A stretch of 64,000 bases of DNA from Desulfobulbaceae bacterium (GTDB lineage: Bacteria; Desulfobacterota; Desulfobulbia; Desulfobulbales; Desulfocapsaceae), in NCBI GenBank assembly GCA_024636345.1, contig JAGXHG010000004.1, positions 62,001-126,000 of the forward strand, read 5' to 3'. This document shows positions 1 through 64,000 of the stretch, one piece after another (position 1 is the first letter of the stretch; each line of letters starts with the position of its first letter). The translations under genes and the position numbers were made by a program. Under the pieces are notes generated by a model. That model was not told the origin of the DNA. It did not search any database and saw nothing but the letters and a program-made list of their open reading frames with translations.

Positions 1-1340
1 TAATAGGTTTCCAAGCCCTCCATCCTCGCCTTGCCGATCATCTCCCAGTTGCTGTCAACAAGCAAGACCCGGAACCCTGCCTGCTGCAAGGCGCGGCCGA
101 CGGCTCTCGCCACCAGATTGGCACCTATGATCAGAAACCCTCGGGGGTCTGGTTCTGCCACGCCAATCCATTTTGCGATGAACCGGGCAGTGGCACTCTG
201 TAGGACCACGGTACCGATAATCACCGAAAAGGTCAGCGGAACCAGCAATCCTGCGTCGCTGTACCCAGCCGCTTCGAGCTTGATGGCAAAGAGAGCGGAA
301 ATGGCCGCCGCCACGATGCCGCGCGGACCTATCCAGGAAAGGAGATGGCGCTCCGGCCAGCTCAGCTTGGAGCCGAGGGCGGAGATCATCACACTAAATG
401 GTCTGGAGAGGAGCTGAATGGATAGAAAGATGAAAACTACATGCCAACCCAGATGGAAAAATCGCTGAAAATCAAGACGCGCGGAGAGCACAATAAAAAG
501 CACGGAGATGAGCAGGACACTTAGGCTCTCCTTGAAATCAAGGATCTCCTCAAGTGAGACATCGCGCATATTGGCAAGCCAGATGCCCATGACCGTGACA
601 GCGAGCAGTCCGCTTCCGTGCTGAATACTGCTGGAAACGGCAAAGACAAAGATGACCAGCCCCAGAGTGGCCACACTGTGGAGAAATTCGGGTAGCCAAT
701 GGCGGCGAAGAATGGAGCCGTAAAGATAACCGGCCAGGGATCCGAGCAGAAGGCCTATCCCGACAATCCTGGCAAAGGCAAGCAAGGTATGGCTCAGGGC
801 GTGGCCACTGCTGCCGGCCAGGATGAACTCATAGACCAGTACGGCCAGGGTTGCACCGATGGGATCGATGACAATCCCTTCCCAGCGCAGAATATTAGCC
901 ACGGCGGCAGTGGGCTTGACCGTTCGCAGCATGGGTACAATGACGGTGGGACCGGTCACCGAGGTGATCGCCCCAAAGAGCAGTGCCAGTCCCCAGGGTA
1001 CGTCAAGGACCAAGCGCGTGGCGGCGGCGGTGATCAACCAGGTGGACAGCAGGCCGAAAGAGATCATCCTGCGGACCACCCGCTCCAGCCCGGCAATCTG
1101 ATGAAAGCGCAGGGTGAGGCTGCCCTCGAAGAGGATCACCGCAACAGAAAGGGAAATGAAGGGAAAAAGCAGATCGCCGAAAAGGGCGTCGGAGTCGAGC
1201 CAGCCGGTGAGCGGCCCGGCAATGATCCCGGCAAAAAGGAGAAAGAGGATTGCAGGCAGCTTTACCCGCCAGGCAAACCACTGACAGAGGATACCGGCAA
1301 AGACAACAGCAGCGAGGATAAAAACCTTATCAATCAACAC
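1..1340 (-). CDS. CPA1-type cation:proton antiporter with C-terminal TrkA-N/Rossmann domain (partial, runs off left edge)
   Basis: Likely exchanges Na+ or K+ for H+ across the inner membrane. The reverse strand is open from a GTG at 1340 to the window edge. It encodes about a dozen hydrophobic segments typical of the Na_H_Exchanger family, including a GAITSVTGPTVIVP stretch and an RWEGIVIDPIGA stretch that match the ion-binding helices. After about residue 400 comes a soluble part starting GFLIIGANLVARAVG, a glycine-rich Rossmann motif as in TrkA-N/KefC regulatory domains, so nucleotide control is plausible. The C-terminus lies outside the window. The GTG start is my choice: an AAAGG-like element lies upstream, and the nearby ATG is out of frame. 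Cation specificity cannot be read from the sequence. Confidence 0.85.
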   Translation of the reverse strand, partial: MLIDKVFILAAVVFAGILCQWFAWRVKLPAILFLLFAGIIAGPLTGWLDSDALFGDLLFPFISLSVAVILFEGSLTLRFHQIAGLERVVRRMISFGLLSTWLITAAATRLVLDVPWGLALLFGAITSVTGPTVIVPMLRTVKPTAAVANILRWEGIVIDPIGATLAVLVYEFILAGSSGHALSHTLLAFARIVGIGLLLGSLAGYLYGSILRRHWLPEFLHSVATLGLVIFVFAVSSSIQHGSGLLAVTVMGIWLANMRDVSLEEILDFKESLSVLLISVLFIVLSARLDFQRFFHLGWHVVFIFLSIQLLSRPFSVMISALGSKLSWPERHLLSWIGPRGIVAAAISALFAIKLEAAGYSDAGLLVPLTFSVIIGTVVLQSATARFIAKWIGVAEPDPRGFLIIGANLVARAVGRALQQAGFRVLLVDSNWEMIGKARMEGLETY

Positions 1341-1427
1341 GGGGCATTACCTTTTCTCGTTTTCTTTTTATGGGGGAAGAACGGTCGCCAACCAGACCGG
1401 TTCATCACCATTGCCTAGCTGATGGAT

Positions 1428-2351
1428 TCACCCATTCACAACCTTGATTCCTTCAAGTCGCCAGGCCTCAGTCCCAACCGGTCTGGCCCAAGTCCACTCT
1501 TCGGCAAACTTGACCGGATCCGTCATACTGCCTTCCACCAGGGCGTCGCTGTGTTCATCTACAGTGTAATCGAGGAGATTGGCGGTAAAGAGCACAGTGA
1601 CAAAATCCTCACCATTTTCTTGACCCGCAGCCACGATCTCCACCTTACGGATGGAGATGCTCTCCAGTTTATTGATGTGGCCAAGCTGTCGCATCTCTGC
1701 AAACTGACGATCATATTCAGTGGCAAGCTCCTCTCCAAGCAGATGGCGATAGGAGGCGATATCACGCCGCATCCAGCCAGCCTGAACCTTAAAAAAGACA
1801 TCTGAGGCCACCTCGACAAAATGATTCCCATCAAAGTCAGGATCGCTCTGCCGGATCATGGCCAGCCCCTCATCAAGGGTTCCCGACAAGGCGCCAGGAG
1901 GGGGAGGAGGAACAGCCCCACCCATGCCACCGGGTTGATTGCCTGAAAAAAAAGACCCGGGAGCCTGCGTTGGCGGCTGATAGCCCTGATACTGCCCAGA
2001 GACCGGGGGTTTAATAAAGCGTCTGTAGAAGAAATAGCCAACCCCGCCTAACAAAAGCAGGGGGAGTATCCCCATGCCGCTGCCGCCCATGCCAAACATG
2101 CTGCCAAACAACATGCCGCCCAAGGCGCCACCCAGCAAACCACCGGCCAGCCCCCTGCCGAATCCAGATCTATTTTGACTGCCTAAAGTGGACTGATTCG
2201 TGGCCGGCGACTTCGGTACACTGCGACTGAAAGAACGGCCACCTGAGCGGGAACGGGCATCGGCAAAGTCAGCGGTAATCCCAGCCTCAATGAACATGAA
2301 GGCTATCAATACAAGGAACAAGGGGGTAAGACGAGTAAAAAGAGAAGACAT
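1428..2351 (-). CDS. Tim44-like domain protein
   Basis: 307 residues. An N-terminal hydrophobic signal or anchor (about 10-32) precedes a Ser/Arg-rich stretch, then a Gly/Met/Phe-rich segment (about 68-105), a second hydrophobic segment (GILPLLLLGGVGYFFYRRF) and a Pro/Gln linker. A C-terminal domain (about 155-305) has the alpha+beta pattern of bacterial Tim44-like proteins, including FVEVASDVFFKVQAGW and EEWTWARPVG. The family binds membranes and its role in bacteria is poorly defined. A TGGAG element lies upstream of the ATG. It is read in the same direction as the antiporter gene, 87 bp upstream of it. Confidence 0.82.
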   Translation of the reverse strand: MSSLFTRLTPLFLVLIAFMFIEAGITADFADARSRSGGRSFSRSVPKSPATNQSTLGSQNRSGFGRGLAGGLLGGALGGMLFGSMFGMGGSGMGILPLLLLGGVGYFFYRRFIKPPVSGQYQGYQPPTQAPGSFFSGNQPGGMGGAVPPPPPGALSGTLDEGLAMIRQSDPDFDGNHFVEVASDVFFKVQAGWMRRDIASYRHLLGEELATEYDRQFAEMRQLGHINKLESISIRKVEIVAAGQENGEDFVTVLFTANLLDYTVDEHSDALVEGSMTDPVKFAEEWTWARPVGTEAWRLEGIKVVNG

Positions 2352-2395
2352 AAGGATACTCCAGAGGATAAAAAGATTTTTCTGAACTTCTTATT

Positions 2396-2506
2396 TAAGA
2401 GCCGTTACGAAAGAACCATTCCATTCGTAGACCATATATGGCCCAGCATCACTCGCTCCAGGGAGGGGTGAAGAGCAAACTGACCATTTCGTCATAGCTC
2501 CTTATA
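2396..2506. repeat. Inverted-repeat (MITE/REP-like) element in the 2352-2677 intergenic region
   Basis: The left end (GAGCCGTTACGAAAG) and the right end (TTTCGTCATAGCTCC) are imperfect inverted repeats about 110 bp apart. The interior (ATGGCCC... GAAGAGC) resembles sequence at 56345-56370. Related ends occur at 56306, 57606-57667 and 62336. No ORF of note lies in this 326-bp gap. Confidence 0.55.
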
Positions 2507-2677
2507 CCAATCACAGCATTTCAATATTACGGTTATTTTTGAACAACGGCCGATTGTATGGTATGAAGAGACTCTCCTGGTTCACTTCAGGAATCTATTA
2601 TCTTAGCAAGCCGCCCAAGGGTTGTCATCTCTTTTCGGCGCCGTAAAACTTCACAAAACTTCAATCCGACTCCAGAC

Positions 2678-4186
2678 ATGCTCCTCATCTATCCCCCCTT
2701 GGCCAAACCCTGTGAAGCCCCGGCCGGTATTGCCCAACTAGCCGGCACCCTGCTGGGCCATGGCCTGACCAACTGCACTCTGCTGGATGCCAACCTTGAG
2801 GGGCAGCTTCATCTCCTGGGCCTGCAGCCACAGGCAGATGACACCTGGACCAGACGCGCTGTCCGGGCCATAGACGACAACCTGAAGAGGATGCGCAGCC
2901 CTGAGATCTACACCAGCCCGGCGCGGTATCAACGGGCCGTGGCCGATATCAACCGCCTGCTGGAACAGGTGGGATTGAAACAAGAGCTTGGCCTGAATCT
3001 GGCCAATTACCAGGATCCCACCATATCCCCACTCAAAAGCTCTGACCTCCTGCGCTGTGCAGCAGATCCTGAAAAAAACATCTTCTTCCCCTGGTTTGCC
3101 GAACGGCTGACCAGGATCCTAAAAAACACCAACCCACAAATGGTGGGCCTTTCCCTCAATTACCTGAGCCAGGCCCCAACCACCTTTGCCATGATCGGTT
3201 TTCTGAAAAGAATTGCGCCGAATCTGCCCATCGTCGCCGGTGGCGGGCTGATCACCTCCTGGCTGCGCAACCCGGCCTGGAGCAATCCCTTTGCTGGGAT
3301 CATCGACCATCTGGTGGCAGGTCCTGGTGAAGAGCCCTTGCTGAAACTCTTAGGAATCGAGAACACGGGACACCACCAGACGCCCGACTTCCAGGACCTC
3401 CACCAAAAAGGATATCTTGCACCTGGTTTCATCCTCCCCTACGCCGCATCATCCGGCTGCTACTGGAACCGGTGCTCGTTCTGCCCGGAAAAGGCCGAAG
3501 AGAACCCCTACCATTCCCTCTCTGCGGACAGAGTCGTGCACGATCTTGCCACCCTCTGCCGGAAGACAGAGCCTGTTCTCATCCATTTTCTCGACAACGC
3601 CATTGCCCCGGCCCTGATGCGCAGACTGACCGAAACACCCCCTGGCGTACCCTGGTATGGATTTGCCCGGGTCAGCCCCCTGCTCACTGACCCCGAATTC
3701 TGCCGCCGCCTACGCCAGTCGGGCTGCCTGATGCTGAAACTGGGTATCGAATCTGGCGACCAGTCCGTGCTGAATGCCATGGATAAGGGCATTGATCTGC
3801 AGATGGTGGCCCAGACCTTGACCGCCCTTGAGCAGGCCGGAATTGCTACCTATGTCTATCTGCTCTTCGGTACCCCCTCCGAAGGGCTGGCCCAGGCCCG
3901 CAGGACCCTGGACTTTGTGGTAACCCATCAGCGCGCCATCACCTTTCTCAATCTGGCCGTCTTTAATATGCCGGTATGCAGCCCTGAGGCCAATGACCTG
4001 CATACACAAGATTTCTATGAGGGCGACCTCTCCCTGTACAGCGATTTTGTGCACCCACAGGGCTGGGGACGCAAGGCAATCCGTACTTTTCTGGACAAGG
4101 AATTCAAGCGCCATCCGGCCATCATCCCCATCCTCCAGAGGGACCCCCCCATCTTCACCTCAAACCATGCACCATTTATGCTCTAA
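2678..4186 (+). CDS. B12-binding-type radical SAM protein
   Basis: 502 residues. The N-terminus (MLLIYPPLAKPCEAPAGIAQ) and the GGG segment near residue 190 are typical of the Rossmann-like cobalamin-binding region found before many radical SAM cores, although a DxHxxG motif is not obvious. The radical SAM cysteines are in GCYWNRCSFCPE (about 261-269). The first gap holds four residues (CX4CX2C), as in some members of this superfamily. GIESGDQSVLNAMDKG (about 356-371) is the usual SAM-binding beta-strand region. The substrate is unknown. The flavoprotein gene starts 30 bp downstream, so the two are probably co-transcribed. Confidence 0.8.
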   Translation: MLLIYPPLAKPCEAPAGIAQLAGTLLGHGLTNCTLLDANLEGQLHLLGLQPQADDTWTRRAVRAIDDNLKRMRSPEIYTSPARYQRAVADINRLLEQVGLKQELGLNLANYQDPTISPLKSSDLLRCAADPEKNIFFPWFAERLTRILKNTNPQMVGLSLNYLSQAPTTFAMIGFLKRIAPNLPIVAGGGLITSWLRNPAWSNPFAGIIDHLVAGPGEEPLLKLLGIENTGHHQTPDFQDLHQKGYLAPGFILPYAASSGCYWNRCSFCPEKAEENPYHSLSADRVVHDLATLCRKTEPVLIHFLDNAIAPALMRRLTETPPGVPWYGFARVSPLLTDPEFCRRLRQSGCLMLKLGIESGDQSVLNAMDKGIDLQMVAQTLTALEQAGIATYVYLLFGTPSEGLAQARRTLDFVVTHQRAITFLNLAVFNMPVCSPEANDLHTQDFYEGDLSLYSDFVHPQGWGRKAIRTFLDKEFKRHPAIIPILQRDPPIFTSNHAPFML

Positions 4187-4216
4187 AAAAAATAATGAAA
4201 CAGGAATCAGAATACA

Positions 4217-5470
4217 ATGAATAAACGAAAAGTCATCGTCATCGGCGGCGGCGCGGCAGGATTAATGGCAGCCGGACAAGCGGCTGCAGCAGGCGCGGAA
4301 GTCCTCATCCTCGAGAAGATGAAACGTCCCGGCCGCAAGATCTGCATCACCGGCAAGGGACGCTGCAACATCACCAACATCGCCGGAATCAAAGAGTTCA
4401 TTGAGCACTTTGACTCCAATGGCCGCTTCCTGCGCCAGGCATTCTCTCAGTTTTTTGCCCCGGAACTGATGGCCTTCCTTGAGCAGCAGGGACTGGAGCT
4501 GGTGAGTGAGAGAGGAGGACGGGTATTTCCTGCCAGCGGCAAAGCCCCGGACGTGGTCAAGGTTTTTCAGCAGTGGCTGCAGAAAAACGGTGTCCAGATC
4601 AAGACTGAGTCCAGGGTTGAACTCCTGCTGACTACCAATGGAAAGGTGAGCGGTGTGTTGTGCAATGATGAAGCGATGGGCTGCGATGCGGTAATCCTGG
4701 CCACCGGCGGCGCCTCTTACGCAGCCACCGGATCAACAGGGGATGGCTATCGACTGGCGGCAGCGGTCGGTCACACCATCATCCCCATCAGACCGGCGCT
4801 GGTACCCCTGGAAACCGCCGGCGACCTGGCAGCAGAGATGGACGGTCTTGATCTGCGCAATATCAATGTGCGGCTGCTTAAAAATGGCAAACGTTGTCGA
4901 CAGGCCTTTGGCGAGATGAGTTTCACCAAATTCGGGGTAACCGGACCGGTAATCCTGACTCTGAGCGGCGAGGTGGTGGACGGCCTGCGGAAAGAAGACA
5001 AAATGACCCTCTCCATCGACCTGAAACCGGCGCTCGATGAGCAAAAACTGGAGGCCAGACTGCTCCGTGATCTGGAGAGCCGCAGCAAGGAGCCAATCCC
5101 CAGCCTCCTGCGCGGCCTGCTTCCCCGCGAGATGATCCCGGTCTGTCTGAAACTCACCGAGATCCCCGAAGACCGTCTTGCCAGTCAGGTCACAGCCAAG
5201 GAGCGCAAACGGCTGAAGAGCTGGCTCAAGGATTTCCGCCTGGAAATCAGCGGCCATCGCCCCTTCACCGAGGCCATCATTACCGCAGGCGGAGTGGATC
5301 TGAAAGAGGTGGATCCACGAACCATGGAGTCACACAAGGCCCGGGGACTCTATCTGGCAGGTGAGATCCTTGATATCCAAGGCGATACCGGCGGCTATAA
5401 CCTCCAGGCCGCCTTTTCAACGGGCTGGCTGGCCGGGCACGCAGCTGCCATCGGACCTGATACCAAATAA
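4217..5470 (+). CDS. HI0933/YhiN-family flavoprotein (NAD(P)/FAD-dependent oxidoreductase)
   Basis: 417 residues, the usual length for the family. The N-terminal dinucleotide motif VIGGGAAGLMAAGQA (about 7-21) is followed by the family hallmark KMKRPGRKICITGKGRCNITN (from about residue 35). A second FAD contact, ILATGGASYAATGSTGDGY, lies near 158-176. The C-terminal GGVDLKEVDPRTMESHKARG and GEILDIQGDTGGYNLQAAFSTG are also diagnostic. FAD-dependent reduction is expected; the substrate is unknown. An AGGAAT element lies about 10 nt before the ATG. It probably forms an operon with the preceding radical SAM gene. Confidence 0.9.
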   Translation: MNKRKVIVIGGGAAGLMAAGQAAAAGAEVLILEKMKRPGRKICITGKGRCNITNIAGIKEFIEHFDSNGRFLRQAFSQFFAPELMAFLEQQGLELVSERGGRVFPASGKAPDVVKVFQQWLQKNGVQIKTESRVELLLTTNGKVSGVLCNDEAMGCDAVILATGGASYAATGSTGDGYRLAAAVGHTIIPIRPALVPLETAGDLAAEMDGLDLRNINVRLLKNGKRCRQAFGEMSFTKFGVTGPVILTLSGEVVDGLRKEDKMTLSIDLKPALDEQKLEARLLRDLESRSKEPIPSLLRGLLPREMIPVCLKLTEIPEDRLASQVTAKERKRLKSWLKDFRLEISGHRPFTEAIITAGGVDLKEVDPRTMESHKARGLYLAGEILDIQGDTGGYNLQAAFSTGWLAGHAAAIGPDTK

Positions 5471-5605
5471 GTTCAGACCAATTTTCTGGAGGGACATCCG
5501 GTCTGCTTTTATTCCTCAAGAGAGCATGACAAACAGCCATGAATAGAGCTTTCCCTTTTTTTTCAGGGTCTGGGGCTTATGGAGTGTCCCCCAGAAGAGG
5601 ACGTG

Positions 5606-6646
5606 CTAAAAGAAGAAGGAGAGTGTGAGGGAGCCAAAGCTGTGATTGTCGGGTTGGCCGTCGAATTCCTTGGTGCGGAGTACCTGGGTCCAGGTCAGCT
5701 TCACCTGCTTGAAGTAAAAGGCAGCCCCGCCTGCCAGATCGGCAACAAATGGTTTCTTGCCGATGCTGTGACTGTCGGCAAAGGTATTGCCATCAAGGAA
5801 AATATCCCGGAGAACTGCCCGGCCGTTCACCCCGGCAAAGAAGTAGCCGCCCTGTTGCTGGCATGCGGAAAAACTGGTGTTACCGGCCGGGCGGATCAGA
5901 CTGACACCGAAATCAGCGGGCAGATTCCAGCCCAGACGGGTCTCAAAACCGGTATTGGCATAGGTGGCCACATTGCCCAGAGAGCAGCCCAGGTGGGTGA
6001 CAGCACCGATTGCAAAGGTGTCTCTGCTGAAGAAGGGCGCCAAGCGCCACTTGCGTTCGTAAATCGCGGCCAGGCCGGGTTCGTTTTTCAGCTGATGCTC
6101 CCAGCCGTTTGGCCGTTGCAGATCACGGAGGTCGTGTACCGCTGTTTGCGTCTCATCGGCAAAGGATTCCGGACCGACCATACCAAGCTGCAGCTCGATG
6201 GTGTCCATACGCCCGCTGCTTTTGGTGTGAAATGCCGTGGCAAAATAGGTCCAGCCGGCATAGGGACGGTCGTCAATAATCAGATCGCTGCGGGATATAT
6301 CGGCAGGGCTGTACATGTTCTGACCAAGGGAGAATTCCACCTTGCGTTTCAAGGCCGGATTCGGATCATTGATAAAGGGCAGCCGATAGATGTATTCAAG
6401 GCTCCAATCGGGCAGCTTACCGCTCTCGACAAAGCTCAAGAGGTCCGGAGAGATGAGGGATATCTTGACGCCGTTAGTGTAGTTGCTATCCGTGCCGGTA
6501 AAGAGGTCGTTTTCAAAATAGACATTGACGGCCCACGGCAGTTTCTCTTCTCCAGCGGCCAGAGAAGGTGTTGCCGGAACGATCAAGAAAAGGCACGGAG
6601 AGAGCAGGGAGAAAAAGGCCAATTGGCCGAAACGGGCAAGGGGCAC
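5606..6646 (-). CDS. LpxR-family outer-membrane lipid A deacylase-like protein (DUF2219)
   Basis: 346 residues with a signal peptide ending at about PSLAA (residue 31). The mature start contains VYFENDLFTGTDSNYTNG, the conserved Asn-Asp strand of LpxR-type 3'-O-deacylases. Alternating beta-barrel strands follow and the last residue is an aromatic Phe (SLTLSFFF), as required for BAM insertion. LpxR removes the 3'-acyloxyacyl chain of lipid A; whether this protein does so depends on catalytic His/Ser residues that I cannot align by eye. The start ATG lies 3 bp after the stop of the upstream thioesterase gene, so the two are translationally linked. Confidence 0.8.
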   Translation of the reverse strand: MPLARFGQLAFFSLLSPCLFLIVPATPSLAAGEEKLPWAVNVYFENDLFTGTDSNYTNGVKISLISPDLLSFVESGKLPDWSLEYIYRLPFINDPNPALKRKVEFSLGQNMYSPADISRSDLIIDDRPYAGWTYFATAFHTKSSGRMDTIELQLGMVGPESFADETQTAVHDLRDLQRPNGWEHQLKNEPGLAAIYERKWRLAPFFSRDTFAIGAVTHLGCSLGNVATYANTGFETRLGWNLPADFGVSLIRPAGNTSFSACQQQGGYFFAGVNGRAVLRDIFLDGNTFADSHSIGKKPFVADLAGGAAFYFKQVKLTWTQVLRTKEFDGQPDNHSFGSLTLSFFF

Positions 6647-6649
6647 GAA

Positions 6650-7066
6650 CTACCTCCGCACCTTCACAGGCTGCATTTCATCATCGACGGCCACAAAGGT
6701 AAAGAGCCCTTCAATCGCCTTTTTCCGGCTCTCATCATGTTCATCATACTCATCATACATCTGCTCCAGATAAACAGTCACCCGGACCTGCAAACTGGTG
6801 TTACCCACCTTCACCACCCGGCCCACCAGCTCGACAAAGGTGCCGGCCGGGATCGGGTGTTTAAAGTCAATGCGGTCCGAGCAGACCGTCACCATCTTCT
6901 GACGGCTGAAACGGGTAGCGGTGATGAAGGCTGCCTCATCCATCCATTGCAGGGCAGTACCACCGAACAAGGTGGCGTAATGGTTGGTGGTATTTGGGAA
7001 CACTGCCTTGGTAATCCTGGTTTCTGAAGCCTCTATTCTTTCTTCGCTGGACATATCAAAACTCAC
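6650..7066 (-). CDS. Acyl-CoA thioesterase (YciA-like hotdog fold)
   Basis: 138 residues, a single hotdog domain. The motif NHYATLFGGTALQWMDEAAFITA (about 28-50) carries the catalytic Asp and the helix entry of the YciA/BFIT class, and VCSDRIDFKHPIPAGTFVEL matches the second conserved strand. It is predicted to hydrolyse acyl-CoA in the cytoplasm. It is the first gene of a two-gene unit with the lpxR-like gene, which may hint at lipid remodelling, but this is only context. Confidence 0.88.
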   Translation of the reverse strand: MSFDMSSEERIEASETRITKAVFPNTTNHYATLFGGTALQWMDEAAFITATRFSRQKMVTVCSDRIDFKHPIPAGTFVELVGRVVKVGNTSLQVRVTVYLEQMYDEYDEHDESRKKAIEGLFTFVAVDDEMQPVKVRR

Positions 7067-7162
7067 TGGGGAAATGGGGAAATAAAGGAAATATGCCAGC
7101 AGAGTAACTTTTCACAGCCTTTCTGTGACTTCTTGGTCATCAGGTCATCATCCTGACACACA

Positions 7163-9214
7163 TCAAACCTTGCTCACCCGGCACATGAAGGTACGCTGGC
7201 CCGGGGTGCCGGTGATGGGGTTGCGGGTATCGTCATCGGTGAGGGTGTTGAGGTTATAGTCAACCTTGTAATCACCCCAGCCCCAGGCGATACGGATTGA
7301 ACCGGGATGGACTATCGACGAAACCCTGGCCGGCATGACAATGGATCCTTTCGGGGTGGTGATCTGCAGCTGGTCGCCATCCTCAATCTGTTGTAGCGCC
7401 GCATCGACAGGATGGATATCGACCACGCAGCCCTCCTCATTCTTGAGCAGGGTGGGGATGGTGCGGTACTGGGAGTTGGTGAAACGGATATCACGGCGGC
7501 CGCTGATCCCGATCAGGGGAAAGTCCTCCTGCTGCTCAGCAAAACTGATGGCTTTTTCAGGAAAGCCATCACTATAAGGCAACCCGGCATGGCCGTTTTC
7601 CTGAAGCCTGCGAGAGAAGAATTCAAATTTACCGGATGGGGTGGCAAAGCCGTCCTGCCTGTACTTTTCATGACGCAGCCCTTCCACCCTTACTCCGTCG
7701 GGCTCCTGCCGCAGTCGTTCAACGGTGACACCTGCCGGTGCCAGTTGATCATCGATGGCAGCTTCGGCACTGTGCCAGGGAAACTCCTGTTCCAGACCGA
7801 TTCTACGGCCCAGTTCAAAGACTATCTTCCAGTCAGGCCACGACTGCCCCACGGCCTCGATGACCTGATTCTGGAGGATGATCGGGTTGTTACGGGTGGC
7901 GAACCGGTTCAGTTGCGTTTTTTCAAAACAACTGGCAGCCGGCAGGATCACATCGGCCAGCTCGGCGGTTCTAGTCATGAACATATCAATGACCACCAGA
8001 AATTCCAACTCCTCCATGGCATGATGGGCCCGGCTGGAATCGGCCATGGTCACTACCGGATTGCCAGCCTGGACCACCAGCATCTTCAAACCATACGGCT
8101 TCTGATCGAGTATGGCATCCACCACACAGGACTGAACCTGATTGCCCCAGGTCTCACTGAAAGTATTAAAAAGAGGGTAGGCAGCGGTGATCGGCGGAAC
8201 GCCTACGGGCAGTCTGTCGCGGGCCTGGAGAGGGCGCAAGGAGATCGGTTGGGGCAGGACATCACCGCCGGGCCGGTCGATATTACCGGTGAGTCCCCGC
8301 AGACAGGCCACAGCACGGGTGGACTGAAAGATATCAAGCTGCATGTCCAGGCCGTTGCCATCGATCAGACAGGCTGGTTTGGTAGTTGCGTAAAGCCTGG
8401 CAGCCTCCCGCACCTGTTGCGGATCAAGCCAGATGCCGGGAGCGATGGTATCGAGGGAATAGCGGCCGGCCACCTCTCGAAGCTGGTCAAAGCCGATGGT
8501 AAATCCCTCGACAAATTCATGATCAATGAGATCCTGGCTGATGATCTCATTAATCATGGCCATGGCCAACAGGCCGTCATGACCGGGTTTGATCTGCAGC
8601 CAGATGTCGGCTTTTCTGGCCAGAGGGGTCTGGATCGGGTCAACCACAATGAGCTTGGCGCCATTACTGACGGCATGGCTGATGGCATCGGCCACACCTA
8701 AGGTGGTATCGGCGTCATACTTGCCCCAAACCAGGATGCACTTGGCCTTGGCTGCCTCAGGAAAGGCCATGGCCCCATAGGTATAGGTGTGGGCCATCTC
8801 CCGGGCCACAAAGCAGATGGAGCCGTTGCCGATGGTATTGGGGGAACCGTAGCAGTTCATCAAGCGGTTGGCATAATCCCAGGGAGATCCCCAATCCGCA
8901 GCCATACCCCGCAGCCAGCCTACGGCCTCAGGCCGGGCCTGTCCTTGGTAGTGTTTGAAGCGTGATGCCACCAGATCCAAGGCCTCATCCCAGCTTGCCT
9001 GGCGAAAGGCACCATCCTTTTGCCTGATCAATGGGGTAGTGAGGCGTTTGTCTGAATAGACAATATCCGCTGCCGCCTGCAACTTCAGACAGGGGCTGCG
9101 TTTGTCCTTGCTAAGGAATGATTTACGCTGGGCCGATACCAGTTTACCGGCAACGACTTCCACCTCCACCGGGCAACAGGAGGAACACATCCGACAAACA
9201 GTATCTTTTTTCAT
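7163..9214 (-). CDS. Single-subunit molybdopterin (Mo/W-bisMGD) oxidoreductase
   Basis: 683 residues. The N-terminal [4Fe-4S] ligands are C7, C10, C14 and C42, giving the spacing C-X2-C-X3-C-X27-C of the DMSO reductase family. Mid-protein motifs include GNGSICFVAREMAHTYTYG, whose Cys is the likely metal ligand position, and LVVQAGNPVVTMADS; the C-terminal molydop-binding domain covers about 560-680. There is no TAT signal, so it is cytoplasmic. No iron-sulfur or membrane subunit is adjacent, which resembles single-subunit enzymes such as acetylene hydratase-type or thiosulfate/formate-type proteins. The substrate is not deducible. GAGG lies 5 nt before the ATG. The gene follows the Trm112-like methyltransferase by 12 bp. 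Confidence 0.85.
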   Translation of the reverse strand: MKKDTVCRMCSSCCPVEVEVVAGKLVSAQRKSFLSKDKRSPCLKLQAAADIVYSDKRLTTPLIRQKDGAFRQASWDEALDLVASRFKHYQGQARPEAVGWLRGMAADWGSPWDYANRLMNCYGSPNTIGNGSICFVAREMAHTYTYGAMAFPEAAKAKCILVWGKYDADTTLGVADAISHAVSNGAKLIVVDPIQTPLARKADIWLQIKPGHDGLLAMAMINEIISQDLIDHEFVEGFTIGFDQLREVAGRYSLDTIAPGIWLDPQQVREAARLYATTKPACLIDGNGLDMQLDIFQSTRAVACLRGLTGNIDRPGGDVLPQPISLRPLQARDRLPVGVPPITAAYPLFNTFSETWGNQVQSCVVDAILDQKPYGLKMLVVQAGNPVVTMADSSRAHHAMEELEFLVVIDMFMTRTAELADVILPAASCFEKTQLNRFATRNNPIILQNQVIEAVGQSWPDWKIVFELGRRIGLEQEFPWHSAEAAIDDQLAPAGVTVERLRQEPDGVRVEGLRHEKYRQDGFATPSGKFEFFSRRLQENGHAGLPYSDGFPEKAISFAEQQEDFPLIGISGRRDIRFTNSQYRTIPTLLKNEEGCVVDIHPVDAALQQIEDGDQLQITTPKGSIVMPARVSSIVHPGSIRIAWGWGDYKVDYNLNTLTDDDTRNPITGTPGQRTFMCRVSKV

Positions 9215-9226
9215 GACGACCTCGAT

Positions 9227-10162
9227 TTATCGTGCTGCCTTGATGAAACAACTCCTGATCAGTTCGTAATGATTGCTGTGGCTGCGGATCTTCCACCAGA
9301 CATGATCACGCTGTATCAGCTGCCAGCCGGGAGAGAGTCCTTCCTGGCCATGGCACAGAATGGCCCGGATATTATCCAGCCCCTTACCGGCATAAGGGCC
9401 ATCCTCCTTGCCCCCCAGCCACTGATCAATCTCTGCCGCCTCGGTGGACCAGGAAAAGGGATCTGAAAGGAGCAGCTGGCTTCCCGAGGTGGCCGCAACC
9501 CGGTTGATTTCCTGGAGATGTACGTAGGGTTCGGGAAGTTTGTCGACCAGATTGAGAGAGGCGACAGAACTTGCCGTATGCGCGGCAAAAGGAAGACGCT
9601 GGGCATCGGCGACGATAAACTCCACGCGCTCCGGCCGCCACTGGGCGGGACGGCGAATAACCACCTCCCGTCCCAGCAGGCCTTCGTCCTTGAGGGTAAA
9701 GCGCAGCTCGCCCTCAAGCATGAAGCGGCGGGCCGTTTTGACAAAGGCCAGCGATTTATCAACACCAACGGCCAGATCGCATTTACCGCTCATCTCAAAG
9801 GTGAAGCGGCCGACGGCTCCGCCCAGATCCAGGGCCATCCCGGTATGGGGTTCCATGAGTCCGACCCACTGTTGATAGGCATCAGTGGCCTGCTCATCAT
9901 CGAGCAGGTCGCCATAATGACTCCACAGATAGGAGGAAACCACTTCCTCCTGCTCATACCTGTTGGCTTGGTAGTCATCTTGCCGGCCAGGATCGAGAAA
10001 GGCGATTCCCTGCCGGATGGGAAAACGGCTGTCGCAATGTTGACAGATCAAAGCGCCATCAACAATATCATCAACCTCAGCCGACCTGATATCCAATTGC
10101 AGGGCATGTTCCCGGGGCAGACAGGCGGGACAGATCAGCCTGCTGGCCAGTTGCTTTTTCAT
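9227..10162 (-). CDS. SAM-dependent methyltransferase with N-terminal Trm112-like zinc ribbon
   Basis: 311 residues from the ATG at 10162. I prefer this start because the next upstream ATG (10222) adds 20 residues before the zinc ribbon. C11, C14, C40 and C43 form a Trm112-type zinc site, and the class I methyltransferase motif I is ALDLGGAVGRFTFEM (about 118-132). Helices around HLQEINRVA match the C-terminal half of this fold. The methyl acceptor is unknown. The stop is 12 bp before the molybdopterin enzyme start, so the pair is probably one operon; a role in maturation or substrate handling for that enzyme is inference only. Confidence 0.75.
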   Translation of the reverse strand: MKKQLASRLICPACLPREHALQLDIRSAEVDDIVDGALICQHCDSRFPIRQGIAFLDPGRQDDYQANRYEQEEVVSSYLWSHYGDLLDDEQATDAYQQWVGLMEPHTGMALDLGGAVGRFTFEMSGKCDLAVGVDKSLAFVKTARRFMLEGELRFTLKDEGLLGREVVIRRPAQWRPERVEFIVADAQRLPFAAHTASSVASLNLVDKLPEPYVHLQEINRVAATSGSQLLLSDPFSWSTEAAEIDQWLGGKEDGPYAGKGLDNIRAILCHGQEGLSPGWQLIQRDHVWWKIRSHSNHYELIRSCFIKAAR

Positions 10163-10267
10163 GAATGATTCCCGTTTGTTCCCTAAAGACAACCAAGGGG
10201 TACGGCCATGCCAAAGTTGCAACAGGACCTTTTTGTTTTTAAAAATGAAAGCTGACTGCTACGCTCA

Positions 10268-10361
10268 ACAAATCGCCACCAGATCCAGATCATATCCTGT
10301 CCGGCCCGGGCTATCAAGTTTTTCCGTTATACTTTGGAACTTATTCACGGCCTGTTCGCTC
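10268..10361 (-). pseudogene. Chimeric relic: FKBP 3' end joined to a chemoreceptor fragment
   Basis: 10270-10305 matches the 3' end of the FKBP gene (10590-10632) with an 8-nt deletion. 10309-10361 matches 11750-11802 inside the chemoreceptor gene at about 86 percent. Both pieces keep the orientation of their parents. This looks like the remnant of a duplicated FKBP-chemoreceptor segment that lost about 1.1 kb internally. No reading frame survives. Confidence 0.6.
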
Positions 10362-10369
10362 AACGTAAA

Positions 10370-10414
10370 AAGCGGAAATTATGTCCGCCCTAAGGGTGAA
10401 CATAATTTCCGCTT
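10370..10414. repeat. 45-bp hairpin with perfect 15-bp arms
   Basis: The arms 10370-10384 (AAGCGGAAATTATGT) and 10400-10414 are perfect inverted repeats. The 15-nt spacer itself nearly pairs (CGCCC/GGGTG around TAA), so the whole site folds as one long stem. The two-fold symmetry around a short core resembles tyrosine-recombinase core or end sites, but no recombinase gene is near. The rest of the 10163-10582 gap holds the chimeric relic just to the left and a small GGTGG/CCACC hairpin near 10510. Confidence 0.65.
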
Positions 10415-10582
10415 ATTGTTATAAAGATCCAGCAATATGGAAAACTGAAATTACGATTAACTCTCAGCCTTCCGTTGTTTGTCCCCATGCAGAGGCACAA
10501 CGTTGTAGGTGGTCTTCCACCAAGAGCAGAAGATCAAACGCAATGCTGAGTGCTCATACTAATGAATGGCCAGCCACTCTTT

Positions 10583-11011
10583 TCAAGCAATAGCTACCAG
10601 CTCCAGATCAAAGATCAGATCCTGTCCGGCCAATGGCGGATTGGCATCAAGATAGATATGGGTATCATTGATCTCTCTTACGAGCATTATCATTATCTCA
10701 CCGTTAGCCCCACCCACTTCCAGCTTCTGACCGACTTCAGGATTTAAGTCCGGCGGCACCTGCTCAATGGGCACCTCCATGACCATGTTCGGGTCATGGG
10801 CGCCATAGGCCTTATCCACCGGAATGGCAACCGTCTTTTTATCGCCCAACCCCATCCCGACCAGGGCCTCATCAAAACCCTGAATCACGTGACCGCTTCC
10901 CAGCACAACCTCAAGAGGCTCCCGCCCATCCGAGGAGTCAAAGACTGTCCCGTCAGCAAGTTTACCCGTGTAATTCACCTTTACCTTATTTCCTTTCTTT
11001 GCCTGCGTCAT
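10583..11011 (-). CDS. FKBP-type peptidyl-prolyl cis-trans isomerase (SlyD-like)
   Basis: 142 residues from the ATG at 11011, chosen because GGAG sits 5-6 nt upstream; an ATG 15 nt earlier lacks such a site. The FKBP core reads VKVNYTGKLADGTVFDSS (about 10-27). GSGHVIQGFDEALVGMGLGDKK then leads into the insert-in-flap domain (AYGAHDPNMVMEVPIEQVP) that marks SlyD-type enzymes. The His-rich metal-binding tail of E. coli SlyD is absent; the protein ends at FDLELVAIA. It acts as a cytoplasmic foldase/chaperone. It appears to be monocistronic. Confidence 0.9.
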   Translation of the reverse strand: MTQAKKGNKVKVNYTGKLADGTVFDSSDGREPLEVVLGSGHVIQGFDEALVGMGLGDKKTVAIPVDKAYGAHDPNMVMEVPIEQVPPDLNPEVGQKLEVGGANGEIMIMLVREINDTHIYLDANPPLAGQDLIFDLELVAIA

Positions 11012-11192
11012 ATCCACTCCATTCATGATATTTCAGACCCGAAGGCCCTTTCTGATTTCCATTCAACCGAAGCATTATAACACATATTGCCTATAAATGG
11101 TAGCCGAGGCTGTAACTCCTCTGTTTACTACTAATGGATCCAGATTTACAGGGTCATCCTTGCTCGCAAAACAAAAGGAGATAAAGCAAACG

Positions 11193-12857
11193 TTATATTT
11201 TAAATCTCGCCACAGTCTCCTGGAGTTCCTTGGCAAGGGCATTCAACTGCTCGGCATTGAGGTGAAGCTGTGAGCTGCTTTCAGCCATCTCCCCAGCAGT
11301 CTGAGTGACAGAGACGATATCCTGAGCGATCCTCTCGGCCCCGACAGAACTCTCGGCTACGTTCTGGGTGACCTCCTGAATCCCCTGAGAGGCCTGATTG
11401 ATGTTGTCGGCAATCTCATGCGTGGTGACTGATTGTTCCTCAACTGCGGTGGCAATGATGGCGACCATGGAGTTGACCTCGGCTATCACCGTAGAAATTC
11501 CCTCAATCTCCACCACGGTCCCGGCGGTGGAAGACTGAATCCCCTCAATCCGTTGCTTGATCTCCAGGGTGGCCATGGCGGTCTGCTTGGCCAGCTCCTT
11601 GATCTCGTTGGCCACCACAGCAAAACCCTTACCAGCCTCACCGGCTCTGGCCGCCTCAATGGTGGCATTCAAGGCCAGGAGGTTAGTCTGCTCGGAGATT
11701 TCGGTGATGGTCTCAGTGACCTTACCAATCTCGGAGGCCGCCCGTCCCAGGCTATCGAGTTTTTCAGTTGCACTTTGGGACTTATGCACGGCCTGTTCAC
11801 TGATGTCTCGGGTCTTCTCCGTAGTCCTGGCGATTTCGCTGACAGTGGCGGTCATCTCTTCGGTGGCTGCGGCCACCATGCTCACGTTGGTAGCCGCCTG
11901 CTCAGTGGCGGCAGCCACCGAATTCATATTGGCGCTCATGGATTCTGCATCCTCGGCTACCGTATTGGATTTCTTCAAGGCTTCTTGGGCCCCGCCTGCC
12001 ATCTGCTCGGCGATGGTCGACAGGCCGGACGCCGAAGAGCGTATATGCTCATTGCTGACCACAAGTCCCTGCAGGGTGGAGCGCAACTGCCCATGCATCA
12101 GGGAGAGCTGAGCGCCAATCTCTCCCATTTCATCATCACTGGAAACTTTCAGGGTGGTCGTGAGATCCCCATTAGCCATGGCACCAACAAAGGAGAGAAT
12201 GGCTGTGACATTTTTTTTGATGCCGCGGGTAATAAAAACTATGATTCCAATGACAATGAGAATAATCAGTGTGTTGATCATTCCGGTCACCATCTGAGCC
12301 CGGTCAAGGGTGGTGGAAATGTCCCCCATGTTGGCCTCCAGTTCCTTGACCTGATGAGTCACAAGGACACCAATGGCCTTGGTGATTTTGGTGGCCACCG
12401 GATCGAATTCAGCCATGATGACATTGCCGGCAGTCGGCCCTTCGCTGACATATACCGCAGCCAACTTCTTACCCATCACATAAAATTCTTCAAAGTCCTT
12501 TTTAAGCTCTTCCAGGAGATCGAGGGCCTCCCGGTCATTCCTGGCAGAAAACAACTGATGGAATTCTTCATACTCCTTCATGAAGATATCAGCGTTAACC
12601 TGAGCCTGCTCATAACCATCAGCAAACCCCTCGGCCGCCCGAGTCGCCGAGATGTCGGTCAGCCATTGTTGAACCTGAATGATCGCAATCTGCATTTCCT
12701 TGGCCTTGAGGGCAAAGACGACCGATTCATTCGTGCTTTTATCAGCAATGACTTTAACTTGCTTGTTATAGTACCAGCTTACACAGGTCGACAAAAGGAT
12801 CAAAACAGTGGAACAAACCAAAATAACACCAAGCTTTTTGCCGATTGTCATTCGCAT
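11193..12857 (-). CDS. Methyl-accepting chemotaxis protein
   Basis: 554 residues: TM1 (about 9-28), a mainly helical periplasmic sensor domain (about 30-185), TM2 (LIILIVIGIIVFITR, about 193-210), a HAMP domain, and a long coiled-coil signalling domain. The hairpin tip EISEQTNLLALNATIEAARAGEAGKGFAVVANEIKELA is split here as EISEQTNLLALNATIEAAR followed by AGEAGKGFAVVA and is nearly invariant in the family. No C-terminal NWETF-type CheR tether is present. No che genes are adjacent. A piece of this gene recurs at 10309-10361. The sensed ligand is unknown. Confidence 0.95.
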   Translation of the reverse strand: MRMTIGKKLGVILVCSTVLILLSTCVSWYYNKQVKVIADKSTNESVVFALKAKEMQIAIIQVQQWLTDISATRAAEGFADGYEQAQVNADIFMKEYEEFHQLFSARNDREALDLLEELKKDFEEFYVMGKKLAAVYVSEGPTAGNVIMAEFDPVATKITKAIGVLVTHQVKELEANMGDISTTLDRAQMVTGMINTLIILIVIGIIVFITRGIKKNVTAILSFVGAMANGDLTTTLKVSSDDEMGEIGAQLSLMHGQLRSTLQGLVVSNEHIRSSASGLSTIAEQMAGGAQEALKKSNTVAEDAESMSANMNSVAAATEQAATNVSMVAAATEEMTATVSEIARTTEKTRDISEQAVHKSQSATEKLDSLGRAASEIGKVTETITEISEQTNLLALNATIEAARAGEAGKGFAVVANEIKELAKQTAMATLEIKQRIEGIQSSTAGTVVEIEGISTVIAEVNSMVAIIATAVEEQSVTTHEIADNINQASQGIQEVTQNVAESSVGAERIAQDIVSVTQTAGEMAESSSQLHLNAEQLNALAKELQETVARFKI

Positions 12858-13117
12858 AGAATCTCTTTTTTTGAAAAATGATTTTGGCGTAAAAAGCCAA
12901 TTGTTGCCACCGGATTGTCCCGCGAAAAGGAATGATTAAAGAATACGCGCAAGCGCTATTTTTTATTTTAACACAAAAACCAAGCATAAACAAGAATACT
13001 AATCAAAAAATAATATAATAAAAGTTATTATGAGAATATGAGAAAAATAACCAACAGTGGACAGAGCAGCGTCAACCTTACCCGAGACCAGAGAAATAGA
13101 AAAAGGGGTAATTCGTC

Positions 13118-13147
13118 TGAGAATACGCTCCTGGGAGCGTATTCTCA
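13118..13147. repeat. Stem-loop with 14-bp arms downstream of the shikimate kinase gene
   Basis: The arms 13118-13131 (TGAGAATACGCTCC) and 13134-13147 are exact inverted repeats separated by TG. The site follows the aroK stop (13161) on the minus strand. It may end transcription, but a U-tract is not immediate (CCCCTTTTT comes about 15 nt later). The rest of 12858-13117 is AT-rich upstream sequence of the chemoreceptor gene with no gene that I can support. Confidence 0.5.
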
Positions 13148-13160
13148 CTTCCAACACAAC

Positions 13161-13682
13161 TCAGCCAACCTCGACAATGGCAGCACAGATCTCCGAAATG
13201 GTCATCTCGGAGCACGCTATCCTGATATCCGCGTACCGGTGATACAGCGGCTGGCGCTCGGCAAACAACTGGGCAAAGCTCTGGCCCTCCTCCCGCGCCA
13301 GACCCCGGGTCGCCACATCCCCCACCCTGGCTTCCAGGACTACCAGCGGCACATCAAGAAAAACCACCAGACCACTCTGCCGCAGGTGCTTCATGCCGGC
13401 CGCACCATAGATCGCACTGCCGCCGGTGGCAATCACATGGCGCTGGAGGTCAAGACCAAGGATAATCCTTTCCTCCAGCAGGCGAAACCAGGCCGCACCG
13501 TGGCAATCCACAAGATCCTGCAGAGACTGCTGCTGATCGGCCTCAATGAGATCATCCACATCGACAAACCCATAGGACAGCATCTGCGCCAGCAGGGGGC
13601 CGACCGTACTTTTCCCAGCACCGGCCATCCCGATCAAAACAAGATTCGTTTTTTGTGCAGACATGATATGATACCCACTCAT
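13161..13682 (-). CDS. aroK: Shikimate kinase
   Basis: 173 residues. It phosphorylates shikimate with ATP in the chorismate pathway in the cytoplasm. The Walker A motif is GMAGAGKST (about 18-26). FVDVDDLIEADQ matches the shikimate-binding Asp strand (usual D-x-D), IATGGSAIYG matches the GGG/TGGG substrate loop, and the lid region is RGLAREEGQSFAQLFAERQPLYHRYAD. An alternative ATG six codons in (MSAQKTN, 13664) is equally plausible. It diverges from arfB with 42 bp between starts, so the promoters must overlap. The usual binding residues are slightly diverged, so a related small kinase is possible. Confidence 0.8.
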   Translation of the reverse strand: MSGYHIMSAQKTNLVLIGMAGAGKSTVGPLLAQMLSYGFVDVDDLIEADQQQSLQDLVDCHGAAWFRLLEERIILGLDLQRHVIATGGSAIYGAAGMKHLRQSGLVVFLDVPLVVLEARVGDVATRGLAREEGQSFAQLFAERQPLYHRYADIRIACSEMTISEICAAIVEVG

Positions 13683-13724
13683 TCAGATAATAAGAAAATC
13701 TAACAGACGCAAAAACAACTCGCC

Positions 13725-14135
13725 ATGTTTCACATAACAAGCACCATAAGCATTCCCGATGATGAAATCGAGATGCATTTTATCCGGGCCAGCGGGGCCG
13801 GGGGCCAGAATGTTAACAAGGTCGCAAGCGCCGTTCATCTTCGTTTTGACATCCGCAACTCTTCCCTGCCCGACACCTGTAAGGAACGGTTGCTGGCGCT
13901 CGGGGATCAGCGCGTGACCCAGGACGGGGTTATCATCATCAAGGCCCAGACATACCGGACGCAGGAAAAAAACAAGGAAGACGCGCTGCGCAGGCTCTGC
14001 CAGATCATCACGGATGCCATGGTAGTAGCCAAAAATCGCCGCCCCACCCGGCCCGGGAAAAATGCCAAAAAGAAACGGACCGACAAAAAAAAGCAACGGG
14101 GGGCAACCAAGGCCCTGCGCAAGAAAGTATCTTGA
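13725..14135 (+). CDS. arfB: Alternative ribosome-rescue factor / peptidyl-tRNA hydrolase
   Basis: 136 residues. It hydrolyses peptidyl-tRNA on stalled ribosomes. The catalytic GGQ is at about 27-29 in RASGAGGQNVNKVASAVHLRF. The C-terminus is a long basic tail (NRRPTRPGKNAKKKRTDKKK), which in ArfB/YaeJ inserts into the empty mRNA channel. The length matches the family and excludes full release factors. The gene is followed 25 bp later by the SprT-like gene, so both may be co-transcribed. Confidence 0.93.
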   Translation: MFHITSTISIPDDEIEMHFIRASGAGGQNVNKVASAVHLRFDIRNSSLPDTCKERLLALGDQRVTQDGVIIIKAQTYRTQEKNKEDALRRLCQIITDAMVVAKNRRPTRPGKNAKKKRTDKKKQRGATKALRKKVS

Positions 14136-14160
14136 CCTGCGGACCCGGAAAGAAACAATA

Positions 14161-15300
14161 ATGACGGATTTTTCACCCTATTACCCGCTTTGGGGCCGAC
14201 AATTACTGGCAGAATTCACCAACATCAACTGGCAGTACGGACTAAGGCTCAAGACCCCGGTCTTTGAGATCACCGAGACAGAAAGGCAGTATGGTTCCTG
14301 GCAGTCCGCAACCAGGGTCATCCGCATCAGCACGCGGCTGATCACCGGCCACTCCTGGGATATCACCTGTCAGATTCTGAAACACGAGATGGCCCATCAG
14401 ATCTGCTCGGAGCTCTTTTTCGAGACCGATGCTGGTCATGGCCCCCTCTTCCAGAAAGCTTGCGACCTGCTTGGCCTGCCCGCACCCTTTCGTCACGCCT
14501 CAGGTGATCTGCCAAAAACCGGGGCCGCAGATCTTAGCGGAAACCAGCAGACAGAGAAAGGACGGCAGTTCATCCGCCGGATCGGCAAGCTCCTGGCCCT
14601 GGCAAGCTCGAATAATGAACACGAAGCAGCCATCGCCATGGAAAAGGCCAGCCAGTTGATGGCCCGGCATAATCTGCAACAGGTTCTGGAAGACGCACAA
14701 TCTGAATTCACCTCCCTGATTATCAACGGCCGTACCCGGCGGCTGGAGAGATGGCAGCACAAGATCTGCGCCATACTCCTACGCTTTTTTTATGTCAAGG
14801 TGGTCACCGCCAGCCTCTATGATCCGCTGCAGGATACCCACCACAAAACCATTGAGATCTTTGGCAGACAGGAAAATGTGGCCATAGCTGAGTACTGCTA
14901 TACCTTTCTGGCGGGGAAGCTTGCCTCCCTGTGGCAAGAGAACAGGGCCAAGACCTACGGCAAAGGGATCCGGGCCAGGAACAGTTATTATCTGGGACTA
15001 CTGCAGGGATTTCACGACAAGTTGCTGGCTCAGGAGGCGCTAACGGCGCGTACGATGCCGGAGAAGAGGGGAGCAGACAGGCTTGGTACTCCGGGCATGG
15101 CCGTTTTGATCCAAGGGGAAGTGAAGGCCTTAGACCAGTTTGTGGGGGTGCGCTTTCCCCGTTTGCGCCGGCGTTCCGGCACCAGGGCCATGATCTACCG
15201 GGACACCTATGAACTGGGGCGGACGGATGGCGGACAGATTGTCCTGCATAAGGGGGTTGCGGAGCAGAACAGCGAGCAGGGCTTGCTGCTTTCTCGGTAA
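14161..15300 (+). CDS. SprT-like zinc metallopeptidase with DUF2786 domain
   Basis: 379 residues from the ATG at 14161, with GGAAAG about 9 nt upstream; an earlier in-frame ATG lies inside arfB. A SprT-like metallopeptidase region (about 10-110) holds HEMAH at 75-79. A DUF2786 helix pair (IGKLLALASSNNEHEAAIAM, about 138-157) follows, then the associated C-terminal domain (about 190-300). Such proteins may act on DNA-protein crosslinks or in phage contexts; the function here is unknown. The C-terminal 70 residues are basic. Confidence 0.72.
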   Translation: MTDFSPYYPLWGRQLLAEFTNINWQYGLRLKTPVFEITETERQYGSWQSATRVIRISTRLITGHSWDITCQILKHEMAHQICSELFFETDAGHGPLFQKACDLLGLPAPFRHASGDLPKTGAADLSGNQQTEKGRQFIRRIGKLLALASSNNEHEAAIAMEKASQLMARHNLQQVLEDAQSEFTSLIINGRTRRLERWQHKICAILLRFFYVKVVTASLYDPLQDTHHKTIEIFGRQENVAIAEYCYTFLAGKLASLWQENRAKTYGKGIRARNSYYLGLLQGFHDKLLAQEALTARTMPEKRGADRLGTPGMAVLIQGEVKALDQFVGVRFPRLRRRSGTRAMIYRDTYELGRTDGGQIVLHKGVAEQNSEQGLLLSR

Positions 15301-15324
15301 CAGATAACTAAAGACAGAAAAGAA

Positions 15325-16251
15325 TCAGTCAAAGTCGGCAGGGGCAAAAGAAACCACCTCGCCCACGCTCTTCTTGCCCATGAGGAGCATGAGCAGACGA
15401 TCCACCCCCAGGGCAATCCCTGCCGCCCGATCAAGGCCGGCAAGCTCTTCCAGAAAACGCTCGGGCATCGATGAGCGCTGCCTGCGCTCATCATCCATGA
15501 GCTCCAGCTCCCGTTCAAAACGCTGTCGCTGCTCATGGCTGTCCGTGAGTTCGGAAAAGCCGTTTGCCAGTTCGATGCCATTGATATAGAACTCAAAGCG
15601 CTCGGCAAGGTGAGGAAATCCATCCTTGCGCCTGGCCAGGGAACCCAGTTCCACCGGGTAATCGTAGAGGAAGAGAGGCTTTTCCACCCCGAGATAGGGT
15701 TCCACATACTCGACCAGGATCTCATCAAAGGTATCATCAGCCATGGCCTGCTCAATGGAGACCGGACTGTAGCGGGCAAAGGCCTCATGCACCGACAGCC
15801 TCTCCCATGGCGGTTGCAGAGCAATAACCCGCTCGCCTGCCCGCAAACTTCCATTGGAGACAGCACAGAGATCCATTCCACTCAGATCAGCAAGCAAGGA
15901 GCCGAGCAGCGCCTCGCAATCCGCCATCAGATCCTCATAGTCGGCGTTTGTCCGATACCACTCCAGCATGGTGAATTCTTCCAGATGAAGCCGGCCGCGC
16001 TCACCCTTGCGGAAACAGTTGCAGAGCTGAAAGATCCGGCTGCAGCCCGAGGACAGAAGCCGCTTCATGCACAGCTCCGGGGAGGCCTGCAGGAACCAGC
16101 CCTCTGAGGCCAGAGGCTCGATATTCAATTCAGGGAGAAGCAAGGGCTGACGAATGGGGGTATCGACTTCGAGGAACTGCTGACGGACAAAAAAGGAACG
16201 GAGGGAATGAAAAAAGGCCGCGCGGAAACGCAGCCCATGAAGATCAAGCAT
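15325..16251 (-). CDS. epmA: EF-P lysine ligase EpmA (class II aminoacyl-tRNA synthetase-like, GenX/PoxA)
   Basis: 308 residues, lacking the anticodon-binding domain of LysRS. The class II motifs are visible: motif 2 FRKGERGRLHLEEFTMLEWY (about 81-100) and motif 3 GIALGVDRLLMLLMG (about 282-296), with the ELANGFSELTD substrate loop. It attaches (R)-beta-lysine or lysine to EF-P. It lies downstream of the efp gene on the same strand, separated by a hairpin repeat, which supports the pairing. The aminomutase gene epmB is not in this window. Confidence 0.9.
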   Translation of the reverse strand: MLDLHGLRFRAAFFHSLRSFFVRQQFLEVDTPIRQPLLLPELNIEPLASEGWFLQASPELCMKRLLSSGCSRIFQLCNCFRKGERGRLHLEEFTMLEWYRTNADYEDLMADCEALLGSLLADLSGMDLCAVSNGSLRAGERVIALQPPWERLSVHEAFARYSPVSIEQAMADDTFDEILVEYVEPYLGVEKPLFLYDYPVELGSLARRKDGFPHLAERFEFYINGIELANGFSELTDSHEQRQRFERELELMDDERRQRSSMPERFLEELAGLDRAAGIALGVDRLLMLLMGKKSVGEVVSFAPADFD

Positions 16252-16300
16252 GAATTTTACTCTTGATAGTTTCGTTCAAAGTGATCATGGGAATGGCTAA

Positions 16301-16410
16301 GCGAAAAGGCCCAAAGACAAGGCGCGGAAATCATTTGTCACTGCGGCGTACTTTTGGGTACGCCGCAGTGACAAATGATGCATCGCAACGCAGTATTTGG
16401 ACCTTTGCGC
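16301..16410. repeat. Long inverted repeat (22-bp perfect inner arms) between efp and epmA
   Basis: The inner arms 16330-16351 and 16358-16379 are perfect inverted repeats around a 6-nt TTTTGG loop. Outer arms near 16301-16315 (AAAGGCCCAAA) and 16396-16410 (TTTGGACCTTT) pair with one mismatch. The total is about 110 bp with no coding capacity. It looks like a MITE or palindromic repeat inserted between the two genes. In RNA it would form a very stable hairpin and could reduce epmA expression relative to efp. Confidence 0.7.
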
Positions 16411-16419
16411 GACGCCATT

Positions 16420-16983
16420 TTATTCTTTGACTCTCGTCACATAGGCCCCGGTGCGCGTATCGATCTGGATCTTGTCGCCTTCGTCAACAAAGGGCGGGAC
16501 CTGCAGGACATACCCCGTCTCCACCGTCACCGGTTTGCTGTCTGAACCAGAGGTATCGCCCTTGGCCCAGGGATCTGCCTTAGTCACCGCCAAATTGACA
16601 AACATGGGCAGACTGACATCGATGGGTCTGTCCTGAAAGAAGAGGACCTCCATATCCATATTATCAGTCATGTAATTGACATTGTCGCCAAGATGTTCCT
16701 TCTCAATGACAATCTGCTCAAAATTCTCGGTATCCATGAAATGATACTCAGTATCCTGACAATAGAGATACTGCATCTTCCGCTCTTCCAGCTCCGGCTT
16801 TTCAAACTTGTCATTGGAGCGATAGGTCTGGACCAGTTGGTTGCCGGTGATCATGTTTCGCATCTTGCAGCGATAGAGGGCCTGACCCTTTCCCGGCTTG
16901 GAGAACTCAAAATCGGTGACAATAAATGGCGCTCCATCAACCTGAACCTTCAATCCCTTGCGTAAATCTGCCGCGCTGTACAT
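16420..16983 (-). CDS. efp: Translation elongation factor P
   Basis: 187 residues, three beta-barrel domains. EF-P relieves ribosome stalling at polyproline. Domain I ends in the loop SKPGKGQALYR with Lys32, the residue modified by EpmA; domains II/III contain DTENFEQIVIEKEHLG and VTVETGYVLQVPPFVDEGDKIQIDTRTGAYVTR, the EF-P signature. The presence of epmA downstream on the same strand and a Lys (not Arg) at the tip both indicate the lysylation system. The 400 bp upstream (16984-17394) presumably hold its promoter, but I see no clear boxes. Confidence 0.96.
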   Translation of the reverse strand: MYSAADLRKGLKVQVDGAPFIVTDFEFSKPGKGQALYRCKMRNMITGNQLVQTYRSNDKFEKPELEERKMQYLYCQDTEYHFMDTENFEQIVIEKEHLGDNVNYMTDNMDMEVLFFQDRPIDVSLPMFVNLAVTKADPWAKGDTSGSDSKPVTVETGYVLQVPPFVDEGDKIQIDTRTGAYVTRVKE

Positions 16984-17394
16984 GCTATTCTCCCTGAATT
17001 CCGCCCTCTGGCTTGGAATATTGAATTAACCCTTGAATCAAATCTCAGACACATATTAAAAAAATAAACACTTAATATACCAGCACAACAGCATTTTACG
17101 CAACCGATAAAACTCTACCAGCATCCGATGGCAACAACAGCAGGTTGACAACCATTGTCCCCGGCTTTTCCGGGCCGGAACCTGTACGAACTGACCTCGC
17201 CGGCTTTATCCCGCATGGACTGAGTCAGTCCAGATACTTACCCCAAGAAATCTCAACATTTTTGGTTGAAAAAGTTGTTATTACCTGCTGCATCAAGTAT
17301 CACTCGAGAAGTTATGTGAATATACCAGACGAACTTAGCCTGCATGACATCCCATACCATTTAATTCAGGGACCAAACACCAGAGGAATCTCAC

Positions 17395-17545
17395 ATGCTC
17401 ATACTACACTCATTACTCAATGAACTTAAACAAGAATTTGCCCAGTCAAAAAAAGGTACGGAACGGAGCGCATGGTTCCAGACCCTGCTTACGATCATTC
17501 TGCCATCCACTTCACCCTGGGCGTCCAATCTACTACGATCGCTGG
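17395..17545 (+). pseudogene. 5' fragment of a DDE transposase gene
   Basis: A GAGGAA element precedes ATG 17395. The first 50 codons (LLNELKQEFAQSKKGTERSA, then ILPSTSPWASNLLRSL) resemble the N-termini of a widespread IS4-like transposase group. Similarity stops near 17545, but the frame stays open into the phosphatase gene. The insertion sequence is otherwise gone. Confidence 0.55.
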
Positions 17546-17688
17546 TCACAGCATGTGTATGTCATAACGTAGAAGGCAGGTTGTCGACGTGCTTGGCAGA
17601 GGAGGCTGTCCCCGCAAGACGACCCGGTCCAGGCACCCTCAGCCGACGATATTCAGCCAAATATTCCCTGCTACCGGATGTGATCTCA

Positions 17689-18594
17689 ATGAGAAACGTT
17701 TTGCTTTGCACCACTGCGGTGGTGTTTTGTTTATCTTTCACGCCCGCATCGGCTCAACAGGCGATTTCAACGCCAATCCTGGCATCAGACGCAAATTTCA
17801 GAGACCTTGCGGGGATCTCGGCGAGTAACGGGGGAACCGGATTCGTCAACACGACCAGCAACAATGGAGTGATGCGAACCGGGGTTTTTTATCGTTCCCA
17901 GGCGCTGAGTATTCTTAGCATCGCAGATAAGGAAACCCTCTCAACGTTACATATCGGCCTGGATATCGATTTGCGGACACCCAGTGAGATCGCTGGCCCG
18001 CCCAGTTTTTTTGAGCCAAATGCCGGGCCCGATTGGGTGCCGAATGGAGCCGATTATCTCCAAAAAAATATCTATGGCACTGATGATCCGCCGTCGACGG
18101 CGTCAGTGAATAGCTCGGAGACAGCAGTTGCCTTTATGAAGAGCACATACCAAAACTTTGTTACTGATCCGATCCAGCGAGAAAGGTTTCACGATGTCTT
18201 GATTGCTTTGGCCTATGAAACCGATGCTGCATTATTCCACTGCTCAGGCGGCAAGGACCGTACCGGGTGGACAGCTATGCTCCTGCAGAGCATAGCTGGT
18301 GTATCGCCGACGACTATCATGAACGACTATCTGGCCTCCAACAGCTATATGGCTGCGGAAAACAATCAGCAGCTGGCTTTAGTCCCGGTCGACGATAGGG
18401 CGACGTTGGCGGTGATGTTGGGGGTTCAGTCCGAATTTTTACAGGCCGGGCTCGATAAAGTGACTGCTTCGTATGGGTCGTTGGATGCCTATTTGACTCA
18501 GGGGTTAGGGCTCAGTCAGGAAGACATCTACGTTCTACGCAACAAGATGGTCTACTATAATAATTTACCAGGGGCCATGCTCCTTCTACTATAG
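17689..18594 (+). CDS. Exported tyrosine-protein phosphatase (LipA/Y_phosphatase3-like)
   Basis: 301 residues from the ATG at 17689, which begins a signal peptide (cleavage near PASAQQ, about 23). NFRDLAGISASNGG (about 36-49) is the N-terminal substrate loop of this family, and the P-loop HCSGGKDRTG places catalytic Cys185 and Arg191. It should dephosphorylate phosphotyrosine or phospholipids in the periplasm. The same frame is open upstream to 17395 through a transposase fragment, so automated calling could give a 399-residue protein that hides the signal peptide. I see no strong Shine-Dalgarno near 17689. Confidence 0.82.
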   Translation: MRNVLLCTTAVVFCLSFTPASAQQAISTPILASDANFRDLAGISASNGGTGFVNTTSNNGVMRTGVFYRSQALSILSIADKETLSTLHIGLDIDLRTPSEIAGPPSFFEPNAGPDWVPNGADYLQKNIYGTDDPPSTASVNSSETAVAFMKSTYQNFVTDPIQRERFHDVLIALAYETDAALFHCSGGKDRTGWTAMLLQSIAGVSPTTIMNDYLASNSYMAAENNQQLALVPVDDRATLAVMLGVQSEFLQAGLDKVTASYGSLDAYLTQGLGLSQEDIYVLRNKMVYYNNLPGAMLLLL

Positions 18595-18718
18595 CAAGCC
18601 CTTACCCCAAAGGTTGATAGAAGGCAATGCAAGGAGAGGGTTTCTTCATAGAATCTGGGGGGGGGTAGTTTCTGGTTCAGGGGAGCTCGCCTCTTCCCAA
18701 CAGGAATAAACAGAGGCG

Positions 18719-18815
18719 GACTCCCAAAGACTTGTATCAACTAAGAGTGTTCTGCGAGATTGACGACAGCCGTCTATAGCGGACCATCGTTTTCATGAGT
18801 ATTCAGACAAAAAGG
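18719..18815. repeat. Dispersed repeat, copy A
   Basis: GACTCCCAAAGACTTGTATC and following sequence to about 18815 matches 27359-27456 at roughly 75 percent, including the block CATCGTTTTCATGAG. Neither copy has an open frame. It is a probable remnant of a small mobile element. Confidence 0.5.
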
Positions 18816-18847
18816 CCAGGAGAGCTTACTACTCTTCTGGCCTTTTT
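18811..18847. terminator. Bidirectional intrinsic terminator
   Basis: GGCCAGGAGAG (18814-18824) pairs with CTCTTCTGGCC (18832-18842) around a 7-nt loop. It is preceded by an A-run and followed by TTTTT. It could end transcription from the phosphatase gene on the plus strand, or from the minus strand. Confidence 0.7.
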
Positions 18848-18888
18848 CACGTTTATGGCAACCTTACTTTTCCCCTAAACAAGGGACA

Positions 18889-19682
18889 GATCTATTTTCG
18901 ATATTCGCTCCAGCCCGTGACAGTCTCTTAATCTCCCGTCACGTCATATCAATCATCAGACATGATCCCCCTCAGATCATCCAGCGCGTTCACCAAAAAC
19001 ATATCACGATCAGTATCGTTGGTTATCGCGGTATCGATCTCTATCCCGCCGGTCAGGGCCTTGGTGCCGGTTCATGTCATCCAGCGCGGATACAACCGTC
19101 AGGTTTGCTTTGTTTCCGAGTAAGATCACGGAGCCTATGTAAATTGGCTCAAAGAGTATTCTTTAAAGTACCGGGTGGATATTCATGCCTGGGTGATGAT
19201 GACCAACCATGTTTATTTGCTTTGTACTCCCCGGTTAGATGGAGGCATAAGCAGTATGATGCAGGGGTTGGGACGGCAGGAACGCTGTGGGAAGGGCATT
19301 TTAAATCCTGCCTGATCCAGGAAAAACGTTATCTGCTGGGAGTCTATAAATATATAGAACTCAATCCAGTTCTGGCAGAGATGGTTGCAGACCCTGGTGA
19401 GTAAAGGTGGTCGAGCTATCAGATCAATGGATTAGGCAAAGTCTCTGATTTGTGTACACCACATCAGGAGTACCTGTCGCTAGGAGAAGAGTCAGGTGAA
19501 CGACAGAAAAATTATCGTGAGTTTTTGTTCAACATCTAGAGAGAGAGTTATTGGAAGAGATAAGGATCAGTACTCATGAAGGAATGGCGGTTGGAAATGA
19601 TCGATTCAAAGAAGAGGTAAAGGCACTTACCGGTAGACGCCTAAAATCGAGAAAGAGAGAGGCCTATAGGGTGGCGGAATGA
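18889..19682 (+). pseudogene. REP-associated tyrosine transposase (RAYT, Y1_Tnp) pseudogene, near full length
   Basis: Translated across frames it gives PPQIIQRVHQKH, then VHVIQRGYNRQVCF, KYRVDIHAWVMMTNHVYLLC, GTLWEGHFKSCLIQEKRYLL, YIELNPVLAEMVADPGE, WSSYQING, and ISTHEGMAVGNDRFKEE with LTGRRLK. This is the RAYT order from the N-terminal motif to the C-terminal helix. The His of the HUH-type motif reads NHVYL instead of NHVHL. At least one in-frame stop, several frameshifts and an inserted 30-bp copy of a lipoprotein gene segment (19021-19050) show it is dead. It ends near the ACTCTGACCC sequence often seen after such genes. Confidence 0.8.
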
Positions 19683-19810
19683 GAGAGTTTAATTTTACTC
19701 TGACCCTTTTTATCCCCCCTTTTTATCTACTTTTTATCACTAGAATGGCGCCCCCCTAAAAAAGAGTCCGAAAGAATGGGTCTGGAATGCATTCTCAATA
19801 AATCCGCTGG

Positions 19811-20815
19811 TTACTTGTCATACTTCACCGGCGCTATGCGAACGAACGTCTTGCTGCCTTCGGAAAGATTGCGATTGTACAGGAACCATTTCCCTGCCTG
19901 TTTATCCAAGAATACGGTCACACCTTCCCCCTGCGCAAAGCCGCCCCATGTTCTTACCTTGGTCAGCCTGTCCGGGCTATCCACAGGAGCTGTATATACT
20001 TCAATCTGGCCCCAATCACTCCTTTTTTGGAAGAACATCGCTATGCGGCTGTTTGACAACCAGTGAATATCCCCTCCAGAACCGAAAAAGGCTTTTTCAT
20101 CTAACAGCTGTTGGGTACGTCCAAAGGACGTCGACGAATCCCCTGTCGCCAGACACAGTCGCCAATCTGAAACCCGCAGACCTTTTGCAAAATAATAGAG
20201 CGACCATTTGCCATCTTTATGCATGATACCGGTTGGGCCGAGTTCATCCCCATATCCGACGACATCAGCATTGCTGTGATCGAGAACAAGAACCGGCTTG
20301 CCGAAATGTTTTCCATCGGTAGAAGTCACCAGATGCACATCGCCCCACACCTGATCCGTAGTGGCATTTTTAGCGGACACGGTGTTGATATAAAGATAGA
20401 TCCTGCCATCGACCGAGAGGGCTTTGGCCCCGAATATGCCTTCTTCATCGTTATTGCCGGGCGACCAGGAGAGTATCGGATTGCCGTCGTACTTGGTGAA
20501 ATCAATACCGTTGGAGCTGGTTGCCAGACCCAGCTTTCTATGCGCCGGTCCTTTGTCATGGTCGCGCTTCCCGTCGGACCCGACATAGTAGAGATAGTAA
20601 ACTCCGGAGAGCTTTACGATAGTGCAGGGAGTGACCGCTCCGGGATCGGAATCATCCCAAGAACCTTGCGGGCCCAGACGTAAACCAACAATCTCTTTAG
20701 GGGTGGACCAATCACTTCTTTGGGGAATTGAAACTTCGGAGGCTGACACACAACTTAACATCAGGCTGGCTGTCACCAGAAATATCAGAATGATTGTGGC
20801 AGAGTTACGCGGCAT
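19811..20815 (-). CDS. Exported five-bladed beta-propeller protein (GH43/GH32/GH130-like)
   Basis: 334 residues with a signal peptide (hydrophobic 7-22; a Cys at about 22 could make it a lipoprotein, but the lipobox is poor). Repeated blade motifs include VYYLYYVGSDG, RKLGLATSSNGIDFTKYDGNPIL, GRIYLYINTV, HLVTSTDGKHFGKPVLVL, GKWSLYYFAK and KWFLYNRNL. These are typical of sugar-acting propellers, in which aspartates in successive blades bind the glycan. I cannot assign catalytic residues or a substrate. It is flanked by the RAYT relic and a hairpin, with no carbohydrate genes nearby. Confidence 0.65.
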   Translation of the reverse strand: MPRNSATIILIFLVTASLMLSCVSASEVSIPQRSDWSTPKEIVGLRLGPQGSWDDSDPGAVTPCTIVKLSGVYYLYYVGSDGKRDHDKGPAHRKLGLATSSNGIDFTKYDGNPILSWSPGNNDEEGIFGAKALSVDGRIYLYINTVSAKNATTDQVWGDVHLVTSTDGKHFGKPVLVLDHSNADVVGYGDELGPTGIMHKDGKWSLYYFAKGLRVSDWRLCLATGDSSTSFGRTQQLLDEKAFFGSGGDIHWLSNSRIAMFFQKRSDWGQIEVYTAPVDSPDRLTKVRTWGGFAQGEGVTVFLDKQAGKWFLYNRNLSEGSKTFVRIAPVKYDK

Positions 20816-21083
20816 ACCATATTACGGGGACATTCATGTTTTATGACCTGATATTCTGGGAAACTCAGTATAAAAATATCAAGGCCACCTGTTTATACCC
20901 TCTTTCCTACAGCAGATCCCCACATCAAAGGCAGACTGGAGAAGCAACAATAAATCAAAAGGAAAGGACAGTAAAACGAACGGGAACAAATATCTTTCCT
21001 GGACATTTGCCGAGGCCGTAGGAATAGAGAGGCGCTTTGGCGAGTTAGCCAGGACTTTTTAGTCAGAAGACGGAAGGGCTTTA

Positions 21084-21155
21084 TTCCTTGGCAGGACGGG
21101 AGGCTACGCTGCGAGCGTTCTTGCGGGTCTCACAGCATAGCCTCCCTCAAAGGAA
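21084..21155. repeat. Long hairpin in the 20816-21233 gap
   Basis: GGGAGGCTACGCTG (21098-21111) pairs with CAGCATAGCCTCCC (21133-21146), 13 of 14. An outer TTCCTTG/CAAAGGAA pair extends the stem. It follows the end of the small lipoprotein gene on the minus strand and may be a terminator or palindromic repeat. Nothing else was recognised in this 418-bp gap. Confidence 0.5.
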
Positions 21156-21233
21156 TTGTCAAGTCCTCCAGCTGAGGTGGTATCTCTGATGCAACAGGAA
21201 GCAGGTCGACGCATACCTATTGCCAAGTCAGTA

Positions 21234-21566
21234 TCAATAACGTCGGTTATCGCGGTATCGATCTCTGTCCCGCCTATCATGGTCCTGTCTCCTGTCCTGC
21301 CTCTTGAACCTGACCTCTCTGGGGTAGCGCTCTCTTGGTAATTCGGCCCAAGGCCCACGCCTTGACTGCGAGTAGAACCACCTGTCGTTTGTGTAATGAT
21401 AGTGAAAATTATCATAAAAATAGTACGGTTCTACGTCCAACACCACGACCGGCGGAAGAAAGGGCGCGATCATTACTCCACCTGGGCCGTGCCCCCCTCC
21501 TGGTGCCACTACACAGGCCGTCAATAACGACCCTACTATAAGCGTTGAGATCAATAGCCTTTTCAT
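21234..21566 (-). CDS. Small Arg/Asp/Tyr-rich lipoprotein
   Basis: 110 residues. A signal peptide with lipobox LLTAC (Cys about 17) is followed by a Gly/Pro-rich stretch, an aromatic segment (EPYYFYDNFHYHYTNDRWFY) and a charged tail rich in R and D (DRRQDHDRRDRDRYRD). It resembles small envelope lipoproteins with YXXXW-type aromatic repeats. AGGAGG lies a few nt before the ATG. A 30-bp piece of its 3' part is copied at 19021-19050 inside the RAYT relic. The function is unknown. Confidence 0.65.
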   Translation of the reverse strand: MKRLLISTLIVGSLLTACVVAPGGGHGPGGVMIAPFLPPVVVLDVEPYYFYDNFHYHYTNDRWFYSQSRRGPWAELPRERYPREVRFKRQDRRQDHDRRDRDRYRDNRRY

Positions 21567-21670
21567 ATTGCCTCCTTAGTTGAGGTTACACTCCCTACAG
21601 CGAAAATGGCCCCCATGCCAGATTGTTTTGACATTGTGCGAGTCTTTTCTGCCATTTTTTCCTTCATAAT

Positions 21671-23854
21671 TTATTTTTTCTGCGGGCACTTTTTAGGATT
21701 CTTCTCGTCTTTCTGTCCGGGGCCGCATTCAGGTTCGCCGGGCTTTCCTTTCTTATCCGGCTTAACCTGCTGTCTTTTTTCTCTGACCGCAGGGGCTGCC
21801 TCAGGGGCGGCAGGTTTCACTCTCTGTGCTGGCCTAACCTGCTGTCTTTTTTCTCTGACCGCAGGGGCTACCTCAGGGGCGGCAGGTTTTTCTCTCTGTG
21901 CAGGCTTAACCTGCTGTCTTTTTTCTCTGACCGCAGGGGTTACCTCAGGGGCAGCAGGTTTTTCTCTCTGTGCAGGCTTAACCTGCTGTCTTTTTTCTCT
22001 GACCGCAGGGGCTACCTCAGGGGCAGCAGGTTTCACTCTCTGTGCAGGCTTAACCTGCTGTCTTTTTTCTCTGACCGCAGGGGCTACCTCAGGGGCAGCA
22101 GGTTTCACTCTCTGTGCAGGCTTAACCTGCTGTCTTTGACCTCTGCCGGTAGGGCCGACCTCAGGGGCAGCAGCTTTTTCTCTCTCTGCTGGCTTAACCT
22201 GCTGTCTTTGACCTCTACCGGTAGGGCCGACCTCAGGGGCGGCAGCTTTTTCTCTCTCTGCTGGCTTAACCTGCTGTCTTTGACCCCTACCGGTAGGGCC
22301 GACCTCAGGAACAGCAGCTTTTTCTCTCTCTGCTGGCTTAACCTGCTGTCTTTGACCTCTACCGGTAGGGCCGACCTCAGGGGCAGCAGCTTTTTCTCTC
22401 TCTGCTGGCCTAACCTGCTGAATCATAGGCGTCCCCCTACCAGGAGCTCTCGGCGTAGTAACAGCATTCACCCGCAGTGACCTAGGTTTAGCACCGGGAT
22501 TCAGAACAGATTTATCACGATCTTTAATCAGCGGGCGTGAGTGCCTTAACTCCTGCACATGCTGATTTCTGACGTGTTGCGGTGGGAGTTTAGCCGGCTG
22601 AATCTGCCTGGTCGAAGCAAAATGACTCGCCCTCGTAGGCTTAATATCAGGTGTGCCGACACTGAAATTATCTCTTACGAATATTTCCTTCTGGATGATG
22701 TTCTTGTTGACATTAACAATGGTAGGTGCGCCCGTATTAAATGTATTACGATTGACAACTGTCACTCCATTGTTAACATTTACGTTTTGATATACATTAG
22801 TAATGTTGACCTGGTTGATATTCACATTGGTAATGTTCACGCTGTTCCGACCGTAATTACCGCGTCCGTAATATATTTCTTCGGGCGCCAGCGGGACCCA
22901 TGCCACATAATCCCTAGTCCTGACCCAGCCGACGTTTCCTGGACTCCAGTAAACCTCTCTGGCAACAGGAGGCACCCAGAACCAGCCGATGCTTACCTCA
23001 AAGCTCCATCTGCCATAATGGTAGGGCGCCCATCCCCAAGACTCGGACCCCACCCATACGTAATCACCACCCCTCCAGACCCATCGGCCGTCTCTATAAG
23101 GTGACCACTCCCCACCGGCTGCGATCCTCGGCGTCCAGACATGGCCATAATGCGGATCTTGCACCCACCTGCCGCTGTTATCTAAATCATAAGAATAGGC
23201 ACTGAGTTCGGCGGGAAGATAACGGGAACTTGCCCCCCTTTCCGCATAAACACTATGGTTCCTCGCCTTATTCCATCTTTCCCACTCATCAGGAGGCCCC
23301 ATCGGAGCAAGCTCTCCATCCGTATTCTGCCCGAGGGACACCATTTGTCCTTCGTTTATTCTTGTATTTCCGACATTATTCTCCGTTTCAACGTACCCCT
23401 TGTAAACCCCAACGTCGGTGTACTGCTCCGACATGTCGATTCTGAAGACCGCGTTGTCGAAGGCTCGGGTTGACGCATCAGGGGTATCGACCTGTATGAC
23501 CCCTCCCCTCGCTGGGGCATCATAAAAAATATAGGCATATCCCTGTGTCAGATAAAACTGGGAAGAATCCTCATCCATCGACAGTATCTGCAGAGCAGAA
23601 CTCTGATCAAGTCTGATATATGTCCCTGTATTCAACTGGAGTTCAACCTTCGCATCCTGAGGGATCCAAACCTCATCACCCTCGGCGAGCGGTGTATTTA
23701 TAGAGGCGTACCCCCAGTCTTCCGCATCGGTCGTCTTTATCTGGACTTCGCCTTCGATATGGCTTATGCGCATATAGCCTTGATTGGCTGCGTGGGCATA
23801 AACCGGCGCTAAAAGTAGCACAACCACAAACATCACTGTCTTTACAGTCTTCAT
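21671..23854 (-). CDS. Exported FecR-domain/DUF6600 protein with nine 24-residue tandem repeats
   Basis: 727 residues from the ATG at 23854, chosen for GGAGGA 6 nt upstream and a clear signal peptide (cleavage about VYAHAA). A FecR-like beta domain (about 30-165; VQIKTTDAEDWGYASINTPL, then GYAYIFYDAPARGGVIQVDT) is followed by an aromatic DUF6600-type region (about 215-340; repeated WVWRGGDYVWVG-like strands) and an Asn-rich segment (NITNVNINQVNITNVYQNVN). A basic Pro/Gln-rich C-terminus holds tandem repeats. It is probably periplasmic or surface-attached; no sigma factor or TonB receptor is adjacent, so classic FecR signalling is unlikely. The very end is Lys/Pro-rich. Confidence 0.78.
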   Translation of the reverse strand: MKTVKTVMFVVVLLLAPVYAHAANQGYMRISHIEGEVQIKTTDAEDWGYASINTPLAEGDEVWIPQDAKVELQLNTGTYIRLDQSSALQILSMDEDSSQFYLTQGYAYIFYDAPARGGVIQVDTPDASTRAFDNAVFRIDMSEQYTDVGVYKGYVETENNVGNTRINEGQMVSLGQNTDGELAPMGPPDEWERWNKARNHSVYAERGASSRYLPAELSAYSYDLDNSGRWVQDPHYGHVWTPRIAAGGEWSPYRDGRWVWRGGDYVWVGSESWGWAPYHYGRWSFEVSIGWFWVPPVAREVYWSPGNVGWVRTRDYVAWVPLAPEEIYYGRGNYGRNSVNITNVNINQVNITNVYQNVNVNNGVTVVNRNTFNTGAPTIVNVNKNIIQKEIFVRDNFSVGTPDIKPTRASHFASTRQIQPAKLPPQHVRNQHVQELRHSRPLIKDRDKSVLNPGAKPRSLRVNAVTTPRAPGRGTPMIQQVRPAEREKAAAPEVGPTGRGQRQQVKPAEREKAAVPEVGPTGRGQRQQVKPAEREKAAAPEVGPTGRGQRQQVKPAEREKAAAPEVGPTGRGQRQQVKPAQRVKPAAPEVAPAVREKRQQVKPAQRVKPAAPEVAPAVREKRQQVKPAQREKPAAPEVTPAVREKRQQVKPAQREKPAAPEVAPAVREKRQQVRPAQRVKPAAPEAAPAVREKRQQVKPDKKGKPGEPECGPGQKDEKNPKKCPQKK
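21773..22420. repeat. Tandem repeat, nine copies of a 72-bp unit, within the FecR-domain gene
   Basis: Each unit encodes a 24-residue block, QQVKPAEREKAAAPEV plus GPTGRGQR or APAVREKR. The first four copies carry the GPTGRGQR ending and the last five the APAVREKR ending, so two sub-families were amplified in turn. The unit is an exact multiple of three, so length changes stay in frame. Long open frames on the opposite strand here are shadows. Confidence 0.9.
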
Positions 23855-23985
23855 AGTATCCTCCTTCACAGGTGATAGAAATTCACTTTTCCACATTATC
23901 GTTCCAGGGACTGAAAAAACTCTATCTGTTTATTCAGTCTTGCCAAAAGAGGGCATGGGCATCCTTCATACAGCCTGGACGTTTT

Positions 23986-25167
23986 TTATTCTCCAAGCAA
24001 CTCCGCCACAGGCTGCATCGGTCCTACATGCTGAGATATTACTTTCACGATGACTATGATCGGAATGGCAAGCAGCATGCCCCATACGCCCCACAGCCAC
24101 CCCCAGAAAAGCAGCGAGATAAAGACAGCTGCGGCATTCATTTTGGCGATTCTCCCGGTCATCCAGGTAGTCACAAAGGTGCCGACGACCGTAGCAATCG
24201 CCAATGACAGCCCCAGGACCAGCAACGCCATCGGAAACGAGTCGAACTGCATGTAAGCCGCCATCCCGGTAGCCACTGCGGTGAGTATTGGACCGACATA
24301 AGGGATGACATGCAGCAATCCGGCAGCGACTGCCCAGGCGCCCGCGTTTTCCAAGCCGATCCAGTGGAACGCGATCCAGGTGAGCAATCCTAACAGCAGA
24401 TTAGTCAGCAACAGCATGAATAAATATTTCTGGATGGAACCGTTGATGTCGTTAAGGATTTTAACCGTGATTTTTTTCCTCGACAACGACGGTCCCGTGA
24501 GTCGTACCAGCTTACGCTTAAAGGTGTCGCCACCCACCAGAAGAAAAAAGGCCAGGAAGATCACCATGGTCGCCTGGCCAATAAAGCCTAAGGCCCCCAT
24601 AGAACCCGCCCACATAAAATCACCCAATTTGAATCCGGGCGTATCGATGACGACATGAGCCGTCTGCTGCTTGCGGCCCGGCTGAATGCTGGTCATCTGA
24701 CTCGTTGCTTTTTCCATTTCGCCCACGGCGGTTTGTACTTTCTGCATGTTGTCGCTCAGGCTCAGATCAGAACGCATAGTAGCGAACCCTGCGGACAACT
24801 TGCTCGCAGCTTCGGGTAGCTGCACGAGTATCGTTTGCATCTGCCCACGCAATGAGTAGGTGCCCAGCACGAGTGCGCACACAACCGCCATCATCACCAA
24901 ACTGGTACCCAGCACTCGCGGAATCTTAATCCGCTCCAGCCAAACAACGAGTGGAGTCAGAGTGTAGGACAAGAAAATGCCGAGCAACAGGGGAACAAAA
25001 AAGGTCTGCATCCATTCCAGTGCAAACACCAAGGCGATTGTCGCCAGTATGCCAAGCGCCAAGCCTCGCGCATCCACAGGAACGTAAAGGATTAAGGGAT
25101 TGGCAGTCTCAGGTATCTGCTCTTCAGTAGATGGATTGCCCACTACAGGATTGTATTCGGGGTTCAT
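23986..25167 (-). CDS. AI-2E-family transporter (PF01594)
   Basis: 393 residues with about eight transmembrane segments: two near 33-75 (ALGILATIALVFALEWMQTF, LLLGIFLSYTLTPLVVWLERI), one near 90-105, a soluble stretch with amphipathic helices (about 115-190), and C-terminal segments after 200 that include the family signature PYVGPILTAVATG (about 289-301). The family includes YdiK/TqsA and Na+/H+ exchangers, so the substrate is uncertain. A GGAGGTTTC site precedes the ATG. It is monocistronic; the 280-bp gap downstream of 25167 shows nothing but a possible promoter. Confidence 0.88.
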   Translation of the reverse strand: MNPEYNPVVGNPSTEEQIPETANPLILYVPVDARGLALGILATIALVFALEWMQTFFVPLLLGIFLSYTLTPLVVWLERIKIPRVLGTSLVMMAVVCALVLGTYSLRGQMQTILVQLPEAASKLSAGFATMRSDLSLSDNMQKVQTAVGEMEKATSQMTSIQPGRKQQTAHVVIDTPGFKLGDFMWAGSMGALGFIGQATMVIFLAFFLLVGGDTFKRKLVRLTGPSLSRKKITVKILNDINGSIQKYLFMLLLTNLLLGLLTWIAFHWIGLENAGAWAVAAGLLHVIPYVGPILTAVATGMAAYMQFDSFPMALLVLGLSLAIATVVGTFVTTWMTGRIAKMNAAAVFISLLFWGWLWGVWGMLLAIPIIVIVKVISQHVGPMQPVAELLGE

Positions 25168-25447
25168 GAAACCTCCATGGTGCCTACGCTGTCCTGATTG
25201 GCTGGTATAATCGTTTTAGCATATCCTAGCCGTCGATCTGGAAATATTGCTTGATCATGTAAGCCTCTGAAACGTCATGTTTTAACATTAAAACAAAGAC
25301 CAACCAATTAATCCTTGGCTGGCCTTAACAACGGCGGCCAATCACATCCATTGCTTCCAGCCCGTAATCTGTTCCGCGGCCTTGCTCCAATAAACGCTTC
25401 CTTCAACGGTGATAGGAACATAACAATGCATGACATCATCGCTCTTG

Positions 25448-26272
25448 TTATTTCATCTGTGACAGCCAGGTCGACTGGGAAAACCATTTCTCCCTCAACT
25501 CATTCATATATCCTGAATTTTCCAAGCTATCGAGGAAGTTGCCCAGCCAGTTGAGCAGGTGGGGGTCGCCCTTGGCAACGGCGATACCGATGGGTTCATA
25601 AGTGATAGGGGCCTCAACGGAGACCAAGCCCGCCTCCGGGTTGCGGTACGCCGCGATGACGCAGATAGGGTAGTCGGCGATCATAGCATCGGCCTTGCCG
25701 TCGATCACCATCTGGATGGCCTCGTCCTGGGTGCTAGGCGTCAGCAATTTGGCCTGGGACGCGCCCTCCCGGATCACCTCTTCGCTGGTGGACTCCTTCA
25801 GGGCGGCAAAGGTGAATTCCGGGCTGTTGATATCGGGCAAACCCTTGGCTTGGGCGACACTGCTGCGTTTGGTGAGAAACGCCTTACCGGAAATGAAATA
25901 AGGTCCAACGAACGCCACCTTAAGGTTGCGGTCTGCCGTCATGGTCATATTGGAGACGATCATATCGATGCTTCCGGATTCCAGGGCAGGCAGCAGGCCG
26001 GAAAAATCGATCCTCTGCACATTCAGTTTGACACCCATGGCATCGGCGATCATCGTGGCCAGGTCGACATCCATGCCGATGACCTTGTCCTCCTTGGTGA
26101 GAAAGTTCATTGGCGGCATGTCCCCGGAGACTCCCACTCGCAGTTCACCTCGAGAAATGACTCGGTCCAGGGCAGGCGACGAAGATGTTTTCGTCGTCTG
26201 CCCCATTTGGGCACACCCTGGCAAGAGGCAGGCGATCATCAGCGTCACAAACATCCATTTTACTTTTTTCAT
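25448..26272 (-). CDS. Amino-acid-type ABC substrate-binding lipoprotein (SBP_bac_3)
   Basis: 274 residues. The signal peptide ends in lipobox LLPGC (Cys about 20). The family-3 fold is evident: RVISRGELRVGVSGDMPPMNF (about 38-58), GMDVDLATMIADAMGVKLNV, LLPALESGSIDMIVSNMTMT (with the usual D and T contacts) and AFVGPYFISGKAFLTK. It probably binds a polar amino acid in the periplasm. No permease or ATPase gene is adjacent, so it is an orphan binding protein, or it serves a distant transporter or sensor. The 271 bp upstream hold nothing I recognise. Confidence 0.88.
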   Translation of the reverse strand: MKKVKWMFVTLMIACLLPGCAQMGQTTKTSSSPALDRVISRGELRVGVSGDMPPMNFLTKEDKVIGMDVDLATMIADAMGVKLNVQRIDFSGLLPALESGSIDMIVSNMTMTADRNLKVAFVGPYFISGKAFLTKRSSVAQAKGLPDINSPEFTFAALKESTSEEVIREGASQAKLLTPSTQDEAIQMVIDGKADAMIADYPICVIAAYRNPEAGLVSVEAPITYEPIGIAVAKGDPHLLNWLGNFLDSLENSGYMNELREKWFSQSTWLSQMK

Positions 26273-26543
26273 ATTTTTTCCCTTTTATATTGTCGATCTT
26301 GCATATCTTCCGGATACAGCGTCTGTGCTCCGAGCGCAGCGTGACCAGGTGCGAGTGTCTGATCCATTTTATCAACGGCCTTTTACGAATTAACGAAGCC
26401 GCTCATTTGGACGATGTTTTTTTTAAGCTTCACGCCTATTAGGATGACTTTACAAAATCATAAATCATCTTGCGCAAGCATGGTTTTTACCTTGTGCTCA
26501 AATCTGACCCTAGGGCTTGACCAGCTTCCGAGATGCACAGGTC

Positions 26544-26726
26544 TTATCTCCTTTCATCATGCTCTCCGTCCCTATCATGGTAATGCCTATCACTCCTGTC
26601 ATGGCCATGTCTCTCACCCCTATCATGTCCTCCGTCCCTGTCATGCTCAGGATATCCCACAAAACATCCGCCAAGAGATACAAGCATTGTCACCAATACC
26701 ATTCCCAGCATAATGATTCTCTTCAT
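26544..26726 (-). CDS. Small His/Asp/Arg-rich lipoprotein
   Basis: 60 residues with a strong AAGGAGG 6 nt before the ATG. The signal peptide ends in LGGC (Cys about 21). The short mature part repeats HDR/DRD units (GHDRGERHGHDRSDRHYHDR), giving ten or more His and many Asp, so metal binding is plausible but not proven. It resembles the lipoprotein at 21234 in tail composition. The 448-bp gap that follows (26727-27174) has no supportable gene; the open frame at 26713-27009 shows no recognisable features. Confidence 0.6.
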   Translation of the reverse strand: MKRIIMLGMVLVTMLVSLGGCFVGYPEHDRDGGHDRGERHGHDRSDRHYHDRDGEHDERR

Positions 26727-27174
26727 CTCATCCTCCTTTGTTCCTTTTTTCCGTCCTGATTATGGAACGGAGAATCGGTCAACAATCACCGTCAACAGCC
26801 TCATTTTACTTCTTCCAATATGGATAAGTAACAAGGATGGCAGCAATGAGGCATCAAATAGAAATATTGGTGCCACTGTTCACTCCTTTTGTTTAAAGCA
26901 ATCTTTATGCCAGAGTCCAGACGCTCAGCATCATGTCACCCATCATTCTGATTTTTGGGAACAATTCACCAAGAAAGTATCTGCAGAACTGCCATTAACA
27001 ACTATGTAAAAGAATGGTCACATTCAACCAATGGTCATATATGACTCATTCTCCTGTCTTTTTTATATTACTGGATGACAGAGGATAAATGGAGGCTCTT
27101 TATTTTTACAAATGCATTCGGAATCACAGGAAATTGTGATAAGATAAAAAGAAACTTCCACAAAGAGGTGACCA

Positions 27175-27360
27175 ATGACAATCAAAAAGACAATCTGTCA
27201 GATCTGTGAAAAAGAAGTTGATTCATCCACTCTCAACACCTGCCATGGATGCGGCAAAAAATACTGCCCTGCCTGTCATAGCAAATCGACCGACCAGAAA
27301 TATTGTCAGGAGTGTGTGGGACTCAGCGGTGTGGTGACCCACAAAAAATCTTCCTCGTGA
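27175..27360 (+). CDS. Small zinc-ribbon/zinc-finger protein
   Basis: 61 residues with an AGAGGTG ribosome site 4-6 nt upstream. Four Cys pairs are visible: CQIC, CHGC, CPAC and CQEC, plus His25 and His36, enough for two zinc sites (a double zinc-ribbon or B-box-like arrangement). There is no catalytic domain, so it is probably a nucleic-acid or protein adaptor. The stop codon TGA is shared with the start of the dispersed repeat at 27359. It stands alone. Confidence 0.6.
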   Translation: MTIKKTICQICEKEVDSSTLNTCHGCGKKYCPACHSKSTDQKYCQECVGLSGVVTHKKSSS

Positions 27361-27456
27361 CTCCCAACGACTTGTATTAACCCAGAGTGTTCTGACAATT
27401 TAAGGACATCCCCCTCTCGCGAATCATCGTTTTCATGAGAATACAGTCAAAAAAGG
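27359..27456. repeat. Dispersed repeat, copy B
   Basis: About 75 percent match to 18719-18815, beginning exactly at the end of the zinc-ribbon gene. The remainder of the 27361-27758 gap has a short transposase-like scrap near 27585. Confidence 0.5.
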
Positions 27457-27584
27457 GTTCTTCCTGATTGAATGTACTTGCCCAAAAGAAATGAATAAGA
27501 AAAAGAATGGACATGTAGCCCTTATCAAAGCAACTAAGCAAAAGACAAGGATGCGTAATCTTCACCGTATCCAGAAAGAAATTC

Positions 27585-27652
27585 AGTCTTCGATGCCCAG
27601 TTTGTAAAAGCAAAAGGATTATAAAACATGGTTCACATCTTCGATGGTTTTA
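27585..27652 (+). pseudogene. Scrap of a transposase N-terminal zinc ribbon
   Basis: One frame reads RCPVCKSKRIIKHGSHLRWF then stop, like the CPxC zinc ribbon at the start of IS1/IS1595/ISL3-type transposases. Nothing further is recognisable, so the family is uncertain. Confidence 0.3.
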
Positions 27653-27744
27653 AGGATTTTTAAAGGGAGGTGATGTGCTTGTGCTGTGATAGATAACGAC
27701 TAGAAGTCGTGTATGGGCGCATCAACGAAAAATATCTGTAAAAA

Positions 27745-27753
27745 AAGGAGGAG
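27745..27753 (+). promoter_or_regulatory. Strong Shine-Dalgarno positioned for a non-AUG start
   Basis: AAGGAGGAG ends 5 nt before ATA 27759, in frame with the heme protein. The first in-frame ATG (27825) is 71 nt away from it and has no comparable site. Confidence 0.6.
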
Positions 27754-27758
27754 TTGTT

Positions 27759-29750
27759 ATACGAAAGAAGCTAGGAACAGCCGTTTTTCTGGTAACAGGG
27801 CTGAGCACGCTGATTTTTAACGATATGGGGGGGAACCTGATCTCGCAGGCCTCTGCTGAATCCACAGCGGAGACACAAAAAGAAGTAGCCAAGAGCCAGG
27901 GAGTGGATGCATCGCCTACCATCAAAGCGGTACCCGGCACCCCGGATGGTGTGCTGATGATGCAGGCACAGGCGCTTTTCGGCAAACTTCCCGCGACCAT
28001 GCCGGGAAGCGAGCAGGATACTCCTGCCATGATTGCCCTGGGAGAAATGCTCTATTTCGAGGAAGGCATTTCAATCAACAAAACCCAATCCTGCAACTCT
28101 TGCCATCCCATTGACAACAAAGGCACAGGCGTGGACAATCTCAAGACAGGCAAGGGCGCGCTAGGAAAATTTGGCGACCGCAACGATCCACCAACTATGA
28201 ATGCCGGTTTCCAGTTTGCCCAGTTCTGGGACGGACGCGCGGCCACTCTGGCAGATCAGGCTCAAGGGCCTCCTCTCAACCCCATTGAAATGGGCATGCC
28301 CAATGGCGAAGCGGTGGCCGAACGGCTGAAAGACATAGCACATTATCCCGCTGATTTCCAAAATGCCTTTCCTGACGAGACAGACCCCGTGACTTTCGAT
28401 AACTTTGCCAAAGCGGTTGCGGCCTTTGAACGAACCCTGATTACCCGGGGTCGCATCGACAGTTTCATGGACGGGGACAAACAAGCCCTTACCGCACAGG
28501 AAATGGAAGGGATGCGCACCTTTATCAATGTCGGCTGCGTACAGTGCCACAGCGGCCCCAATTTGGGTGGGATGACCTTCCAGAAAATAGGTGTGTTCCA
28601 TAAGTACCCAAATGACAAGGACCCTGGACGCTTTAAAGTCACCAAGCTTGAAAGTGATAAATATGTTTTCAAGGTTCCCATGCTGCGCAATATTACCCTT
28701 TCCGCCCCCTACTTCCATGACGGCGGGGTGGGAAACCTGGCGGAGGCAGTCGATCAGATGGGTTACTTGCAGTTGAACAAGAAACTGCAGGACGTAGAAA
28801 TCAACAATATTCTCAGATTTTTAACTACACTGGCCGATGCAGAGCGTACTACCGCATCACCACTAGAGGTAAAAGGATCCTCTGCCGCCTGGGTACCGCC
28901 GCTGATGGAAGATATCCCCCAAGGAAAGGAAGGTGATCTCATCCGTTACGGCGCATTACTTGTGGCAGATACGTATGCGCAGCTTGGCCATGGGGCGAAG
29001 GATAAGAAAATGCGTTTTTCCGGAAATGGTTTGAACTGTACGAGCTGTCACCAGGATAACGGCACCAAGCAGTTCGGACTCCCCTGGATGGGGGTTAGCC
29101 AGATGTACCCTCAATACCGGGGCCGCGAAGACAAGGTGGCTGGACTTGAGGAGCGGATTAACGGCTGTTTCGAGCGCAGCCTGAACGGCAAGGCAATGGC
29201 AGTCGACAGCAAGGAGATGAAGGCAATGGTCGCCTACATAAACTGGTTGTCGAAAGATCTGCCCAAAGATGTTTATGGCTTGGTAACACCCAAATTCGAA
29301 GGTCCAAACCGCAAGGCCGATGTGAAGAAAGGCGAAGAGGTATACACTCGGTTCTGCATGTCGTGCCATGGTGCAGATGGAAACGGCTATCAGTCAATGT
29401 CGGCCGGAGGTTCCGGCAGCCATGTCGCCCCGGCGCTATGGGGAGCAAACAGCTATAACAACGGAGCGGGAATGAACCGGCTGCTGACCAACGCCTCGTT
29501 TATTCACAGCAACATGCCGCTGGGAACGGTGTGGAACCATCCAGCCATCACCAATGAGGACACCTACGATGTCGCCGCTTATCTCAGCTCCAAGCAGCGG
29601 CCGCAGATGAGCGGACTGGAGAAGGACTATCCGAAACTGGAGAAAAAAGCGGCGGACTGCCCGTATCCACCCTATGCGGATGATTTCTCACAGGAACAGC
29701 ATCAGTATGGACCGTTTCAGCCAATAAAGGCCGCCAAGAAAAAGAAATAA
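27759..29750 (+). CDS. Tetraheme fusion: di-heme cytochrome c peroxidase (MauG/CcpA-like) + TsdA-like di-heme module
   Basis: 663 residues if read from the ATA at 27759; the first ATG in frame is 27825. The N-terminal di-heme peroxidase domain (about 70-380) has CNSCH at about 112 and CVQCH at about 260. The C-terminal part (about 390-620) has CTSCH at about 427 and CMSCH at about 533. Between them EERINGCFERSLNG carries a Cys at the position used as heme ligand in TsdA thiosulfate dehydrogenases. It should be periplasmic, reducing peroxide and/or oxidising thiosulfate to tetrathionate. The perfect AAGGAGGAG (27745-27753) and a complete signal peptide (RKKLGTAVFLVTGLSTLIF, cleavage near SQASA) favour the ATA start. 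A hairpin at 29799-29832 follows the gene. Confidence 0.85.
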   Translation: MRKKLGTAVFLVTGLSTLIFNDMGGNLISQASAESTAETQKEVAKSQGVDASPTIKAVPGTPDGVLMMQAQALFGKLPATMPGSEQDTPAMIALGEMLYFEEGISINKTQSCNSCHPIDNKGTGVDNLKTGKGALGKFGDRNDPPTMNAGFQFAQFWDGRAATLADQAQGPPLNPIEMGMPNGEAVAERLKDIAHYPADFQNAFPDETDPVTFDNFAKAVAAFERTLITRGRIDSFMDGDKQALTAQEMEGMRTFINVGCVQCHSGPNLGGMTFQKIGVFHKYPNDKDPGRFKVTKLESDKYVFKVPMLRNITLSAPYFHDGGVGNLAEAVDQMGYLQLNKKLQDVEINNILRFLTTLADAERTTASPLEVKGSSAAWVPPLMEDIPQGKEGDLIRYGALLVADTYAQLGHGAKDKKMRFSGNGLNCTSCHQDNGTKQFGLPWMGVSQMYPQYRGREDKVAGLEERINGCFERSLNGKAMAVDSKEMKAMVAYINWLSKDLPKDVYGLVTPKFEGPNRKADVKKGEEVYTRFCMSCHGADGNGYQSMSAGGSGSHVAPALWGANSYNNGAGMNRLLTNASFIHSNMPLGTVWNHPAITNEDTYDVAAYLSSKQRPQMSGLEKDYPKLEKKAADCPYPPYADDFSQEQHQYGPFQPIKAAKKKK

Positions 29751-29798
29751 GTAAGCCAGGAGGCAGAGGAATCTCCTGATCAATTGTACCGGGGGCAA

Positions 29799-29832
29799 CC
29801 AGGACGCAGACGTCAGAAACGACGTGTCCTGG
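29799..29832. repeat. Hairpin downstream of the tetraheme gene
   Basis: CCAGGAC... ACGTC pairs with GACGT...TCCTGG around AGAAAC, with small internal bulges. No T-tract follows, so termination would need another signal. A smaller CAGGAG/CTCCTG hairpin lies at 29757-29779. Confidence 0.45.
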
Positions 29833-29920
29833 CTTGCACCACGATTCGAGCTCCCTGCCAATACGGTTCTCGAGCAACTGCCTCTATTTGTCTGGACAAG
29901 AAATACTGATATAACTGAGA

Positions 29921-29966
29921 TCCCTCTTTACCTGCCTCGTCACGCCAGATCAATCATCAACATTCG
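29921..29966 (+). pseudogene. RAYT transposase N-terminal scrap
   Basis: The sequence reads LPRHARSIIN, matching the MPRxARLII start of REP-associated transposases. Similarity ends after about a dozen codons. The same start appears at 33776-33850 and 35211. Confidence 0.5.
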
Positions 29967-30035
29967 CACCTTGAAGTACGCACTGGAGTTTCATACGGCA
30001 CACAACTCTTCCATCACCCTGAGAAACTATCCAAA

Positions 30036-32513
30036 TCACTCTGTTTTCCTGTTTCGCTCCCGCCTTTTCTCATCCATGATCCGTTCCAGTTCAGCACCAT
30101 CGACAATCTCCTGCCGGATTAGGATGTCGGCCAGGATCTCTATCTGCGGCCAGTTGGTCTCAACCAGCTCGCCAGCCCTTTTGGTGGCTTTGTCGATCCA
30201 GACACGAACCTGCCGCTCCACCACCTCCCGGAAAAATTGAGGATTGACGTTGTGGGTAAGGGTATCGGTATGGACAAAACCCAACTCCTCGTCCATACCC
30301 AAGTTGGTAATGGCGAGATAGGCCTGATGTGTCGCCTCCTCAAGGTTCCTGGCCGCCCCGGTGTCCATGCTCTTGGCGCCAAATTTTTTCATGATGGCAA
30401 TTCTTCCGGCCATGAGCACGGTGATGTTGTTGAACATCTTATCCTTGGAAAGGTTGCTGGGGAAGTCCTCGAAGCTGTAGGAGATGAACCCCAGGGTCCG
30501 CAGACGCGGGGCAATGGTGACCTGTTCGATTTTGACATCCGGAAGCAGGAGATAGGAGAGCACCGCATGACCAGACTCGTGGAAAGCGGTCTGGCGCAGG
30601 TCTTCCTCTAAATTACGGATATGCTTCTTCTCAAGTTTAGAGCCGTATTTGATGATATTGATCTGCTCGACAAGGATCTCTTCACTGATGCAGGCGAGGC
30701 CATGGCGAATGGCATGGAGAGAGGCCTCCTTACCGATGCGTTGCAGCTCATAACCGTTCATACCGGAGATGTAGCGAACGACCTTGTCCACATCGATCTT
30801 GCCGTCATTGGGCTTTTTCAGGATCTGCTCGATGAAGAAGCGCCGCGCCTCCCGGTCAAGCTCTGGCGTCTCGACAAAGGTGTCGATGCGTTCAGGCTCG
30901 ATGAGCAGTTCCGGAACCTCCTCCCGGCTCACCGCCGTGACCACGGTGAACACCGACTCCTCCGGATCATCGGAAAGCGCGTCGATCTCGAGAGCAAGCT
31001 GATCGGCAGGAACGCCTGTCAGCATCCATTCCATTACGCCCTTGACGTCGATGCCATCCAAGAAAACGATGCTGGGCGCGTATTCTCGAGCCTTGAGATA
31101 AACCTGGCGAATATACTCAGAGTCAAACAGCTCTACGCGGGAGACAAAGATGTAGGGACGGCAAAACCCTTCCGGGCAAAGGCCTTGCCCAGCAGGGTTT
31201 TGCCGACCCCTGACGGCCCGTATATCAGCATGCCCTTGGGCATGCTGATGGAAAATTTCTTCACCAGCTCGGGTTTTTTCAGGGTATTGATAATCTGCTT
31301 CAAGATGGTTTTAGTCTGGCGGTTGCCGGCAATATCCGCAAAACCAATCTCGGAGAATTCGACGGCCGGCCGTTCGCTGCGCAACAAGCCCTTGCCCCTG
31401 GGCAGCACGCGGGTTTCTGCTTTGGCCAGGCTGAAGATGAGGTCCCTCCCCCGCTGATACTCCTTCCAGGTCAGCTCCACGGTCTGGTTCTTTTTGTAGA
31501 GCTGAGGCAGGAGCTGGTCTCCGGCCTCAGAGAGCCTGTGCAGTGAGTCTTCGGCCTTCTAGGTCAATTTGAAGATGAACCGGGCTGGAGAAGAAGTCAA
31601 TTGCCGCACACTGCGGGTGATCTTGAAGAGCACCTCGTCGGGAAGCTTCTGCTTCACCTTTTTTGCTGAAATCGTAGGTCCCAGGGAGATCACCAGGAGA
31701 ATCACCAACCCCTTGAGATCGGGAAACTCAAGGGCGATTCCTTTTTGGCGGAAATGTTCGGCCAGCTGCAACAGGGAATCTGTACCGATGTGGACCATGG
31801 CGTTTATGCCCATCCGGTTGAAGAGAATGATATAATTCTGGGCCAGGGTGGCCAGGAGTTTCGGAGTGATAGCCGGCTGGACGGTCTCGTCTCCCACCTT
31901 TTTTCCCTTGGCAATGGCATCCATGATCAGACCCTGAGCCCGGGCCTTACTGTGCCGGAAGGTGGTTTGAAACTCCTTGCCCTGATAAATAGCGCTGCCG
32001 AGTGTGGAGGTGAAGATGAAGATCACCTCGCGGCAGTTGATACCGCTATCCGGCTCCTCCTTGGTGATCAGATCGAGCAGCGCCATCTGCAGCTGACTGC
32101 TCGCCATTTCAATGGCCTCAAAGAGGATAATGGCGCGAGGAGTGGCACGGAGAAAACGAACCAACTCGCCTTCCTGGATCTCCTGACCGATCATCTGGGG
32201 GATCAGGAGTTGGTCCAAGCTTTCCGGATCGCTGTAGCGTTCCAGATCAAAATGCTTGAACCCCTTATACTCCTTGAGCATGGAGCAGAGAACCCGGGCC
32301 AAGTAGATCTTACCCACACCCGGCGGGCCGAGGAAGGTGAAGATCGCCCTGGGCTCCGCCTCCTTGGGTGGGCGGAAGGCCATGTGGATGAAGGCGTCCA
32401 CCACCTCGTCGATAGCATCGTCCTGATCGAGAACAATCTTTTTCAGTTCTCTACGGATGGTTTCAAACTGTTTGAGCTGATTTTTTTTTTGGTTCAGAAG
32501 GCGACAAGGACAT
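30036..32513 (-). pseudogene. Clp/AAA_2-FtsH (M41) fusion protease, pseudogene with three lesions
   Basis: Reading from ATG 32513, the frame must shift at an A10 tract (32481-32490, plus strand T10) to enter a ClpB-like AAA module (FLGPPGVGKIYLARVL, with Thr replaced by Ile; Walker B ILFEAIEMA). An in-frame TAG at 31559-31561 follows. The same frame then continues through SLHRLSEAGDQLLPQLYKK into an FtsH-like AAA domain (IYGPSGVGKTLLGKAF). A second shift near 31150 leads to IVFLDGID (Glu of the usual DEID is Gly) and the M41 zinc motif HESGH. The order Clp-like module, AAA, peptidase suggests a fusion protease. Degenerate catalytic residues plus three breaks indicate decay. Confidence 0.75.
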
Positions 32514-32882
32514 TCTCCCTCAAGGGTTAGCCGGCAACGGGTGACAGGAATTTACTTTTTCTCCACCGATATTGCAGCGGCATCAAAGAACATTCGGGAT
32601 GGTAAGCGGCAGCAAATCTTGGTAGTTTTTCAACGTTTCATATCGATTCGAATAAATCCTGAATGGCGATAATGTTCAGGTAAATGATGGTGACACACCT
32701 CGAAGCGTTATAATTCCCCTCGATTGCGCCCCACCTTAAAAAAAACAACCTCATTTCTGCGACACCACCGCACCACCATAGCCGTCAACTCATCAATGAT
32801 GATAATCACACAATGATAAAAACTAATTTGATTTTCATCTCAGAGTAGTACTTCTTCGTAATATCTCAAATCACACCATTAA

Positions 32883-33305
32883 CTACCTACCTTTTTTAAG
32901 TTGCATTGCCTTATACTCTTCCGGGTAATGTTCCTTCATGCAATCAGGACAAATACTAAGAGTGACATCAGCCTGCTCCCAGAATCTGGTATCATCCCGA
33001 ATTTTTTTGCAAAAGCTGCATAAAGGAAGAAGGCCTCGAAGTTTCTTTACTTCCACATGAACTTGCTGAAGTTCTGCCGTTCTTTGTTTCACCAGAAGTT
33101 CCAGGTCGGCATTAAGCTTCAGCAATTTATCCTTCATATTACCGATTAAAAAACCAGCAATGCCCCCGACAAAAAAAGGGATAATAAACAAAGTTATCTT
33201 TGGCTCAATACTTGTTCCTTGTTTTATGTTTATAAACATAAAACAAGGAACAATGATACAACCGATAAAAGCAAATTTGACTTTAAAAAATCTCAATAAT
33301 TCCAT
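32883..33305 (-). CDS. Membrane protein with coiled coil and C-terminal Cys motif of sensor-kinase type
   Basis: 140 residues. Two transmembrane segments (about 9-26 and 37-54) lead into a coiled coil (about 60-90). The C-terminal motif LRGLLPLCSFCKKIRDD and SICPDCMKEHYPEEY is found at the ends of many deltaproteobacterial sensor proteins. No kinase domain is present, so it may be a truncated or stand-alone redox/metal-sensing adaptor. Codons for the first transmembrane helix contain a perfect 42-bp palindrome. The gap 32514-32882 shows nothing coding. Confidence 0.55.
   Translation of the reverse strand: MELLRFFKVKFAFIGCIIVPCFMFINIKQGTSIEPKITLFIIPFFVGGIAGFLIGNMKDKLLKLNADLELLVKQRTAELQQVHVEVKKLRGLLPLCSFCKKIRDDTRFWEQADVTLSICPDCMKEHYPEEYKAMQLKKGR
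33212..33253. repeat. Perfect 42-bp palindrome inside a coding region
   Basis: 33212-33232 and 33233-33253 are exact reverse complements with no spacer (centre TTTATAAA). It encodes the CFMFINIKQG part of the membrane protein on the minus strand and can read almost the same peptide on the plus strand. Confidence 0.85.
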
Positions 33306-34114
33306 AACATTTTGTCCTCTTCCGGGATTCTCTAGCTTACTCTTCCTCTAGCAAAGAACTTATTTTGCTAGGAAAATAAAATGCTGCAAGATGGGCATCG
33401 CTTTTCATTTAGGATTTACAATATTTCAGTTGCAGCTCCGCAAGCCCTTTTCCACACTCAACGTCGAGGCACAAGTATCGGTCTTCTTACCGGTATTGTG
33501 GGGGAGCAGCTTACCATCTTATCATCCAACTGAGCGGCGATCCAACCTCATCACCCCCACCCTTAACACCCAACCATAAAAGAATAACATTACAGTAAGT
33601 TGGGAGTCAAAATCTTTCTTATAACATGATTATATATTATCATTTCAGCATATTACAAGAGAAATCATTATAGAGATCAGGCCTGCCTTCAAACATGAAG
33701 ATATCCGCTCAGCCCGAAAGGAATGTTAACCGCCCCTAATAGACACCTCTTCGCAACCTGTTTATTTGTTTGTTATAGATTTATTTTCGACATTCGCTCC
33801 AGCCTGTGACAGCCTCTTTACATGTCTCATCACGCCAGATTAGCCAGCAACAATTATGCATATCTTATCATCCACGGAAGACAGCTAACGGAAAGCAAAA
33901 TGACTGAGCATGAGATTTCAAAAAAGGTAAAATTCCTTGACAATACAGTCGATTTGAGCAGAGAATTAAACATCGGACAATAGAAACAAGTAAAGATCAC
34001 CAACCAAAATGAAAGTGGTAGAGACTCCACGGATCCTTTCATTTTGGCTGATAATAAATAATTTTTTCTAAAACTCGTTCGAAGTCCAATATTATTAGCA
34101 AAAAGGAGAAGGCC
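33306..34114. other. 809-bp region without a supportable gene
   Basis: AT-rich sequence with a RAYT N-terminal scrap at 33776-33850, namely a leader TTATTTTCGACATTCGCTCC followed by MSHHARL. The scrap runs into unrelated sequence. The promoter of the FmdE-like gene should lie near the right end. Confidence 0.5.
33776..33850 (+). pseudogene. RAYT transposase leader and N-terminal scrap
   Basis: The 5' leader (TCGACATTCGCTCCAGCC, then GACAGCCTCTTTAC) and first codons (MSHHARLA) match those at 18889 and 35211. Similarity is lost after about eight codons. Confidence 0.55.
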
Positions 34115-35023
34115 ATGACTGATTTTGGATGCAAGATTTCGCAGTCTGCTCTGTTGATTTGTAGCATGTTCTTTCTACTCGTTACCGGTGCCATGGCTGC
34201 GGAGCCCACTTACAAGGAGGGCGAAACGATTTTCATCGAAACAGGCGTAGAAGCCCCGGACCGTAATCCGACCTGGTACGCGTCTATGGTTGCCAAGCCG
34301 TATGCGCCGGTATTCGAGATGTTGGCCACGCAAGGCACACAGGGGCGTTATTATCCATATACTTATCCAGTGACGCTAAAAGACCTTGTACGGTTCCACG
34401 GTCATGATTGCGAGGGGACAACGACTGCAGCAAACTCTGCATGGGTGGCGTTCAAGATACTGTTTCCAGACGGCATTATAGACCGTAGTGTGCTTTGGGG
34501 AATAAGTGGGGTGTCGCCCTGCTGGTCTGATGCGGTAGCTTTCCTGACCGGTGCGCGCCTGCAATACGGGAATCTTGGCTTTTTCAAGGACAAACGATAC
34601 AGTCATTCCATCATACTGTACCGAGAAGATACAAAAGTCGCTGTGCTTGCAACATGGAAAGAAGGTATCAACAATATTCCCGGCGAACCTGTCATGTTGC
34701 CCGGCAAGATCACATGGAAACCCAAGGTCACTATGAAAGAAGTGGAAGCGCTCAAAGCCGTCGTAAAAAAATCTGGTGGTAAACCGTTGCCTTACCAAGT
34801 TGATCAAATGCGCTACCAGCAATGGCTGCATGTCAATGATATTTTGGGACATCCTCTGGAGGATAGTTATCAAGCAAAAGTCATAGAAAACTTCAAGTGG
34901 GATGAGTGGATCGACCCTGCCAAGACTATAACCAAGTCCCACGAACGCAGCGATACACGTCTGAAAGACTATCCATATCGAAGTAAACCAATTGAATCAC
35001 CCGCAGAAGGGGACAAGCTCTGA
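34115..35023 (+). CDS. Exported FmdE-family protein
   Basis: 302 residues with a signal peptide (cleavage about GAMAAEP, residue 29) and GGAGAAGG before the ATG. The FmdE motif FHGHDCEGTTTAANSAW (about 94-110) is the metal-binding region named after formylmethanofuran dehydrogenase subunit E, with GVSPCWSDAVAFLTGARLQYGNL (about 131-153) as the second conserved block. The family binds zinc and sometimes acts as a molybdenum/tungsten or metal adaptor; a periplasmic version is less usual. It is flanked on both sides by RAYT scraps (33776 and 35211), which suggests mobility of this locus. Confidence 0.75.
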   Translation: MTDFGCKISQSALLICSMFFLLVTGAMAAEPTYKEGETIFIETGVEAPDRNPTWYASMVAKPYAPVFEMLATQGTQGRYYPYTYPVTLKDLVRFHGHDCEGTTTAANSAWVAFKILFPDGIIDRSVLWGISGVSPCWSDAVAFLTGARLQYGNLGFFKDKRYSHSIILYREDTKVAVLATWKEGINNIPGEPVMLPGKITWKPKVTMKEVEALKAVVKKSGGKPLPYQVDQMRYQQWLHVNDILGHPLEDSYQAKVIENFKWDEWIDPAKTITKSHERSDTRLKDYPYRSKPIESPAEGDKL

Positions 35024-35210
35024 CACCATTGCCACTTGCCTGCTGATGATCGAGCTAACTGTAAAGTCAGCTCGATCATTGAGCCTATGGAAGACACAAG
35101 GTGTTGTAGTAATACGTTGTGTTTTTTCAAGCGCAACTAGTACAATTACTGCAACATCAACCAAGTAAAGCTGTTAGCCATTCACTTAAGGAAAAAAGGG
35201 GGGAGGGAAG

Positions 35211-35520
35211 TTTACTTTCGACATTCGTTCCAGCCCTAACAGCCTCTTTCTATGACTCATCGCGCCAGATAAACCTTCAATAATTGTCCACATCATATTT
35301 CCAGCACGGTCTCAACCAACAGGTGCTGGTTGGCATGAATGACGACTACCGGCATTTTAGATGGAGACTCTGCAGGAATGGAAGTTAAAACCTGACCGCA
35401 AAATATTCGCGTATTGCCTGATAACAAAACATGTCCACCTCATTATTGCCCCCGGCACTCAGGCAGAAAGACTGATCCTTCTCTCAAAACGTAATGCCGA
35501 GCGTCAGACTTACTACTTTA
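35211..35520 (+). pseudogene. RAYT transposase pseudogene (N-terminal half)
   Basis: The conserved leader TTCGACATTCGTTCCAGCCC is followed by MTHRAR-stop, then in shifting frames NNCPHHI, VGMNDDYRHF, LQEWKLKPDRKIFAYCLITKHVHLIIAPG and RNAERQTYYFN. HVHL is the catalytic His pair. It contains an early stop and frameshifts, and the C-terminal half is missing. Confidence 0.7.
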
Positions 35521-35771
35521 ATACAATGGTTTTGCGAGACGATTCAGGATGGCGTGAAGAATTTAACAGGAGAGACAACCCAGTGGATACACTGCTCACG
35601 GGAACAGAAATTTCAAGCAAGACGTTTCGAAAAAAATAAGTCGACGAATCGAACTGCCTGGACAGAAACAGACCAAAAACGGAAAAATAATTCTGTCCTT
35701 TTTTCTTTGAGTCAAGAACAAACGAGACTCCATTCTTTCGGATTTCACCCAACACCGACAGGAGTAAGACG

Positions 35772-36614
35772 ATGAATTGGCTGAAGGATGAGCCCACTAA
35801 AGTGCTACCGTCACGAGCACGCTGGCGGACCATTTTACACGAAGTGATCTTCGAGGCTGACACCTCGACCGGAAAGGGATTTGACATATTACTCATCGTC
35901 AGCATCCTAATAAGCGTTGCGGCGGTGATGCTGGACAGTATCAATGCAGTACAGTCGCAGTATGGCATCCTGCTCTACCGGATCGAATGGTTCTTTACCC
36001 TCATCTTCACCGCCGAGTACTTTTTGCGCCTTCTGTGTGTCGGCAAGCCGCTCAAATACGCTTTCAGCTTTTACGGAGTAGTCGATGTGCTGGCGATCAT
36101 TCCGACCTACCTCAGCCTGTTCCTGCCGGGAAGTCAGTATCTGCTTGTCATCCGCATTCTGCGCATCTTGCGCATATTCCGTATCCTCAAGCTGGTCCCT
36201 TATCTCGGGGAGGCGCAACTCCTCATAAAGGCACTGCGGACGAGCGGACGCAAGATTGCCGTTTTTCTCTATACAGTGTTGACACTCGTGGTCATATTCG
36301 GCTCACTGATGTACGTCATAGAAGGCGGGGAGCACGGCTTCACCAGTATTCCGCGCAGCATCTACTGGGCGATCGTCACCATGACCACTGTCGGATATGG
36401 CGACATTTCTCCCCAAACCGGCCTTGGCCAGGCACTGGCTTCGATCGTGATGATTTTCGGCTACGGAATTATCGCCGTGCCGACCGGTATTGTAACCGTG
36501 GAGATGTCGAAGTCCTTCGGCCGCAAAGTGTCAACCCAGGCCTGCTCAGAGTGCAGCGCCGAGGGGCACGATATCGACGCCCGCCACTGCAAGTTTTGTG
36601 GAGCGGTGTTGTAA
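35772..36614 (+). CDS. Voltage-gated potassium-channel-like protein with C-terminal zinc ribbon
   Basis: 280 residues: six transmembrane segments with an arginine-rich S4 (IRILRILRIFRILK, about 127-140) and pore filter TVGYGD at about 206-211. The C-terminus carries CSEC and CKFCG pairs (ACSECSAEGHDIDARHCKFC), a short zinc ribbon, which is common in bacterial Kv-like channels of this length. It is predicted to conduct K+ across the inner membrane. A GGAG site is about 8 nt upstream of the ATG. It begins 250 bp after the RAYT relic; the alcohol dehydrogenase gene follows after 71 bp. Confidence 0.92.
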   Translation: MNWLKDEPTKVLPSRARWRTILHEVIFEADTSTGKGFDILLIVSILISVAAVMLDSINAVQSQYGILLYRIEWFFTLIFTAEYFLRLLCVGKPLKYAFSFYGVVDVLAIIPTYLSLFLPGSQYLLVIRILRILRIFRILKLVPYLGEAQLLIKALRTSGRKIAVFLYTVLTLVVIFGSLMYVIEGGEHGFTSIPRSIYWAIVTMTTVGYGDISPQTGLGQALASIVMIFGYGIIAVPTGIVTVEMSKSFGRKVSTQACSECSAEGHDIDARHCKFCGAVL

Positions 36615-36685
36615 TAACTAATCCGCCAAGGCCTGTAAGCGACACAATAAACCAAAGTAAGAGGAGAGTCAAAAGTGGGACGTAA

Positions 36686-37714
36686 ATGAAGGCAATGGTA
36701 TTACATGCACTTTGCAGTCTCGAAGAGAATCATACCCCGCTGGAAATGATGGAGCTGCCGGATCCTGTCCCCGCTGGAGACGAGATTCTGGTAAAGGTTT
36801 CAGTTTGTGGGGTTTGCCATACCGAACTGGATGAGATTGAGGGCCGAACACCCCCACCGCATTTGCCGATTATTCCTGGTCACCAAGTAATTGGCAGGGT
36901 CGAGGCTATGGGCAGCAGGGCCAGCGCCTTCAAGATCGGAGATCGGGTTGGCATCGCCTGGATCTACTCTGCCTGCGGAAGGTGCACGTTCTGCCTGGCG
37001 GGCAATGAGAATCTTTGCCCGGACTTCAAAGCGACGGGCAGAGATGTAAATGGCGGCTATGCCCAATATATGACCGTTTCCCAAGGCTTTGCCCATCGTA
37101 TCCCTCAAGGTTTTAGCGATTCCGAGGCGGCCCCCCTCTTGTGCGCCGGAGCTATTGGTTACCGATCCCTCAGATTGACCGGCCTCAAAGATGGACAGAA
37201 TCTTGGCCTGACCGGATTTGGGGCTTCCGGCCACCTCGTTCTCAAGATGGTACAACATCTCTACCCGAAGACACAAGTCTTTGTCTTTGCCAGAAGTGCT
37301 CAGGAAAGAGCATTTTCCCTGGAGCTTGGTGCGATATGGGCCGGAGAGGTTAGAGAAGAGTCGCCGGAGAAACTGCACTGCATCATCGACACCACTCCGG
37401 CATGGGCACCAGTGGTTGAAGCCTTGATGAATCTTGAATCCGGAGGGAAATTGGTCATCAACGCCATTCGTAAAGAAGAGAGGGACAAAGACTCTCTTCT
37501 GCAAATAGCCTACCCCACCCATCTATGGCTGGAAAAAGAGATCAAGAGCGTCGCCAATATCAGTCGCAGAGACGTGAGTGAGTTTCTGGCACTGGCGACT
37601 GAAATGGGCATCAGGCCCGAGATTCAGGAGTTCGATCTGGAAGAGGCAAACGAAGCCTTGCTTGAGCTGAAGACGAAAAGGATTCGAGGGGCAAAGGTTT
37701 TGCGAATAGATTGA
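36686..37714 (+). CDS. Zinc-dependent alcohol dehydrogenase (medium-chain)
   Basis: 342 residues. The catalytic-zinc region is VCGVCHTELDEIEG (about 41-54) with HQVIG later, and the structural zinc is bound by CGRCTFCLAGNENLC (about 95-109). The Rossmann motif LGLTGFGASGHLVLK (about 171-185) has the GxGxxG pattern. LCAGAIGYRSLRLTGLKDGQ is typical of the AdhP/YahK-like group. It oxidises alcohols or reduces aldehydes with NAD(P); the substrate is unknown. It is in the same direction as the channel gene but probably independent, since the gap holds only a weak ribosome site. Confidence 0.9.
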   Translation: MKAMVLHALCSLEENHTPLEMMELPDPVPAGDEILVKVSVCGVCHTELDEIEGRTPPPHLPIIPGHQVIGRVEAMGSRASAFKIGDRVGIAWIYSACGRCTFCLAGNENLCPDFKATGRDVNGGYAQYMTVSQGFAHRIPQGFSDSEAAPLLCAGAIGYRSLRLTGLKDGQNLGLTGFGASGHLVLKMVQHLYPKTQVFVFARSAQERAFSLELGAIWAGEVREESPEKLHCIIDTTPAWAPVVEALMNLESGGKLVINAIRKEERDKDSLLQIAYPTHLWLEKEIKSVANISRRDVSEFLALATEMGIRPEIQEFDLEEANEALLELKTKRIRGAKVLRID

Positions 37715-37841
37715 CCAAAAGAGGTCTGCCCCTCGGCAAAGCGCGCCGCATCATTCCGACTACCAACTCCCCCTTGCGCCAGAATCACCATCTTTTTTCA
37801 CCAAACCCTTTTTTTTCAATGCTTCAATAGGTCTGCTTCAG

Positions 37842-37847
37842 TATAAT
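37842..37847 (+). promoter_or_regulatory. Possible -10 box (TATAAT) of the first yfcE-like copy
   Basis: TATAAT lies 46 bp before the start codon, and the equivalent position in the second copy (41734-41739) reads TATACT. A clear -35 box is missing, so this is tentative. Confidence 0.3.
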
Positions 37848-37892
37848 AATTGACTACACAACTTTTTACGGTGATTACACAGGAGCCTTGCC

Positions 37893-38408
37893 ATGATTTA
37901 CGTCGGCATTCTTTCAGATACCCATCTGAACAGCTGTACAGATTCCTTCCGCAAACAGGTCGAGACCGTCTTTGCAGAATGCACTATTATTCTCCACGCC
38001 GGTGACCTCTCTGACATCTCCGTCCTCAATGCCTTCAGCGGCAAGGAAGTTCATGCGGTCCATGGCAATATGTGTCATATGGGGAGCCAGCAGCTCCTGC
38101 CGAACAGCAAAGTGATCACGGTGGGCGGATACCGCGTCGGGCTGTGCCATGGCGCCTGGGGGCCCCGGCACACCATTGAAGAACGGGTCTGGGCCATGTT
38201 CCCCGAGGCCGACTGTATTGTCTATGGCCACAGCCATAAGGCAGTCTGCCATACAACCGGGGGGGTCCTGTTCATCAATCCGGGAACCTTCCAGAGCACT
38301 GGACCCCACGGTTCTCCCGGCACCTATGCCATCCTTCAGATCGATAAATACGCCGATAAAGATAAGGTCCTGCAGGCCACCATCCACCAAGTACCGAATC
38401 AGCCATGA
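37893..38408 (+). CDS. YfcE-type metallophosphoesterase, copy 1
   Basis: 171 residues. The calcineurin-like fold motifs are GILSDTHLN (about 5-13), LHAGDLSD (about 34-41), VHGNM (about 56-60), CHGAW (about 82-86) and YGHSHKA (about 109-115), giving the full set of metal-binding His/Asp/Asn residues. It is a phosphodiesterase of the YfcE/MJ0936 group. AGGAGCC precedes the ATG. It overlaps the mutS relic ATG by 4 bp. It is a diverged copy of the gene at 41785 (about 90 percent identical protein). Confidence 0.85.
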
Positions 38409-38717
38409 GCCAGACTGTCAAAATCACCCCCATGCTCCAGCAATACCTTGAGATAAAACAAGGACATCCGGACGCCATTCTCTTTTACCGGATGGGAGAT
38501 TTTTACGAGATGTTCTTTGAATATGCCATTGTCGCCTCAAAGATCCTCGGCATCGCTCTTACCAGCCGCAACAATAAGGATGAAGCCGCACAAGGTGCCC
38601 CTTTGTGCGGCTTCATCCTACCACGCGGCCCCGACCTATTTGGCCAAGCTGATCAAGGCAGCCCGGAGGGTGACCATCTGCGAACAGATCGAGTATCCGG
38701 CCTTAGCCAAGGGCTAA
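38405..38717 (+). pseudogene. mutS 5' fragment (truncated, frameshifted duplicate)
   Basis: The first about 55 codons match MutS at 42300 ([20 protein letters not shown] and [11 protein letters not shown]). A local rewrite at 38579-38617 creates an inverted repeat and shifts the frame; the rest ([20 protein letters not shown]) continues in another frame to a stop at 38717. The remainder of mutS is absent, so no MutS is made from this copy. Confidence 0.85.
38579..38617. repeat. Quasipalindrome created in the mutS relic
   Basis: The arms GATGAAGCCGCACAAGG (38579-38595) and CCTTTGTGCGGCTTCATC (38600-38617) are inverse complements except for one extra base. The intact mutS has a different left half here (GATGAGGTCAACAAGG), so the palindrome was built from the right arm as template. 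Confidence 0.8.
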
Positions 38718-38743
38718 GTACAACTTTTCCGTGCCACTTCCCC

Positions 38744-40534
38744 TTACATTTCCGAGGGAAATACTGCTTCTCTTCTCACATACACCAGTTTGAGATTCGA
38801 CAGCTGCACCAAACTCTGAACGGCGGTATAGGGATCAACACGAATGGCTAATGCATGAATACCCGGGCCAATATCACCAATATACATACGTTTGTCAGCA
38901 TGGTTCTCAGTAGATTTCAGATAACGCTCATCAATAGAACCAACAACATTATTGTCCACAAAGACGGTCACGTATCCTTCGGCTCCTGCCGCTGAGAGAA
39001 ATTTATAATCAAATGTCAGGGCGTTGACAGGCTCCTTGACATCCAGATCCATCCTTGCCCAAACGGGAGAACCGGTCTGAAAGGTCCAATATTGCATACG
39101 TCCGGTTATAGGATCATTAATAAAATTCACGACCCCGGTTGCCGACTTTATTACCTCCTTCAACACCACGCTGGTATCGCCAATGGAATATGTTTTTTCT
39201 GGATTTGTTGCAAGGTCAGGAACTGGTTTTGTGCTCACGCAAGCCAGGGTGGTTGTCCCGAGAATCCGTTCCGGAAGGATGCAAACTGTTTTTTTCTGTC
39301 TGTTGGATATGGGGAACGTCTTTCCTGCCTCCCGTGACAATGCAAAGCCCAAATCAAAGGCCATGGGCATAAACGTCTCCCGGGCATAAAAGAGATGGGG
39401 CCATGCGTGATGGGACAGCGCGGCATTATAAGGTGCATCAGGTACTGGTCTGATATCCCATTGAGTAACATCCACGTTATAGGCATTGGGCATCAGGAGG
39501 TGCGTCCCACCCCTGTCTGTTCTCCCGAACCATGCTGCCACTGGTCGTTTATCGATATAATTATCCACCCAATCAGCTCCTTGGCCATAGGCAGATACCT
39601 GCACGCCATTTTTTATCTGCGCAAAAGGATCATAGGCACTAAAAAACGTTAAATGAATAAACGGCTTAGCAGGCAACCTTTGCAACCAATTTTTTGTTGA
39701 ATCGATCAGCATGGCACCGGCACTGTGCGCTAATAAATGCACATGGGCATAATCCTGTTTTGCCAGTGTTATGCCAAGAGCCGTTCCATACTCGACCGCA
39801 TTCGCCCATGCGCTCCATGGCGCCTTGGTATCAGCCGCCGCTCTCCAATCGTAGACAAATACGTCCCAATACGGAGTACTACAAGTTTTGCTGAGTTTAT
39901 TGGCATACCGGAAGAGTGAATCCCTTTCCGGAACCGTCCCGCCAACCTCTACACATATCTGGGCAGCCATACCCCTTGCCCAGTCCTGGACATTGGAGTT
40001 CCAGCCATGAGTAAGGACAACAGCCTTCCGGCCGCGTCGGGTAATGGCATCGGGAATCACCGGAGGATCCGGACGCACTTGAGCGGCCAGATATCCCAAT
40101 GTCCCGGACTGTTTACCGCGCACCGCCCGCACATAATAGGCAGCTGACTTATTGTCGTAGTTAACGTTGCCATGATAGAAATGGACGAGCCAGGCACCGT
40201 AAGGACTCTTCGTGCAGGTAGTAGATGACCAATAATAGGACGGTTTGGTGGTAGCGGCAAAGACCGGGTCTATAGCTGGAAAATAACGGCTGTAGTCAAC
40301 AAGAGAACGTAACTCATTTTTATCGGGCAGACGCCAGTCAGATTCTCCGGCCAGGATCAGATCCTCGGCAGCAGCCAGGGCCTGTTTCCAGGTCATAGGG
40401 CCCATGGTCGCCTTCTGCCATTCCAGGCCGGTGACGGTATCGGTCATCGTCACGCCATGATCAACATAAGACGCCTGGGCAGCCAACGGCTTCAGCCAGC
40501 AAACGAGCATGACAATTATGAAAAACTTTTGCAT
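38744..40534 (-). CDS. Exported DUF1566 (Lcl C-terminal) domain fused to an alpha/beta hydrolase
   Basis: 596 residues from the ATG at 40534, chosen for AGGAG 8 nt upstream and the signal peptide (cleavage about AAQASY). An Lcl_C/DUF1566 domain (about 25-150; [46 protein letters not shown]) is followed by an alpha/beta hydrolase (about 165-380). There [20 protein letters not shown] matches the oxyanion strand and [13 protein letters not shown] the nucleophile elbow with its Ser. A C-terminal beta domain follows. It is probably a secreted lipase-like protein, with the DUF1566 part binding the surface or a partner. The long upstream open frame to 40675 lacks coding features. Confidence 0.7.
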
Positions 40535-40740
40535 ACCCAGACTCCTTCTTTTGTAAAGATATCGTATCCGTGCAACACGGATACTCATACGGCGATTAAG
40601 ATTCTCTCTCTTTTTACTTGTGCAGAGGCGCTGCGACCTCGGGCTGGCATAGCCCAGCCTCTCTCCAGGTATCATAGATAAAAAAAACCCGTAGTTCCCG
40701 TTGACGGGCCGAAAGGACTAAAATTGCCTATCTGCTAAGT

Positions 40741-41427
40741 TCACTGACCGCCGCGCACCGCACACACATAATGGTCAGACGACTTATTACCGTCGAGATG
40801 GTTGTTCGCACCACAGGGGAACTCGACAAGCCATGCGTAGTGAAAGTTATTCGCGCTGGTAGTAGACGACCAGTAATGGGACGATTGAATGGTGGCGGCA
40901 AAGACCGGGTCAACGGCAGGAGAAGACTGACTCAAATCAACAAGGGTAGCCAGTTCCTTGATGGTCGGCAGTCGCCAGTCATTGTGACCGCCGAAATTTG
41001 CCCTGTTCAGGGCAGAGAGAAAATCCTTCGTATCGTTAGTGCCGCAGGTTCCCTCATATCCACCATTGGTGTTTGAATCGGTATCACACCAGGAATAGGT
41101 ATTATCGGCATCATGGAAGTTCGAGTAATCGGCGACGCCATCCATATGTTCCTTCATCTCCCAGATCAGACCGGTGACATTGTCCTGGACCATACCGCCG
41201 GCAAGTGACGTATAGGACCTGACCGGGCCTTTGTACTGCGCATCCTGACCATAAAAGTCGTCACCTTCCGCCGGGCAGGGAATTTTGACCGAATCATTAT
41301 AACATTTCGTTAGCCCGGTATCCGGCCAGAGGGAAAAGGCCTGCCTGCCATTGTTACCAGCCAGGGCCGAATGTGCTGTCAGAACCAGAAGAACACCCAC
41401 GAATAATTTCCGCATCAACGTGACCAT
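40741..41427 (-). CDS. Exported DUF1566 (Lcl C-terminal) domain protein
   Basis: 228 residues with a signal peptide (MRKLFVGVLLVLTAHSALAG; the ATG four codons later at 41415 is an alternative start). The Lcl_C pattern is GLIWEMKEHMDG, a Cys-rich insert with CDTDSNTNGGYEGTC, then DWRLPTIKELATLVDLSQ and YWSSTTSANNFHYAWLVEF. It is of the same family as the neighbouring gene (38744), and tandem DUF1566 genes are common in sulfate reducers. Function unknown. It precedes the 38744 gene on the minus strand with a 206-bp gap. The pair sits between two yfcE-mutS copies. Confidence 0.72.
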   Translation of the reverse strand: MVTLMRKLFVGVLLVLTAHSALAGNNGRQAFSLWPDTGLTKCYNDSVKIPCPAEGDDFYGQDAQYKGPVRSYTSLAGGMVQDNVTGLIWEMKEHMDGVADYSNFHDADNTYSWCDTDSNTNGGYEGTCGTNDTKDFLSALNRANFGGHNDWRLPTIKELATLVDLSQSSPAVDPVFAATIQSSHYWSSTTSANNFHYAWLVEFPCGANNHLDGNKSSDHYVCAVRGGQ

Positions 41428-41784
41428 ACTGCAAGCCTATTTTTCAGATAATTTTTTATTTCCTGTTGGCGATACACCCTATCCGCCACCTCTTTTTCCC
41501 ACCCACAACCCAGCAACGCCAGCAAAACCTGAGAGACACAGGACGAAATGCAACCTTCCCGGATTCCATCCTATTCCATCTAATTTCCTATTTTTAGTGC
41601 CACTATAACTAGTTATATAACAATAACCGAAAATCCAATATGACTTTTTACATAAAAAACTTTTGATCTCGGCAAACCCCATATTTTTTTCCAAATCCTC
41701 TTTTTTTCAATGCCTCAACAGACCTCCCTGAAGTATACTAACCGGCATTATTCTCTTTCCCGTTGATTTTACAGGAGCCTTTTC

Positions 41785-42303
41785 ATGATTCACGTCGGCA
41801 TTCTTTCAGATACCCATCTGAACAGCTGCACAGATTCCTTCCGCAGACAAGTTGACACAGTCTTTGCGGAATGTACCATCATCCTCCACGCCGGAGACCT
41901 CTCCGATATCTCCGTCCTCAACGCCTTCAGCGGGAAGGAAGTTCATGCAGTCCATGGCAATATGTGTAATATGGGAAGCCAGCAACTCCTGCCGAACAGC
42001 AAATTGATCACGGTGGGCGGTTACCGCATCGGGCTGTGCCATGGCGCCTGGAGGCCCAGGCACACCATTGAACAGCGGGTATGGGCCATGTTCCCCGAGG
42101 CCGACTGTATTGTCTATGGCCACAGCCATAAGGCAGTCTGCCATACAACCGGGGGGGTCCTGTTCATCAATCCGGGAACCTTCCAGAGCACTGGCCCACA
42201 CGGGGCTCCAGGAACTTACGCCATCCTGCAGATTGACGAGCAGGCCGACGACAGGCAGAATGGTCTGCAGGCCACCATTTACGAAGTACCGAATCAGCCA
42301 TGA
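41785..42303 (+). CDS. YfcE-type metallophosphoesterase, copy 2
   Basis: 172 residues with the same motifs as copy 1 ([34 protein letters not shown]). The C-terminal twenty residues differ from copy 1 (EQADDRQNGLQATIYEVPNQ). AGGAGCC precedes the ATG. Its stop overlaps the mutS start by ATGA, so translation of the two is coupled. This is the copy that belongs to the intact unit. Confidence 0.87.
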   Translation: MIHVGILSDTHLNSCTDSFRRQVDTVFAECTIILHAGDLSDISVLNAFSGKEVHAVHGNMCNMGSQQLLPNSKLITVGGYRIGLCHGAWRPRHTIEQRVWAMFPEADCIVYGHSHKAVCHTTGGVLFINPGTFQSTGPHGAPGTYAILQIDEQADDRQNGLQATIYEVPNQP

Positions 42304-44969
42304 CCCAGACTGTCAAAATCACCCCCATGCTCCAGCAATACCTTGAGATCAAACAGGGACATCCGGACGCCATTCTCTTCTACCGGATGGGGGATTTTTA
42401 CGAGATGTTCTTTGAAGATGCCATTGTCGCCTCGAAGATCCTCGGCATCACCCTTACCAGCCGTAACAATAAGGATGAGGTCAACAAGGTGCCCCTGTGC
42501 GGCTTTCCCTACCACGCGGCCCCGACCTATCTGGCCAAACTGATCAAGGCGGGCCGGAGGGTAGCTATCTGTGAACAGATCGAGGATCCGGCCTTAGCCA
42601 AAGGGATCGTCAAACGCGAGGTGATACGGGTGGTCTCTCCCGGAGTGGTCACCGACGCCCAGCTTCTGGACGACAAGAGTAATCTCTACGTGGCCGCCAT
42701 CAGCCGGCAGGAGCAGGCCAAGGCCGTGACCTATGGACTCAGCTTCCTTGATCTCTCCACCGGAGAATTTCTGGTTGGTGAATTCCGGGACGACTCCGCC
42801 CCCGGTGATCTGATCCTTGATCAACTGACCCGGATGGCGCCGGCAGAGTTGCTGGTCAGCCATGACCAGACCAAGGTCCTGGCCCCGCTGCTCCAGACCG
42901 CCCAGACTCTGCTGCCTGGGCTCTGCATCACTGAACGGCCTGAAGCTCAGTTCCACTTTCCCAGCTGTGAGGAACTGCTGACCGATCATTTTCAGGTGCT
43001 GAACCTGGCAGGATTCGGCTGTGGGGCCATGGTTCAGGGGATCGTCTGTGCCGGAGTGCTGCTCGACTACATCCGCGAGACCCAGAAGGCCGAGCTGGAT
43101 CATATTGAGATATTGCGTCCCATAGATCTGGATGCCATCCTCCAGATTGACGAGTCCTCCCGCCGCAACCTGGAGCTGACCCAGACCATCATCGGTACCC
43201 GGCGTGAAGGATCACTGCTGGCCGTACTCGATCAGACCTGCACCCCCATGGGCGCCCGACTGCTGAGGCATCACCTCCTCTTTCCGCTTCAGGATGTGGC
43301 CCGGATTACAGCCAGACTGGACGCGGTCGGCGCGCTGTTCAAGGACAGCACCCTGCGCCAGGAATTCCGGACGCAGCTGGCCACCATCTATGACCTTGAA
43401 CGCTTGAACAGCCGGATGGTACTGGGGAACGCCAATGGCCGCGATATGCTGGCCATGCGCCAGTCACTGGCCATACTGCCCGCGATCAAAGGGCTGCTGG
43501 CACAAGGCCGCGCACCACGGCTCCTGAGCATCGGCACCGAGCTTGATCCTCTGGAGGAGCTGCATCAACTGCTGGCCGACGCCATCCATGAGGATGCCCC
43601 CATCACCCTGCGCGATGGCAACCTGATCCGTCCGGGCTATAACCAGGAGCTGGACGAACTGGTTCACCTGCTCCGGGATGGTAAACAGATGATCCTGGAT
43701 CTGGAAAACAAGGAGCGAGCAGCCACGGGTATTGCCAAGCTCAAGGTTGGGTTCAACAAGGTCTTCGGTTATTTTATCGAGGTGAGCCGCCTGCAGGCCG
43801 AGCGTGTGCCCGAACATTACATCCGCAAACAGACCCTGGTGAATGCCGAGCGCTTCATCACCCCAGAGCTGAAAGAGTTTGAAGAAAAGGTGATGGGAGC
43901 CCAGGAAAAACGGTTGGATCTTGAATACCAGCTCTTCACTCAGATCCGCAAACAACTGGCCGCCGAGAGCCCGCGCCTGCTCAAGACCGCGCAGCTGCTG
44001 GCCCAGATTGATTTTTTTGTATCTCTTGCCGAATGCGCGCAGCGTTATCACTATCGCCGGCCTGAAGTGAACGACGGCGAGGCCATTGTCATCAGCGAGG
44101 GCAGGCACCCGGTGATTGAACGCTCACTGCCCAGCGGTAAATTTGTGCCCAATGATGTCGCACTCGACCAGGAGTCCCAGGAGGTGTTGATCATCACCGG
44201 CCCCAACATGGCCGGCAAATCAACGGTACTGCGCCAGACTGCCCTCATCGTGCTCATGGCCCAGATGGGTTCCTTTGTCCCGGCAGACAGCGCCATGATC
44301 GGGGTGGTTGACCGGATCTTCACCCGGGTCGGGGCCATGGACGATCTGCGACGCGGCCAGTCCACCTTCATGGTGGAGATGAATGAGACCGCCAACATCC
44401 TCAACAACGCCACAGAGCGCAGCCTGGTGATCCTCGACGAGATTGGCCGCGGCACCTCAACCTTTGACGGCCTGGCCATTGCCTGGGCCGTGGCCGAGGA
44501 TCTGGTCGCCAAAAACAACAAGGGGGTGAAGACCCTCTTTGCCACCCACTATCACGAGCTCACCGATCTGGCCCGCACCCAACCCCGGGTGCGTAACTAT
44601 TCCATTGCCGTACGGGAATGGAATGACACCATTATCTTTCTCCACAAACTGGTGGAGGGCGGCACCAACCGCAGTTACGGTATCCAGGTGGCCGCACTCG
44701 CCGGAGTACCGGCCCGGGTGGTCACGCGGGCCGGAGAGATCCTGGCCAATATCGAGAGTGGAGAACTGGACCGGGACGGCACCCCCTGCATCGCCCGTGA
44801 TCGCGACGAGAAAAAGGGTAAAAAGAAACAGCACCCCAGCCAGCTCTCTCTCTTTGCCCCGCCGGCGGACCCCCTGCGTGACTATCTGCAGAAGATCAAG
44901 GCCGATACCCTCTCGCCTCGGCAGGCCCTGGAGGTCCTCTATGAGCTGGAGGCCCTGCTCAAAGAGTGA
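42300..44969 (+). CDS. mutS: DNA mismatch repair protein MutS
   Basis: 889 residues, full length. It recognises mismatches and signals through ATP. The N-terminal Phe-X-Glu mismatch loop is in [11 protein letters not shown] (about 28-38), domains II-IV span about 130-560, and the ATPase has Walker A GPNMAGKST (about 634-642) and Walker B VILDEIGRGTSTFDGLAIAW (about 709-728). The C-terminus has the dimer/tetramer segment after a basic linker (DEKKGKKKQHPSQLSLF). Its first 100 codons are duplicated at 38405. MutL is not in the window. Confidence 0.97.
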   Translation: MTQTVKITPMLQQYLEIKQGHPDAILFYRMGDFYEMFFEDAIVASKILGITLTSRNNKDEVNKVPLCGFPYHAAPTYLAKLIKAGRRVAICEQIEDPALAKGIVKREVIRVVSPGVVTDAQLLDDKSNLYVAAISRQEQAKAVTYGLSFLDLSTGEFLVGEFRDDSAPGDLILDQLTRMAPAELLVSHDQTKVLAPLLQTAQTLLPGLCITERPEAQFHFPSCEELLTDHFQVLNLAGFGCGAMVQGIVCAGVLLDYIRETQKAELDHIEILRPIDLDAILQIDESSRRNLELTQTIIGTRREGSLLAVLDQTCTPMGARLLRHHLLFPLQDVARITARLDAVGALFKDSTLRQEFRTQLATIYDLERLNSRMVLGNANGRDMLAMRQSLAILPAIKGLLAQGRAPRLLSIGTELDPLEELHQLLADAIHEDAPITLRDGNLIRPGYNQELDELVHLLRDGKQMILDLENKERAATGIAKLKVGFNKVFGYFIEVSRLQAERVPEHYIRKQTLVNAERFITPELKEFEEKVMGAQEKRLDLEYQLFTQIRKQLAAESPRLLKTAQLLAQIDFFVSLAECAQRYHYRRPEVNDGEAIVISEGRHPVIERSLPSGKFVPNDVALDQESQEVLIITGPNMAGKSTVLRQTALIVLMAQMGSFVPADSAMIGVVDRIFTRVGAMDDLRRGQSTFMVEMNETANILNNATERSLVILDEIGRGTSTFDGLAIAWAVAEDLVAKNNKGVKTLFATHYHELTDLARTQPRVRNYSIAVREWNDTIIFLHKLVEGGTNRSYGIQVAALAGVPARVVTRAGEILANIESGELDRDGTPCIARDRDEKKGKKKQHPSQLSLFAPPADPLRDYLQKIKADTLSPRQALEVLYELEALLKE

Positions 44970-45171
44970 GACAATATAAAATAGTGACGCTCTTATCATC
45001 TCCTACACACAAAACAAGCAGAGAGCCTCGCATATTTTCTTTTGCCATCCAGTCAGCTTTTATGTATAGTTTGCCTCAATTGGTTAATAATACATTTTTT
45101 TTAATATGTAGCTCTTTCCTCTCAAGAACCACTGGTATTTTTTACCACATACTAACCATGCCATCTAACTA

Positions 45172-47136
45172 ATGCGCCGTTTTATCGTTATTTATCTACT
45201 TACCATCTTGAGTCTTCTGCAATTTACCGTCCAGCCTCTCTTTTGTGATGAAACAGTAGAAGGCAAAGAGGCCCCTGACAATAGCATTGCAGAAAGAAAA
45301 ACGTCTCTTCAACGGGGCGATCTGGCAAAACAATTTAAACAGGCCACATCCTATTTTACCGAACTGCAGGACGACAAAAAACGAGCTAGCTCCAAAGAAT
45401 ATTGGGACACAGCCAGCAAAAAATTTCAAAAGGTTCATGACCGGCAGCCCAAATCTGCATACGCCGCCGCCAGCCTCTTCATGCTTGGCAGAATAACGTA
45501 CAGCAGATACCTTCAGTTCAATGATGCGGCCGATCTCGACAAAGCCCTTGGATATTATCAGGATATCACCACACTTTTCCCTTGGCATCAGCTGGCCGAT
45601 GACTCCCTTTTCACCCAGGGACGCATCCAGCTTGAAGACAAAAAAGATCCGCAGGCAGCCGCCAGGATATACGCTCGAATTACCTCCGAATATTACACTG
45701 GAGAACTGATGAGCAAGGCCAGGGAAAAGCTGGAGATGCTGGCCAAAGATTTCAACATCCCTCTACCCTCGGCTGTAGTAACAGTGCCTGCTGATAGTTC
45801 CCCACTCTCCACGGAAGATTCTCCGCCGGTAGATGTAAGCGAACTTCCTAATGTCAAAAATCGTTCCTATGTCCTACCGGTAAAATACTGGTCTTCCAAC
45901 AATTACACCAGGATTGTAATCAATACCTCACGCCCGGTCTCCTACAAGGAAGAATTACTGGAAAAGGTTGGAGAACAACCCAGACGCCTTTTTATCGATT
46001 TTGACAAGAGCTACATTGAACCCCAATACCGCGCCCCGATCCCCATCCAGGACGGTCTGCTCCAGCAGGTCCGCACCGCCCAGTTTTCCCCGGATACGGT
46101 CCGGGTTGTTCTCGACATCGAGTCCATCAAAAGTTACAAGATCTACAGCCTTCCCGACCCGTTCAGGGTTATTGTTGACGTACATGGACAGAGCAACTCC
46201 GCTGATGTTCCCGTCGTTGACAAATTGACACCACCAGAAAATCAGGCCAAGGATGATATAGTGTCGCTCGAGCCAGGGATTGTGAAAAAGCGACCAAAGG
46301 TCAGCCTGGATACGACAAACGATCAAAATACACCGATTCTAATCCTGCAGGATTACAAAAAGAACAAACTCTCTGCAAAACCCAAGAAACCTGCTCCGGA
46401 ACTCAATGCCCCCCTCACCTCCCCAGCACTCTCTCTCGCCCAGCAACTCAACCTTGGCGTCCGCCGTATCGTACTCGACCCGGGTCATGGTGGAAAAGAT
46501 CCCGGCGCCTCCGCCTTTGGCATGAAGGAAAAGGATCTCGTCTTGCGGGTAGCAAAAAAACTGGCCGCCAAGCTCAAAAAGGAAATGGGATATGAGGTCA
46601 TTCTTACCAGAAACGACGATACCTTTATCTCACTGGAAGAACGAACCGCCATTGCCAACACCAATGGCGCCGACCTCTTTATCTCTCTGCACCTCAATGC
46701 CCATCCCTCCGCAAAGGTCTTTGGCTTTGAAACCTATTATCTCAACCTGAGCACCGATAGCGAAGCGATCCGCGTGGCCGCCCTTGAAAATGCAACATCG
46801 ACCCATCAATTAAGTGATCTGCAGACCATTCTCTCCGATATCATGAAAAACTCCAAGATTGATGAGTCTTCACGGCTGGCCCAGAAAGTTCAGGACGCAC
46901 TCTCCTCAGGACTCAGTGGCAGAAAATACCAACAAGTAAAAAATCTTGGGGTAAAACAGGCCCCTTTTTATGTCCTGATCGGCGCGGAGATGCCCGCTAT
47001 TCTGATTGAGATGGCGTTTCTCAGCAACAAGACAGACGCCCATCAAGTAAAAAAAGAAGGGTATCAGGACGCCTTAGCTGCAGAGATCGTCCAGGGGCTA
47101 CAGACATACATCCGTACCATAACCGCCAGTCTTTGA
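45172..47136 (+). CDS. N-acetylmuramoyl-L-alanine amidase with AMIN and TPR-like domains
   Basis: 654 residues. A signal peptide (about 1-25) is followed by a helical TPR-like region (about 50-195; paired YAAASLFMLGRITYSRYL and ADDSLFTQGRIQLEDKK), a Pro-rich linker, an AMIN domain (about 235-345; YTRIVINTSRPVSYKEELL) and an Amidase_3 domain (about 425-650). The zinc ligands lie in VLDPGHGGKDPGA, the Glu in EERTAIANTNGADLFISLHLN and its His. It cleaves septal peptidoglycan cross-bridges at division. A variant of AmiC with an added TPR, as in other Desulfobacterota. The ribosome site is weak. The DUF721 gene starts 25 bp later. Confidence 0.9.
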   Translation: MRRFIVIYLLTILSLLQFTVQPLFCDETVEGKEAPDNSIAERKTSLQRGDLAKQFKQATSYFTELQDDKKRASSKEYWDTASKKFQKVHDRQPKSAYAAASLFMLGRITYSRYLQFNDAADLDKALGYYQDITTLFPWHQLADDSLFTQGRIQLEDKKDPQAAARIYARITSEYYTGELMSKAREKLEMLAKDFNIPLPSAVVTVPADSSPLSTEDSPPVDVSELPNVKNRSYVLPVKYWSSNNYTRIVINTSRPVSYKEELLEKVGEQPRRLFIDFDKSYIEPQYRAPIPIQDGLLQQVRTAQFSPDTVRVVLDIESIKSYKIYSLPDPFRVIVDVHGQSNSADVPVVDKLTPPENQAKDDIVSLEPGIVKKRPKVSLDTTNDQNTPILILQDYKKNKLSAKPKKPAPELNAPLTSPALSLAQQLNLGVRRIVLDPGHGGKDPGASAFGMKEKDLVLRVAKKLAAKLKKEMGYEVILTRNDDTFISLEERTAIANTNGADLFISLHLNAHPSAKVFGFETYYLNLSTDSEAIRVAALENATSTHQLSDLQTILSDIMKNSKIDESSRLAQKVQDALSSGLSGRKYQQVKNLGVKQAPFYVLIGAEMPAILIEMAFLSNKTDAHQVKKEGYQDALAAEIVQGLQTYIRTITASL

Positions 47137-47161
47137 TGCCAGAACAGATTTCCTGTAAATA

Positions 47162-47632
47162 ATGAAAAAAAATGGCCCTAATGATCCGCAAAACATCGCC
47201 ACCCTGCTTTCCGGAATAACCAACGAGCAAGGATGGAGTAAGCAACTGGATCTTCACAGCCTGTTTCTGCATTGGGATAAACTGGTAGACACAAACACCA
47301 GCGCCCATGCCCGCCCTTTGAAGATCGTCAACAATATTCTCTGGCTTGAGATTGCCAACTCCGCCTGGATGCAGCAATTACAATTCCAGAAGATCCACCT
47401 TCTGGAGATCCTGAATAAAACGCTTAGCCTCTCCCGCCTTGAAGATATCAGATTCACCCTGACCAACAGCCACAAGACAGAGCAACCTAACAAACAGACG
47501 GTTCGTTTTATCCATCCCAGTCCCGCCGCCCAGGAATCCTTCGAGAAGCAGATTGCCATTATTGAGGATGAAACAATCCGGGATTCCTTAATGAGCCTCT
47601 GGTATCTGTCCCACTCCTGCCAGAAAAGCTGA
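47162..47632 (+). CDS. DUF721 protein (DciA-like)
   Basis: 156 residues. The core (about 25-90; LFLHWDKLVDTNTSAHARPL and WLEIANSAWMQQLQFQKIHL) matches DUF721, the domain of DciA, the ancestral replicative helicase loader. It lacks the rest of long DciA proteins. A nucleic-acid role is expected but not shown. It is probably co-transcribed with the amidase 25 bp upstream. Confidence 0.75.
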   Translation: MKKNGPNDPQNIATLLSGITNEQGWSKQLDLHSLFLHWDKLVDTNTSAHARPLKIVNNILWLEIANSAWMQQLQFQKIHLLEILNKTLSLSRLEDIRFTLTNSHKTEQPNKQTVRFIHPSPAAQESFEKQIAIIEDETIRDSLMSLWYLSHSCQKS

Positions 47633-47659
47633 CGGATTCATTGCCGGAGAAAGGACTTG

Positions 47660-47775
47660 ACCTATCAATTATGAATTACTAATTACGAATTATGAATAAA
47701 AAATATCCTGAATTTCACTTCGTAATTCCTAATTCATTCGTAATTCATAATTTGTAATTCGTAATTCATAAGGAT
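47660..47775. repeat. AT-rich cluster of AATTCATAATT/AATTCGTAATT-type repeats
   Basis: About ten overlapping copies of TAATTNNTAATT-like 9-11-mers occur in both orientations between the DUF721 gene and the CysK-CysRS-like gene (AATTATGAATTACTAATTAC and GTAATTCGTAATTCATAAGG among them). It could form hairpins or be a slippage-prone tract. Confidence 0.6.
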
Positions 47776-47779
47776 ACTC

Positions 47780-50113
47780 ATGCTCTATAACACAGTTCTA
47801 GAGGCCATTGGCAACACCCCTCTGATCAGGATCAATCGGCTGTGCCCCAAGACACAAGTTCAACTATATGGAAAGCTGGAATCTGCCAACCCGGGCGGCT
47901 CGGTAAAAGAGCGTATCGCGCTTGCCATGATAGAGGCCGGCGAAAAAAGCGGAGAGCTTACGACTGACAAGATCGTACTCGAGGCCACCAGCGGCAATAC
48001 GGGAATTGGGCTGGCCATGGTCTGTGCGGCCAAAGGCTATCGATGTCTGCTGATTATGTCTGAATCCGCTTCGCTGGAGCGCCGTAAGATCATGCAGGCC
48101 TATGGTGCCGAGATTCTGCTGACCCCGGCCCATAGAAGCACCGATGGGGCCATTGAAAAGGCCTACGCCATGGCCCGTGAATACCCGGAACGTTATTTCC
48201 TCACTGATCAGTTTAATAATGAGGCCAACTGGCAGGCCCACTACACCGGTACCGCCCCTGAGATCTGGCAGCAGACGGAAGGGCAGGTGACCCATATTGT
48301 GGCAACCTTGGGAACCTCCGGTACGGTGATGGGACTGTGCGCCTGGTTTAGTGAGCACCAGCCGCAGGTGCGGATTATAGCGGTCGAACCCTTTCTCGAC
48401 CATAAGATCCAAGGGCTGAAAAACATGAAGGAATCGTATCGCCCCGGGATTTTTGACAAATCAAAACCGAGCGAGATCGTCAATATTAAAGATGAAGACG
48501 CCTTTCAAATGGCCAGGATGCTGGCCCGCAAAGAGGGGTTACTGGTGGGGATGAGCAGTGGCGCTGCCATGTTTGCCGCTCTTAATCTGGCTCAGAAACT
48601 CGAGGAAGGATTTATTGTTACTCTGCTCCCGGACAGTGGTGAGCGCTATCTGAGCACCCCGCTGTTTACGCGCAAGACCCAGAGCTCTGAAAAGACATCT
48701 CAATTGCGTTTTTTTAACACCCTGAGCAAGAAAAAAGAGATTTTCACGCCACAGATCGAAGGGAAAGTCAGCTTTTATACCTGCGGGCCAACCGCCTACG
48801 AGCCGCCCAACCTTTCCCTGTGCCGCCGGTTCATCGTCACCGACCTGATCACCCGCTATCTTGAAAGCAAGGGATTGACAGTGGATTCCTATATGAATTT
48901 CACTGATCTAGATGATAATACCATCGAAGGTGCCAACAAGGCCGGAGTTTCGCTTTCCGAATTTACCAGCAAATACATTGACGGATTCATGGAGGCCATC
49001 GATGCCCTGGGGGTCAAACGGGCCACTGGTTACCCCAAGGCCTCAGAGCATGTCGCCGACATGATCGAGATCAGCCACGAGCTCATCCATAAAGGTTTTG
49101 CCTATGAAAAACATGGCTCCATCTACTTTGACATCTCCAAATTCAAGCGCTATGGCCGCCTGTCAGGCATTGACCTGAGCAAGATCCAGTTGGGCAGGAC
49201 CGTTGATCTCGATAACTATGAAAAGGATAACCCTCGGGACTTCACCCTGCTCAAACGCTCCACCCTGGCAGAGCTGAAGAAAGGGATATTTTTTGAAACC
49301 GACTGGGGAAATGTGAGGCCTGGCTGGCATATCGAATGTTCGGCCATGTCCACTCGTTACCTTGGGAAGACTCTGGATATCCACACCAGCAGCCGGAATC
49401 TTATTTTCCCCCACCACGAAAACGAGATCGCCATTGCTGAGGCCTTAACAGGTAAACCTCTGGCAAAATACTGGCTGCACTCCGAACTCCTGCTGGTGGA
49501 TGGCAAGATGATGTCGGCTGAGGCCGGGAACATGGTGACCCTCAATGATCTGATCCTGCGCGGATTCACCTCCCGCGAGGTGCGCTTCATGCTCCTCTCT
49601 GTCCACTACCGCAAACCGCTGAATTTTTCCTTTAAAAGACTGATCAACGTCAGAACCGCCTTGCGCCGCATTGATGAGTTTACCTGCAAACTCCTCTGTC
49701 TGCCGCCGGGCAAACCGCACCCCGAAATCGCCGCCTTTATCTCCGCCATGACCGAGCAGTTTTTTGAGGCCATGGATGATGACCTCAACGTCTCAAAGGG
49801 GTTGGGTGCCATCTATAAATTTATCAATATCGTCAACCCCATACTCCACGTCAACCACCTTGACCATGATCAGAAAAAATATATTCTGGAGAGCTTCAAC
49901 AAGATCAATCAGGTCCTCCATATATTCCGACTGAAGGGCTGCCCCCTGGCCCCGGCCGTAAACACCCTGATCTGCCGCCGCGAAAAGGCGAGAGCCGAAA
50001 AAGACTGGCAGGCCGCCGATGATGCGCGCGACGAACTACTGCGCCAGGGAATCCAGATCATCGATACTGCCACAGGGCCGGTCTGGAAACCTCTTGACGA
50101 CACCGAAGAATAA
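47780..50113 (+). CDS. Fusion of cysteine synthase (PLP) with CysRS-like domain lacking HIGH and KMSKS
   Basis: 777 residues. Residues about 1-310 are an O-acetylserine sulfhydrylase: PLP Lys43 in NPGGSVKERIA, ATSGNTGIG loop (about 71-79), LGTSGTVMG (about 178-186) and MSSGAAMFAA. Residues about 325-775 follow class Ic CysRS: CGPTAYEPPNLSLCRRF (Cys335) replaces the usual CGPTVYDxxHIGHxR, so HIGH is gone. GWHIECSAM (Cys520), FPHHENEIA (about 544-549) supply the zinc ligands that hold cysteine, but KMSKS reads KMMSA (about 576-580). Hence cysteine binding may persist without normal tRNA charging. The fusion implies channelling of new cysteine. AGGATACTC precedes the ATG. Confidence 0.85.
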   Translation: MLYNTVLEAIGNTPLIRINRLCPKTQVQLYGKLESANPGGSVKERIALAMIEAGEKSGELTTDKIVLEATSGNTGIGLAMVCAAKGYRCLLIMSESASLERRKIMQAYGAEILLTPAHRSTDGAIEKAYAMAREYPERYFLTDQFNNEANWQAHYTGTAPEIWQQTEGQVTHIVATLGTSGTVMGLCAWFSEHQPQVRIIAVEPFLDHKIQGLKNMKESYRPGIFDKSKPSEIVNIKDEDAFQMARMLARKEGLLVGMSSGAAMFAALNLAQKLEEGFIVTLLPDSGERYLSTPLFTRKTQSSEKTSQLRFFNTLSKKKEIFTPQIEGKVSFYTCGPTAYEPPNLSLCRRFIVTDLITRYLESKGLTVDSYMNFTDLDDNTIEGANKAGVSLSEFTSKYIDGFMEAIDALGVKRATGYPKASEHVADMIEISHELIHKGFAYEKHGSIYFDISKFKRYGRLSGIDLSKIQLGRTVDLDNYEKDNPRDFTLLKRSTLAELKKGIFFETDWGNVRPGWHIECSAMSTRYLGKTLDIHTSSRNLIFPHHENEIAIAEALTGKPLAKYWLHSELLLVDGKMMSAEAGNMVTLNDLILRGFTSREVRFMLLSVHYRKPLNFSFKRLINVRTALRRIDEFTCKLLCLPPGKPHPEIAAFISAMTEQFFEAMDDDLNVSKGLGAIYKFINIVNPILHVNHLDHDQKKYILESFNKINQVLHIFRLKGCPLAPAVNTLICRREKARAEKDWQAADDARDELLRQGIQIIDTATGPVWKPLDDTEE

Positions 50114-50434
50114 CTCTTCTCTGCCTCTTTTCTGACCTCTGGAATTGAGCACAGATGTAAAAGCCAGTTACTTGCAAGAGAGCACATTGTTTTTCATACT
50201 TTGCCCGCTATTATCTCTCGTCTTTTCTGCGCCCACAGTAAAAAAAGCTGAATGCCTGTAGAGATTCTTGCAAAAGGAACGTATGCGCGTGATCATAAAC
50301 ACAGCTGACAATCGGTATCAGTTTAATGCACCGCAATTTGCAAGAAAAAACTCTGGACGGGGAGATTGTCGTCATGTCCACCCCCACCAGGTCTCCTTTT
50401 TTTATTTCTTACGCAACCATACCTGACTGACCCT
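50114..50434. other. 321-bp region without a supportable gene
   Basis: A T-run (TTTTTTTATTTC, about 50397-50408) follows a weak GGAGA/TCTCC hairpin near 50358-50395. It could terminate the fusion gene on the plus strand, but the stem is only 5 bp. Confidence 0.3.
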
Positions 50435-51367
50435 TTACCCTCTGCACAACCTGCCAAAGGCACCGGGGATACTGCCGGAGGACCAGAAGGCGCGGCCCTG
50501 CTTGTAATCAACGAACCAGTATCCTCCCGGCTTCCGCTGGGCCGCCACAAATATAAAAGGCTGTTCTTTGGAAAAACACAGTTTCAGATGGAGGCCCTTT
50601 TTATTCATTTCCGGCTCCATAAGCGACAGGGCCTCTTCCATGGTCGGTAAGCGCCAGTCATGAAAGCCGGCAAACCCTTCCTTGTTCAACTTCTCAATAT
50701 TACGCTGCATGGTACGATTGGAGGCGATATCAAGCCCTCCCCGCTGCCACATAAGTCCAGTCCGTTCGTCCGTTACGGTGAGACCATCACCATTGTCTAC
50801 CAGCGCGTTCTCAAAATGCCCCTGAAGATTGAGAGCGGAATCGAAAAAGTTCCACTTTTTAATCAACGGCTCAATCTGATCATCATTGATAATGGCGGAA
50901 TCTGCTGGGAGGAGACATCTTTCACCGCTAAATAGCTGAACACCCTGCCGGGGGAGAGCGCCCATATCCTCCACCTCCCTGACGACATGGACAGGTGTGA
51001 CGTAGGCATCGCCATCGGCCTCCACCACATTATGGATCAGCCACTCCTTAAGCACGCTGTTAATGGCATAGCTTTTCTCAAAGGCCGAAGAACTTCCCTG
51101 CTGCCGCACACATTCCTTTACCATCTCCACCGGGGCACCGATATCAGCCAAGACCCTGGCATATTTCACACCTCGCTCCATCAGACAAAGCTTGGGTTCA
51201 CTCCCCCAGTTATCAATAAAAAAATAACAGATCCGCTCACTGTTATTCCGCACCCTTTCCCGTCCTCCCCAAGACTCAAAGGTACCGAAGCTAAGATCAG
51301 GAGTCATTCCCCAGTCAATGGTCTTGATTGTGGAATCACTCATCGAAAGCTTTTTAAACATGCCCAT
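50435..51367 (-). CDS. DUF1566 (Lcl C-terminal) domain protein, cytoplasmic
   Basis: 310 residues from the ATG at 51367, chosen for AGGAGG 6 nt upstream; the open frame continues upstream without features. There is no signal peptide. The N-terminal half (about 1-180) has no family I recognise. The C-terminal half is Lcl_C: TDERTGLMWQRGGLDIASN (about 199-217), FAGFHDWRLPTMEEALSLME (about 233-252) and YWFVDYKQGRAFW. A third DUF1566 gene in this window and diverged from the pair at 38.7-41.4 kb. Role unknown. Confidence 0.65.
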   Translation of the reverse strand: MGMFKKLSMSDSTIKTIDWGMTPDLSFGTFESWGGRERVRNNSERICYFFIDNWGSEPKLCLMERGVKYARVLADIGAPVEMVKECVRQQGSSSAFEKSYAINSVLKEWLIHNVVEADGDAYVTPVHVVREVEDMGALPRQGVQLFSGERCLLPADSAIINDDQIEPLIKKWNFFDSALNLQGHFENALVDNGDGLTVTDERTGLMWQRGGLDIASNRTMQRNIEKLNKEGFAGFHDWRLPTMEEALSLMEPEMNKKGLHLKLCFSKEQPFIFVAAQRKPGGYWFVDYKQGRAFWSSGSIPGAFGRLCRG

Positions 51368-51538
51368 TGCAACCTCCTGATTATGGCTGCAGAACTTGAC
51401 AGCCCAATTGAACGTCATTGTTCAGTTCAATAAAATATTTCTGCTTTACCCTTTCCTGGTGTATTCTATAATCGACGTTCCGGTTTCTCTACCCATTCAG
51501 GTAAATTTCTTACTTTAATTATAGTTCTCAATATCAAA

Positions 51539-53656
51539 ATGTCCAAGAAAAAAAGCCACATTGTCACCAACAGAGGATTCGCCTTGCCCGCCGGCTCCAC
51601 TATCCTCAGTGAAGGTATTAATTTTTCAATTTTTGCCCGCCATGCTGAAGCAGTTACGCTGGTCATTGATCTGCCGAAATCGACAAGATATCTCCAAGAA
51701 CAGTTGCAATTCCCCCTGGACCCAAAAATCAACAGGACCGGCGATCTCTGGCATATCCTGCTCAAAACCGACAGGGATGACCTTCGATACGGATACCGGA
51801 TCAAGGGGCCAACATCTCAAGAAACAAACGGTCTGGTGTACAATGAGGCAATTAGTCTTCTTGATCCTGAAAGCCATGTTCACACCCCTCGTCTCTGGGG
51901 TGAAAAGGTCCCCGACAAGAACGTACCCAGAAGTGGAATCATCAAACATGATTTCGACTGGCAGAATGACCAACCACTGAACATCCCTCTCGCCAAATCA
52001 ATCATCTATGAGATGCATGTCCGCGGGTTCACCCGCCATCCAAGTTCAAAAGTGACTCATCCCGGTACCTACCATGGCATCATGGAAAAGATTCCCTACC
52101 TTCAAGAACTGGGCATCACGGCCGTGGAACTGATGCCAGTCACCGAGTTCGATGAAAACGACAATATATTCAGAGACCCTGCGAGCGGTAAACTGCTTAA
52201 AAATTTCTGGGGCTATAACCCCATCTCATTTTTCGCCTTAAAATCAGGATATGCTGCAGATAGCGTCCATCACATTAATGAATTCAAGACCATGGTACTG
52301 GCCTTGCACCAGGCTGGAATAGAGGTCATTCTCGACATGGTCTACAATCACACCGGCGAGGGGGGATACAACGGCACCACCAGCAGTTTCCGGGGTATAG
52401 ACAACCGCATCTACTATCTGCTTGACCATGAGACCCATGAATATCTCAATTTTTCAGGCTGCGGCAACACCATGAACTGCAACCATCCGGTAGTCAGGGA
52501 TCTGATCAGAGATTCGCTGCGCTACTGGGTAATGGAGATGCACGTTGATGGATTCCGTTTCGACCTCGCCTCCATTCTGGGGCGGGATACCTCAGGGCAT
52601 CTCCTGGCCAATCCGCCCATGATCGAGATGATAGCCGAAGACCCTGTCCTGCGGAATACCAAGATCATTGCCGAGGCCTGGGACGCCGCCGGACTCTATC
52701 AAGTGGGCACCTTCTCCACCGATGCACGTTGGGCCGAATGGAACGGTATGTTCCGCGATGACGTTCGTGCGTTCATGGCAGGCCTTGATAATACCGTAGG
52801 AAACCTGGCCACCCGTGTTGCCGGCAGTTCTGACCTTTACAAGTCCAGTTTACGCCACCCTTTTAACTCCATCAACTTCATCACCAGTCACGATGGATTT
52901 ACCCTCTGCGACCTGGTCAGTTTTAATGAAAAGCACAATGAGGGCAATGGAGAAGAAAACCGTGACGGTGACAACCATAACATCAGTTGGAACAGCGGGG
53001 CGGAAGGACTTACCCACAATAAAACCATCCAGGAACTGCGTTTACGGCGAATTCGCAGCATGATTCTGATCATGCTGCTCTCTCAGGGAGTCCCCATGAT
53101 CAGCGCCGGCGACGAATTTGGACACAGCAAAAAAGGGAACAACAACAGCTGGTGTCAGGACAATAATATAAACTGGCTCAACTGGGATCTTGTGGAAAAA
53201 AACAAAGGGCTGCTCCGTTTTTTCAAACACTGTATCCACCTGCGCAAAGACCATTCTATTTTCCAGCGGACACGTTTTTTCGAGCAGGGTGAAGATGCAC
53301 AATGCACCGGGGAAAATCTTGAGATCACCTGGCACTCAACAAAGCCGTGCGTAGAGGACTGGTCTGCCGAATGCCACACCCTTGCCTTTCTCCTCCACGG
53401 CAGCAGAACAGGGAACGACCGCAATGACCATTTTTTCATCATGCTCAACGGCAACAGAAAGAAAGATGCCCTTTTCACTCTGCCGCACGTCCCCGGTAAC
53501 GAAAGTCAGAGGTGGCATCAGATCATCGATACCAGCCTCGATTCCCCTTATAATTTCCAATCCCTGCAGGAGGCCCCGATCAAGTCCCCGAAAACAACCA
53601 TCAAGGTTAAATCAATGGGGGCTGTGGTTCTCCAATCTCCCCTCTCGGCTTCATGA
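51539..53656 (+). CDS. glgX: Glycogen debranching enzyme (isoamylase-type, GH13_11)
   Basis: 705 residues. It hydrolyses alpha-1,6 branches of glycogen. An N-terminal CBM48-like domain (about 15-110) precedes the catalytic barrel (about 145-560). Conserved region I is DMVYNHTGEG (about 265-274), region II DGFRFDLAS with the nucleophile Asp, region III IIAEAWDAAG with the acid Glu and region IV FITSHDGFTL with the third Asp. The C-terminal beta domain is about 600-700. No glg neighbours are in the window. No Shine-Dalgarno is visible before ATG 51539. Confidence 0.93.
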   Translation: MSKKKSHIVTNRGFALPAGSTILSEGINFSIFARHAEAVTLVIDLPKSTRYLQEQLQFPLDPKINRTGDLWHILLKTDRDDLRYGYRIKGPTSQETNGLVYNEAISLLDPESHVHTPRLWGEKVPDKNVPRSGIIKHDFDWQNDQPLNIPLAKSIIYEMHVRGFTRHPSSKVTHPGTYHGIMEKIPYLQELGITAVELMPVTEFDENDNIFRDPASGKLLKNFWGYNPISFFALKSGYAADSVHHINEFKTMVLALHQAGIEVILDMVYNHTGEGGYNGTTSSFRGIDNRIYYLLDHETHEYLNFSGCGNTMNCNHPVVRDLIRDSLRYWVMEMHVDGFRFDLASILGRDTSGHLLANPPMIEMIAEDPVLRNTKIIAEAWDAAGLYQVGTFSTDARWAEWNGMFRDDVRAFMAGLDNTVGNLATRVAGSSDLYKSSLRHPFNSINFITSHDGFTLCDLVSFNEKHNEGNGEENRDGDNHNISWNSGAEGLTHNKTIQELRLRRIRSMILIMLLSQGVPMISAGDEFGHSKKGNNNSWCQDNNINWLNWDLVEKNKGLLRFFKHCIHLRKDHSIFQRTRFFEQGEDAQCTGENLEITWHSTKPCVEDWSAECHTLAFLLHGSRTGNDRNDHFFIMLNGNRKKDALFTLPHVPGNESQRWHQIIDTSLDSPYNFQSLQEAPIKSPKTTIKVKSMGAVVLQSPLSAS

Positions 53657-53799
53657 TTCTTACACGAAGCACAGCCAGTACTGAAGAAAAACTTTGGCAG
53701 TGCATTTATCATATGGTATGTAGCCTAACTAAAAGAATCACAGCAACCCTTGTGGGGCCAAGCCATTTAATTCTATCATTACGATTATAATATACAGAG

Positions 53800-54324
53800 A
53801 TGAAACAAGGCAGACTACTCTTTCTCGGCGATTCGCTTCTGGCCGACTTTAACTGGCAGGAACGGATAACCCACTTTGAAGTCCTTAATTTGAGTGTTTT
53901 TGGCGAGACAGCACAGGGCCTTCTCAACAGGTTGCCCTCTATTCAGGAGCAGGTCATTGATCCTCATATCATATTGATCATGACCGGCACCAATAGTCTC
54001 CTCATGGAAAACTATAACTTTACCGAAACCATACGACAAATTGTTGTATCCCTGAGCCTCTGTTACCCGACCGCAGAGATTATTATCAACAGCCTGATTC
54101 CTCTCCAGGTTTCCTGGCTTGACAAAAATGAGATGAAAAGGATTAATAATGAAATGGAGGTCTTATCCCTGCAATCCGGTTGCTGCTTTCTTGATATGTA
54201 TGCAAAATTCAGCACCGGCACCGGACTTTTTCAGACGGACGGCATTCATTTCACCGAAAAAGGATACAATCTCTGGGCCAGATCAATCCTTGAATATATT
54301 GCTTTTCTGCTCGAAGATGACTAA
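53800..54324 (+). CDS. SGNH/GDSL-family hydrolase
   Basis: 174 residues. Block I is LFLGDSLLADF (about 7-17) with the nucleophile Ser, block III TGTNSL (Asn oxyanion, about 62-67) and block V DGIHFTEKGY (Asp and His, about 147-156). It has no signal peptide, so it is a cytoplasmic esterase/lipase-like enzyme. Substrate unknown. It stands 143 bp after glgX in a separate unit. Confidence 0.8.
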   Translation: MKQGRLLFLGDSLLADFNWQERITHFEVLNLSVFGETAQGLLNRLPSIQEQVIDPHIILIMTGTNSLLMENYNFTETIRQIVVSLSLCYPTAEIIINSLIPLQVSWLDKNEMKRINNEMEVLSLQSGCCFLDMYAKFSTGTGLFQTDGIHFTEKGYNLWARSILEYIAFLLEDD

Positions 54325-54411
54325 TTTAGTTTTTTAGTTGTTCACGTATCAGTAAACACTCTTCTTCTAGAACTGATATAACCACACTCTTCCACAATGA
54401 GGGACCAACCA

Positions 54412-55335
54412 ATGAAGCAAAAATTTCTGAAATCTATCGTATGCCTTTGTCTCTTGCTCCCCGCCTGCAACAACCAGCAGGAAGGCACGACCAATAACCC
54501 CACCACTGAAAAAGCAACACCTGCAGCAAGCACCGATATCTCAAAGACTCCAGCTCCGGCTGCTAGTGCACCACAGGGCAATACCACCAGCGGCACCGTG
54601 CTGGAAACCATGAATGTCGGCGGATACACCTATCTGCAGGTAGATACCGGCAAAGTCCAGCAGTGGGTTGCCATCCCTGAAGCCAAGGTAAAGGCGGGCG
54701 ACAAGGTCTCTTATCATGACGGCATGGCCATGCCCAATTTCACCAGTAAATCATTGAACAGGACATTTGAATCCATCATATTTTCTTCCGGCCTTGTGGG
54801 CCAGGGAGCACCACAGGCAGGTCCTCATGGTATGAACAGCACAATGGAAAATGACACACCTAATCCTCATGCCGCAATGCCTGAAGCAGGTAAACCGGCA
54901 GGAGCTGATTCGTTTGCCAGCGCACTTCAAGCCGAAGCCCCCCCAGCCACCAAGCAGAATATGGATGCATCAGGAGGAAGCCTTGGAGCAATAGCCCCGT
55001 ATACCGAGATCAAGGTTGAAAAAGCAGCAGGAGAGAATGGATACAGCATAGAAGAGATCTTTGCCGACAACACCAAACTTGACGGCAAGACCATTCGTGT
55101 CCAAGGTAAAGTGGTAAAGTTCAGCCCCAACATCATGGGCAAAAACTGGATTCACCTCCAGGATGGTAGTGGAGACCCTTTAAAGAACACCCATGATCTG
55201 GTCATCACCACCAGCGTCGAACCACCAAAAGGCAAAGAAGTAATCACTGTAGAAGGGATTGTGAGGGCCAATAAGGATTTTGGCGCTGGATACAGCTATG
55301 TGGTCATTGTTGAAGAGGCAAAGATCATACAATAA
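54412..55335 (+). CDS. Lipoprotein with two OB-fold-like domains (NrfJ-related type)
   Basis: 307 residues from the ATG at 54412, chosen for GAGGGA upstream; an in-frame ATG lies 15 nt before. Lipobox LLPAC (Cys about 18) is followed by a Thr/Pro/Ala linker and an OB-like domain (about 60-130; GTVLETMNVGGYTYLQVDTG and VAIPEAKVKAGDKVSYHDGM). After a low-complexity stretch comes a second OB-like domain (about 205-300; GKTIRVQGKVVKFSPNIMGK and NWIHLQDGSG). This pattern resembles proteins near nitrite/c-type cytochrome systems, but no such genes are here, so the function is open. Confidence 0.7.
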   Translation: MKQKFLKSIVCLCLLLPACNNQQEGTTNNPTTEKATPAASTDISKTPAPAASAPQGNTTSGTVLETMNVGGYTYLQVDTGKVQQWVAIPEAKVKAGDKVSYHDGMAMPNFTSKSLNRTFESIIFSSGLVGQGAPQAGPHGMNSTMENDTPNPHAAMPEAGKPAGADSFASALQAEAPPATKQNMDASGGSLGAIAPYTEIKVEKAAGENGYSIEEIFADNTKLDGKTIRVQGKVVKFSPNIMGKNWIHLQDGSGDPLKNTHDLVITTSVEPPKGKEVITVEGIVRANKDFGAGYSYVVIVEEAKIIQ

Positions 55336-55356
55336 CAGCCTTGGACTTCTTTCCCA

Positions 55357-56322
55357 ATGCGTATCGCCATCGTAGGTCCAGGAGCCTTGGGTTGTCTGTT
55401 TGCCTCTCTTCTTTCCCTAAAAAGACAGAGCGACAAAGACAGCCTTCTGCTCCTTGACCATAACCGCGAACGGGCAGCCCTGCTAAACAAGCAAGGGATC
55501 ATCTACGAGACAGACAGCAAACAGGATCGAGCCATGATTCCTGTCTCCGTTGAGCTGGAGCCCTTGGCGCTCAGCCTCAGACCGATGGACGTCGTTCTCT
55601 TCTGTGTTAAATCTCACGATCTGCAGCGCTGTCTGCAATCTTATTTACCCCTGCTGTCTCCCCAGACACTTCTTGTATTCCTGCAAAACGGGATCGGCCA
55701 TCTCGACATTCAGGGACGGCTGAATGTTTCCAGCACTCCGGCCTTTGCCAGCAGCTCTGAAGGAGCCACGCTGCTAAGCCCAGGTCATGTCCTGCACGCG
55801 GGCAGGGGCAGAACACACCTGGGTTTTCTCCAGAGCCCCGTAGCCTTGCAACAACAACAGCTGGAAAAACTTGTTCTGAATCTTCAAGAAGCAGGCATTG
55901 AGGCCTCTCTGTCTAAAGACATTCGCAGCCATCTTTGGGCCAAACTCTTCATAAATGCCGGGATCAACCCGCTCACCGCCCTTTACAACCGTACCAACGG
56001 CCAGCTTCTTACCTCCTGCGCCGCCCGAGGCAGACTTAAAAATATTGTCAGAGAGGCAGAGGCTGTGGCCAAGGGCTGCAAGATTACCATTAACGTTGAC
56101 CCGGTACAGGCTACCATTGCCGTCTGTAAAAGTACGGCCAGGAACATCTCCTCCATGCTCCAGGACCGGCGCAATAAGCGGCTAACCGAGATTGATGCCA
56201 TCAACGGCGCAGTGGTCAGAGAAGGAAAAAGACTTGGCATCGCCACCCCATTCAACGACGAAGTGGTGGAGCAAATAAAAAAGATGGAAAATGAATACAA
56301 CTTAGGGACCGCTACGAAATAG
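55357..56322 (+). CDS. panE: 2-dehydropantoate 2-reductase (ketopantoate reductase)
   Basis: 321 residues. It reduces ketopantoate to pantoate with NADPH for coenzyme A synthesis. The Rossmann motif IAIVGPGALGCLFASLLS (about 3-20) carries the GxGxxG variant of the family, VLFCVKSHD (about 80-88) is the conserved strand, LQNGIG (about 108-113) the nucleotide loop, and the catalytic Lys is in LWAKLFINAGINPLTAL (about 191-207). The last residues, GTATK, come from a repeat-family element at 56306. It follows the lipoprotein gene by 21 bp, so co-transcription is likely. Confidence 0.85.
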   Translation: MRIAIVGPGALGCLFASLLSLKRQSDKDSLLLLDHNRERAALLNKQGIIYETDSKQDRAMIPVSVELEPLALSLRPMDVVLFCVKSHDLQRCLQSYLPLLSPQTLLVFLQNGIGHLDIQGRLNVSSTPAFASSSEGATLLSPGHVLHAGRGRTHLGFLQSPVALQQQQLEKLVLNLQEAGIEASLSKDIRSHLWAKLFINAGINPLTALYNRTNGQLLTSCAARGRLKNIVREAEAVAKGCKITINVDPVQATIAVCKSTARNISSMLQDRRNKRLTEIDAINGAVVREGKRLGIATPFNDEVVEQIKKMENEYNLGTATK

Positions 56323-56360
56323 CCATTACACTCGTGACTTTTTTGTTACGATGGCCCGGG
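56306..56360. repeat. 3'-end repeat family member at the end of panE
   Basis: GGGACCGCTACGAAATAGCC supplies the panE stop and resembles the ends at 62336 (GGAGCCGTACGAAATAATC), 57665 and 2398. TTTTTTGTTACGATGGCCC then gives the partner arm. Confidence 0.5.
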
Positions 56361-56460
56361 ATGGATGAAGAGCGACCGGTTCCTTATGTTGGTTACAGTA
56401 TTTCAATGTTGTGATTATTTTTTTAAGAAACAGCCGGAACAAGGCAAGGACAGAAAAGAG

Positions 56461-57033
56461 ATGAAGATCCAAAGCGGAGAGATTGGTTTTGACCTGGACG
56501 GAGTTATTGCCGATACGGCTGAGGCCTTTATCCGTCTGGCTTGCAAGGAGCATGCCTTCTGCTCTTTTACCCTGGAAGAGATCACCACCTTCCAGGTGGA
56601 AGATTGTCTGAATATCCCCATCGCGGTGGTGGAGGAGATCTTTAACACTATCCTCCACGATTCTCTGGCAACGGGTCTGCAACCCATGGAAGGAGCCGTG
56701 GAGGTCATCACGGAAATGACCTCAGCCGCGCCGGTGACCATCATCACTGCCCGCTCGCTGCAACAACCCGTGGAAGATTGGCTGCAACATTTCTTCCCCG
56801 CCGCCGTCTGTGCCAATATCCGTCTGGTGGCCATGGGCCGTCACGATGACAAGGCACGCTACATCCACGAACACAGACTCCGTTATTTTGTAGATGATCG
56901 GGCCGAGACCTGCCTGCAACTGGCGGATATGGCCATCACTCCATTTGTTTTTTCCCAACCATGGAATCAGGGGAAGCATGATCTGCACAGTGTGGGGAGC
57001 TGGCAGGAGATCCACGCCATGCTGGCCCTTTAA
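56461..57033 (+). CDS. HAD-superfamily phosphatase (5'(3')-nucleotidase-like)
   Basis: 190 residues from the ATG at 56461, which begins the first beta strand (MKIQSGEIGFDLDGVIADTA). Catalytic Asp residues are in FDLDGV (about 9-14); motif II is VTIITARS (about 88-95) and motif IV FVDDRAETC (about 141-149). It is a small phosphohydrolase, probably nucleotide or sugar phosphate. The open frame upstream to 56365 has no support. Confidence 0.75.
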   Translation: MKIQSGEIGFDLDGVIADTAEAFIRLACKEHAFCSFTLEEITTFQVEDCLNIPIAVVEEIFNTILHDSLATGLQPMEGAVEVITEMTSAAPVTIITARSLQQPVEDWLQHFFPAAVCANIRLVAMGRHDDKARYIHEHRLRYFVDDRAETCLQLADMAITPFVFSQPWNQGKHDLHSVGSWQEIHAMLAL

Positions 57034-57125
57034 ACCGGAATATCAACAAATTCCATACAGCATAAACTAAACTCATCTCCTGCCGAGGTGTTGAGAAAAA
57101 ATATGCCAGCGTACAACGAACACTC

Positions 57126-57572
57126 ATGAACTGTCCTCACTGCCACACCGAGATCCCCGTTTTTCGTAATCCGATTCCCACCATCGATATTATCATCGAG
57201 ATTGAGGAAGAAATCGTGCTCATCAAACGGAAAAACCCGCCATACGGCTGGGCATTGCCGGGCGGGTTTGTCGATTATGGTGAGTCATACGAACATGCTG
57301 CACTACGTGAAGCAGTTGAAGAAACCGGACTTGCAGTGCAGAACCTGACTCAGTTCCACACCTATTCCGATCCTGGCCGCGATCCACGGCTACATACGGC
57401 CTCAACTGTCTTTATCGGCCAGGCCCGCAATAAACCCAAAGCAGGGGATGACGCGGCAGAGGCCGAATTATTTTCAGAAAAAAATCTCCCTGATCTGGTC
57501 TTTGATCATGCCAGAATCCTGGCGGATTATTTCGCAGCCAGAAGAATCAAGGCAGCCATCAAGCCGCTATGA
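57126..57572 (+). CDS. Nudix hydrolase with N-terminal Cys pair
   Basis: 148 residues. [10 protein letters not shown] at the start is a CPHC pair. The Nudix box is [20 protein letters not shown] (about 46-65) followed by ETGL. Such proteins remove nucleoside diphosphates from metabolites, and ADP-ribose or NADH are common. Substrate unknown. Confidence 0.88.
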
Positions 57573-57605
57573 AAAAAGTAGCATGGCCATCTGCTATTAA
57601 AAATA

Positions 57606-57667
57606 ACGGCATCACAAGCCGTAACAAAAGAATTTGAAAAAGTTTAATTCCTTCGTCGCGGCTCCTA
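57606..57667. repeat. 3'-end repeat family member (inverted repeat) after the candidate selenoprotein gene
   Basis: On the minus strand, GAGCCGCGACGAAGGAATT pairs with ATTCTTTTGTTACGGCTTG around AAACTTTTTCAA. It begins at the TAG stop of the small ORF and matches the end motif at 2398 and 62336. Confidence 0.6.
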
Positions 57668-57826
57668 AAAAATAGTCCGCAGGATCCAGAAAACAACAAA
57701 CCCCATACCTATGGAGCCGTAAAGCATCAGTCAGGGGATACAATCACTGCCATATTTCCTGGCAATGAACCCGAAGGTAGCCACCCCAATCAATCCGGCG
57801 ACGATAAAAATAAGTAGATCCTTCAT
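57665..57826 (-). CDS. Candidate 53-residue membrane selenoprotein with CxxU motif (in-frame TGA)
   Basis: It starts at ATG 57826, 10 bp after the typA stop. A first transmembrane segment (LLIFIVAGLIGVATFGFIA, about 4-22) is followed by RKYGSDCIP and an in-frame TGA at 57731-57733. The frame then stays open through a second hydrophobic segment (LMLYGSIGMGFVVFWILRTI) to TAG at 57665. Read through as selenocysteine, this gives C-I-P-U, a CxxU redox motif between two helices. In the RNA, CUCCAU/AUGGGG (with GU pairs extending it) forms a hairpin with AGGU loop about 21 nt after the UGA, as bacterial SECIS elements do. Alternatives are a nonsense-mutated gene, or a 31-residue protein. Confidence 0.5.
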
Positions 57827-57835
57827 TCCCTGGCA

Positions 57836-59638
57836 TTACCCCCTGATCCGCACGTCACTTTTTTTCCGCAGCCGGATTGATTTCGGTGTTACCTCAACCA
57901 ATTCATCATCATTGATATAGGCAATACAATCTTCCAGAGTCAGAGCCCGAGGAGGAGTCAGGATTATCGCCTCGTCCGTACCGGAGGCCCGCATATTAGT
58001 CAGTTTCTTGCCCTTACCCGGATTGACCACCATGTCTCCGCCACGAGAACTTTCGCCAATGATCTGTCCCGTGTACAAGGGCGCACCAGGATGAATAAAG
58101 AGCGTACCCCGCTCCTGAAGACTGAATAGGGCGTAAGCCACGGCAGTACAAGGATCCTTAACCAGTAACACCCCATTGAGCCGGTTTTTTATCTCCCCGG
58201 CATAAGGACCATACTCAGCAAAGACATAGCTCATCATCCCCATGCCTTTGGTATCGGTCATGAACTCGGAACGGTAGCCCAGCAGACCGCGGGTCGGGAT
58301 TTTGAATACCATCCGCATCATCCCGCCATGACCTGTGCTCATCTCTTCCATCTGCCCCTTCAGTCTACCCAGCTTTTCAATAACCGCCCCCTGATACTTT
58401 TCGTCCACATCAATAGTAAGCGACTCGAAAGGTTCCATGATTTTGCCATTTTCCTCTTTCATGATTACCTGCGGCCGGGTCACCTGAAGCTCATAGTCTT
58501 CACGGCGCATCTTCTCAATGAGAATGGAGAGATGGAGCTCACCACGACCGGATACCCGGTAGCCGACCGCATCAGTCAACGGCTCATAATGGAGCGCCAC
58601 ATCGGAAAGGACCTCACGGGCAAGGCGCTCTTCAATATGTCTAGAGGTCACAAACTTCCCCTCTTTACCGGCAAAGGGTGAATCATTGGGGATAAAATTC
58701 ATGGAGATGGTGGGCGGATCAATGGCGACCAAGGGCAGAGGCATTGGCTTGTCCAGATCAGTAAAGGTCACCCCCACGGTCACATCATCCATGCCGGCAA
58801 CGGCTATAATTTCACCGACACCAGCGCTGTCGATGGGCACCTTGCCATCAGATTCAAAACGATAGATCTTGGAGATCCGCACCGGCTTGATAGTGCCATC
58901 ACGACGAGCCACTGCCAAGGGCTGATTAATGGCGATAGTACCATTAATCACCTTACCAATACCCAAACGTCCAAGATACTGGGAATAATCAATGGTGCTT
59001 ATCTGCAACTGCAAGGGAGCATCCGGCGACCCTGTAGGGGCCGGGATATGCTCGGTGATCATCTTGGAAATGATCTGCATCCCCATGCCGCCCTCTATTG
59101 GGTCATCAGGATCTGCCATGGCATACCCATCCTTGGCCGAGGCATAGACAACGGGAAAATCAAGGACATCGTCCGGGGCATCGAGTTTAACAAAAAGGTC
59201 AAATACCTGATCGAGAACCCATGGACAGCGCGCCGCTGGTTTATCTATTTTATTGATAACAACAATAACCGGGAGTTTATTTTCCAAGGCCTTTTTGAGG
59301 ACAAAATAGGTCTGAGGCATGGGCCCTTCCTGGGCATCGACCAGCAACAGCGCACCGTCAGCCATACGCAACACCCGCTCAACCTGGCCGCCGAAATCGG
59401 CATGGCCCGGGGTATCAATGATATTAATGGAAAAGTCTTCGTACTGATACGAGCCATTTTTGGCTGTAATGGTAATACCTCGTTCACGCTCCAGATCTCC
59501 GGAATCCATGAGTCTTTCAGCCACATCCTGATTATCACGGAACATCCCGGAATATTTGAAAAGCTGATCAACCAGTGTGGTCTTGCCATGGTCAACATGG
59601 GCGATAATAGCCACGTTACGAATTTTTTCCTGTTTCAT
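57836..59638 (-). CDS. typA: Translational GTPase TypA/BipA
   Basis: 600 residues from the ATG at 59638, preferred over an upstream TTG at 59665. It binds ribosomes and aids assembly or stress translation. G1 is IAHVDHGKTTLVDQ (about 9-22), G2 RGITITAKN, G3 DTPGHADFGG (about 71-80) and G4 NKID (about 126-129). The EF-G-like domains III and V and the BipA-specific C-terminus (SSRGGDMVVNPGKGKKLTNM, from about 526) follow. A terminator-like hairpin lies only 25-65 nt upstream (59663-59700), so transcription must read past it. Confidence 0.95.
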   Translation of the reverse strand: MKQEKIRNVAIIAHVDHGKTTLVDQLFKYSGMFRDNQDVAERLMDSGDLERERGITITAKNGSYQYEDFSINIIDTPGHADFGGQVERVLRMADGALLLVDAQEGPMPQTYFVLKKALENKLPVIVVINKIDKPAARCPWVLDQVFDLFVKLDAPDDVLDFPVVYASAKDGYAMADPDDPIEGGMGMQIISKMITEHIPAPTGSPDAPLQLQISTIDYSQYLGRLGIGKVINGTIAINQPLAVARRDGTIKPVRISKIYRFESDGKVPIDSAGVGEIIAVAGMDDVTVGVTFTDLDKPMPLPLVAIDPPTISMNFIPNDSPFAGKEGKFVTSRHIEERLAREVLSDVALHYEPLTDAVGYRVSGRGELHLSILIEKMRREDYELQVTRPQVIMKEENGKIMEPFESLTIDVDEKYQGAVIEKLGRLKGQMEEMSTGHGGMMRMVFKIPTRGLLGYRSEFMTDTKGMGMMSYVFAEYGPYAGEIKNRLNGVLLVKDPCTAVAYALFSLQERGTLFIHPGAPLYTGQIIGESSRGGDMVVNPGKGKKLTNMRASGTDEAIILTPPRALTLEDCIAYINDDELVEVTPKSIRLRKKSDVRIRG

Positions 59639-59662
59639 TTCCTCTTCCCTGACCCCTTGGAT

Positions 59663-59700
59663 CAAAATAAAAAAAGCACCCGTAAAAAGACGAGTGCTTA
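59663..59700 (-). terminator. Intrinsic-terminator-like hairpin in the typA leader
   Basis: On the minus strand AAGCACTCGT/ACGGGTGCTT (10 bp with one G-U) surrounds CTTTTT and is followed by TTTTTTTATTTT. The structure ends about 25 nt before the typA start, so it either ends the helicase transcript or attenuates typA. Confidence 0.7.
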
Positions 59701-59943
59701 CCGATTATGACTCATGTAAACGCAATACAATGATGGATTCACAAGAACACAAACACACCTGGCAACAGTTTCAATTACTGTTGACACTACGGATAGATAG
59801 GCTAACAAATACCTCAATAACCATACAAATCGCTGGTACTGAGCAAGCACCCAAATCCCCGTAGCAATACTCACAAAAAACTCTTCTTATACCAGAGAAG
59901 CGCTTGCCTTGCAAGGAAATAGCTAAAAGAGCGACAAAACCAC

Positions 59944-61293
59944 CTATAAAGCAGCCAGGACCTTCCTTCGGCTCTCCGCTGAACGTCGCAACACAGGCAT
60001 CAATTCATCCACATAATCATAGACCTGGGCGGATTTTCCGGCAGCAGGCCGCATGATCCGTCCCAGAACCTGAAGCAGTCGGCCTTCGAAGGTAATAGGC
60101 GTGGTCAAAAAAAGTGTACTCAAACCGGCACAGTCAAAACCTTCACCAATGAGCTGCAGAGTGGCCACCAGAACCCGCAGGTCTCCATTCTGGACATCCT
60201 TAACAATCTGAGACCTCTGGTCAGGTGGGGTCTGGCCGGTGAGCAGAGCCACACTCTGGCCCCTCTGGGCAAGCTGTTCTGCTAACACCTCACAGTGACT
60301 GACTCGATCAGAGACCACAAGCAGGACCCCGGTTGTGGCACTGCCTGCCGCCTGAATAACATCCTCGACAATCTGCAGATTTCTGCCTTGATGAGAGGCA
60401 AGGGCGCTAATCAGGGACTGATAATCACCGCGATAATGATGGGCAAAGAGCGTGGGACGCCGGATCAGTTCAGGTTTAACAATAGCGCCCGAGGCCTGCA
60501 ACTGGGCCTGATCGACCTGATGAATCCGGTCTCCCATAAAAATGGAGATCAACCTGGTGGTTCCCTCATCACTCCTGAAGGCAGTGGCGGAAAGGCCCAG
60601 CAGATAATGACAGTCAAAACGGCTGACCACATCAGTAAACAAGGCCGCCGGCACTCGATGACATTCATCGACAACGAGATGGCCGAACAAGGGTGCCAAG
60701 TCATCCACCCTTTTGCGGACGCTGTTGACAATAGCCACGGTGACCGGTTGAATATCAAGACACCCATCACCAATGAGACCGACACTCCGGCCGAGGAACT
60801 CCTGGGTCCGCTGCTGCCACTGGTATAACAACTCTTTGGTATGAACAATAATCAGGCTTGGCTGTCTGCGGGCGGCAATAATGGCCAAGGCCATGACCGT
60901 CTTCCCGCTGCCGGTCCCAGCCTCAAGAACGCCAAATGAACGGCTTGCAACCTGGCCCACGGCAAGCTCCTGATAGGGGCGCAGGGAACCGCTGAAGGAA
61001 AAATTCACTTCCGCCAGCAAACGCCGTTGCTCAACTATCTGCGGCGACTCCTGCATATGCTCCCGACAGAGGAGAATTGCCTGATTGGCAAATCCTCGGG
61101 GGAAAGTGAGGCCGGTGGGGACCGGCTCATAATACTTCAAAAATGGCTGTAACTTTTTCCCCACCCAGCGGCCATACCGTTTAGCTGAGGTATATTTTGG
61201 ATTATCAATTGTCAGTCGCTCTTTTATGGCCTTCTCGAGGGGAAGTGAGATGCCGGTAAGCAGGCAGTTCGATGACACCGTCAGGGTAAGCAT
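59944..61293 (-). CDS. XPB-like (SSL2-type) superfamily 2 DNA/RNA helicase
   Basis: 449 residues from the ATG at 61293; an upstream ATG at 61350 would place the terminator-like hairpin inside the coding region. Q-like motif LRPYQELAV, Walker A EAGTGSGKTVMAL (about 123-135), Walker B VVDECHRVPA with DECH, motif III LGLSATAFR, and motifs V/VI LIGEGFDC...QVLGRIMRP. It has the size and order of the short XPB-like helicases common in anaerobes; function unknown. No strong ribosome site. It diverges from the membrane protein gene at 61460. Confidence 0.85.
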   Translation of the reverse strand: MLTLTVSSNCLLTGISLPLEKAIKERLTIDNPKYTSAKRYGRWVGKKLQPFLKYYEPVPTGLTFPRGFANQAILLCREHMQESPQIVEQRRLLAEVNFSFSGSLRPYQELAVGQVASRSFGVLEAGTGSGKTVMALAIIAARRQPSLIIVHTKELLYQWQQRTQEFLGRSVGLIGDGCLDIQPVTVAIVNSVRKRVDDLAPLFGHLVVDECHRVPAALFTDVVSRFDCHYLLGLSATAFRSDEGTTRLISIFMGDRIHQVDQAQLQASGAIVKPELIRRPTLFAHHYRGDYQSLISALASHQGRNLQIVEDVIQAAGSATTGVLLVVSDRVSHCEVLAEQLAQRGQSVALLTGQTPPDQRSQIVKDVQNGDLRVLVATLQLIGEGFDCAGLSTLFLTTPITFEGRLLQVLGRIMRPAAGKSAQVYDYVDELMPVLRRSAESRRKVLAAL

Positions 61294-61307
61294 AGAAAAC
61301 CATAAAT

Positions 61308-61347
61308 AAAAAAAGCCAGGATCAAATCTCGGAATTGACGCCTGGCT
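61308..61347 (-). terminator. Intrinsic-terminator-like hairpin immediately upstream of the helicase gene
   Basis: On the minus strand AGCCAGG (61341-61347) and CCTGGCT (61314-61320) form a 7-bp stem with a 20-nt loop, followed by TTTTTTATTTATGG. It lies 15 nt before ATG 61293. Confidence 0.5.
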
Positions 61348-61459
61348 CAAAAAAGAGTAAAAAAATCAAGGTGATTCATTCTATCCTTTACGAATCCGGC
61401 AACAAAGACGAGGAAACAACCACCATAAGCACACTCATTCAACCAACTATCCATTGACC

Positions 61460-62344
61460 GTGCCCAACACCCTCGTCCATATCGGCATCCAGGGGCCGCT
61501 AAACAGTCTATTCGGCAAAGGGACAAGCCCCCAATGGATGCTGCTGGGCTGCATTATCCCCGATGTTCCTTGGATCTTGCAACGGATACTGAAGTTTGTT
61601 CCAGGCATTGATCCCTACACCCTGCGGCTCTACAGCCTGAATCAAGCCAGTCTTTTCTTCTGCCTCTTCATGGCCGCAGCCCTTGCCCTGAGTACCAGAA
61701 GATCTTTGCACATCTTTCTGCTCCTCAGCCTGAACTGTCTTCTCCATCTGCTTCTCGATGCCACCCAGATAAAGTGGGCAAACGGGGTCCAACTCCTGGT
61801 CCCGTTTTCATGGTCCATGCTCCGCTTTGACTGGTTCTGGCCGGAACACCTTTCCTCCTATGCAGCCACAATGGTCGGCCTGCTTTTCCTGGCATTCAAC
61901 TGGCGAAAAATAGCAGCCACTGATCTGGAGATCGCACGCCCGACAGCAGGAAAAATAACCATTATACTCTGCCTTCTGCTCTTTTACGGTGCCGGCCCTT
62001 TTCTTTTTTTCAAACAGGCACTTGCAGCAGACAATCATTTCTGTCGCACCCTGAAGGGTCAAAGCGACAGAGTAGGCAAGAACATAGAACTTGACCGGGT
62101 CCCTTTTTCCAGCGAAAGCATGAGCGTCAGACCATTCAGTGGAAAGACATTCACCCTGCACGGCCAACTCCCTGACACCAGCGGCCTCATCTCGGTCCAA
62201 GGATATTTTATCGACACCGACACCATCCACGTGACAAGATACCACCAGCATAACCAATACAGGACAATGACCACATCCCTTGGACTCCTGCTGATCGCAG
62301 CCTTATGGTTTCATTCCCTGATATTTAGGAGCCGTACGAAATAA
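61460..62344 (+). CDS. Polytopic membrane protein (DUF457/YdjM-like metal-dependent hydrolase type)
   Basis: 294 residues from the GTG at 61460, which gives MPNTLVHIGIQG as in the family; a TTG two codons earlier is also possible. His at LVHIG and the Asp/His pair in LLHLLLDATQIKWANG (about 94-109) resemble the metal-site residues of DUF457 proteins. Transmembrane segments lie near 47-66, 71-90, 125-140, 160-180 and 260-280; a periplasmic loop (about 190-260) is a small beta domain. The C-terminal RSRTK is encoded by a repeat element at 62336. Confidence 0.6.
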   Translation: MPNTLVHIGIQGPLNSLFGKGTSPQWMLLGCIIPDVPWILQRILKFVPGIDPYTLRLYSLNQASLFFCLFMAAALALSTRRSLHIFLLLSLNCLLHLLLDATQIKWANGVQLLVPFSWSMLRFDWFWPEHLSSYAATMVGLLFLAFNWRKIAATDLEIARPTAGKITIILCLLLFYGAGPFLFFKQALAADNHFCRTLKGQSDRVGKNIELDRVPFSSESMSVRPFSGKTFTLHGQLPDTSGLISVQGYFIDTDTIHVTRYHQHNQYRTMTTSLGLLLIAALWFHSLIFRSRTK

Positions 62345-62376
62345 TCTCTTTTTTTTTTGACCATTTCGTGGTTTCA
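62331..62376. repeat. 3'-end repeat family member at the end of the 61460 gene
   Basis: GGAGCCGTACGAAATAA contains the stop codon. After a T10 run, GACCATTTCGTGG gives the second arm. The T-run next to the hairpin would suit a terminator on the plus strand. Confidence 0.55.
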
Positions 62377-62464
62377 CAATTCAGATGACGCCTTATGATA
62401 TAACAACGGCCTATAAATTTTCGACACCAACCCAAGCACCCCCTCATCTACAAGGAGTCTTACA

Positions 62465-63106
62465 ATGATTCGTTCTACCTTCTGTATCCTGCTTCTGCTC
62501 AATCTTCTGCTGCCAGGCCACCTCTCTGCTTCAGCCAGCAAGATGATAACCCTCACCGTCCCGGACAGCGTTTTGAGTCAGGCCCTGGATAAATCCCTGC
62601 CGATTTCGGTTGACACCGAATCCAGCACCTTGAGCGGGGCCATCACCATTGTCAAGATCAGCAACCTCCAGATACACGACCAAGGGATTTCCTGCCGTAT
62701 CGCCCTCCATGGAGATGACATGCACCTCAATACTGAGATTGGCGGACATGTCATCAAACTCAAGGTCGGTTCTCTCCAACTGGACCTCCAGTGCAACGCA
62801 GTCCTGCGCTTTGACCCCGCCAGACAGATGCTCTATGTCAAACCGGTCATCAGCGACCTGAAGGCATCATCCACCGCCGCCCAGGGCGACATTGACGCCC
62901 TGCTCCTTGCCTTCCTGAATAACCGTGAGTTCCCGGTGAAGATGAAGCAGATGGAACCCCTCATTGCCGAAACCAGTGGTAAGACAATCAATATCAATAT
63001 GAATATTGTGGGCATCCACACCCGACAGGGAGTCCTGCAATTTGACATCATGCCCCAGATTCAGAGCACAAGCCATAGTACAAAAAAGAAACAAAAGAAC
63101 TTTTGA
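62465..63106 (+). CDS. Exported hypothetical protein (DUF1439-like)
   Basis: 213 residues with AAGGAG 8 nt before the ATG and a signal peptide (cleavage about SASASK). The mature part is a beta-rich domain with alternating strands (VPDSVLSQALDKSLPISVDT, LSGAITIVKISNLQIHDQG and VIKLKVGSLQLDLQCNAVLR) and a C-terminal helix, resembling DUF1439/LEA-like lipid-binding folds. This is a guess. It ends in a Lys-rich tail. Periplasmic; function unknown. Confidence 0.6.
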   Translation: MIRSTFCILLLLNLLLPGHLSASASKMITLTVPDSVLSQALDKSLPISVDTESSTLSGAITIVKISNLQIHDQGISCRIALHGDDMHLNTEIGGHVIKLKVGSLQLDLQCNAVLRFDPARQMLYVKPVISDLKASSTAAQGDIDALLLAFLNNREFPVKMKQMEPLIAETSGKTININMNIVGIHTRQGVLQFDIMPQIQSTSHSTKKKQKNF

Positions 63107-63155
63107 AAAAGCGCCCAGGAAATTTCCCTCTTCAGATAAAGAAAGCGTTGTTCCC

Positions 63156-64000
63156 TTACTCCTGCTCACTTTTAGCATAAGACTGGACAATTGCATTGAC
63201 CAGGTCAGGGATGGTAAATGTTTCCGGCTGCACATCAACAGTCAGACCATTGTCAGTTATGGTCTTGGCCGTAACTGGCCCAATGGCTGCAATCTTCACC
63301 CCGTGCATCAGCCCTTTGAGCTCTTCCTGGCTGGCAGCATCAAGCATGGTGAGGAAATGAGTAACGGTGGAAGAACTGGTAAAGGTAATCATATCAACTT
63401 TTCCACCTTCCAGCTCAGCTCGTAACTCCTCCTTACACCCTTGCGGAGGGACATTCTGGTAAACAGGCGCCACAGTCACCTGAGCACCAGCCCCACGCAG
63501 AGTCTCGGGCAGAAATTCTCGAGCCTTTACCGCTCTCGGGATCAGGATATTGCGTCCCTCAACCCCAAAATCAAGAAGACTCTCTGCCAGCCCCTCAGCT
63601 GTATAGACGGCAGGAATCAGATCAGCGACAATGCCATAGCGCAGTAAGAAGTCGGCAGTTGCCTTCCCCACTGCCGCCACATCCGGCCCTTTCAGGCTGC
63701 GAGCATCGAGCCCTTTCGCATACAAGCGATCAAAAAAGTATTGAACGGCATTGATGGATGAAAAAAGGATCCAGTGATACTCGTTCAGACGCTCCAGCTC
63801 TTCATCGAGCACGGCATACGACTCCAAAGGCTCCACCTGAATGGTTGGGTACTCAAGACAGTCAGCCCCATATCCCTCCAAGGCAGCCACGAGCTCCGAG
63901 GCCTGCTCCCGCGTCCTGGTCACGGCAATCCGTTTCCCGAACAGAGGTCTCTTTTCAAACCAATCGAGGGTATCACGCAGGGCCACAACCTCGCCCACGA
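63156..64000 (-). CDS. hemD: Uroporphyrinogen-III synthase, C-terminal part of a CobA-HemD-type fusion (partial, runs off right edge)
   Basis: At least 281 residues are visible. HemD closes hydroxymethylbilane to uroporphyrinogen III. The visible N-terminus (VVALRDTLDWFEKRPLFGK) is the linker found between the uroporphyrinogen methyltransferase and synthase parts in Desulfobacterota and related phyla, so the apparent Met at 63998 is probably internal. Motifs: RIAVTRTREQASELVAALE (about 22-40), ILFSSINAVQYFFDRLY, FTSSSTVTHFLTMLD and IAAIGPVTAKTI. The methyltransferase half should lie past 64000. Confidence 0.88.
   Translation of the reverse strand, partial: VGEVVALRDTLDWFEKRPLFGKRIAVTRTREQASELVAALEGYGADCLEYPTIQVEPLESYAVLDEELERLNEYHWILFSSINAVQYFFDRLYAKGLDARSLKGPDVAAVGKATADFLLRYGIVADLIPAVYTAEGLAESLLDFGVEGRNILIPRAVKAREFLPETLRGAGAQVTVAPVYQNVPPQGCKEELRAELEGGKVDMITFTSSSTVTHFLTMLDAASQEELKGLMHGVKIAAIGPVTAKTITDNGLTVDVQPETFTIPDLVNAIVQSYAKSEQE

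Follow-up and report, generated by a model that had tools for sequence, protein, structure and literature searches.

The question raised by this locus is whether a TGA codon lying inside a short reading frame is translated as selenocysteine (Sec), or whether it is a stop that interrupts an ordinary membrane protein. The window, meaning the whole stretch of DNA that was analysed, is 64,000 nucleotides long, and the frame lies on its minus strand. A sequence-only reading had called one frame from ATG to TAG broken by a lone TGA, and had proposed that the RNA after the TGA folds as the hairpin CUCCAU-AGGU-AUGGGG. The coordinates and codons of this frame were reproduced (Table 1), and the proposed hairpin was found to be the minimum-energy fold, with its loop G's 22 and 23 nt past the TGA. 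With the TGA translated as U, the protein reads MKDLLIFIVAGLIGVATFGFIARKYGSDCIPULMLYGSIGMGFVVFWILRTIF, that is, 53 residues followed by TAG.

Table 1. Coordinates of the gene, its parts and its neighbors within the window
Feature	Position	Strand	Remarks
Selenoprotein CDS (very probable)	57665..57826	-	53 residues, Sec at residue 32; ATG at 57826, stop TAG at 57665; from homologues
In-frame TGA, codon 32 (putative Sec32)	57731-57733	-	Cys instead in two orthologues of one genus
Cys29 codon, partner in C-x-x-U	57740..57742	-	Kept in 148/149 distinct genes picked by motif pattern
Hairpin of bSECIS type	57699..57718	-	13-32 nt past TGA; apical loop AGGU 57707-57710, G-G 57708-57709
Predicted helix 1, hydrophobic, residues 2-24	57755..57823	-	AlphaFold2 model
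Predicted helix 2, residues 31-52, opening with the motif's P-U	57671..57736	-	AlphaFold2 model
typA/bipA, upstream neighbor	57836..59665	-	Same strand, 9 nt gap; position kept in part of the family
NUDIX-domain gene, downstream neighbor	57126..57572	+	Convergent; neighbor analysis

Distribution of the gene

A profile search (E <= 0.01) matched the gene in 212 of the 257 genomes of Desulfobulbia, the window's own class; the order to which the window's genome belongs is likewise represented by 257 genomes. One internal stop, always TGA, was found in all matches listed by the protein and profile searches of the class. Weaker-scoring genomes were searched again, and 49 of them were checked row by row, about 15 further ones falling outside that check. 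Among the resulting 50 rows, 48 carry a single TGA, and the remaining two are a Cys form without any TGA (G218) and a fragment with both TGA and TAA (G194). In a second class of the phylum, probably Desulfovibrionia, matches were found in 53 of the 247 genomes drawn (54 rows, E <= 0.001), each with one TGA.

A draw of 395 genomes across the phylum gave a single clear member beyond the window's own class (G295), and no additional class emerged from a second draw of 390 genomes searched with a broader profile. Other matches outside the class, five and two in the two phylum draws, are weak (E 0.00017 or worse) and were dismissed as chance on inspection of their translations. A scan of named genomes yielded at least 11 loci, of which ten are full-length with 70-91% identity and one is partial with 53%. 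No relative was found in the viral contigs and plasmids searched, and a sequence search of the PDB returned nothing. Since a gene with an in-frame TGA is conserved in more than 250 genomes of two classes, chance is excluded as its origin.

Multiple matches per genome were observed in G012, G099, G148, G155, G156, G157, G159, G161, G236, G251, G252 and G838, with three matches each in G148 and G161; some of those in G148 are partial copies cut off by the end of a contig. A copy with 70% identity (L044) is located on a 1.39 Mb contig labelled Altiarchaeales archaeon (MCBF01000001.1), which is probably a mislabelled bacterial bin.

The putative Sec codon and its motif

The 165 fetched loci were screened with a pattern in which TGA is preceded by C-x-P, C-P-(A/S/T/Q) or G-R-P. 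This pattern fits 156 loci, representing 149 distinct genes, of which 133 carry C-x-P, 15 carry C-P-(A/S/T/Q) and one carries G-R-P. The nine loci that do not fit are five chance matches (L131-L135), a Cys form (L136), a broken copy (L138), a locus whose fetched stretch does not include the gene (L153), and L162, which is a true C-T-P-Sec member with different later residues. The TGA stands at the same codon in 150 distinct genes inspected. Residues C29, P31, Sec32, Y36, G40 and G42 are invariant in an alignment of 54 rows, and only C29 and position 32 in broader alignments of 32 and 37 rows that include a Cys form; the G-R-P member is absent from all three.

Cys takes the place of Sec in two orthologues of one genus (g52), as CPAC in G218 and CPMC in G217. 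Comparison of the orthologues, which carry TGA at this codon or Cys in these two cases, indicates that translation continues through the UGA of codon 32 and that Cys is the natural replacement there. TGA is also the terminal stop in 49 of the 149 genes; therefore, it is not a reassigned codon in this family, and that explanation was ruled out.

Two unusual loci were also seen. L137 (in G256), the G-R-P-U member, retains Sec and has Gly in place of the partner Cys, pointing to Sec as the essential residue. L138 (in G194) is a C-S-S-U homologue with an in-frame TAA upstream, possibly a decaying copy.

Selection on both halves and the hairpin after the TGA

Among 264 gene pairs of 70-95% identity, drawn from 156 loci including 7 duplicates, pN/pS was 0.30 upstream of the TGA and 0.36 downstream, indicating that purifying selection acts on both halves of the gene. 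Helix 2, which lies beyond the TGA, is conserved. In the same pairs, pS drops past the TGA, from 0.56 to 0.39, and such a decrease in synonymous change is predicted by constraint on the RNA.

By itself, the hairpin of the window is not unusual (z 0.17; 106 of 200 dinucleotide shuffles fold equally well), and the support for it is comparative rather than derived from the single sequence. Across 116 non-redundant genes, 79% of the cells in the inner stem (the inner six pairs) are paired. The average over 1000 column shuffles is 70% and the maximum 73%, and the figure is 44-57% when the partner is slid. Individual inner pairs are formed in 65% to 96% of the genes, two of them in only about two-thirds. 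With column numbers starting from 0 at the T of the TGA, the predicted pairs 17-32, 21-28 and 20-29 occupy ranks 2-4 of 861 column pairs by corrected mutual information; the remaining three inner pairs show little variation and stand at ranks 29, 208 and 322. It can be seen that a hairpin of the bSECIS type after the UGA covaries across the family. The top covarying column pair in these 116 genes, 6-27, is not a stem pair, and its covariation may come from shared ancestry or an unmodelled contact.

Folding relative to synonymous-codon shuffles is strengthened just past the TGA, where z averages -1.30 with a standard error of 0.09, only weakly so upstream (-0.27 to -0.53), and not at all further down. 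The mean folding energy of the 156 loci is -12.8 kcal/mol versus -10.1 kcal/mol in the shuffles, and 28% of the loci fall within the lowest 5% of shuffles. All 149 genes have a G at +22, and in 144 of them a second G follows at +23. The two Cys forms keep four and three of the six stem pairs, and one still folds strongly in a different manner. Because a T-rich stretch follows it, the window's hairpin segment was also flagged as resembling a minus-strand terminator.

Selenocysteine machinery

SelA, SelB, SelD and tRNA-Sec are all present in the window's own genome, where tRNA-Sec scores 69.1 bits, SelB 394, SelA 634 and SelD 376.5. The SelD gene of this genome (L194, C9:23604-24545) carries an in-frame TGA as well, and SelD is probably itself a selenoprotein.

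Over the 257 genomes, the gene and tRNA-Sec occur together in 186, the gene alone in 26, tRNA-Sec alone in 25 and neither in 20; G217, with the Cys form, is one of the genomes with tRNA-Sec alone. The presence of the gene follows tRNA-Sec only loosely. SelB is above the cut-off in 19 of the 26 gene-only genomes and in 10 of the 20 genomes with neither. The seven gene-only genomes without SelB above the cut-off are G105, G156, G157, G173, G200, G209 and G224; G156, G157 and G224 contain the TGA form, with no tRNA-Sec or SelB above the cut-off, in assemblies that are 92-94% complete. In one genus (g38; five genomes, G071-G075), there is no tRNA-Sec, no SelB above the cut-off and no copy of the gene; gene and Sec system were apparently lost together.

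Selenoprotein gene, pseudogene or leaky stop

The properties of bacterial selenoproteins of the bSECIS type were found together at this locus: an in-frame TGA followed by conserved coding sequence, replacement of Sec by Cys in orthologues (G217, G218), Sec machinery in the genome, and a downstream hairpin with a G in a small loop, at +22 within the range of about 16-37 nt past the TGA. The selenoprotein reading proposed from the sequence is thus supported by the TGA and Cys orthologues, the conserved helix 2, the Sec machinery and the covarying hairpin, and we estimate the probability that this frame truly encodes a selenoprotein with Sec at codon 32 at roughly 93%, a judgement based on sequence comparison.

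In a single sequence, a stop and a Sec codon are indistinguishable, and the sequence-only reading had named a competing view: a nonsense mutation through gain of a TGA of 3 nt. On this view, an ordinary two-helix protein was broken and the gene is now a pseudogene. The weak homologue L138 does look broken, with its TGA and TAA. However, the TGA is retained in two classes and purifying selection acts on both halves, including the part past the TGA, which refutes the nonsense mutation and leaves it a negligible probability. Leaky termination was also considered, in which a conserved stop would give a product of 31 residues and non-Sec read-through would extend some of it to 53 residues. TGA followed by C is a leaky context, and C does follow the TGA in 110 of the 156 loci. 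Against this stand the two orthologues with Cys in place of the TGA, the covarying hairpin at bSECIS spacing and the complete Sec machinery, so that a leaky stop is considered highly improbable.

Genomic neighborhood

With tblastn, typA was located upstream of 77 of the 149 distinct genes. A convergent NUDIX gene is found in 67 of the 149 and an mtnA-like gene downstream in 35, and 37 have neither typA nor the mtnA-like gene. The latter matches the IF-2B family of Pfam. As in those 35 Sec genes, it is downstream of both Cys forms, immediately after the gene in G217 and about 670 nt off in G218. Among the 28 genes of the second class, typA, NUDIX and mtnA-like neighbors are all absent (0/28), and a MazG gene is common (10 genes). 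The tie to typA that had been proposed earlier therefore holds as a matter of position within one clade and fails in the second class, and a general functional tie to typA was dismissed on these counts. Since gene order shifts by clade, no partner is indicated by the neighborhood.

Comparison with known selenoprotein families

When four members were compared with Pfam-A and NCBIfam release 20, every listed match was below its cut-off. Among 32 members, Pfam-A and NCBIfam gave weak matches to one or two members each, with best E-values of 0.00066 (NCBIfam) and 0.002 (Pfam), in rows for which cut-offs are not shown. No counterpart appears in Table 1 of PMC13188914 (2026), which covers 119 prokaryotic selenoprotein families, and nothing alike appears in Table 3 of the main text of PMC12013277, which contains new families. 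Also, no description of such a family was found in the accessible parts of the literature, including PMC1794560 and PMC8318568. Judged by these sources, the selenoprotein family appears to be new and unlisted.

Among the CxxU selenoproteins in the accessible part of PMC13188914, GrdA, AhpD-like and SelW-like proteins are alike in having UGA-decoded Sec three residues after Cys, a hairpin, and Cys forms. In contrast, the present family shows no family match to them, consists of 53 residues with two predicted membrane helices, and is nearly Sec-only, with 2 Cys orthologues versus more than 250 genomes with the TGA form. The deep-Sep families DG, DW and DF (PMC12013277, main text) are alike as new, domain-less selenoproteins of the same phylum; their motifs differ, being GUxG for DG and GxU for DW, with none given for DF, in the description of PMC13188914. 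No deep-Sep match was obtained in NCBIfam release 20, which has such models if the catalogue numbers are in it.

Bacterial selenoprotein surveys rely on Cys homologues. In the main text of PMC12013277, a 2025 survey in which the genomes of Desulfosediminicola ganghwensis and Desulfolithobacter dissulfuricans were scanned, it is stated that filtering may remove selenoproteins for which no Cys homologue exists, and that every known selenoprotein now seems to have one. With a length of 53 residues and Sec in nearly every member, the present family may be dropped by filters of this kind. If the reading is true, a selenoprotein in most of the Desulfobulbia examined went unseen.

Predicted structure and proposed role

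The two helices in Table 1 were predicted by AlphaFold2 with a mean pLDDT of 68.8 and a pTM of 0.37, and a two-helix membrane hairpin is plausible at this level, not a detailed model. The loop has on average 2.4 K+R and 0.8 D+E; the N end has 0.5 K+R and 0.6 D+E, and the C end 0.8 K+R and 0.0 D+E. Since the loop is the most positive part, the positive-inside rule suggests that it faces the cytoplasm together with the motif. Cys and Sec three residues apart at the start of a helix show a usual geometry of thiol redox sites. In DsbB and VKOR, a redox Cys pair is also found at the start of a membrane helix, and these proteins have four or more helices, further Cys residues and a quinone site. Here two helices are predicted, and neither homology in Pfam nor a bundle of at least four helices was found.

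If decoding follows the established bacterial Sec pathway, SelB with its Sec-tRNA-Sec would bind the hairpin 13-32 nt past the UGA, with the loop G at 22 nt, and would insert Sec. The predicted product would be a two-helix hairpin in the inner membrane, with C-x-P-U in the short loop where helix 2 starts. A selenenylsulfide between Cys29 and Sec32 could then cycle at the cytoplasmic face of the membrane, and electrons might pass between cytoplasmic thiols and a membrane partner. Judged from the CxxU motif alone, such a membrane-anchored selenol/thiol redox relay would be the likeliest role, with about even chances of being correct. Member L137, with its Sec retained and its Cys gone, speaks against this role.

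MerT-type proteins are small membrane proteins, and the real selenoprotein might instead bind or carry metal or sulfur/selenium species in a MerT-like manner. The CxxU adjoins a membrane helix in the present family, and a Sec form of the mercuric transport protein (PF02411) with C/SxxU is listed in the accessible part of the PMC13188914 catalogue. However, no transporter model was matched in Pfam, PF02411 included, and no metal-resistance gene was found among the seven neighbor proteins run against Pfam; a carrier role is considered rather unlikely.

Returning to the redox relay, a broader proposal is advanced tentatively, at odds well short of even: that this is an almost Sec-only, minimal membrane redox family of two sulfur-cycling classes, confined to these classes, whose selenol at the start of a helix would exchange electrons with membrane quinone or sulfur species, and that the GSxGxG of helix 2 would be held largely by the SECIS hairpin. 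In both Cys orthologues, YGSxGxG is replaced by NAAxAAA, and the Ala at the Gly and Ser positions would point to a motif held by RNA more than by protein. The family would then offer an example of a membrane helix whose residues may be set by a signal in the RNA. This segment also varies among Sec members of the second class, for example with AAxAxG in 3 of 28, and since some of them are mostly Ala there, an RNA-held motif is only suggestive.
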